A stretch of DNA of 35,616 nt, from the NCBI GenBank assembly GCA_012735435.1, contig JAAYHH010000137.1, forward strand, positions 1 through 35,616, read 5' to 3'. Under the pieces are notes generated by a model, which saw nothing but the letters and a program-made list of their open reading frames with translations, was not told where the DNA came from and did no database searches. The translations under genes and the position numbers were made by a program. This document shows positions 1-35,616 of the stretch, piece by piece. Each line of letters begins with the position of its first letter. The stretch's first letter is position 1. The DNA is from Bacillota bacterium. Its GTDB lineage: Bacteria; Bacillota; Limnochordia; DTU087.

Positions 1-123
1 GACTGGAATCTCAATCCGAACCTTAAGCTCAGCCCTCGCCAGCTCTCTGGCCTGTGCAGCACCTGCCAGACCAACCACCAACAACGCTGCCAGCACGATT
101 ATAAAAGCTGGAATTCTCTTCAT
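1..123 (-). CDS. N-terminal part of an exported protein, truncated by the window edge; paralogue-like to the 7909-8460 product
   Basis: Translation MKRIPAFIIVLAALLVVGLAGAAQARELARAELKVRIEIPV... has a signal peptide and AQA-like cleavage site. SD AGGAGG lies just upstream. The mature start RAELKVRIEIP resembles RAEIRVIVTIP of the 7909-8460 protein. Confidence 0.75.
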   Translation of the reverse strand, partial: MKRIPAFIIVLAALLVVGLAGAAQARELARAELKVRIEIPV

Positions 124-137
124 TTGTATTTCCTCCT

Positions 138-213
138 TTGGCAGCCCGGCCGCCATTAGTTTCCTAGTAGGCCCGTGGCTTTGTGCCCCCGCCTTTCGGT
201 CGGGTTTACCCTT
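138..213 (-). promoter_or_regulatory. GEMM-I / c-di-GMP-I riboswitch aptamer (gene-proximal copy)
   Basis: Reverse complement GGGTAAACCCGACCGAAAGGCGGGGGCACAAAGCCACGGGCCTACTAGGAAACTAATGGCGGCCGGGCTGCC shows the GEMM-I signature (G-x-AAACC, GAAA tetraloop, CAAAGCC, GGGCCTA, ATGGCxGCCGGG-TGCC). The SD of the truncated CDS directly abuts its 3' end. Confidence 0.88.
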
Positions 214-271
214 TCTGGAGAATTCTATGGAAATTCGTCGTCTGCTGTACCAGCTCCTTGAGCTCATATTC

Positions 272-311
272 AAAAAGGAGCCTTTCACCCAAAGAGATAA
301 CAGGCTCCTTT
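272..311 (-). terminator. Intrinsic terminator between the tandem riboswitch aptamers (likely expression platform of the distal copy)
   Basis: Minus strand AAAGGAGCC-tgttatctctttgggtgaaa-GGCTCCTTTTTG: 9-bp stem followed by a T-tract. Confidence 0.7.
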
Positions 312-330
312 AATCGTCCTATCCTCTCTT

Positions 331-411
331 CGGCAGTCCGGCCGCCTTAGCATATAGCTTTAGGCCCGTTGACTTTGCGCCCCCACCTTTCGGAGGGTTT
401 GCCTTTATCGG
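331..411 (-). promoter_or_regulatory. GEMM-I / c-di-GMP-I riboswitch aptamer (distal copy)
   Basis: Reverse complement GGCAAACCCTCCGAAAGGTGGGGGCGCAAAGTCAACGGGCCTAAAGCTATATGCTAAGGCGGCCGGACTGCC. Same conserved blocks as the proximal copy. Confidence 0.88.
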
Positions 412-585
412 TAGAGGTTGATGCTGCTTTATTTCTTCAGTGGATTTATACCCACACTTTGCCTTAATTAAACATTTTCTAATAACTTTTTATCCTATTG
501 ACTTCTTCCATTTACTTCTTCTACGGGGATTGAAAAACTCCTGCTCGCCAAAGGGATATTTACATAAAGTTTCCATCTTTTCTCT

Positions 586-2115
586 CTAATCGGGAATTTC
601 CAGCACCATATCACTGCTGAGAAGTTCCCTTGTTCCGTCGGAGATGGTCACCCTTACCTGGTAGGAACTGGGCTCAAGGCCCTGTGCCAGACCCTCAAGC
701 TGCTGCCTCTGCAGAGGCATAACCTTCTCAGTGCCCTCTCCCAGGGTTAACACAGCTCTCTCTACAAATTCCCCAGCATCGGTGGTAATTAACAGATCAG
801 CCCTAGGTATCAGATCTACATTGCCGGTGTTGGCGATATCCAGATACAGCATATGGCCTTCTTCTACCTTTTCAGCCTCAAGACTCTTGATCTCGACAGC
901 ATACAGGTGATCGGTTCCCACCAAGACCGAGATGGGGATTTCCCTTTCACTGAGAAGCTCGCCGCTGTCCGGATTGAAGGCTCCCAATAGGATATAACCG
1001 TTGTAAGAAGCATCGGCCGCCTCCTTAGGCACAGCGACGGTCAATACAATCCTGCCCCTTCCCCTTCCGGGAAGATTTATCTCACCAGATCCCCGAAGCT
1101 CAATCCACCCCAGGGGCGAGTAGGGATACTCAGCTTCCACATCTCTTCCGCCAACCAAGATTACCGCCGGATCCATTATCTCACTGGTCAGCTGCAGCAC
1201 TTGACTCCTTTGCTGCCCTGCCCTGATTTCCATAGAAATGGCGTCAGGTTCTACTGTAAAAGCCCCGATCTCCTCGGCACTGGGGAAGTTAAACTGCCCT
1301 TCGGCAACAGTGATTTCCTTCGTCTTTATAATCTGGCCGTGTTCCCCGTAGCGGAGGAATAATCTTAAGGTATAAACTCCAGGACTTAACCTTCTGGTCA
1401 CCGTGCCTGTGTACTCCACTTCACTGCCGGGATATATCCGCGTCTCCGTCAAATTGGCCCTGGCGCCGGCCTCACTGTTTAGCTGAATTCTTTCCACCAG
1501 CCGTCTGCCGTCATCCCGGATGGTAACTTCCCCTGAAACGAGGTAATCCCAGGCCGACGGATTGGCAACCCGGGCCATAATCACAGGCTCGCCTTCAGGC
1601 CCTGGGACCAAGTCAAATTCCGTAAGCTCCGCGAACGTCCGGAGACCCGGCCGGTCTACCCGGATATTCAGGCGAATTGCATACCTGACAATCAGGGTTA
1701 TCCCCGGCTGATCGGTTTCCACCTTGGGCTCAGCCATGAGTACCACCGTATGGGAGCCCCCGGCGTCAAAGGGAACCCTGACGGTGCCCCTCACATATGT
1801 ATCTTCACCCGGGTAGACTTTGACCTCATAGGAGTCGAGTTGTACCCAATTTACAGCGGGAAAGGTTTCAGGAACCGGCTCTTGATAAGCCAAGTTCCCG
1901 GTCAGCATCTGAACAGGCTGATACAATGAGAGCTGTACCGTCTCTTCGGTGTTGCCCGGGTTTAGGATAATCTCAAAATCCCTGGTATCACCGGGCCTGC
2001 AGTCGATATCAATGACTAAGGGACGTACCCCAAAGGCCAAAGTCACTTGGCTAGCCGCTGCAATGATTACAGCTGCGATTAGGCCAAGTAGAATCCCCCG
2101 TACGGCAGTTTTCAC
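586..2115 (-). CDS. Exported multi-domain beta-sandwich protein with DUF916/COG1470-like repeats
   Basis: Long ORF. GTG start after GAGAGGGTGG; signal peptide ILLGLIAAVIIAAASQVTLA. Two modules of the form [F-x-V-x-P...PG/AG...strand...NPGNTEETVQL]. Confidence 0.7.
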   Translation of the reverse strand: MKTAVRGILLGLIAAVIIAAASQVTLAFGVRPLVIDIDCRPGDTRDFEIILNPGNTEETVQLSLYQPVQMLTGNLAYQEPVPETFPAVNWVQLDSYEVKVYPGEDTYVRGTVRVPFDAGGSHTVVLMAEPKVETDQPGITLIVRYAIRLNIRVDRPGLRTFAELTEFDLVPGPEGEPVIMARVANPSAWDYLVSGEVTIRDDGRRLVERIQLNSEAGARANLTETRIYPGSEVEYTGTVTRRLSPGVYTLRLFLRYGEHGQIIKTKEITVAEGQFNFPSAEEIGAFTVEPDAISMEIRAGQQRSQVLQLTSEIMDPAVILVGGRDVEAEYPYSPLGWIELRGSGEINLPGRGRGRIVLTVAVPKEAADASYNGYILLGAFNPDSGELLSEREIPISVLVGTDHLYAVEIKSLEAEKVEEGHMLYLDIANTGNVDLIPRADLLITTDAGEFVERAVLTLGEGTEKVMPLQRQQLEGLAQGLEPSSYQVRVTISDGTRELLSSDMVLEIPD

Positions 2116-2169
2116 ATAACCACCCTCTCTACTCCAGTCCCCGGAAATTGAACTCCCCAAGTGATTACA

Positions 2170-2670
2170 CTATTTGGTTGCAGCAACAGTAATAGTTGCA
2201 GTACCTTCGTATGAGCCAGCCACTAGCTGGTACCACTTGTTCTGATCATCGGTCCACTTGGCCCAGAATACTATATTCACGGTCTTTTCTTCGCCAGCCC
2301 CAACGTCAAAGTTCGACTTGGGCAGCCTGCTAGTGCTTTCATCTGCGGGGTCTCTAAAACCAACTCCATAATCAACGAGTTCACCTTTTTCTTCCTGCTC
2401 TATCGACAGTGAAACACTAGTTACGCTAACCTTTACGTTTGTATTAGCGGAAACAGTAATCCAATCCTTTACTTCCTGATGATCCCCGGGTTTCGTGAGG
2501 TCAAGCGTCATACTTTTGGGGATTTTAACTATCTCAGCCCACTCATGCACATTTAGCTCTAGTTCTACATCCTGTTTTGCATAGAGAGGCTTATCCTCTG
2601 CCATCACAACCCCACATACTAAACCTAGAATCAAAACCAACATAGCTAGAATTCCCCAGCTTTTCCTCAT
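2170..2670 (-). CDS. Small exported beta-rich protein of the same putative subunit family
   Basis: ATG with GAGGAGG SD; signal peptide MRKSWGILAMLVLILGLVCGVVMA. C-terminus VAGSYEGTATITVAATK matches the shared G-x-Y-x-G motif. Confidence 0.75.
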   Translation of the reverse strand: MRKSWGILAMLVLILGLVCGVVMAEDKPLYAKQDVELELNVHEWAEIVKIPKSMTLDLTKPGDHQEVKDWITVSANTNVKVSVTSVSLSIEQEEKGELVDYGVGFRDPADESTSRLPKSNFDVGAGEEKTVNIVFWAKWTDDQNKWYQLVAGSYEGTATITVAATK

Positions 2671-2829
2671 AACACTTCCTCCTCATTGGTCCACTGGTTA
2701 TTATCCCATTGGCCGGTTTCACCACTGGCTCAACCGCCACCCCAAGGTGACCACATATGGGCAGCGGGTCATTGCCTCCAATGAGGAAAGCAGCATCCTT
2801 TGGATGCTCACACAATATAGCCTAACTGT

Positions 2830-3810
2830 TTAATTTGCCAAAGTAAAGCGAATATTGCCTCTGTAAATGCCGGCTATGTGTCTAAGTTCAGTCTTGACCC
2901 TAACTTCAAAAAGATACTCTGTCGTCCCATTTGGACAGCTAAAGACTATCCCCTTCCCATTAGCCAGGCTAAACCCGGTGCTTCCGCTATTGTCGCTACT
3001 AGCCCTGCTGATGTCTCTAACCTCCCTCAGCCAAATGGCATCAGGTTCAATCACAGGCACCGACCCTTGCTCCCACGCAGTAATTTTTTCACTGCTTTCA
3101 AACTTCAGGCCGTCACAGGAGACCGTCAAAGTGGAGCCTCTAGTGTTGGTAGTAGCTTTGACAGTGATCAGCTGCTCTGCCGTGTAAGTCCCCGGACCTT
3201 GATCGGCATTTACCACCACAACACTACCCTGCCCTGAACCTGTATCAACTACAAGGGAGATGCATTCCTTAACATCGACATTGAACCCGATAACACCATG
3301 TTTGGCTAGGGGGGAGGTTGATGTTAGATAACCCCTAAACTGGCCGGCATGCTTCCAGGCTTCCCTGCGAATACGGAACTTGATCTCCGCCGGTTTCTCC
3401 TCATCAGCTTTTAGGAACGGGACCGGCTTGTTCAGTGGTTGATAACCCCCCGAATAGGGAGTCCATGCCTCGATATAATCAGCGGGAATCTCCAGCTCTC
3501 CGCATTTCAAATCACTGACTTCGTAATAAATGTATTTCGTATCTCCAGCACGGGAGGCTTTGGCTTCATCGAGATTTGTACCTTGCGCCTCCTCCTCGAG
3601 GTTCACCCGCTCCCATGCCAAAGTTAGACTTTCCTCGCTGTACACATATTCATCAGCGGGTTTAGCATCAATTTCTATATTAATCGTCTGCTTGCTTGCC
3701 TTCACCACGCCGCTGCCCTCTGCAATACCGCCCAATGCCGCAAGCAGCACCAGGGTAAAGACAAGCCAGATTCCTCTAGCCCTTAACACTAGTCGACCAT
3801 TGGCCTGCAT
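2830..3810 (-). CDS. Exported beta-rich protein of the same putative subunit family
   Basis: ATG at 3810 (MQANGRLVLR...) with AAAAGGAG SD; signal peptide. C-terminus IAGIYRGNIRFTLAN carries the shared motif. Confidence 0.75.
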   Translation of the reverse strand: MQANGRLVLRARGIWLVFTLVLLAALGGIAEGSGVVKASKQTINIEIDAKPADEYVYSEESLTLAWERVNLEEEAQGTNLDEAKASRAGDTKYIYYEVSDLKCGELEIPADYIEAWTPYSGGYQPLNKPVPFLKADEEKPAEIKFRIRREAWKHAGQFRGYLTSTSPLAKHGVIGFNVDVKECISLVVDTGSGQGSVVVVNADQGPGTYTAEQLITVKATTNTRGSTLTVSCDGLKFESSEKITAWEQGSVPVIEPDAIWLREVRDISRASSDNSGSTGFSLANGKGIVFSCPNGTTEYLFEVRVKTELRHIAGIYRGNIRFTLAN

Positions 3811-3988
3811 GGCGCCTTGTCTCCTTTTCAACTTGCCTGCCGGTTCCTATGAATTCATCCATTATTTTTATCATCTCTAGGTAGCTTTGAAATGGTCTCA
3901 TTTCACCGGTTTGGGTGTGGCCGATGCGTCCTTGCCATGTTCCATTGGCGCAGCGGATGATTCGTACTACAAAAGTAGAAGGTGTCAT
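3776..3988 (-). CDS. Small conserved protein of about 70 aa (FVVRI..CANGTWQG pattern)
   Basis: MTPSTFVVRIIRCANGTWQGRIGHTQTGEMRPFQSYLEMIKIMDEFI... resembles small F-V-V-R-x-N-x-T-W-Q-G proteins I associate with BTAD regulators in Bacillota. Collinear with the operon, overlapping the next CDS by 35 bp. Confidence 0.6.
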   Translation of the reverse strand: MTPSTFVVRIIRCANGTWQGRIGHTQTGEMRPFQSYLEMIKIMDEFIGTGRQVEKETRRHAGQWSTSVKG

Positions 3989-4094
3989 TTAGAACTGCCC
4001 CCCTATACCGTAACCTGTGTACATTGTAGCCCGGCAGTCTATAACGTTTCTCTAAAAGGGCTCAAACTGAGTCCCATGAATTTCTATAAGCTTC

Positions 4095-5297
4095 CTAGAA
4101 GGCCCTTTCCAAAGCCCCCAGGATTGGGCGTTCACTGCCGCCTTTCAGTACTTCATAGGTGACCCCCGCCCGCACTTTGCTGCTTTTCTCCAGCTCCCGC
4201 TTTATCCGGCGGCCGACCACCTTGGCTCCGGTTTCATCTGTACCCCAAAGGCAGATGCCCAATTTGTCATCATCCCACTGGCAGACTACGTCACCCCGCC
4301 GCAGGATAGCAGCGGCGGCATCAGCTGACTGTTCCATGGATTTGGAGCCGTAGATGGACACCATCATCAAGGTGACCGGTTCCTGGCTGCGGTCCCGGCG
4401 GCGGCCTTCCAGGTGGCATAGTGCCTCAAAGAAGTTCCGATCGCTAACATAGGCGCCTCCGGAACGGGAAGGCACAGACTTAGCAAGCTCATTGGCATCT
4501 ATCCGGCCCCCGCTGTGAATTCTCTCCAAGAGGGCCCGGGCTTCACGGCTGGGATCTAACCCGAATTCGTCATGCATCATCCTGGCATAGGCGGTGTATT
4601 GGGTCGCTGCTTCCGTGTAGCGCCCAGCATCGATTAGGTAGCCGATCAATGCATGGTACAGATCCTCCCGATAGGGATCCTTCCGCAGCCCCTGCCGGCA
4701 GATCCGGATGGCTTCCCCAATATCAGCGGCCTGGGTAGCCAAGAGCTCAGCTAGACGCAGGATTCCATCGATATACATTTCCCGGTAGTACTCCCTTAAT
4801 TCGATGGTCCAGTCCAGGTACGGCTCCTCGACTAAGAAGTCTCCCCGGTATAGATCTAAGCTGCTTCGAAAGGCATTGATGGCTGCCCAAGGGTCGATTT
4901 TTTCAAGGTTCTTGCCTTCATTGTAAAGCTGCTCAAACTCTTCGCTATCTACCCAGCACTCATCTATCTTTTCCAGGCAATAAAGTCCTCCAGAGCAGGT
5001 AAGGAGGTTTGACTTCGCGTAACGCTTCAGGTCGGGATCAATAATCCGCCGGACAAAGTAAACACAGGTATGCAGGTTTTGCTCTGTGGAAGCATCAGGG
5101 TCGGTGTCCGGCCACAGCAGCTCATTTAGAACGTCTTTGGGGACCTTCTCACCTCGCCGGGAAGCCAAATAGCGAAAAAGATTGAGTGCTTTCTTAGATT
5201 TCCACTGGGATACCGGAACCTCTTTTCCATTAACTTCCATGGAAAACGGTCCCAAAAACCAAACCTTCAACCTGCTTCGAGGTGAGTCTGAGGTCAT
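4095..5297 (-). CDS. BTAD (SARP-like) transcriptional activator with a C-terminal degenerate GGDEF-like domain
   Basis: N-terminal winged helix (VWFLGPFSMEVNGKEVPVSQWKSKKALNLFRYLA) and BTAD TPR region. C-terminal LRRGDVVCQWDDDKLGICLW aligns by eye with RxxD-x5-GGDEF. SD GGAGGGG. Confidence 0.85.
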   Translation of the reverse strand: MTSDSPRSRLKVWFLGPFSMEVNGKEVPVSQWKSKKALNLFRYLASRRGEKVPKDVLNELLWPDTDPDASTEQNLHTCVYFVRRIIDPDLKRYAKSNLLTCSGGLYCLEKIDECWVDSEEFEQLYNEGKNLEKIDPWAAINAFRSSLDLYRGDFLVEEPYLDWTIELREYYREMYIDGILRLAELLATQAADIGEAIRICRQGLRKDPYREDLYHALIGYLIDAGRYTEAATQYTAYARMMHDEFGLDPSREARALLERIHSGGRIDANELAKSVPSRSGGAYVSDRNFFEALCHLEGRRRDRSQEPVTLMMVSIYGSKSMEQSADAAAAILRRGDVVCQWDDDKLGICLWGTDETGAKVVGRRIKRELEKSSKVRAGVTYEVLKGGSERPILGALERAF

Positions 5298-5337
5298 AAA
5301 TCAGCCCCTCCTAAGCTAAGATACCGCATCCTCAGGC

Positions 5338-6663
5338 TTAATCCAGCCAGAAGACTAAGCCTAAAGTGTACACTGATTCTGTCGTCGGAAGCTGGCCACA
5401 CTGCAGGCTGATGCCGCAATCGTCGCTGGCTCTCCTCATAATCGCCACTTCATGTCCTATCTCTCCGCTGTCATAGATCAAGTCATATCGGAATCGCCAT
5501 TTGTTCAAATCCAAAGCGGCACTGCACTGCAGCCACGCCGATTCAACAAAGCGCCTTTCTTTGGGAGCATAGACAATGGGGAGGTATACAGCTTCCACTT
5601 CTAAATCGCCCCACCGCACTTGGTCGGCTAAGCCGCACCGAATCAGTGGATCTGCGTCAGCCCTTTGAACTATATGGGCTGCAAGTCCCAATTCACCCAG
5701 CACGGAATAGGCTCCGCCTATCCTATAAGCCACGCCCTCGGGAAAGCCATCAACCTGGGCGCTTAGACTGTATTTCTCCCCCTTGAGCAGTATTCCGCCC
5801 CTCGGCCCGATCTCGCAGCCCATTAGGCCAATGCCCAGCCAAAGCTGGCCTTGGGTTCTTGCTTGTCCTCCAGGCCGAGCCATTAACTCCTGAAGGCCTT
5901 TGATGCTGCCAATGGAAACTACAGGTCCCTGATCCGCCAAAGCCCTGGGACTCATAACTTCCGCAGCGGCATAAAGGGCAAAGTACCTTTTTGTCAGTTC
6001 TTTTGTGTACCTTAGGTCTTGCACGATCACGGCCAGGGGCCGGTGCTTCTCTGAAGAAAGCCAGTCTGTAATGCGGACATTGCCTATGGCATTTGCGGGG
6101 CTTCCGTATTCCAGATCGATTTCTGTCAGAACTCCGCTGTCGGGATCGCCGTAGTACTTGGGTGTTAAGGCAATTCTGAGCCCGTACTCACTTTCTGCTT
6201 CCTCTTCCTGGGAAGCGGCAATCTTATCTTCCGCAACTTCGACAGAAACAGGCTGATCACCCATGGTGACCAACCAAGTATTATATTCAAAGGCCGCTGC
6301 TGAAGCTTCATCCGCCCCTTGTAAGCCTACGGTGAAAGCAGCGGGAAAATCTCCTACCAGACTCATGAGGGCATCATCGGTGATAATCCTATAGCCGCCT
6401 TGAACGTCTTCTCCCTTGGAGAATTCTGCACTGCTTTCCAGAATTCTTCCCATGGTGTAGCGCAGTTCAACGAGGCTCAGCTCATAGACAATCACCGGCT
6501 CATCCTTAGGAGACGGAAGCACATCCCAGCCCGGAGCCGTAAGCTGCTTTGGGGCATCATCAACATCTGCCTCTGCCGCCAAAACACCTAGGGTGCCGCC
6601 GGCCAGAGCAGCACCGCAGAGTAATAAAACAAGGAGCAATCCTATCGTTTTTCCCTTGGTCAC
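5338..6663 (-). CDS. Exported protein with a secretin-like middle segment and a putative C-terminal beta-barrel
   Basis: GTG start with GGGGAGG SD; signal peptide. QPVSVEVAEDKIAA...EYGLRIALTPKYYGDPDSGVLTEIDLEY resembles a secretin core. Alternating beta-strands run to a terminal VYTLGLVFWLD. Confidence 0.6.
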   Translation of the reverse strand: MTKGKTIGLLLVLLLCGAALAGGTLGVLAAEADVDDAPKQLTAPGWDVLPSPKDEPVIVYELSLVELRYTMGRILESSAEFSKGEDVQGGYRIITDDALMSLVGDFPAAFTVGLQGADEASAAAFEYNTWLVTMGDQPVSVEVAEDKIAASQEEEAESEYGLRIALTPKYYGDPDSGVLTEIDLEYGSPANAIGNVRITDWLSSEKHRPLAVIVQDLRYTKELTKRYFALYAAAEVMSPRALADQGPVVSIGSIKGLQELMARPGGQARTQGQLWLGIGLMGCEIGPRGGILLKGEKYSLSAQVDGFPEGVAYRIGGAYSVLGELGLAAHIVQRADADPLIRCGLADQVRWGDLEVEAVYLPIVYAPKERRFVESAWLQCSAALDLNKWRFRYDLIYDSGEIGHEVAIMRRASDDCGISLQCGQLPTTESVYTLGLVFWLD

Positions 6664-6677
6664 CTACGCTACCTCCC

Positions 6678-7868
6678 CTATTGGATGCCAGGGGTGACGA
6701 ATACCAGGACTTCCCGATCACCCTCCCCCTTGATGTCATTTCTAAACAGCCAGCGGATGATTGGTATATCCCCAAGGATGGGCACTTTCCGGGATAAGTT
6801 GTAAAAATCCTGCATGGTCATGCCTGCCAATACCGCTGTTTGGCCGTTGGCCAGCCGCACCGTAGTTGATACGGAATTCCGTTTGACCACCAAATCAGGC
6901 CTTGCTTCGCTGACAAAATGGCTGACTTCGGGGGCAAGATTAAGTAGTATGTGATCATCGGGTAGAATAGTCGGAGTAACCTTTAGGATGACTCCTACCT
7001 CAACTCTTTCAATCCGGGAGGTCTCTTCATCATCTGCTCTTATGGGCAGAATCTGCAAGTCCCCGATAAAGAGCTCCGCTGTTTCCCGATCTGCGACCAG
7101 TACCCGGGGGTCGGCGTGGATTTCGGCTTCCTGGTTCTGTTCTAGCATCCTGAGCCTAGTTAACAACTCACCCCAAATGTCGGTACCTAGCTCAAGAACA
7201 CTACCATCAAAACCAATGCTCCCTTTCCAATCGTCACTTACACTCTGCCCTTTCACAGCGGTAAATTCTAACCAACTGTTCCCCAGCTCCTTCAGCGCTG
7301 AAGAAGAAACCTCCGTCACCAGCACCTTGATCTCCACAGTCCTGCGGGGTGTGTCAATCTGCCTGATCAAGTTCTTAATCCTCTCCAATTCCAAAGGCGG
7401 TGCCGAGATGGTGAGGATATTGCCTCCGGGTGTACCCCTTACATATGTAGATAAGAACGTTGGAAGCTGGTCAATGACTTCCTGGGCAGTTATGTTATTA
7501 AGGCGAACAATTTCAGTCTCCACCAAGGCACTAAAGGTGGTGTTCCGGGGATCAGGAAGGCCTACTATGTAATAGTCATCAACTTTTCTGAAGGAAAGAC
7601 CACCGGTGAAGAGAATCATCCTCAAGGCCTTTTCCAAAGGTACATCCTGAAGATCCGCTGTCACCTGACCGCTCACTGTCTGATCGGCGATAATAGTCAC
7701 GCCGGTCTGTAAAGAGATCTCGCTGAGGGATTCCCTGAGGTCTGTTTCAAACAACATGATATTAACCAAAGGTTCATCTTCTTCCTGGGCAAAGCCAACT
7801 CCGCCAACCAAGAAGATTAAGACTAAAGCCCATAAACACAGTGCCAACTGCCGTCTACATTTCCCCAT
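6678..7868 (-). CDS. Secretin-family protein (PilQ/GspD-like) with N-terminal STN-like domain
   Basis: Signal peptide. VNIMLFETDLRESLSEISLQTGVTIIADQTVSGQVTADLQDVPLEKALRMIL is STN-like. VGVILKVTPTILPDDHILLNLAPEVS...RNSVSTTVRLANGQTAVLAGM...KVPILGDIPIIRWLFR is a typical secretin C-terminus. Confidence 0.93.
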   Translation of the reverse strand: MGKCRRQLALCLWALVLIFLVGGVGFAQEEDEPLVNIMLFETDLRESLSEISLQTGVTIIADQTVSGQVTADLQDVPLEKALRMILFTGGLSFRKVDDYYIVGLPDPRNTTFSALVETEIVRLNNITAQEVIDQLPTFLSTYVRGTPGGNILTISAPPLELERIKNLIRQIDTPRRTVEIKVLVTEVSSSALKELGNSWLEFTAVKGQSVSDDWKGSIGFDGSVLELGTDIWGELLTRLRMLEQNQEAEIHADPRVLVADRETAELFIGDLQILPIRADDEETSRIERVEVGVILKVTPTILPDDHILLNLAPEVSHFVSEARPDLVVKRNSVSTTVRLANGQTAVLAGMTMQDFYNLSRKVPILGDIPIIRWLFRNDIKGEGDREVLVFVTPGIQ

Positions 7869-7908
7869 TTTTCTACCCCCCAACAATTTACACACAGTCG
7901 AGGCTCTT

Positions 7909-8460
7909 TTAGCCCACCAACGGTACCACAGTGTAAACGATGCTTCCCCTATAAGTTCCAGGGGTGTCAAGCCATGTTGCCAAAAGCTGAACATCCATCC
8001 TTAAGACGTTCCTTCCCGCCGCATTACTGGAAAACACAGGCCCTTGTCTAGCGTTCCTAGTTCCAAGGGTATGCCAGGGACTCTCGGCGCTAGAACCAGC
8101 AGAACTGATCAATCTAAACTGCATTTGGGAACTGCTCAGGCTTGTGTTGTTTGGTCCTGCAAAGGCATCGGCGGATGCTGAAATATATAAGGCATGGGGT
8201 ACATTACCGGCAACTTCAATCTGCACAGCATCCAGCTTTGATGCTAAGATACCTTCCTCCGTCATCACAGCATCTTTAGTTGTATCAAAATCTTCCTCAC
8301 TAAAGACCAACTCAGTAGCATTGACACGTACCCAGAGTATTTGGGGGATGGTAACAATCACTCGGATCTCAGCCCTATCCAGTACTTGGGCATCAGCCGG
8401 ACAAATCCCGAATACGAACAGCAACAACAGACAAAGGATCATCCACTTCCAGCGGTTCAT
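7909..8460 (-). CDS. Exported pilin-like beta-sandwich protein (DUF4402/SCPU-like pattern)
   Basis: MNRWKWMILCLLLLFVFGICPADAQVLDRAEIRVIVTIPQILWVRV... has a signal peptide. C-terminus PGTYRGSIVYTVVPLVG. SD GGGGTG. Confidence 0.7.
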   Translation of the reverse strand: MNRWKWMILCLLLLFVFGICPADAQVLDRAEIRVIVTIPQILWVRVNATELVFSEEDFDTTKDAVMTEEGILASKLDAVQIEVAGNVPHALYISASADAFAGPNNTSLSSSQMQFRLISSAGSSAESPWHTLGTRNARQGPVFSSNAAGRNVLRMDVQLLATWLDTPGTYRGSIVYTVVPLVG

Positions 8461-8654
8461 GAGGCACCCCTTCTTGTTCGCAATTTTCTCCATTAATTGG
8501 TCGTGTCCTTTTTTCTTAGCCCGATCATAGAAGTTATTTCTCAAAAACAACTTAAAGCTCTGCCGCAGTTTTATATGGGTTCTCCCAACAAGCCATACCA
8601 GAGGGACAACGCTGGAAGGACCTGCTGGAAAATTTCACCGGGTAAGGCGCCTCT

Positions 8655-8690
8655 CAAATAAAGAGGGAGAGCGGCTTCCACTCTCCCTCT
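8655..8690 (-). terminator. Intrinsic terminator downstream of glnS
   Basis: AGAGGGAGAG-cggcttcca-CTCTCCCTCT perfect 10-bp stem, T-rich on the minus-strand 3' side. Confidence 0.75.
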
Positions 8691-8787
8691 GCTGTCTTGC
8701 ATCAGTTTATCTCAAATCTTGCCCAGCTTGCTGCTCTCTAATTTTCCGCTCGCTAGGCTAATCGCAACCCATTTTGAGCTGAGAAAA

Positions 8788-10497
8788 CTATCCTTTCTTC
8801 TCCTGCCTCTTCTGGATTTTGGCCCAAGTGTCCCTCAAGGCAACGGTTCTGTTAAAGACCAGGCTGCCGGGCTTAGAATCCACTATATCGACACAGAAAT
8901 ACCCCTGTCTCTCAAACTGGAAGAAGTCCCCCGGTTCTACCTCGGCCAAACTAGGCTCGAGCTTGCAGTCCTTGAGCACCACCAGGGATTCGGGATTCAC
9001 ATAGTTCCAGAAGTCCTCAACTTCCCCGGGATTTTCTATAGTAAAGAGGCGATCGTAAAGCCGCACTTCAGCAGGTACCGCATGGGCTGCAGAAACCCAG
9101 TGGATAATCCCCCGCACTTTCCGGCCATCGGGAGTGACGCCTCCTAAAGTGTTTGGATCATAAGTGCACCGCAGCTCAACTACGTTGCCTTCATCGTCCT
9201 TGATTACTTCTTCGCACTTTATCACATAACCATAGCGGAGGCGCACTTCTCTACCGGGAGCAAGTCTCCGATACCCCTTGGGGGGATCCTCCATGAAGTC
9301 CTCCTGCTCGATAAAGATCTCCCGGGAGAAGGGGATTTTTCTGGTCCCCATACTGGGATCCTCTGGGTTGTTGATGGCCTCCAGCTCCTCGACCTGCCCT
9401 TCAGGATAGTTTTCAATCACAACCTTAAGGGGCCGCAAGACTGCCATGGCCCTGGGAGCACGGCGGTTTAGGTCTTCTCTCACGCAGTGCTCAAGCATGG
9501 CTATATCCACAACACTGTTTTTCTTGGCAACTCCCACCCGATCGCACAGATCCCGGATGGCCTCGGGAGTAAAACCTCGGCGCCGGGCTCCAGCTAGAGT
9601 CGGCATCCGGGGGTCATCCCAGCCGTCGACATAACCTTCCTCAATGAGCCTCAGCAGTCTGCGCTTGCTGGTGATGGTATAGGAAAAGGTCAGCCTGGCA
9701 AACTCGATCTGCTGGGGACGACAGGGAACGCTCACATTCTCCAGCACCCAGTCGTAAAGGGGACGGTGATCCTCAAATTCTAAGGTGCAGATTGAGTGGG
9801 TGATACCCTCAAGGGCATCGGAAATAGGATGGGTAAAATCATACATGGGATAGATACACCATTCATCTCCCGTTCGATAGTGGGTGGCCCGCTTGATCCG
9901 GTATAATACCGGGTCCCTCATGTTCATGTTAGGAGAAGCCATATCAATCTTTGCCCGGAGAACCTTGGAGCCATCGGGGAACTCCCCAGCCCGCATCCGC
10001 TGGAAAAGATCGAGATTCTCCTCAACGGAGCGGTTGCGGTAAGGGCTTTCTCGACCGGGCTCGGTCAAAGTCCCCCGGTACTCCCGGATCTCTTCTGCAG
10101 AAAGATCATCTACATATGCTAAGCCTTTTTTAATCAGCTCAATTGCATATTCATAAAGCTGCTCGAAATAATCGGAAGCGAAGTAGAGGTGTTCTCCCCA
10201 ATCGAACCCCAGCCACTTGACATCCCTCTTAATTGCTTCCACATATTCGATGGACTCTTTTTCTGGATCGGTATCATCAAATCTCAGATGACACCTACCG
10301 CCAAACTTCTCTGCCAAGCCAAAGTTTAAGCAAATGGCTTTGGGGTGGCCTATGTGTAAGTAGCCATTGGGTTCAGGCGGAAACCTGACCACGATCTGCT
10401 TATGTTTACCGGTCTCTAGATCCTCCATGATAATGCCTTCGATAAAATTGGCTGGCTGCATTGCTTCACTCACTGACGACGACTCCCTTCCCAACAA
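8788..10497 (-). CDS. glnS: Glutaminyl-tRNA synthetase
   Basis: [43 protein letters not shown] (class I HIGH motif) and TITSKRRLL (KMSKS-equivalent); anticodon-binding domain follows. Confidence 0.97.
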
Positions 10498-10767
10498 GCT
10501 AATACTCTATTCTAGTTTACGCCTATGATTCCTCTCCTTGGCCTGGGGCATTCAAAACTTCCCCCGCCGCCGCTCTCATATTGTACCATAGATTTATGAA
10601 CAATCCTCATTTCACGCCGAAAGGGAGAAAAGGACCTGGGGAAAGGCTGCGAGAAGGTAAGTAGGGGTTATCAAGAGATGAGTAAGAACAGCATCCCCGG
10701 GACTGTTCATATTTCCCGCTTTTCTGCGGCATACCATTACTGCAGTCCGGGGAAAGGAGAGAAAGTC

Positions 10768-12120
10768 ATGCTCAAAAAAGGTTCTATTATTACTGCAACT
10801 ATCTCTGATACGGTATTTCCCAATAAGGGTGTTGCCTATGTAGATGGACAGAAAATTATCGTCCATGATGCCTTGGAGGGACAGACCGTCAGAATTAGAA
10901 TAACCAGAAAACGCCGGGGGAAGACAGAAGCCAGGATCCTGGAAGTGTTAGAAAAATCCCCGCTGGAACAAGAAGCCCCCTGTGCCCAGTTCGGAAGCTG
11001 CGGCGGGTGTACGTTTTTGAATATACCTTATGAAAGTCAGCTGGAGATCAAAACCCGCCACGTCCTTAAGCTCTTGGCCGATGCCGGCATCGAAGGGTTT
11101 GAATTTTTGGGCATCGAGCCCAGCCCCAACGTCACAGCCTACCGGAACAAGATGGAGTACACCTTCGGAGACAGCGAGGACGGCATCCTGGCTCTAGGAC
11201 TTCACAAAAAGCGGATGCGCTATGAGGTATCCCCAGTTGCAGGCTGCCAGCTGGTTGATGAAGACTTCCTTTCTATCTTGGATGCGGCCTTGGATCACTT
11301 TCGCGCTTTAGAGGTGCCTTTCTATCATAAGAAAAGTCATCAAGGAGTCCTCCGCCACTTGGTAATCCGCAAGGCCGGGACCACCGGAGAGATCCTGGTT
11401 AATCTAGTCACCACCTCCCAGCAGGAACTAGACCTTGCGGGGCTGGTGGAAAGGCTTCTCCAGCTCAATCTTATGGGCCGGATCAAGGGCATTCTCCATA
11501 CCATTAATGACGGCAAAGCAGATGCTATTCAAGCAGATGCTCTCCACATCCTCTGGGGCGATGATTATATTACCGAGAAGATCCTGGGGCTCACCTTCCG
11601 GATTACCGCATTTTCCTTCTTCCAGACCAACTCATTCGGTGCCGAGAAGCTTTTTGCCGTTGTCAGAGATTTTGCCGGTGAGGACCTGGGGGTTGTCTTT
11701 GACCTCTACTGCGGTACCGGTACTATAGCCCAAATCATCAGCCCCCAGGCTGAAAAGGTCATAGGGATCGAAATCGTACCTGAGGCCATCGAGGCAGCCC
11801 GGGAGAATGCACGGCTTAACGGCTTAGACAACTGCCGCTTCATTGCGGGGGATGTCTTGACCGAACTGGATAACTTAGAGGAACAGCCGGACCTCATCAT
11901 CCTAGATCCTCCCAGGAGCGGCATCCATCCCAAGGCATTGGATAAACTGCTTGCCGTAAGGCCCCCCCGATTGGTCTATGTCTCCTGCCAGCCGGCATCC
12001 TTGGCCCGGGATCTTGCAGTGCTCACCGCCAACGGCTACCGGGCAGTTAAGGTAAGATGTGTCGACATGTTCCCCCACACACCCCATGTGGAGACCGTGG
12101 TTTCGATAACCAAATCTTGA
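10768..12120 (+). CDS. rlmD: 23S rRNA (uracil-5-)-methyltransferase, RumA/RlmD family, with TRAM domain and Fe-S cysteines
   Basis: TRAM-like N-terminus; CAQFGSCGGCTF; FFQTNSFGAEKL; DLYCGTGTIAQ; ILDPPRSGIHPKAL; VYVSCQP. ATG with AAAGGAGAG SD. Confidence 0.93.
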   Translation: MLKKGSIITATISDTVFPNKGVAYVDGQKIIVHDALEGQTVRIRITRKRRGKTEARILEVLEKSPLEQEAPCAQFGSCGGCTFLNIPYESQLEIKTRHVLKLLADAGIEGFEFLGIEPSPNVTAYRNKMEYTFGDSEDGILALGLHKKRMRYEVSPVAGCQLVDEDFLSILDAALDHFRALEVPFYHKKSHQGVLRHLVIRKAGTTGEILVNLVTTSQQELDLAGLVERLLQLNLMGRIKGILHTINDGKADAIQADALHILWGDDYITEKILGLTFRITAFSFFQTNSFGAEKLFAVVRDFAGEDLGVVFDLYCGTGTIAQIISPQAEKVIGIEIVPEAIEAARENARLNGLDNCRFIAGDVLTELDNLEEQPDLIILDPPRSGIHPKALDKLLAVRPPRLVYVSCQPASLARDLAVLTANGYRAVKVRCVDMFPHTPHVETVVSITKS

Positions 12121-12130
12121 CCTAGGTCAT
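12117..12130 (+). promoter_or_regulatory. CRP/FNR-family-like palindrome upstream of ric
   Basis: TTGACCTAGGTCAT, centred about 42 bp before the start site predicted from the weak -10 CAGAAT at 12153-12158. Confidence 0.55.
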
Positions 12131-12208
12131 TTTTTCCCCAAGGGGGCTGTGGCAGAATGTGCATAGGAAAACCGCCTAAGATGCATGATGAGCAGAAAGG
12201 GAGAGTGG

Positions 12209-12505
12209 ATGATGACTGCATTTAATGAAGTTAAGGAACGCAACCTTGAGAAACTGGAACTCTATGTGCCCGTTGTGGAACGGGTCCACGGCGGAAGCCA
12301 CCCGGAATTCCACGATGTTCGGAGAGTGTTCGATGCAATCAACGCCAAAATAAAGGAAGCGGGAACAGATAGGCCCGACTTAGACGGGGAGTTCAGGCAG
12401 CTTCGGGAAATCACCGACAACTACACTGTGCCCAATGATGTATGTGAAACCTACGAGGCTGTGTATAACATGCTGGCTGAGCTGGACGAAGCATACCGGG
12501 CTTAG
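12209..12505 (+). CDS. ric: Ric-family iron-sulfur cluster repair (di-iron) protein
   Basis: YVPVVERVHGGSHPEFHDVRRVFDAINAKIKEAG...EFRQLREITDNYTVPNDVCETYEAVYNMLAELDEAY matches the short Ric proteins known from clostridia. Confidence 0.85.
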   Translation: MMTAFNEVKERNLEKLELYVPVVERVHGGSHPEFHDVRRVFDAINAKIKEAGTDRPDLDGEFRQLREITDNYTVPNDVCETYEAVYNMLAELDEAYRA

Positions 12506-12687
12506 AGTAACCTTCCTCCTCCCATGTTGAGAGATGTTGCTGAAGGTGCGAAAGAGCATGGGAAGAGGAGCTCTCCATCTGCGGCAGCTCCCGAATCCCA
12601 AAGGAGAACCAGAAAGGGAACCGGAAGGCGAATCGGCAAGCGTCGGGAGTCACCTGCCGTAATCGGAAGCGGAGAGGAGGAGAAAGC

Positions 12688-14553
12688 ATGCAGCGCCAGA
12701 TCTTAAAAAACAGAAATAAGATCGCCTTAATCAGCGGCATTTTGATTGCCATTGCCTTTCTCAGCAAATGGACAATGGGCAATATGCATATTTTCGAATG
12801 GGCGTTGATTATCGCCTCCATCTTGGGTGCGGCGCCCATTGCTATCCAAGCATACCAAGCCCTAAGGGTAAAGGTCGTAAGCATCGATGTTTTGGTTACA
12901 ATCGCTGTTTTTGGTGCTTTCTTAATCGGAAACTTTGAAGAATCAGCTATTGTTACCTTCTTATTCCTGTTCGGTGCATACCTAGAGCAGCGGACATTGA
13001 ATAAAACCCGGTCGGCCATTAAGGAGCTTACAGAAATGGCTCCGGAAACGGCACTAAAACTGATGGAAAACGGTGAGTTTGAAGAAGTCGATGTCGATGA
13101 AGTTGACGTAGGTGATGTGCTCCTTGTTAAGACCGGTGCCAAGGTCCCAGTTGACGGTACGGTCTTATCCGGTGAAGGAAGTGTCAATGAGGCAAGCATT
13201 ACGGGGGAGTCTATTCCCGTTGCCAAGGAAAAGGGTTCCAATGTCTATGCAGGTACAATTTTAGACAACGGCACCATCCAGATTGTCGCCGACCGTGTCG
13301 GTGAGGATACAACCTTCGGCAAGATCATTGAGCTGGTAGAAGAAGCGCAGGATTCCAAATCCGAAGCAGAGCGCTTCATAGACCGCTTCGCCAAATACTA
13401 CACACCGGCAGTGCTTGTTCTGTCATTTATCGTGTGGCTCATCTCAAGAAATGTTGAGCTGGCTATTACCATTCTAGTACTGGGCTGTCCCGGTGCGTTG
13501 GTTATCGGGGTACCGGTATCCAATGTTGCGGGTATAGGAAATGGAGCCCGCCACGGCGTTCTCCTCAAGGGCAGTGAAGTCATCGGTGACTTCAGCAGAT
13601 TGAATACCATGGTCTTCGATAAGACCGGCACACTGACCATGGGGAATCCCTCCGTTGCTGAAACCGAATACTACGGAGATAACATCGAAGAGGCCTTGGG
13701 CTATCTTGCCAGTATTGAACGGGAATCAGACCACCCACTGGCAAAGGCGGTTCTAGAAAAGATTGGGGAGACAACCTTCTCGCCGGTTGAGAATACCGAA
13801 GTTATCAAAGGCGAAGGTATTGTTGCAGCTGTAAATGGACACAGAGTAGCTGTCGGGAATGTTGCCTTGATGGAAAGGGAACAGGTAGAGCTAGATGAAA
13901 AGGCTAGAGCTGATATAGCCCGCTTTGAAAAGAATGGAAACTCCCTGGTACTCACTGCAGTAGACGGCCAGCTGAAAATCCTAATGGGAGTCAGCGACCA
14001 GATCCGTCCAGGCGTCAAAGAAGACCTGCAGCGGCTTAAGAAACTGGGAGTAAGGAATCTTATCATGCTCTCAGGGGACAATCAGGGAACTGTTGATGCT
14101 GTCAGCCGAGCCCTGGGGTTAACAGAAGCCCATGGGAATATGCTGCCGGAAGATAAAGCAGCTTACATCAAGAAGCTGATTGAAGAAGAAGGCAGAATCG
14201 TTGCCTTCGTTGGCGATGGGGTCAATGACAGCCCTTCCCTGGCTTCGGCTCATATCGGCATTGCCATGGGAAGCGGCACAGATGTAGCCATCGAAACATC
14301 GGATGTGGTGTTGATGAATTCCGACTTCGGCCGGCTGCCCCATGCCCTGGGACTAGCCAAAGCTACAGCGAGAAATATGAAGCAGAACATCTTTATCGCT
14401 GTAGGTGTTGTGCTGGTGCTGCTGACTAGCCTTATCTTTAGTGACTGGATGAACATGTCCATCGGCATGCTGGTACACGAAGGCAGCATCCTAGCGGTTA
14501 TCCTAAATGGCATGAGGCTTCTCCGATACCGCCTTCCCCGCCGCTATGCGTAA
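12688..14553 (+). CDS. Heavy-metal (P1B-type) translocating ATPase with CPG membrane motif and no N-terminal HMA domain
   Basis: GCPGALVIGVPVSNVAGIGNGARHGVLLKG; FDKTGTLT; SDHPLAKAV; GDGVNDSPSLASAHIGIAMG. SD GGAGGAG. Confidence 0.95.
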   Translation: MQRQILKNRNKIALISGILIAIAFLSKWTMGNMHIFEWALIIASILGAAPIAIQAYQALRVKVVSIDVLVTIAVFGAFLIGNFEESAIVTFLFLFGAYLEQRTLNKTRSAIKELTEMAPETALKLMENGEFEEVDVDEVDVGDVLLVKTGAKVPVDGTVLSGEGSVNEASITGESIPVAKEKGSNVYAGTILDNGTIQIVADRVGEDTTFGKIIELVEEAQDSKSEAERFIDRFAKYYTPAVLVLSFIVWLISRNVELAITILVLGCPGALVIGVPVSNVAGIGNGARHGVLLKGSEVIGDFSRLNTMVFDKTGTLTMGNPSVAETEYYGDNIEEALGYLASIERESDHPLAKAVLEKIGETTFSPVENTEVIKGEGIVAAVNGHRVAVGNVALMEREQVELDEKARADIARFEKNGNSLVLTAVDGQLKILMGVSDQIRPGVKEDLQRLKKLGVRNLIMLSGDNQGTVDAVSRALGLTEAHGNMLPEDKAAYIKKLIEEEGRIVAFVGDGVNDSPSLASAHIGIAMGSGTDVAIETSDVVLMNSDFGRLPHALGLAKATARNMKQNIFIAVGVVLVLLTSLIFSDWMNMSIGMLVHEGSILAVILNGMRLLRYRLPRRYA

Positions 14554-14562
14554 CTGGAAAAG

Positions 14563-14576
14563 TTGACCTAGATCAA
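14563..14576 (+). promoter_or_regulatory. CRP/FNR-family-like site upstream of the HMA gene
   Basis: TTGACCTAGATCAA. TATAAT -10 at 14600-14605 puts the site centre near -42. Confidence 0.55.
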
Positions 14577-14658
14577 GGTTTTGATACCGGTATAGCGGAT
14601 ATAATTGAATTGACAGTCAATGAACCTATCAAGTGACCTAGTGGGAGGAGATTGCAGT

Positions 14659-14892
14659 ATGAAAGCGGCAACAATCCAGCTGGAAACCTTGACATGCCCA
14701 TCCTGCATGCAGAAAATAGAAGCTGCAGTAAAGGGGCTGAACGGCATCGAGCAGGATTCGGTGAAGGTATCTTTCAATACCAGCAAAGTGAAGCTGAACT
14801 TTGACGATGATAAAATCTCCATCGAAGAAATTGAAAAGGCAATCACTGGGGTAGGCTACGAGGTTCAGAAATCTAGGGTAAAACCGGTCTGA
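14659..14892 (+). CDS. Free-standing heavy-metal-associated (HMA/CopZ-like) protein
   Basis: MKAATIQLETLTCPSCMQKIEAAVKGLNGI...GVGYEVQ has the CxxC metal-binding loop and ferredoxin-like HMA pattern. SD GGGAGGAG. Confidence 0.9.
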   Translation: MKAATIQLETLTCPSCMQKIEAAVKGLNGIEQDSVKVSFNTSKVKLNFDDDKISIEEIEKAITGVGYEVQKSRVKPV

Positions 14893-14970
14893 GGATAAAC
14901 ACAAATAGGGGTTCCGTTGGCCTGCGAGGCTGGAGACCTGCGGGTCTTTAGCCTCTAGTTTCATCACTTG

Positions 14971-15008
14971 CGGTGCGTTTCGGTATGGAGACGCACCGTT
15001 TTATTTTA
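14971..15008 (+). terminator. Intrinsic terminator after the HMA gene
   Basis: CGGTGCGT-ttcggtatggag-ACGCACCG followed by TTTTATTTT. Confidence 0.8.
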
Positions 15009-15011
15009 TCC

Positions 15012-15058
15012 TTGACTAAAACAAAGCCGCCAGTATAATTAATTTAGCAGACGCTAAA
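15012..15058 (+). promoter_or_regulatory. SigA promoter and probable ArsR operator
   Basis: TTGACT (15012) - 16 bp - TATAAT (15034), then inverted repeat TTTAGC-agac-GCTAAA at 15043-15058. Confidence 0.75.
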
Positions 15059-15083
15059 ACGATTACAGGAAGAAGGTGGCCTA

Positions 15084-15482
15084 ATGGACAAGACTCCTGT
15101 ACTCAAGGCTATAGCCGATGACACCCGGATGAAGATTGTCATGCTGCTCCTTCGGCACAATTACTGTGTCGGGGCCCTGGCAAGGAAGCTTGAGCTTTCT
15201 GAAGGGGCTGTATCCCAGCATCTCAAGGTGCTGCGGGAAGCGGGACTTCTCACCGGCCAAAGGAAAGGCCATTTCATGCACTATGATGTAAACCCGGACG
15301 AGCTCCGAGCCCTGGCAGCGGAAATCGAGGAGCTAGCCTCCATCCAGCGGGAACCCTGCACACCGGGTGAAGGCGGATGTCGCCATGTTAAGCAAGGAGA
15401 GACACGTGAGAACAAGCAAAACTGCGGCGGCAAGGCAGGAAAGCAGTGCCGCAGCACTGATTCGGGGAGCAAAGAATCATGA
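15084..15482 (+). CDS. ArsR-family transcriptional regulator with cysteine-bearing C-terminal tail
   Basis: IADDTRMKIVMLLLRHNYCVGALARKLELSEGAVSQHLKVLREAGLLTGQRKGHFMHYDV. The tail contains EPC..GGC..QNCGG..KQC. Confidence 0.92.
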   Translation: MDKTPVLKAIADDTRMKIVMLLLRHNYCVGALARKLELSEGAVSQHLKVLREAGLLTGQRKGHFMHYDVNPDELRALAAEIEELASIQREPCTPGEGGCRHVKQGETRENKQNCGGKAGKQCRSTDSGSKES

Positions 15483-16459
15483 ACACCCAGGAAATCGTAA
15501 CTGTCACGAACCTCACCAAGCGCTACGGAGACTTCACCGCCGTTGATAATATTTCATTTTCCATCCGCCGGGGAGAAATCGTTGGGCTGCTGGGCCCCAA
15601 CGGTGCAGGGAAAACCACCACCATCAATATGATGATCGGACTTGCCAGACCCTCCGCCGGCTCCATTTTCATCAACGGCCTTGATGTTGTGAAAAATCCC
15701 AAAAAGGCCCAGGCCGTCATCGGCATCGTCCCCGATGAAAGCAATCTTTACGGAGAGATGGATGGCTTCGACAATCTCTGCTTTTGCGGGGCCCTGTACG
15801 GTATGACCAAGGCAGCCCGGGAAAAGCGGGCTAGGGAGTTACTAGATCAATTTGATCTCACTAAAGCCGGGAAGCGTCCCTTCAGGGCTTATTCCAAGGG
15901 AATGCGCCGCAAGCTGACCATCGCGGCAGGCATCATCCATGAGCCCGAGATTCTCTTTCTCGATGAGCCCACCACCGGCATTGATGTGGAAAGTGCCCGT
16001 CAAATCCGGCGGCTGCTGCTGGATCTCAAAGGGCGCGGCACCACAATATTCATTACCACCCATTACATTGAAGAGGCCGAGCGGGTATGCGACCGGATTG
16101 CTTTTATTGTAGATGGTCGGATTGTAGCTCGGGGTACAGTATCCGAGCTGATGGAAAGCATCACCCACGGGCATACCCTGAGGCTAGCTGTCGATACGGA
16201 TTTAACTCCCTTTGTGGAGAAGCTTCAAGCACGCTTTGGCGACTGCGGAGTTGAACTTCAGTCTAGTAATGCAATCACCCTCACCTGTAAGGAGCGGATT
16301 CCCCTCTCACCCATCCTGCAGTACCTTGACGGCATGGGAGTCTCTGTCTTCGAAGTCAGGGAGCTGCGGCCAACCCTAGAGGATGTTTTCGTAAAGATCA
16401 CCGGCATCGAAGCTGCAAGACTCAGGAAAGAGAAGGAAAAGGGAGGCTTGGGAAGATGA
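15479..16459 (+). CDS. ABC transporter ATP-binding protein (ABC-2 type exporter)
   Basis: Walker A GPNGAGKTT, signature YSKGMRRKL, Walker B ILFLDEPTTGID. ATGA overlap with the ArsR gene. Confidence 0.95.
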   Translation: MNTQEIVTVTNLTKRYGDFTAVDNISFSIRRGEIVGLLGPNGAGKTTTINMMIGLARPSAGSIFINGLDVVKNPKKAQAVIGIVPDESNLYGEMDGFDNLCFCGALYGMTKAAREKRARELLDQFDLTKAGKRPFRAYSKGMRRKLTIAAGIIHEPEILFLDEPTTGIDVESARQIRRLLLDLKGRGTTIFITTHYIEEAERVCDRIAFIVDGRIVARGTVSELMESITHGHTLRLAVDTDLTPFVEKLQARFGDCGVELQSSNAITLTCKERIPLSPILQYLDGMGVSVFEVRELRPTLEDVFVKITGIEAARLRKEKEKGGLGR

Positions 16460-17199
16460 AAACATGGATCGCATTTTGGAATATCCTAAAAAAAGATGTT
16501 CGGAACTACTATCTCAAGCCGCCTAACATCAGCTGGGGTATTATCTTCCCTTTGTCGTGGACCCTGATGCAGATGCTCCGTTCCTATGGAGGCGTGAACC
16601 TTGCCGAGATCCGGAATCTGCTTCCTGGGCTGATATCGATGAGCGTGTTGTTCGGCACTACCTCCATGCTCGCGGTGACCATCACCTTTGAACGGAGGGG
16701 ACGCTCTTTCGAGCGCTTATTGCTTGCTCCTATTTCATTATCTGCCATGGTGGCTGCTAAGCTCTCCGGCGCCATCCTTTTTGGGATATTCAACGCCTTT
16801 GTGCCGGTGATTTTTGCCGCCTTTTTTGTCGACCTTGCCGGGATCAACTGGGGCGCCGTGCTTCTAGCAGTATTCCTAATAGCCGTAACTTCAACTCTCC
16901 TAGGACTCATGATCGCGGTTTCGGCAAAGGAGGTCTTTGAAGCCCAGACATTCTCCAACTTTTTCCGGTTTCCGATGCTGTTTCTGTGCGGGCTGTTTAT
17001 ACCGATCAGCAGTCTGCCGGTCTTCCTCCGCCCTCTATCATTTCTGCTGCCCCTTACCTATGGAACTGACCTCCTCAACCGCTGGATCCTCGGCGCAAGT
17101 ATGATGTCTCCTGCACTGTCTATTGTGATCCTGCTGGGCTTTGCCGCGGCTCTCTTTGCCCTCTGCCAGTACAACATCCAGAGGAAGTGGATTCTGTAA
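16456..17199 (+). CDS. ABC-2 type transporter permease
   Basis: Multiple TM segments with the ABC2_membrane pattern; ATGA overlap with the ATPase gene. Confidence 0.9.
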   Translation: MKTWIAFWNILKKDVRNYYLKPPNISWGIIFPLSWTLMQMLRSYGGVNLAEIRNLLPGLISMSVLFGTTSMLAVTITFERRGRSFERLLLAPISLSAMVAAKLSGAILFGIFNAFVPVIFAAFFVDLAGINWGAVLLAVFLIAVTSTLLGLMIAVSAKEVFEAQTFSNFFRFPMLFLCGLFIPISSLPVFLRPLSFLLPLTYGTDLLNRWILGASMMSPALSIVILLGFAAALFALCQYNIQRKWIL

Positions 17200-17258
17200 T
17201 GAAGAAATCAATAGGATCAATGCTGCCCGGCTTAGTGCCGTCAGCATCGCCATTGTAC

Positions 17259-17288
17259 TTCCCACAAGTCTATCTAGACTTGTGGGAA
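17259..17288. terminator. Hairpin between convergent operons
   Basis: TTCCCACAAGTCTA-tc-TAGACTTGTGGGAA, 14-bp perfect arms, but no clear T-tract on either side. Confidence 0.5.
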
Positions 17289-17323
17289 CTATGCTCTGGT
17301 GGAGATATGCCGATCATACATAG

Positions 17324-18268
17324 TTATAACTCCTTAACATACGGCTTTCCTGCGTGGGCCGGGCCCTCCGAGTGGCCGATTACACCCGACACAACGATAA
17401 TGGTCAAAATAAAGGGCAGCATTAGGAAGATCTCATTGGGTATAGCAAAGCCTGTGCCCTGGAGGTTGTCGGCCAGGGAGAAGAAGAATCCAAAAAGCAG
17501 TGAAGACCACATAACACCGGTGGGCTGCCATTTGCCCAGGATCACGGCAGCCAAAGCAATATACCCCCGTCCGCCGCTCATGAGATACACAAATCTCGGC
17601 ATGGTGCCGATGGTTAGCTGAGCACCGGCTGCGCCAGCTAAAAGGCCGCTGATCAAGACACCGGCATACTGAATGGGAGCTACCTGCACTCCTAAGGAAT
17701 CGGCAACTTGAGGGGCTTCACCGACGGAGGTAAAGCGCAGGCCGAAAACTGTCTTGTCCAGAATAAACCGGCTGACTATAACCAGAATGAAAGCAAGATA
17801 GACCAATGGACCCTGGCTGAAGACTGCATCCAGCACCGGCCCCACTACAGGTATGGCTTTCAAAAATGGAATGGAAATAGTCGGAAGCTGCGCTACAAAC
17901 TCCCGGGCGCTTCCCTGGCTTTGAAACAGGACAACTAATAGGTAGCCTGTCAGCCCCTGGCACAAAATATTCAGGGCAATACCGCTGACTATGTGATCAA
18001 CTTTGTAGGTAGCAGTAACGACAGCATGGATCAATGAAACCACAACACCGGCAGCCATGGCGCAAATTATGCCGAACCATGGATTGCCTGTATAGTACGT
18101 CCCTGCATAGCCAAAGAAAGCGCCCATCATGATTATGCCTTCCAAGGCTATATTGGCCGTACCGGAACGCTCAGAGAAGACGCCGCCTAAAGCGGTAAGG
18201 AGCAGCGGCGTGGCTTGAACAATGGTCTGGTGCAGCAGCGTCAGATTGAATACGTTACCTAAACTCAT
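17324..18268 (-). CDS. ABC transporter permease, BMP/nucleoside family
   Basis: TPLLLTALGGVFSERSGTANIALEGIIMMGAFFGY is the branched-chain/ribose-like permease signature of nucleoside importers. Confidence 0.93.
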   Translation of the reverse strand: MSLGNVFNLTLLHQTIVQATPLLLTALGGVFSERSGTANIALEGIIMMGAFFGYAGTYYTGNPWFGIICAMAAGVVVSLIHAVVTATYKVDHIVSGIALNILCQGLTGYLLVVLFQSQGSAREFVAQLPTISIPFLKAIPVVGPVLDAVFSQGPLVYLAFILVIVSRFILDKTVFGLRFTSVGEAPQVADSLGVQVAPIQYAGVLISGLLAGAAGAQLTIGTMPRFVYLMSGGRGYIALAAVILGKWQPTGVMWSSLLFGFFFSLADNLQGTGFAIPNEIFLMLPFILTIIVVSGVIGHSEGPAHAGKPYVKEL

Positions 18269-19320
18269 TGACTTCCCACCCTATCTATACCAGCAGCTTG
18301 CCGTTTCTCCAGCCTTTCACTGATCACCGCCTGTACAGCCACCGATAGAATGACTACAGCCTGGATGATCAGCACTACGTCCTTGGGAACTCCGGCAGAA
18401 AGCTGGAGTTCCAGATTAGCGCTGTTTAGGCCGCCAAAGAGCAACGCAGCGGGAATTAGCCCTAAGGGTTTGTTCTTGGCCAAAAGGGCAACGGCAATGC
18501 CGGTAAATCCGGCCCCTGTTGAGAAATTGGCTACCAGCTTATGAAAGACGCCTCCCACCATAACCGCCCCTGCCATGCCGGCAAAGGCACCTGCCAGCAT
18601 CATTCCAAATATCCAATAGCCCTTGATATTTGTCCCGGCATAGGTAGCCATCCTGGGATTCAGCCCGACTGTGGTCAGCACAAACCCTTGTTTTGTTCTG
18701 GTCAAAAACCAATGGATGAAAAGAACACTGGCTAGGGCAATAATCACCGAGATGGTCACCGGGCTCACGGGATTATTCCACAACACCGGCAATCGAGCAC
18801 TGGGGTTAATGGGATGGGTTTGGGCCGAGTATGACCCCTTGTTTAATGGTCCCTTGGTAACCATATAGTTGACAAAATACTGGGCTATGTAGTTCATCAT
18901 AATAGTGCTGATTACTTCATGGGCACCGGTATATGCCCGAAGGAGACCTGCTGCACCGGCCAGCAGTGCTCCAAATAAAGCGCCTGCCGCAATCAATAGG
19001 GGAACCTCAAGGATCGGAGGAAGATCCACATAAAGGCCGACCAAAACCGCCCCCAGGGCTCCCATGTACATCTGCCCTTCGCCCCCGATATTAAACAAAC
19101 CTGTCCTGAAAGCGACTAGAACCGCCATCCCTGTGAGGATAAGGGGAACCGCATTATTAATTGTTACTGCTAGGCTGTCTGGACTGCCGAAGGATCCTAC
19201 CCAGAGGGCCTGAAGTGTAAGTATGGGACTAGCCCCAGTCAGCAGCGCCAAGATGAGGCTGATGCCGATACCTATGCAGACCGCGATGAGGGCTGAACCC
19301 AAACCACTAGTGATTTTCAT
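18265..19320 (-). CDS. ABC transporter permease, BMP/nucleoside family
   Basis: VPLILTGMAVLVAFRTGLFNIGGEGQMYMGALGA; ATGA overlap with the next permease gene. Confidence 0.93.
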   Translation of the reverse strand: MKITSGLGSALIAVCIGIGISLILALLTGASPILTLQALWVGSFGSPDSLAVTINNAVPLILTGMAVLVAFRTGLFNIGGEGQMYMGALGAVLVGLYVDLPPILEVPLLIAAGALFGALLAGAAGLLRAYTGAHEVISTIMMNYIAQYFVNYMVTKGPLNKGSYSAQTHPINPSARLPVLWNNPVSPVTISVIIALASVLFIHWFLTRTKQGFVLTTVGLNPRMATYAGTNIKGYWIFGMMLAGAFAGMAGAVMVGGVFHKLVANFSTGAGFTGIAVALLAKNKPLGLIPAALLFGGLNSANLELQLSAGVPKDVVLIIQAVVILSVAVQAVISERLEKRQAAGIDRVGSQ

Positions 19321-19322
19321 TT

Positions 19323-20858
19323 CTACCCAGCTTCCCTTCCCTGCAGCATCAATAACCCAATCTGTTCTATATCTGCATTCTTTCTGGCAAACTCACCGAC
19401 AATCCGCCCGTTGTACATAACCAAGATCCGATCGCTTAATGTGAGTATCTCATCGAGCTCCATGGAGATGAGCACGATAGCTTTCCCCTGATTTCTCGCC
19501 TCCAGCAGGTGGTGATAGACATACTCCATCGCGGCCACATCCAGCCCTCTAGTGGGCTGATTGGCAACCAAGACTTGCGGATCGTGATCCAGCTCCCTTG
19601 CGACAATGACTTTTTGCTGATTTCCCCCAGAAAGATGCCAGGCAGCAACATCCCGGCGGGGCGGGCGGATATCAAACATCTTGATCAGCCGATCGGACCG
19701 CTCTCCTATAGCTTCCCGCTTAAGAAGCACCTTGCCGCTAAGTTCCGGCTTATCTTGATGGCCGATGGTGAGATTGTCTTCCACCGACAAAGCCATGACA
19801 AGGCCGGTATTCCGCCTATCCTCCGGAATGTGGGCAATACCCGACTCCCGCTTGCGCCTCACGCTGCCGAAGGTAACCTCTTGCCCCCGGATCAAGATCT
19901 CCCCGCTGGTGGGCCTGGTGAGCCCTGTCAGCAGTTCAGCAAGCTCACTTTGGCCGTTCCCCGATACTCCTGCTATGCCCAGGATTTCGCCTTCCCTAAC
20001 CTCGAAACTGACGCCGTCAACCAAGACCCTTGCAGAGCCGGGTTCTTGCAGCGACAAGTTCCGCACTGTCAGCACCCTTTCCCCGGGCTTAACCGGAGGA
20101 GGCTTGATGTCTAGGATCACATTCCTGCCCACCATAAGGGAAGCCAATTCACCGCTGGTGGTGGAATCTTTCGGTACAGTCTTGACCGTCTTACCCCGGC
20201 GCATTACCGTAACCCGGTCGGCAATAGCCATAACCTCATCGAGCTTGTGGGTGATCAAGATAATGGTCTTGCCCTGCTTTTGCAGGTTCCTTAGCATTTG
20301 GAAAAGCTCATCGACCTCTTGTGGGGTCAAAACCGCGGTAGGCTCATCTAGGATCAGGATGGAGGCACCTCGATAGAGCACCTTCAGCAGTTCAATTTTT
20401 TGCTGAACACCGACGGGCAAATCCCGGACCTCAGCCTGAAGGTCAACTTGAAAGCCAAGTTCTCCGGCGAGGCGGGTTATCTCCTCACGGGCTTTTTGCC
20501 GGTCTACCCGAAGTCCCTTCCTGGGCTCCTGGCCTAGGATGATATTATCTAAAGCATTAAGCCGGGGAACCAGCATAAACTCCTGATGGACCATCCCGAT
20601 GCCGTGGGCGATGGCCACTCCCGGATCTGTCATTTTGACAGTCTCGCCGTTAATGCGGATAGTCCCGCTGTCTGCTGTATAAAAACCATACAGAAGGCGC
20701 ATGAGAGTACTTTTCCCAGCACCATTCTCGCCAATAACAGCATGGACCTCTCCCTGCTTGACCTGGAGATCTGCATGGTCCACTGCCAGCACCTGGGAGA
20801 ATCTCTTGACCACCTGAAGCATTTCAACTGCATAGGGTGTCTGCTTGCTGTTCTTCAT
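19323..20858 (-). CDS. ABC transporter ATPase with two nucleotide-binding domains, BMP/nucleoside importer
   Basis: GENGAGKSTLMRLLYGFYTADSGTIRINGE; LSGGNQQKVIVARELDHDPQVLVANQPTRGLDVAA. Confidence 0.95.
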   Translation of the reverse strand: MKNSKQTPYAVEMLQVVKRFSQVLAVDHADLQVKQGEVHAVIGENGAGKSTLMRLLYGFYTADSGTIRINGETVKMTDPGVAIAHGIGMVHQEFMLVPRLNALDNIILGQEPRKGLRVDRQKAREEITRLAGELGFQVDLQAEVRDLPVGVQQKIELLKVLYRGASILILDEPTAVLTPQEVDELFQMLRNLQKQGKTIILITHKLDEVMAIADRVTVMRRGKTVKTVPKDSTTSGELASLMVGRNVILDIKPPPVKPGERVLTVRNLSLQEPGSARVLVDGVSFEVREGEILGIAGVSGNGQSELAELLTGLTRPTSGEILIRGQEVTFGSVRRKRESGIAHIPEDRRNTGLVMALSVEDNLTIGHQDKPELSGKVLLKREAIGERSDRLIKMFDIRPPRRDVAAWHLSGGNQQKVIVARELDHDPQVLVANQPTRGLDVAAMEYVYHHLLEARNQGKAIVLISMELDEILTLSDRILVMYNGRIVGEFARKNADIEQIGLLMLQGREAG

Positions 20859-20906
20859 CTCATGCGCCTCCTGTACTGCTTTACTGTACTACCCTACTCC
20901 ATTGCC

Positions 20907-22013
20907 CTACTGTAAGACTGAACGAAGCTCTTCGGGAACCTTGAAGTCCTCAATGAATTTCTCAGCATTATCCACTGCCAGTGGTATCTCAAGTTCCTTA
21001 TTCCCAGCCCGCATCAGCTCGATGGCTTTCTCGACAACAGCCACAGCCTCATCGGGCACCAGATGTTTGGTGTAGCGCATGTCTGTGATGCCGGTGGCAT
21101 CTTCTTGGATACCCACCGCATAGTGACCGCCGGCAAATGTCCCATCCTGAATGGACTTAATGGCTCCGAAGATAACTTCGGGAACATTCTTCAGGGCACT
21201 GGTCAGCATCATCCCTGGATAGATATCATCTTGATCCAGGTCAAGGCCGATGCCCAAGTACTTGGGCCTGGTGCCGGCGGCCACAGCCTCAAGGGTGATG
21301 CCCTCTTCGTCATTCTTTTCCTTGACTGCCTGGAAAACTCCAAGGCCGGTGTTGGCACCGCTCATCATAATATCTACATTCTGGCCGATCATAGACAGGG
21401 CCAGTGCCTTGCCCCTGGCAGGGTCGTTAAATGCACCGGCATCTTTTACTACCAGTTCAACATTGCTGCCGGTCAGTTCATTCCAGGTCTTGATTCCGGC
21501 TCCATAGCCTGCGGTAAAGGCAATGACTGGCGGAATAGACATCGGCTCTACCATGCCGACCCTGCCGGTTTGGGTAACAGCCGCAGCTACGATGCCGGCC
21601 AAATACGCACCTTGACCAGCCCGAATCTCATATGAAGCTAGATTGGGCAGGTCTTCCGCTACCGAGTCTACCAGTATGAACTTTACATCGGGGAACCGGG
21701 CTGCAACTTCAGAGATAGCATCTACCATCAAGAAGCCCAGGGCCACAACTACATCTGCTTGCCGGGCAGCTGTGGTCAGATTGGGGATGAAATCTGTCTG
21801 CTGAAAAGACTGGATCACATTGCCGGTAACCCCCAGTTCCTTTTCAGCCATCTGCACCCCGAGCCAGCCCCCATCGTTGAAGCCTTTGTCTCCAAGGCCG
21901 CCGATATCCGTGACGAGGATCACTCTCAGGGGTTCTCCAAAGGCAGCCCCACTGCTGAGGCTAAACAGAGCGAGTACTAGGACTAAGATGCCGACTACCG
22001 TTCTCCTTTTCAT
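20907..22013 (-). CDS. BMP-family substrate-binding protein (nucleoside uptake)
   Basis: VILVTDIGGLGDKGFNDGGWLGVQMAEKELG; YEIRAGQGAYLAGIVAA. Signal peptide without an obvious lipobox cysteine. Confidence 0.93.
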   Translation of the reverse strand: MKRRTVVGILVLVLALFSLSSGAAFGEPLRVILVTDIGGLGDKGFNDGGWLGVQMAEKELGVTGNVIQSFQQTDFIPNLTTAARQADVVVALGFLMVDAISEVAARFPDVKFILVDSVAEDLPNLASYEIRAGQGAYLAGIVAAAVTQTGRVGMVEPMSIPPVIAFTAGYGAGIKTWNELTGSNVELVVKDAGAFNDPARGKALALSMIGQNVDIMMSGANTGLGVFQAVKEKNDEEGITLEAVAAGTRPKYLGIGLDLDQDDIYPGMMLTSALKNVPEVIFGAIKSIQDGTFAGGHYAVGIQEDATGITDMRYTKHLVPDEAVAVVEKAIELMRAGNKELEIPLAVDNAEKFIEDFKVPEELRSVLQ

Positions 22014-22014
22014 C

Positions 22015-22887
22015 TTACCTTTCCTCCCTTGTTTTAGTTATCAGGCCGGGATAAATATGGCGCTTCCCTGCCTGCTTTTTCAACAAGTCCCATTCCGCCA
22101 AAATTTTGACCGCATGTGTTGCGGCCTTAGACACTTTCTCCTCGACTCCCTCATCATTCCAGACGTTGTTGACCCGGTCAGCCACAATGCCCACAATCAT
22201 TCCAGCACGCTTGCGGTACAATCTGGCAAGGGTGAGGATGGTTGAGCCTTCCATTTCCAGATTAGCAACCCCCACCCTCTGGTACTCCTCCAGCAGCTTT
22301 TCTTTTCCTGGCGGAACATAGTCTCCGTAAACGGGCCTGGCTTGACCGGCATAAAAAGATCCGGCTGTAGCCGCCAATCCCAGGTGATAGCTAAACCCCA
22401 GTTCTTCACAGGCCTGGATCAAAGCCATCACTACATCATAATCGGCGTAAGCCGGATATTCGGGCCAAACATACAGATTGGAGGTGCCGTCAAAACGAAC
22501 TGCACCGGTGTTAATAACTAGATCGCCGCAACGGATATGGGGTTGAATAGAACCGCTGGTACCGACCCGGATAAAAGTATCTGCCCCCAGCCGGGCCAGC
22601 TCATCCAGCACGACTTCCGTGGAAGGCCCGCCCACGCCAGTGGAGACAGCAGAAATCTCTGCTCCCTTGTATTTCCCAGTAGCTGTCCGGTACTGCCGGT
22701 AATTGCCCTTTTCCTCGAATTCATCCCAATAGCAAGTGATTTTCGGTATCCTGTCGGGATCACCAGGCAAAAGAACATATGGGGCAAGATCCCCTTCCCG
22801 GAGCCTGGTCGCGTAGGCTACCTCCCCCACCTGTGGTCTATCTGCTGAAGATTGTGCCACAACAGTCACCCTCTCGCCATTCTCCAT
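22015..22887 (-). CDS. Nucleoside phosphorylase (uridine phosphorylase-like, PNP_UDP family)
   Basis: YVLLPGDPDRIPKI; ISAVSTGVGGPSTEVVLDELARLGADTFIRVGTSGSIQPHI; GVANLEMEGSTILTLA. Exact start uncertain (22887 ATG, 22893 TTG, or a downstream GTG). Confidence 0.88.
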   Translation of the reverse strand: MENGERVTVVAQSSADRPQVGEVAYATRLREGDLAPYVLLPGDPDRIPKITCYWDEFEEKGNYRQYRTATGKYKGAEISAVSTGVGGPSTEVVLDELARLGADTFIRVGTSGSIQPHIRCGDLVINTGAVRFDGTSNLYVWPEYPAYADYDVVMALIQACEELGFSYHLGLAATAGSFYAGQARPVYGDYVPPGKEKLLEEYQRVGVANLEMEGSTILTLARLYRKRAGMIVGIVADRVNNVWNDEGVEEKVSKAATHAVKILAEWDLLKKQAGKRHIYPGLITKTREER

Positions 22888-22913
22888 GATCAAGAAACAG
22901 ACAGTTTTACCAG

Positions 22914-23999
22914 CTAGTTAGCAGACTCCTGCGGCCTTTTCTCTACCATCACGTGATTTCTAATATCCGAAGGGGCAAAGACACCATTAGCACAGACGAT
23001 CGCGGAAATATATTCAGGAGGAGTAACATCAAAAGCCGGGTACTCAGCTTGCAGTTCAGGGATGGTGGTCGGGACTCCATTAACCTCTCTCACTTCGGCT
23101 GGGTCCCGCTGCTCGATGACAATATCGACACCGGTCGGAATATTGGGATCAACGCCTTCGTAGGCAAGTACAAAGAAGGGAATTCCATGGGCATGGGCAG
23201 CAATAGCGTGGAGAAATGTTCCTACTTTATTGGCAATGGAGCCGTCCATAGCAACGGCATCTGCGGCAGTGATATACTTGGTGATCTTGCCGGATGCCAT
23301 CATGTAAGCACTCATGCTGTCGGTAATCAGAGTCACCGGTATACCCATTTCGTGGATACTCGGAGCCGTCAATTTGGCACCCTGGAGATATGGCCGGGTC
23401 TCACAAGAGTAAACAGAGATCTTCTTGCCGGCTTCCCTGGCAAAATGGAGCATCCATAGAATAGCACCGGCTGCATAGCAGTGGGTAAGGATTGTATCCC
23501 CATCATCCAGGAGGCTGGCTGCATGGCGCCCAGTCTCTCGGCTCACATGGTCAAAATAGGCTAAGTATTCCCGGACATGTTCCAAGAGCTTGTCCTCCAG
23601 GTCGGCTGAGGCGCAGTGCTTGTCAGTTATTTCTTCCAGTTCATGGAGCAATACCCACAGCCGCTGTCCGGTGGGCCTGGTATTTCTGAGCCTCTCCGCT
23701 GCCTTTTCTAGATACTCATGGCGCTCTTCTACGGTTAAATCCCGGGCAGCATAGGCAGCTTGGACATATCCTAGGCCGGCAGCTACAGCAACCCCTATGG
23801 CGCCTTGGATCACCATATCCTCTATTGCCTTGGCTGTAGCCTCATAATCGGTGCAAGTCACCCATTCCCGATGAAATGGGAACTTCCGGCGATCCAGCAC
23901 TTCCACTTGTCCATCTGCGTATTTCAGTGTATTGGCGTCACTAATCAGAATTGGCAGCTTGTCCTGGACCTTATGCAGTTCTTCATCTCTGTGTTTCAA
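22914..23999 (-). CDS. MtnA-like sugar-1-phosphate isomerase (MTR-1-P isomerase / eIF2B-alpha family)
   Basis: QGAIGVAVAAGLGYVQAA; RPTGQRLW; ILTHCYAAGA (catalytic Cys); ETRPYLQGAKLTA; GIPVTLITDSMSAYMM; ITAADAVAMDGSIANKVGT. TTG start with GGGGGGTG SD. Confidence 0.85.
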   Translation of the reverse strand: MKHRDEELHKVQDKLPILISDANTLKYADGQVEVLDRRKFPFHREWVTCTDYEATAKAIEDMVIQGAIGVAVAAGLGYVQAAYAARDLTVEERHEYLEKAAERLRNTRPTGQRLWVLLHELEEITDKHCASADLEDKLLEHVREYLAYFDHVSRETGRHAASLLDDGDTILTHCYAAGAILWMLHFAREAGKKISVYSCETRPYLQGAKLTAPSIHEMGIPVTLITDSMSAYMMASGKITKYITAADAVAMDGSIANKVGTFLHAIAAHAHGIPFFVLAYEGVDPNIPTGVDIVIEQRDPAEVREVNGVPTTIPELQAEYPAFDVTPPEYISAIVCANGVFAPSDIRNHVMVEKRPQESAN

Positions 24000-24028
24000 C
24001 TAATCTGCACCCCCCTACTTTTTCGTAT

Positions 24029-24067
24029 GGATCATATCATATGGAAATCATTACCGTCAACGTTGAC
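24029..24067 (-). promoter_or_regulatory. Promoter of the nucleoside salvage/uptake operon with a palindrome over the -35
   Basis: Minus strand TTGACG - 18 bp - TATGAT. Perfect palindrome GTCAACGTTGAC at 24056-24067. Confidence 0.6.
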
Positions 24068-24078
24068 CAAAAAGACAC

Positions 24079-24110
24079 TTTAGGGGCAGCCGCTCTGGAC
24101 TGCCCCTAAA
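24079..24110 (-). terminator. Intrinsic terminator downstream of hcp
   Basis: TTTAGGGGCAG-ccgctctgga-CTGCCCCTAAA 11-bp stem; minus-strand 3' side contains CTTTTT. Confidence 0.8.
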
Positions 24111-24190
24111 TCTATTGGAAAATCGTGATTTTTTAACTGTAAAACGAACCTTTGCTCTTGACTAGGCCCTTGGCTCAAAGTATGCCGCCC

Positions 24191-25489
24191 TTACGCCAGC
24201 ATCTTCTCGATATCTTCCTTGGGCTCCCCGATTAGCTTGACATCGTAGTTATCCTGGAGAACCTTGAGAATATCATCATTTACCCAGGCCGGCAGAATTG
24301 GGCCCAAGTAGATGCCCTTGATTCCTAAGGAGAGCAGGCTCCAGAAGATGGCAATTGCCTTCTGCTCCATCCAAGCCAGGACCAAGGTCAAAGGCAGTTC
24401 ATTGACGCCGACACCGAACATTTCTGCCAACGCCAAGGCAATTTCTACAGCCACAATGGAGTCATTGCACTGGCCCAAATCGATGAGTCTCGGCACGCCC
24501 TCGATGTCTCCCAGGTCCAGGTCATTAAACCGGAACTTGGCGCAGCCTAGAGTGAGTACGATGGTGTCCTTAGGCAGCTGCTCTACAAACTCCCGGTAGT
24601 AACCGAGCCGCCGGTGGGGCGAATCGCAGCCTCCCACCAGGAAAAAGTGGCGGATCTTGCCGGCTTCGATGAGTTCCTTCAGTTTGTCCTTGAGGGACAG
24701 CACTACCGACGTGGAGAACCCTGTAGTGAGAACTGTATCCTGGGGCTCCTCCGGCAGTTCCGGAAGGGTCATGGCCAAGTCAATCACCGGCTTGTAATCA
24801 TACCCCTCGATGTGGGCAACTCCTGGCAGACGGGCCGGCCCAGTGGTGAACATGCGGTCCTTGTACTCCGGCTGCGGAATCAGCACGCAGTTGGATGTTC
24901 CGAGGATCGCCACCGGATAGCGGCTGAACAGCTGCTTCTGGTCAGTCCAGGACTTGCCCAGGTTGCCTACCAGGTGGGGGTACTTCCGGAGTTTTGGATA
25001 GCCGTGGGCAGGCAGCAGCTCTGAATGGGTGTAGATATTAATGCCTGTCCCTTCTGTCTGCTTCAGAAGCTCTTCCAAGGCCTTAAGCCCGTGGCCGGTA
25101 ACCACAATCCCCCTACCCTTGACAGTGCCGGTATTTACCTGGGTCGGCTCCGGTTCGCCGTAGGTCTCTATGAGAGCCTGCTTGAGAAGCTTCATGGTTT
25201 TCACATTCAAGTGGCCGGCTTCGAGAGCCATTTCAATAAAGCTCCCTGCATCAAAATTGACGTTAGTAAATGTAGAATATAAGACCTTCTCCAAGAACTC
25301 GGCGGTTTCAGGGTCTGTGTAGCCCAGCTCCCGAGCATGGTACAAGTAAGCCGACATTCCCCGAGTAGTGATGACCAGATTATCCTGCAGCCTTGCTACC
25401 AGCGGGTTCTTGCCGCAGACTCCCATTCTGGTGCAGCCTGTGCCTCCTACAGTCTGTGAGCATTGATAGCAAAACATATCCAGTGACAT
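24191..25489 (-). CDS. hcp: Hybrid-cluster protein / hydroxylamine reductase, short form
   Basis: [90 protein letters not shown]. About 432 aa. Confidence 0.96.
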
Positions 25490-25589
25490 AGATTTCTCCC
25501 CCTCATTTTCTCCCTTGATTATTTGCTGACTGCCTTACTAAATAATTAGCTCGGCAGATAACTGGACCGGTCTTGGCTTACCCAACTCT

Positions 25590-26015
25590 CTAGTCTTTAA
25601 GCCGGAAGGAAAGATCCCCCAGGGTCCTGCTCCGCAGGTAGTCGGTAAACTCCCTATTCAACCGTTCCGGCACTCCCCCCAATATACATGCAGCAAAGGG
25701 ACAGGTGGGCCTGCCGGTGGGACATTTTCTTTCTACCACAGGTCCTTCGATTACTTCATACACATCCAGCATGGTCACATCCTCAGGGGGCTTGGTCAAA
25801 GCAAACCCGCCCTTGGGCCCCCGGATAGAACGAAGGAGACCTGCCTTTGTGAGCCGCTGCAAGACCTTTGCCAGATGGGCTTCTGACGCACCGGTGGCAG
25901 CCGCTATTTCTTTGACGCTGACATACTCCTGATCTTTTAGGGCAATCAGCACCATACTGTGAAGCGCCAAGGACAGCATTTCCGACACTGCCACTACCTC
26001 AGCCACTGTTCTCAC
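25590..26015 (-). CDS. Rrf2-family (NsrR/IscR-like) regulator with Fe-S-type cysteines
   Basis: VSVKEIAAATGASEAHLAKVLQRLTKAGLLRSIRGPKGGFALTKPPEDVTMLDVYEVIEGP; C-(PTGRPT)-C-(PFAA)-C cysteine cluster. Confidence 0.93.
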   Translation of the reverse strand: MRTVAEVVAVSEMLSLALHSMVLIALKDQEYVSVKEIAAATGASEAHLAKVLQRLTKAGLLRSIRGPKGGFALTKPPEDVTMLDVYEVIEGPVVERKCPTGRPTCPFAACILGGVPERLNREFTDYLRSRTLGDLSFRLKD

Positions 26016-26024
26016 CTCAATTCC

Positions 26025-26059
26025 GGTATTAGCATACCCAAATACCTAAATGGTGTCAA
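26025..26059 (-). promoter_or_regulatory. Promoter of the rrf2 gene with an overlapping inverted-repeat operator candidate
   Basis: Minus strand TTGACA (26059-26054) - 17 bp - TATGCT (26036-26031). Inverted repeat GGTATT-N10-AATACC at 26025-26046. Confidence 0.65.
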
Positions 26060-26271
26060 GGGCTAGTCTAGAAAATTTACATGGAATTCAAGTTAACCCG
26101 TAATTTAGGTTGACCCCCCCGGCAGTCTAGGCCTTCTATCTGCGGATTTTATGATTTTTCCCTGGAAATTGCGGCTAGGTGCAGGACTCTGCCGCAGCAG
26201 CTCTAATGTAGTGGTTACAGACAAATTCATGAAGCAATCCGGAGAACTTCACAGAGGAGGCCGGCTCACCA

Positions 26272-26595
26272 ATGGAGGTCACAGTAAAGATAGCATCTGG
26301 GATCTGCGGCATGAATAGTAAGATTGAGCTCAAGGGTTCGATGGAGGGGGATTATCGGATTCTGCTTAGCAGTGACTGCCAGCTGGTTCAAAGCCTTAAG
26401 CCATACCTTGAAGAGGCTGATCCATTGATGGCTGCTGTCGGTCGGTTCAGCAAGAATCCTATTTTTCAAGCGGCGGAGGCCTGCAGGCTCCACGCTGCCT
26501 GTCCGGTACCAACGGGAATCATCAAGGCCTACGAAGCTTTTTGCGAACTTGCACTACCTGGAGATGCAGCAATTACAATGGAAAAGCAGGACTAA
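26272..26595 (+). CDS. Conserved small protein, DUF6951-like, cysteine-bearing
   Basis: MEVTVKIASGICGMNSKIELKGSMEGDYRILLSSDCQLVQSL...ACRLHAACPVPTGIIKAYEAFCELAL; SD-like GGAGG upstream. Confidence 0.7.
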   Translation: MEVTVKIASGICGMNSKIELKGSMEGDYRILLSSDCQLVQSLKPYLEEADPLMAAVGRFSKNPIFQAAEACRLHAACPVPTGIIKAYEAFCELALPGDAAITMEKQD

Positions 26596-26603
26596 AAAGC
26601 TCT

Positions 26604-27173
26604 TTATGATGCCAATTCCAGGACCTTAGGCAGTTTGGCCGCAACGTAGGGATTAAACCGCTGACCAGAAAGCCGGAGAATCTCCTGAACAGCCTCCCCC
26701 GGAGTGCGGGCCCGTCCATGGGGGCCCGGCCGAATCATGACATCATAGGCATTGGCTACCGCCAGGATTGCTGCAGTGATGGGGATTTCTTCTCCCTGCA
26801 GACCATCGGGATATCCTTGGCCGTTCCACCATTCGTGATGGTGGCGGATGGCTTCTACTATGCCCTCATTGATGCCCAAATTTGACAAGATGGCTGCACC
26901 TACGTCTGCATGCCGCATTAGTGTATGGTGCTCTTTTCCATCTAAAGGTCCCAGCTTCTTCAGTATGTCTTTCGGCACAGCGATATTGCCCACATCATGG
27001 AGAGCAGCTGCCTGGACAACGGTGTTCTGCATCTCTTCAGAAAGGCCCACAGCCATTCCCAGGGCCTCTGCCAAAGGTACCAAGCGGGTTATATATTCTA
27101 TACTCTCATCGGTGACCTGTACTGCAAGCTCCAGCAGCCTCACCATACGGGAGGTTAAGATGCCGTGCAGCAC
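26604..27173 (-). CDS. HD-GYP domain phosphohydrolase (putative c-di-GMP phosphodiesterase)
   Basis: ALHDVGNIAVPKDIL; HADVGAAIL; AIRHHHEWWNGQGYPDGLQGEEIP gives HD plus GYP motifs. GTG start 3 bp after the upstream stop. Confidence 0.92.
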   Translation of the reverse strand: MLHGILTSRMVRLLELAVQVTDESIEYITRLVPLAEALGMAVGLSEEMQNTVVQAAALHDVGNIAVPKDILKKLGPLDGKEHHTLMRHADVGAAILSNLGINEGIVEAIRHHHEWWNGQGYPDGLQGEEIPITAAILAVANAYDVMIRPGPHGRARTPGEAVQEILRLSGQRFNPYVAAKLPKVLELAS

Positions 27174-27176
27174 ATC

Positions 27177-28286
27177 TCATGGATCTCCGTAGCGAAAAGC
27201 ATCGGCAGTGGCAACTCTGTTTCTCCCCCGGAGTTTAGCTCCGGCCATCAGCGCCCTGTCCGCCTTGTTCAAAAGCTCTGTTACAGTGATGCCGTGTTCA
27301 GGGTAAGTTGCTACCCCAATGGAGATGCTGATGGGACACTCCGGCAGTTCCCGGCTGAAAACATCGGCCACCCGTTTTCTCAGGCGTTGAGCTGCCGCTA
27401 TGGCCGCTTGGTGATTAGTGTTTTTCATCAGAATGGCAAATTCATCGCCGCCGTAGCGGCAGACAATATCATCTGCACGGATCTCCCGCTGGATAAACTT
27501 AGCGAACTGCTCCAATACCGCATCTCCCAAGGCATGGCCGCCCTGGTCGTTGACCAGCTTGAAATTGTCCAGATCCAAAAGCAGAAGGCTTAAGCTTTCG
27601 CCCCGTTTCTGGGCTTCCATCAATACTGTCTTGCTCACCCACCCCAGCATCCGCCTGCTGCCGACGCCGGTCAAATCATCGCAAAATCCCAGCCGGTAAA
27701 GATTTTCCAAAAAACTTAGACTCTGCAGCAAAAGCACGCTGATTAATACAAAGATGAGCATTCCTATTGCGGCAGTACTAGAAGAAACAACGCCGTAAAG
27801 CTCCCTTTCCTCAACGGCCATGAGAATAACTGCTGCCCATAAAGCCAGAGACATAAAGCCGGTGCGGGACGGCATATCCAAAGCAGAAAGGGTCATGCCC
27901 ACCAGCATCAAGCCATACCCAAGGGTAACCGTCCCCGGGGAACTGACCACAATCCCGGAGAGAGCTATCCATGCGGAGTAGTACCCAACCCAGCTTGCGG
28001 CCCAAGAAGCCCGCAAAGTGGCTATAAGCCAAACTGCACAGCTGACAGCGGCCTGAATCCACAAAAAGGTCGGGATCCACGTTCTCGGCTGAACACTCCG
28101 GCTGTGCATAGCAACCAATATCATGATGATGATGACAAATGCCCAGATAAGTCGCGGAAAGTTGGAGCCTTCTCCCAGAAAATGCGCGATGGACCGCCAG
28201 CGAATATGCCGCAGTACCTGTTCATTTTCCAGCTTGCCAAGGGTCAAACTTCGTACCCCCCCGTATGTATCAGCAGTGTCGGCCAA
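27177..28286 (-). CDS. Membrane-anchored GGDEF diguanylate cyclase
   Basis: Several TM segments, then DLTGVGSRRML...LLLLDLDNFKLVNDQGGHALGDAVL...REIRADDIVCRYGGDEFAIL with an intact GGDEF and an RxxD I-site. Start codon uncertain. Confidence 0.95.
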   Translation of the reverse strand: MADTADTYGGVRSLTLGKLENEQVLRHIRWRSIAHFLGEGSNFPRLIWAFVIIIMILVAMHSRSVQPRTWIPTFLWIQAAVSCAVWLIATLRASWAASWVGYYSAWIALSGIVVSSPGTVTLGYGLMLVGMTLSALDMPSRTGFMSLALWAAVILMAVEERELYGVVSSSTAAIGMLIFVLISVLLLQSLSFLENLYRLGFCDDLTGVGSRRMLGWVSKTVLMEAQKRGESLSLLLLDLDNFKLVNDQGGHALGDAVLEQFAKFIQREIRADDIVCRYGGDEFAILMKNTNHQAAIAAAQRLRKRVADVFSRELPECPISISIGVATYPEHGITVTELLNKADRALMAGAKLRGRNRVATADAFRYGDP

Positions 28287-28475
28287 AAAAGGAGCTTATT
28301 GTAGGCTTCAACTCCTAGGACAAATGTCCTGCTTGCTTTCTTGCCTATATCGCAATATCTGCAAGTATACTGCTCTTTAAATTCGAATCTTTCCTTTTTG
28401 TATATTGAAAATCGGCTTTTGTTTCCGTCCTTTGTTCAACCCAGTTAACAGGGAACAAGAATGACTTCTTGGAAG

Positions 28476-28525
28476 AAAAAAAAACAAGATAGGCAGGTAG
28501 AAAGGGAACATCACCTGCCTATCTT
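28476..28525 (-). terminator. Strong intrinsic terminator downstream of the Fe-ADH gene
   Basis: AAGATAGGCAGGT-14 nt-ACCTGCCTATCTT, 13-bp perfect stem followed on the minus strand by GTTTTTTTTT. Confidence 0.92.
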
Positions 28526-28584
28526 AACCATCAGCAAGCCCCATGGGGGCTTACAATTTCCTTGTTTGGCGCGCCGCTCTTACC

Positions 28585-29868
28585 TTACGGCATATTCTTG
28601 ATCAGGCTGAAGTCGCCTACCTTGGCTGCTTCCAGGATCGGCGCCATGTACTCATCTACCAAATCAGCACTCAAGGGTACCGGCATGTTCTTCAGCTTCA
28701 TATCCAGCTGCGGATCCTTGGCAGCGGTGAGAGCCCGCTCGATGTGCTCATCGGTGAACCCTTCCAGATCGGTAAGCTTGGTCGGGAAACCGATGCGGCG
28801 GCTCAGCTCTACCATGCCGTTGGCTACCGCGATGCCCAGATCTCTGCCGGAGAGTTTGTCCAGGTCTTCAGTAATCAGACCGGCCCGACGATAGACGTCT
28901 CCAACCAGGCGCAGCTGCTTCTCGACAGCAGGTGCGAAGAACACGGTATAGTACGGGTTCATCAAAGCACAAGCCCGTCCGTGGCTGGTGAGATCCACTA
29001 GGGAGAAGCTGGTCAGGTGGGCGCCGTTGGTGCCGCCGATCATAATGGCATAGCCTCCCAAGTCGGTGGCCAGACCCAGAGCCTCTCTGCCGGCCTCATC
29101 TTCGGGGTTCTCCATGACCTTTTCCAGATTGTTAACTACCAGGTCAATGCCTAAGAGAGCGACATCTTTGATCTTATCAAAGGTTTCCTCGGATGCACCC
29201 AGGAAAACCTCCAGGCAGTGGGCAACACCGTCTAAGGCTCCATCAGCGGTGAATCCCTTGGGCATTGTCTTGGTAATGGCGTAATCAAATACTGCCCGAT
29301 GCGGTACGATGGCGTCATCGACGATGAGTTTCTTCTGTCCGACAACGACATCGGTTACGTTGGAATACTTGGTTAGGTGGGCTCCTGAGCTGGCAGCAGT
29401 GGCCACAGCAATCACTGGACGAAGCTTCTTGCCGGTCTCCTGAAGGACCTTGGTCACCTCACCGGTGCCGAAATACCGATCGATATCGGCATCATAGGTT
29501 CCCAGGGATGCCAGCACGTTGGCAGCCTTGGCGGCATCGATACTGCTGCCTCCGCCAATGACTACAATGACGTCGGGCTGGTGGTGGAGAATGTAGGTCT
29601 CCAGCCGGTACACATCCTCACGGGGAGCATTAGGTGCCGCATCTCGAACGATCTCATTGGGAACCAGCTCTACTCCGTTTTCCTTCAAGGAGTTGACAAC
29701 CGCATCCACTGTGGGCTTCAGCCAAGCTTCCCGATTAGCAATAACCATTGCGGTTTTGCCCAGTTCAGCGGCATATTCTCCTGTTTTACCCAAAACGCCT
29801 AAGCCGAAAGCATAAGAATCGCCTTTCCACTGGCGTAGAAGTTCACGAGCTTTCTGAACTTCAGACAC
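28585..29868 (-). CDS. Iron-containing alcohol dehydrogenase
   Basis: VIVVIGGGSSIDAAKAANVLA; FTADGALDGVAHCLEVFLG; NGAHLTSFSLVDLTSHGRACALMNPYY. Confidence 0.95.
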   Translation of the reverse strand: MSEVQKARELLRQWKGDSYAFGLGVLGKTGEYAAELGKTAMVIANREAWLKPTVDAVVNSLKENGVELVPNEIVRDAAPNAPREDVYRLETYILHHQPDVIVVIGGGSSIDAAKAANVLASLGTYDADIDRYFGTGEVTKVLQETGKKLRPVIAVATAASSGAHLTKYSNVTDVVVGQKKLIVDDAIVPHRAVFDYAITKTMPKGFTADGALDGVAHCLEVFLGASEETFDKIKDVALLGIDLVVNNLEKVMENPEDEAGREALGLATDLGGYAIMIGGTNGAHLTSFSLVDLTSHGRACALMNPYYTVFFAPAVEKQLRLVGDVYRRAGLITEDLDKLSGRDLGIAVANGMVELSRRIGFPTKLTDLEGFTDEHIERALTAAKDPQLDMKLKNMPVPLSADLVDEYMAPILEAAKVGDFSLIKNMP

Positions 29869-30252
29869 TATTTCATCCCTCCACTTTTATGTTATACAGC
29901 CAAGATTACCAATCGGACCCCGTCTTATTCTCTACGCCATTTTCATCCTGTTATCCTGCATAAATACGGGTGTTAACGTATCTTTTGCTTTTTGAGTTGT
30001 TGTCATTTTCCTTAATTCGCAGGATATTCCCTTCTCTTGAAGAACTACTGCGGGCCCCTTCACTCCATAGAATCCCCATCATTAAGAGAGGACATGAGCC
30101 CATGGATGCGCATCGCCAGTGCTGCTTCCAGGTAGAGCTTCACCGGGCACACCAGGTGAAAACCTAGATGCCTTATCCGCAGCACTCACTAGATAGCCGC
30201 GGATAAGGCATCGGCCACATCGTCACTAGAGTGGAATGGTTGGGAAACAGCT

Positions 30253-30287
30253 AAGAACCCAGCACCCTCAAAAGGAGCTGGGTTCTT
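30253..30287 (-). terminator. Intrinsic terminator downstream of the sdpI-like gene
   Basis: AAGAACCCAGC-N13-GCTGGGTTCTT 11-bp stem immediately 3' of the minus-strand gene. Confidence 0.7.
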
Positions 30288-30311
30288 ATTGCGCTTAAGT
30301 CACTGCGCGGC

Positions 30312-30992
30312 CTAATCATCCTCTGCTGCTATATTCCTATAAGCAAAGTATGAGTATATCACCGGCACCAAGGATACGATTACAATCACCGCCATCATTA
30401 CAGCGAAGTTGTACGGGGCAGGAAGCCATGTGGCCAGCAAAGCTGCAAAACCCCCGGCAACCCAGAAAGGTCCAGCCATGCGGTGGGTCTTCCTCCAGAC
30501 TTCTTCATTGGCTAGGGTCCAGGGGGTCTTGATGCCGACGAAATAGTTGTGCTTAAACCTGCCCATTTGATTACCGATGAGGATAAACATCAGCGCAACA
30601 GCAGGCTGAACCACCTTACCGGCATCGATTTTGTAACCCATGCCGGCCATCAGTACTACTCCGTGGGTCAACGCCATGATGCCGATGGTAGTCCACCTAA
30701 TAATGTTGTAGCCGCCAATAAAGCGGGGATAGTTGCGTTTCTTAGGATCTAGGGACGGCGTCACCAGCATCATTAGATATATTCCCAAAGCAATCAAGGG
30801 CAGTCCGAAGGCGCCAAAGAACCTGCTGCTGTATCCATCTACCTCGCCCCGGATATTCCAGTGGCTGGGCACCCGCTCCGGCAGCTTAGGATAGAAATAA
30901 GCACCCAGGAGGAACAGCAGGGCAATTACGGCAAGCAAAGGCCAATCCCGCTTCAACTGTTCTCGGGACAAACTTGGTATGCGGTTAGTCAT
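30312..30992 (-). CDS. SdpI/DUF1648-family membrane protein
   Basis: LPERVPSHWNIRGEVDGYSSRFFGAFGLPLIALGIYLMMLV (DUF1648 motif) and NQMGRFKHNYFVGIKTPWTLANEEVWRKTHRMAGPFWVAGG (SdpI motif). Confidence 0.92.
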   Translation of the reverse strand: MTNRIPSLSREQLKRDWPLLAVIALLFLLGAYFYPKLPERVPSHWNIRGEVDGYSSRFFGAFGLPLIALGIYLMMLVTPSLDPKKRNYPRFIGGYNIIRWTTIGIMALTHGVVLMAGMGYKIDAGKVVQPAVALMFILIGNQMGRFKHNYFVGIKTPWTLANEEVWRKTHRMAGPFWVAGGFAALLATWLPAPYNFAVMMAVIVIVSLVPVIYSYFAYRNIAAEDD

Positions 30993-31302
30993 CGGCAGTT
31001 CCTCCTTCCCCTGTGTTTTTTGTGCTGTCATCGGCAGTATACTCCATCAGCCACCGAATAATGTCCTGAAATACTGTGGACTCCAAGGAATAAACGATAT
31101 GCTGTCCTTTTCTCTCATCACTTACCAGTCCGGCCTGTTTCAGGATGGATAGGTGATGGGAAAGGCTGGGCTTCGAAATCCCAAAGTGTTCAGCCAACTC
31201 CCCCGCCGTCAAATCCCTTTCCTTAAGAAGCTTAAGGATCTTCCGGCGGTTGGGATCCGAAAGGGCCTTAAAGGTCAATCCAATCGCCGACAAACGGACC
31301 AC
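30985..31302 (-). CDS. ArsR-family regulator (SdpR-like autorepressor)
   Basis: TFKALSDPNRRKILKLLKERDLTAGELAEHFGISKPSLSHHLSILKQAGLVSDERKGQHIVYSL. Overlaps the sdpI-like start by 8 bp. Confidence 0.93.
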   Translation of the reverse strand: MVRLSAIGLTFKALSDPNRRKILKLLKERDLTAGELAEHFGISKPSLSHHLSILKQAGLVSDERKGQHIVYSLESTVFQDIIRWLMEYTADDSTKNTGEGGTADD

Positions 31303-31311
31303 CCCCTAGGC

Positions 31312-31374
31312 TTAGATATTTCGATAAATATCTAATTACATCTAGATTATATCCTTTGCGGGGTCCGCCGTCAA
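31312..31374 (-). promoter_or_regulatory. SigA promoter and palindromic operator of the sdpRI-like operon
   Basis: Minus strand TTGACG (31374-31369) - 17 bp - TATAAT (31351-31346). Palindrome TTAGATATTT-cgat-AAATATCTAA at 31312-31335. Confidence 0.85.
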
Positions 31375-31400
31375 CGGGAAAAATGCCTAGCCATCTCGAG

Positions 31401-32123
31401 CTATTTTACCTGTGCCGCCTTCTTCATCATTCCAATTGCATCAGCATAGTCGGCGCCGTCCCCTAGAAAGACTCCCGAGGTTCCTCCTACAAAGAAAGAT
31501 GCTCCCCGGGCCGCAGCTTCAGTCACCACATCTCTTCCGATGGCTCCATCTACACCGATGGCAAACTCCAAACCCAATTCCCGCCGGATTGCCGATAGGT
31601 TGTTAATCTTATCGAGTGCAAAGCTAATCAGCTTCTGTCCCGCAAAACCCGGTTCCACGGTCATCACCATTACCATCTGGAGGTACGGCAGCAGCAATCT
31701 GATGGATTCGATGGGCGTTGCCGGATTTATAGCGATTCCCGCGGCGGCGCCGGCCGAGTGGATTATCCGCAGCAGGCGCACAGGCAGATGGGTTACTTCT
31801 ATATGGAAAATACAAAGATCCGCCCCTGCCTCTATTGCCGGCTCAAGATAGCTTTCCGGGTTTTCAACCATTAGATGTACATCAATGGGGATGTTGGCAA
31901 TGCTTCTTATCTGTTTGAGGATGTCTAGATTCAGCGCCAAGTTAGGAACAAAATGACCATCCATGATGTCCACATGGAATGCATCGGCACCGGCCGCCTC
32001 CAGCCGCTGGACATCATCCTTAAGATTCAGCATATCAGCACACATCAAAGATGGAGCAATGATGGGATGCTGCTTCAACCATTGCCATCGCTCAAAGTTA
32101 ACGGGAAGGTCCGATTGTAGCAT
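31401..32123 (-). CDS. Ribulose-phosphate 3-epimerase family protein (possibly AlsE-like)
   Basis: IIAPSLMCADMLNLKDDVQRLEAAGADAFHVDIMDGHFVPNLALN; VMTVEPGFAGQKLI; IGVDGAIGRDVV...FFVGGTSGVF. Confidence 0.9.
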   Translation of the reverse strand: MLQSDLPVNFERWQWLKQHPIIAPSLMCADMLNLKDDVQRLEAAGADAFHVDIMDGHFVPNLALNLDILKQIRSIANIPIDVHLMVENPESYLEPAIEAGADLCIFHIEVTHLPVRLLRIIHSAGAAAGIAINPATPIESIRLLLPYLQMVMVMTVEPGFAGQKLISFALDKINNLSAIRRELGLEFAIGVDGAIGRDVVTEAAARGASFFVGGTSGVFLGDGADYADAIGMMKKAAQVK

Positions 32124-32130
32124 ATCCTAA

Positions 32131-33177
32131 TCAAGCCTCCTGAGTTCTGCCCCTATAGAAGTGGCCGTATTCTAGCTTCATAGTATCACAGAGATAGGGA
32201 GAGGTTAACCGCAGCCGCGTCCATGAAGAATTTCCTCCAAAGGACCAATTTAGACGGGGCAGCCCAACAGCCATCGAAGCCCCGGGGCGAGGTATTCCCT
32301 CCCTTGGCCCCCGGTTTCCCCGGCTTTGTCCTAAGGCAAGGTTTTGGTAATGGCTATCCAGTGCTCCCAGTGCTTCCTGGCGTCCTCCCTGGACACAGCC
32401 AAAGGTCACCGGCATGGTATCGAGGGATTCCCCGGGTGCCAGCTTCCCATACCAGCCTCTGCCGGAATTCCCCATTTCTCCGGCCAGCACGTAAAGTTTA
32501 CCCCCCGTATCTTCACCAAACTCCCAGTAACAGGTACTGTAAGGCTCAACCTGCCAATACCAAGTGGTCTTGGTCTCTATATCCTCCAACATACCCATCG
32601 TGATTTTGTTCAAGCCTCTCTCCGCAACGATTTGCTCATGGGAAGACCGGTGAGAAGGTTGTCCCAGCTCATCGAGGGCCATCTTCTGCCACTCTCCATC
32701 TCCGAACCAGTCACTGTGCCACAGATGTATGTAAGTCCTGTTCAGCCGGGGACTCAGGCCTCCGGCAGCCAGGTTGTATAAGATAGTAGAGTAGATAGTC
32801 TCTACTAGAATAGGTGCATTGCCGTCATTCCGCACCCGCAGCCAAGTCTTGATGGTGGGAGAGCGGGAGCAAAGGAGATAATTAACCTCAGCAAGAAGAC
32901 CGGTAACTGGATCCTTCAGTATGATCACTATTAACTTGCCGTGGGATCGGTGATCCTCAAAGGTGCTCACTAGGACCATCTGACACGGTGTCGGCTCAAT
33001 GGCGCCCGCCGGAGTTGCGGTTCTGCCTTCCCCCCGCAGCCTTACTTCCATGAGCCTCCCGGATCGCAGATCCTCTCTGGGCCAGAGCTTTTTGGGAAAT
33101 AGGCCAAGAAGCCGAATTTCGTCTGCGATGCGTTCCAGAATGAGATGGTTGCTGTGATGTTTGTAAGCAATCTGCAT
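32131..33177 (-). CDS. Carbohydrate-related protein resembling the N-terminal beta-sandwich of GH36 alpha-galactosidases
   Basis: YLLCSRSPTIKTWLRVRNDGNAPILVE...; TTWYWQVEPYSTCYWEFGEDTGGKLYVLAGEMGNSGRGWYGKLAPGESLDTMPVTFGCVQGGRQEALGALDSHYQNL. SD GAAAGGAG. Confidence 0.5.
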   Translation of the reverse strand: MQIAYKHHSNHLILERIADEIRLLGLFPKKLWPREDLRSGRLMEVRLRGEGRTATPAGAIEPTPCQMVLVSTFEDHRSHGKLIVIILKDPVTGLLAEVNYLLCSRSPTIKTWLRVRNDGNAPILVETIYSTILYNLAAGGLSPRLNRTYIHLWHSDWFGDGEWQKMALDELGQPSHRSSHEQIVAERGLNKITMGMLEDIETKTTWYWQVEPYSTCYWEFGEDTGGKLYVLAGEMGNSGRGWYGKLAPGESLDTMPVTFGCVQGGRQEALGALDSHYQNLALGQSRGNRGPREGIPRPGASMAVGLPRLNWSFGGNSSWTRLRLTSPYLCDTMKLEYGHFYRGRTQEA

Positions 33178-33409
33178 CTACCAATCTCCTTTCGAAAGCG
33201 CGGTCACAGATATTCAACTTATTGTCCTGTAGTGAAAGTTCTGCCCAAAGGTCTTCTCATTCGCAAAATGTAATTCTCTGTCATATAACTTAATTCCTGG
33301 TCAACAAGTCCTATTTTCAGTCACTTAATCGGTAAATTTCCACGGGGGGCGAATGGTAGTAAGAATATTGGACCCGCCTGCTCGGGAGAAACGACCCCCA
33401 ATGTGAGGA

Positions 33410-33435
33410 AAGAACCGGCCTTCAGGCCGGTTCTT
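33410..33435 (-). terminator. Intrinsic terminator downstream of the ABC exporter
   Basis: AAGAACCGGCC-ttca-GGCCGGTTCTT 11-bp stem-loop. Confidence 0.8.
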
Positions 33436-33509
33436 CGTCACTTCCCATACAGCAGGCAATCAGTGCGGCGGCTGCCGTTAATGATTGGGGAAACTATTCA
33501 TACCCAAGT

Positions 33510-35252
33510 TCAGGCCACGATCCAGTCATCCTCATGGACAAACTGGGACCTGTAAAGCTTCGCATACACCCCATCAGCCTCCAGGAGTTCCTCGTGGGTG
33601 CCCTGCTCCACAATCCGCCCATTATCTAGGACCACAATTTCATCGGCACCCTTAATGGTGGAAAGCCGATGGGCAATAATCAAGGTGGTGCGCCCTACAC
33701 TCAATTGGTCCAGGGATTCCTGAATAAGGGCTTCAGTTACATTGTCCAGCGCCGAGGTGGCCTCATCCAGGATCAGGATAGGCGGATTCTTGAGAAACAC
33801 CCTGGCAATGGAAATCCGCTGCTTCTGCCCGCCTGACAGCTTTACTCCCCGCTCGCCCACGTACGTATCGTACTGATCCGGCAGTGACATGATGAAATCG
33901 TGAATCCCTGCCTTCTTGGCAGCATCGATCACAGCACTGTCACTGGCGCTGGGGTCACCGTATAAAATGTTGTCCTTGATGGTCCCGGTAAACAAGAACA
34001 CATCTTGGGAAACTAAGCCGATGTTCTTCCTCAGCGAACGGAGCTGAATATCCCGGACGTCATGGCCGTCGACATAAATGGTGCCGTCAGTTACATCATA
34101 GAAGCGGGGAAGCAAATGACATAATGTAGTCTTTCCTCCGCCGGAAGGACCCACCAAAGCCACGGTCTTCCCTGGCTCGATGGTCAGGTCTACGTTGTGA
34201 AGTACGGGAGCCTGTTCGTGATACTCAAAGGAAACGTTTCTAAGCTCGATACGCCCCTCAACGTCTTTGAGTTCCACTGCGTTGGGCGAATCAACGATTT
34301 GAGGCTTTGTATCCATCAATTCTACAAACCTGGCAAAACCAGACATCCCCTGCTGATACTGCTGGGTAAAGGCTGTCAAGCGCCGAATGGGCTGCAGGAA
34401 AAAGCTAATGAACATTAGATAGGCAGTTAAGTCTGCAAAGTCAATCAGCCCGTGGTAGGCATAGACGCCGCCAATTCCTAAGACTGCCAGATTCAGCATA
34501 TTGGTGAGAAAGTTGAGCCCCGCAGTAAACTCCGCCATGTGCTTAAAGGCTCCTTCCCTGGCCTCTTTGAAATCGATGTTGGCAGCATCGAATCTGTCGA
34601 TTTCATACTCCTCGTTGGTATAGCTCTTAGCCACCCGGATACCGGAGAGGCTGTTTTCCAGATCTGCATTGACCTGCGCGACCTTCTCCCGTTCCCGGCG
34701 GAAGGCAGCCCGCATCTTCGTTCGCCTGGTAATGGCAAACCAAGCGATAAAGGGAACGAAGACGAAGACGATTAAGGTCAGATGGACATTGATGCTCATC
34801 AGATAAATAAAGGACCCGATGAGCATGAAAGATGCGATCAGCAGATCTTCAGGTCCGTGATGGGCTAGTTCTACTACATCCCTTAAGTCATTAACCATTC
34901 TGGACATGAGGTACCCGACCCGGGTGTTGTCAAAGAAATTGAAGTCCAGGGTCTGAAGGTGGGAGAAGAGATCTTTCCGCATCTGATACTCCATTCTGAC
35001 CCCCACCACATGGCCCCAGTAGTCCACTACATACTGGAGCACCAGCCGCAAAACATACATCAGCACCATTGCTCCGACATAGATCAGCATCAAGCGCAGC
35101 TGGCGGTTGGGAATGAAATCCTTCATAAAAACCCTGGTCATTATTGGAAACACTAGGTCCAGCACCGCGATCAAGGATGCACAGACCATGTCCAGCACAA
35201 ACAGCTTCCAGGCATAGCGATAATAATGAACGAACCTTTTCAGTAATGACAC
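33510..35252 (-). CDS. Type I ABC exporter (fused TMD-NBD, MsbA/multidrug-like)
   Basis: N-terminal six-TM ABC_membrane domain; Walker A GPSGGGKTT; LSGGQKQRISIARVFLKNPPILILDEATSALD. Confidence 0.96.
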   Translation of the reverse strand: MSLLKRFVHYYRYAWKLFVLDMVCASLIAVLDLVFPIMTRVFMKDFIPNRQLRLMLIYVGAMVLMYVLRLVLQYVVDYWGHVVGVRMEYQMRKDLFSHLQTLDFNFFDNTRVGYLMSRMVNDLRDVVELAHHGPEDLLIASFMLIGSFIYLMSINVHLTLIVFVFVPFIAWFAITRRTKMRAAFRREREKVAQVNADLENSLSGIRVAKSYTNEEYEIDRFDAANIDFKEAREGAFKHMAEFTAGLNFLTNMLNLAVLGIGGVYAYHGLIDFADLTAYLMFISFFLQPIRRLTAFTQQYQQGMSGFARFVELMDTKPQIVDSPNAVELKDVEGRIELRNVSFEYHEQAPVLHNVDLTIEPGKTVALVGPSGGGKTTLCHLLPRFYDVTDGTIYVDGHDVRDIQLRSLRKNIGLVSQDVFLFTGTIKDNILYGDPSASDSAVIDAAKKAGIHDFIMSLPDQYDTYVGERGVKLSGGQKQRISIARVFLKNPPILILDEATSALDNVTEALIQESLDQLSVGRTTLIIAHRLSTIKGADEIVVLDNGRIVEQGTHEELLEADGVYAKLYRSQFVHEDDWIVA

Positions 35253-35600
35253 CTATGTGCCCCCCTGCAGAATACTACTCCATCGGAGTGTGCCTGTTCT
35301 TGCACACCAATCATACATTATTCCATACCCAACTGACATCTCCTGCCCTTGGGGGTGAGGTCACAGGCACGAACCCGGTAGACTTACTTTACTGCAAGCC
35401 TATTCTAGAGACACTTTTCACTATCCATGAGGCTTTATAAGTGCTATAATGTGGTAGCAGCGTGCTTGTCCTCGTTGAGCGATGATTTTTTGCCCGGTTC
35501 CCCTTCGGATTTTCGTTTTCAGAGGTCTTGACATTTAACATCCCCATAAAGGGTATACCCAATATGGCAGTGGTGTTAATCACGTAAAGGAGGGAGTACC

Positions 35601-35616
35601 ATGCGCAGCATCGTCC
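35601..35616 (+). CDS. Start of a CDS truncated by the window edge
   Basis: AAAGGAGGGAGTACC-ATG CGC AGC ATC GTC: strong SD with good spacing. Only five codons are visible. Confidence 0.5.

Follow-up and report, generated by a model that had tools for sequence, protein, structure and literature searches.

The window analysed here is an entire contig (C74, 35,616 nucleotides) of a MAG of 1.75 Mb that is 83% complete, so there is no sequence further to the left. Its first 8,460 nucleotides carry eight collinear minus-strand genes together with a ninth gene behind tandem c-di-GMP-I riboswitches. Each of these genes, including the exported paralogue behind the tandem elements (there termed GEMM-I), had been described in a first-pass annotation of this DNA and was found again here. 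With gene starts picked by ribosome-binding sites, the cluster reads as follows along the minus strand:

8460-7909, minus: P213, a Sec-exported beta-sandwich subunit, 183 aa from its likely start (ribosome-binding site at 8460)
7868-6678, minus: secretin, short, about 396 aa from M43; signal peptide, STN/N0, one N1 and the secretin core
6663-5338, minus: G441, a secretin-derived N-terminal region and a 12-strand outer-membrane beta-barrel
5297-4095, minus: BTAD/SARP-type regulator with a degenerate GGDEF domain and an RxxD I-site (RRGD)
3988-3776, minus: open reading frame for a small protein of 70 aa, with homologues at the equivalent position in loci L026 and L030
3810-2830, minus: C333, a larger exported subunit in the superfamily of P213 and B166
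2788-2702, minus: c-di-GMP-II riboswitch preceding B166 (RF01786, 67.7 bits, E 2.8e-13)
2670-2170, minus: B166, an exported beta-sandwich subunit placed by its profile family, behind the class II riboswitch
2115-586, minus: A524, an exported tandem WxLIP-like (DUF916/DUF3324) protein, free of transmembrane helices
412-328, minus: c-di-GMP-I-GGC riboswitch, first of the tandem (Rfam RF03167, 68.8 bits)
220-137, minus: c-di-GMP-I riboswitch, second of the tandem (Rfam RF01051, 68 bits)
123-1, minus: N, a further exported subunit paralogue (ribosome-binding site at 123), cut by the contig end

Full-length orthologues of N, 154–219 aa long, are encoded at L026, L030, L036, L045, L046 and L052. No ATPase, platform or prepilin-peptidase gene was found within the cluster.

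The link to c-di-GMP that the first-pass annotation had drawn is borne out by three riboswitch aptamers that score above the Rfam gathering threshold (67.7–68.8 bits) and by the degenerate GGDEF domain of the regulator. A class II riboswitch occurs at the equivalent position in L026, L030 and L046, with a GAG variant in L049, and the position of the second tandem c-di-GMP-I aptamer is kept in L026, L030, L036, L046 and L052. Near eight scanned loci from other classes and phyla, by contrast, no riboswitches were found; riboswitch control is therefore a feature of the window's relatives and not of the whole family. The regulator matches the Pfam families BTAD (2.2e-18) and GGDEF (2.7e-5), and in an alignment of the regulators that have the latter domain, RxxD is present in 13 of 14 and the GGDEF motif is absent in all 14. 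The regulator of the cluster carries a dead GGDEF domain with an intact RxxD, a single motif through which the protein may bind c-di-GMP. The aptamer preceding B166 and the GGDEF-like domain had both escaped the first-pass annotation.

The secretin, the barrel protein and the exported proteins

The cluster's secretin is unambiguously a member of the secretin superfamily, as had been annotated, with Pfam matches to Secretin (PF00263, 1.3e-37), Secretin_N (PF03958, 1.2e-8) and STN (PF07660, 1.6e-6). Profile searches of the PDB matched GspD, PilQ and the filamentous-phage protein pIV (7ofh, E 5.8e-36). It is comparable to pIV in its minimal size and domain layout, but the locus is not that of a phage and no pI/pXI-like partner was seen. 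It shares the STN/N0, N1 and core domains with the secretins of the type II secretion system (T2SS), type IV pili and Tad pili (GspD, PilQ and RcpA), but it is very short. In a tree with 21 other secretins of the class, which included Tad secretins and left out named PilQ and GspD references, the secretins of this system form a single clade (support 98/94) apart from the Tad and other secretins. The two other long secretins of the window's genome belong to Tad loci that include ATPase genes. We therefore rejected membership of a Tad locus, given the separate clade, the Tad loci with secretins of their own and the genomes described below that have this secretin and lack an ATPase. The secretin had been read as a sign of a diderm lineage; a BamA-type Omp85 is found in the genome, and Limnochordia are diderm (PMC11456536), so this reading holds but is not in itself new.

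G441 had been annotated as an exported beta-rich protein, which is right as far as it goes but incomplete. In its AlphaFold2 (AF2) model, the barrel region has a pLDDT mostly above 90 and aligns to KdgM (4fqe) with a TM score of 0.67. When G441 alone was compared with the secretin using hhalign, the match was ambiguous (E 0.001, probability 22%). Long-form homologues of G441, however, score 1e-21 to 1e-32 against the secretin profile, and two of them retain STN; these matches settled that the N-terminal part of G441 derives from a secretin. The protein is a secretin paralogue that has decayed and is joined to an outer-membrane barrel of 12 strands.

Searching Pfam and NCBIfam with single sequences of G441, A524 or the subunits returned nothing useful, and only family profiles succeeded. 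The A524 family profile matches EfmWxLIP1 (9i1y) with an E value of 1.8e-7, the HBD part only weakly, confirming the earlier description of the 524-aa protein as DUF916-like. A homologue from Thermotogota passes the Pfam family WxLIP_PGBD (PF06030) at 34.4 bits against a cut-off of 27.3. On these profile matches, A524 is a duplicated homologue of WxLIP (DUF916/DUF3324). The transmembrane helix that forms the C-terminal anchor of WxLIP is present in none of the 28 A524 homologues.

An iterated profile search places C333, P213 and B166 in one superfamily, in which B166 is probably a major subunit. Sec-type signal peptides are found in 68 of 71 subunits and a class III-like motif in one, and we rejected a type IV pilin identity on these grounds. 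None of the 71 subunits matched any Pfam family, including WxL, the subunits gave no matches in a PDB profile search, and no subunit had a sequence match to a pilin or WxL family. The AF2 model of P213 (pLDDT 91) was matched by Foldseek to TLP-1, FimF/FimG, Caf1, CsuA/B and the Sulfolobus 0406 thread, and about two thirds of its best 50 PDB matches are donor-strand fibre subunits or TasA-like or thread proteins. These scores are modest: the best (E 6.6e-5) was to beta-sandwich domains of glycosidases, and those to pilins ranged from about 1e-3 to 1e-2 with TM scores of 0.3–0.5. Sandwich folds are widespread among proteins. With scores of this moderate order, the predicted fold of the P213-type subunit resembles those of donor-strand-exchange pilins, chaperone-usher subunits and TasA-like subunits. 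The 'pilin-like' label of the first-pass annotation should thus not be taken in the type IV sense; the modelled likeness is to chaperone-usher and TasA-like subunits. For the TLP-1 structures (PDB 9ikj/9ikk), we found no paper.

Conservation and distribution of the module

Starting from A524 alone, we found 18 full-length homologues. The secretin is the next gene in 17 of them and lies within the cluster in the remaining one, and a subunit gene precedes the A524 homologue in 17 of the 18. An outer-membrane-protein-like gene follows nearly every secretin of the family, most sister loci have a P213 orthologue upstream of their secretin, and many loci encode a large subunit (about 600 aa) together with a small one. 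The order subunit(s), WxLIP-like protein, secretin and outer-membrane protein recurs in Limnochordia, other Bacillota classes and Thermotogota, and in Eisenbacteria it recurs without an identified barrel; beyond Bacillota, the module is carried by two Thermotogota MAGs and one Eisenbacteria MAG. These data show that one conserved module unites Sec-exported beta-sandwich subunits with a WxLIP-like protein, a secretin of minimal size and a barrel protein of the outer membrane.

No GspE/F/G-type genes were found near any family member, and ATPase, platform and prepilin-peptidase genes are absent among the recurrent neighbours. Moreover, nine genomes (G018, G019, G022, G026, G032, G038, G045, G048 and G058) have the secretin and no T2SSE protein (the GspE/PilB/TadA ATPase) above the Pfam cut-off, and two of these, G026 and G032, are single-contig, closed genomes. 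A FimD-type usher (PF00577) was found in none of 61 genomes, with a positive E. coli control, and membership of the chaperone-usher class with such an usher was rejected. The proposal that the cluster is a co-conserved system other than a T2SS or type IV pilus is upheld and extends to Tad: secretin homologues do not sit beside pilB or gspE, and the neighbouring genes and their order are kept across phyla.

A candidate route for strand-exchange fibre assembly

We consider the most likely mechanism, with somewhat more confidence than doubt, to be an undescribed outer-membrane system that exports surface fibres and assembles them by strand exchange; we found no paper describing it. Subunits would arrive in the periplasm unfinished. 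A524, a proposed subunit chaperone by virtue of its WxLIP homology, would lend each a beta-strand, in the way that pilins receive one from PapD-type chaperones and that WxL is predicted to be completed by a parallel strand of WxLIP (PMC10599100). It would then deliver the subunit to the secretin, the presumed route across the outer membrane, and subunits would join head to tail by strand exchange. In this proposal strand exchange supplies the energy, and therefore no ATPase would be needed; the system would amount to an analogue of the chaperone-usher pathway made of unrelated components. The barrel protein may aid insertion of the secretin, gate it or anchor the fibre, and high c-di-GMP would raise the major subunits if the direction of switching is as we infer. 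We know of no secretins that assemble strand-exchange fibres.

The chaperone-usher systems (FimC/FimD, CsuC/CsuD and Caf1M/Caf1A) likewise have Sec-exported subunits, Ig-like there and probably so here, often one large and one small, an adjacent exported multi-Ig protein, one outer-membrane pore and no ATPase, and the P213 model resembles their subunits to the moderate degree given above. Here, however, the pore is a secretin and not an usher, A524 is WxLIP-like, duplicated and lacks a sequence match to PapD, there is an extra outer-membrane barrel protein, and strand exchange is a prediction. Strand-exchange fibres do occur in Bacillota, and TasA and archaeal threads may resemble these subunits at the level of the modelled fold, but those fibres have no outer-membrane channel and we found no sequence similarity between them and the subunits.

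A different reading is that the cluster encodes the WxL cell-surface complex in a diderm form, a coat or adhesin complex anchored by A524 and outer-membrane proteins, in which nothing polymerizes and the secretin is only an exit pore or anchor. The WxLIP homology of A524 speaks for it, as does the make-up of WxL clusters, where a single WxLIP accompanies two surface proteins, one small and one large (PMC10599100), an arrangement that the loci with a large and a small exported beta-sandwich partner recall. Unlike the clusters of monoderm Bacillota, however, these loci encode a doubled WxLIP module without the membrane anchor and partners outside the WxL family, and add a secretin and an outer-membrane barrel; the modelled subunit fold, moreover, matches fibre-forming proteins. 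We regard this reading as unlikely. It is less probable still that the secretin is a general T2SS-like export channel for other substrates with the beta-sandwich proteins as accessory plugs or cargo: diverse cargo is usual for secretins and the profile matches to GspD and PilQ would fit, but the genes that constantly accompany the secretin are those for the subunits and A524, machinery of the GspE/F/G type is missing near every family member, and several genomes have no ATPase. We give very little credence to a stray PilQ-type channel for Tad pili or DNA uptake that lies near surface genes by coincidence. Such secretins are often annotated as PilQ, and Thermotoga RQ7 lists three secretins under that name (PMC5637354), but the clade excludes the Tad secretins and the others encoded by the same genomes, Tad loci possess their own, closed genomes without PilB/TadA carry the secretin, and co-conservation of the gene order across phyla already refutes coincidence.

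Beyond the fibre-assembly mechanism itself, we tentatively suggest, with slightly more doubt than confidence, that several diderm phyla have a separate pathway for strand-exchange fibres, in which a secretin would take the place of the usher, a WxLIP-like protein that of PapD, and a decayed secretin–barrel fusion would serve as partner subunit. Its function would be a case of convergence with chaperone-usher pili, and through it the WxL surface complexes found in monoderm Bacillota would gain an outer-membrane relative. If the fibre-assembly reading is true, diderms outside Proteobacteria would have a further way of exporting and assembling fibres at the outer membrane, using a secretin without any ATPase. 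It would also suggest a connection of monoderm WxL/WxLIP complexes with relatives that have an outer membrane, one that can be tested and that bears on the diderm-to-monoderm transition. A survey of Thermotogae reported no known protein secretion system and suggested that envelope-adapted systems are possible (PMC4793230); with its presence in two Thermotogota MAGs, the cluster offers a concrete candidate for one. Because the lineages that carry it include cultured members, it is open to experiment.

Gene layout and co-conservation of the module

All eight collinear genes and the partial ninth gene proposed in the first-pass annotation were confirmed in the window. For the four genes listed below, the likely start is internal to the longest open reading frame, with a ribosome-binding site upstream.

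Likely starts with a ribosome-binding site (minus strand)
8460, minus: P213, an exported beta-sandwich subunit
7868, minus: secretin
3810, minus: C333, an exported beta-sandwich subunit
2115 (GTG), minus: A524, the 524-aa WxLIP-like proposed chaperone

The module recurs in 40 loci of the class, which contain subunits, A524, the secretin and G441 (the 441-aa barrel protein) or another barrel-like protein, often together with the BTAD regulator. As an independent test that avoids circularity, the A524 profile was run by itself against 200 genomes from the phylum. In the loci examined, a short secretin was the immediate next gene for 17 of 18 full-length A524 homologues, and a subunit gene preceded 17 of the 18. 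The one homologue whose next gene is not the secretin, in L078, still has it within the cluster, and the gene order there is that of the window. The neighbours of the secretin are co-conserved with it; a lack of such co-conservation was one of the refuting outcomes named in the first-pass annotation. A scan of named genomes brought in three further MAGs, two from Thermotogota and one from Eisenbacteria.

Loci gained in the named-genome scan
L118 (Thermotogota): large subunit, two subunits, A524, secretin, G441; BTAD regulator convergent
L119 (Thermotogota): A524, secretin, G441
L120 (Eisenbacteria): two subunit-like genes, A524, longer secretin, further exported protein

These data strongly suggest a real, widely conserved and apparently undescribed system. 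A literature search that left out most subscription journals and bioRxiv yielded no paper pairing a secretin with WxLIP or with a strand-exchange partner. Abby et al. (2016, PMC4793230) detected none of the known protein secretion systems in Thermotogae, and three secretins of Thermotoga RQ7 are listed as PilQ (PMC5637354).

In seven loci outside the class (L086–L090, L093 and L094), the module opens with a 600–700-aa protein weakly matching the subunits, a candidate tip adhesin. L095 (9054–12473) has no secretin and encodes a 207-aa subunit, a 265-aa A524-like protein with two Ig domains (WxLIP_PGBD-like) and a 652-aa barrel-like protein carrying CarboxypepD_reg and SdrD_B domains; related subunits may have a different route across the outer membrane here. 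In other Bacillota, a subunit gene accompanies an A524-like protein of 461 aa (L096, 8816–10841) or 269 aa (L097, 9003–12046) with no secretin; these loci may illustrate how the pair functions where there is no outer membrane.

Subunits, A524 and the barrel protein

Iterated profiles placed the subunits in a single superfamily, and none of them matched a Pfam family. The AF2 model of P213 is confident (pLDDT 91.4), and residues 28–41, an alternating beta-like segment, have no strand partner in it; this modelled segment would fit an open groove, without proving one. Foldseek matches to the model had moderate scores. A small number of sandwich domains from glycosidases ranked first together with TLP-1, and the list was then filled by FimF, FimG, Caf1, CsuA/B, CsuE, PapE, CfaB, FimA, the Sulfolobus 0406 thread and CanA.

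The A524 profile matched EfmWxLIP1 (9i1y, 9i25) at 1.8e-7 across the PGBD domain and next, in order and with a low score, the HBD domain; a Thermotogota homologue exceeded the Pfam WxLIP_PGBD cut-off. Second halves of A524 homologues match WxLIP_PGBD/fn3_5 again, so the WxLIP-like unit of A524 is present in tandem; the protein lacks a transmembrane helix. For WxL proteins, AF2 predicts that a WxLIP strand fills a gap in WxL, parallel to one of its strands, completing the sandwich (PMC10599100).

AF2 modelled G441 with a 12-strand barrel, in blocks mostly above 90 pLDDT, that matches KdgM (TM 0.67). Judging from sequence profiles, its N-terminal half is secretin-derived, because long-form homologues match the secretin profile (L082, 1.3e-32; L083, 2e-21; L049, 1.2e-23); the STN domain is still present in L082 and L049. 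Direct secretin alignment for G441 of the window's own group was weak.

The 35,616-b window is contig C74 of a 1.75-Mb MAG that is 83% complete. An Omp85/BamA-type protein is encoded in this genome, in agreement with the diderm lineage suggested at first reading, which had called for a search for outer-membrane genes; a passage in PMC11456536, citing Taib et al. 2020, describes a diderm envelope in Limnochordia.

The secretin family and known machines

Four secretin genes were found in the window's genome. Two, of ~1,000 aa, sit in Tad loci (L066 on C20 and L067 on C67) with TadA-type ATPases and TadE or Tad/G-like genes, and C20 also has an A24 prepilin peptidase. These long secretins carry many BON domains. 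The two short secretins are the window copy and a paralogue on C138, where a second, simpler module (L006, 1159–4500) comprises an A524 paralogue, the short secretin and a 238-aa barrel-like protein. The final part of the C138 secretin is in a different frame (match 1894–2001), which is a frameshift or assembly error.

We screened 61 class genomes, and 41 of them carried a short family secretin (best E ≤ 1e-46, our own cut-off). In nine of the 41, no T2SSE-family ATPase exceeds the Pfam cut-off (G018, G019, G022, G026, G032, G038, G045, G048 and G058), among them two single-contig genomes, G026 and G032. In the secretin-core tree, a 98/94 branch split 36 family members from 21 other class secretins; the Thermotogota and Eisenbacteria sequences fall on the family side and the Tad secretins on the other. 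The closed genome G026 also encodes two near-identical non-family secretins (L129 and L130), with no GspE/PilB ATPase over the cut-off.

The ATPase, which the module lacks, the leader type and the secretin tree all place the module outside T2SS, T4P and Tad, bearing out the initial claim that this is not a standard T2SS or T4P locus. A WxL cluster is set apart by partner family and membrane anchor, and a chaperone–usher system by the absence of an usher. The strand insertion predicted for WxLIP is a geometry shared with chaperone–usher chaperones, and the module may work like a chaperone–usher system despite falling outside that class. Gene content, homology, gene order, signal peptides, riboswitches and the lack of both an ATPase and an usher are observed features. 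On top of these, export of a fibre is the likeliest reading, and one we hold with moderate confidence: A524 would chaperone subunits by strand donation, the subunits would pass through the secretin and polymerise, and the barrel protein would help the secretin insert, gate it or anchor the fibre.

Riboswitches and the BTAD regulator

Rfam placed two c-di-GMP-I aptamers over threshold before the ninth gene, N, consistent with the tandem GEMM-I riboswitches first reported; one is a GGC variant. One c-di-GMP-II aptamer, also over threshold, lies ahead of the subunit gene B166. Class I riboswitches precede N-type subunits in the window, L026, L030, L036, L046 and L052, and class II riboswitches precede B166-type subunits in the window, L026, L030 and L046, and in L049 with a GAG variant. 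None was found in eight scanned loci of other classes and phyla. The regulator combines BTAD with a GGDEF-like domain; in the alignment of 14 homologues with this domain, the GGDEF motif is gone from all and RxxD is retained in 13. RxxD is the I-site, at which domains of this kind are known to bind c-di-GMP. High c-di-GMP would presumably raise expression of the major subunits. Elsewhere in the window (26604–28286), a 369-aa GGDEF protein with an intact RYGGDEF motif and a 189-aa HD-GYP-like protein may supply and remove the c-di-GMP sensed by the riboswitches.
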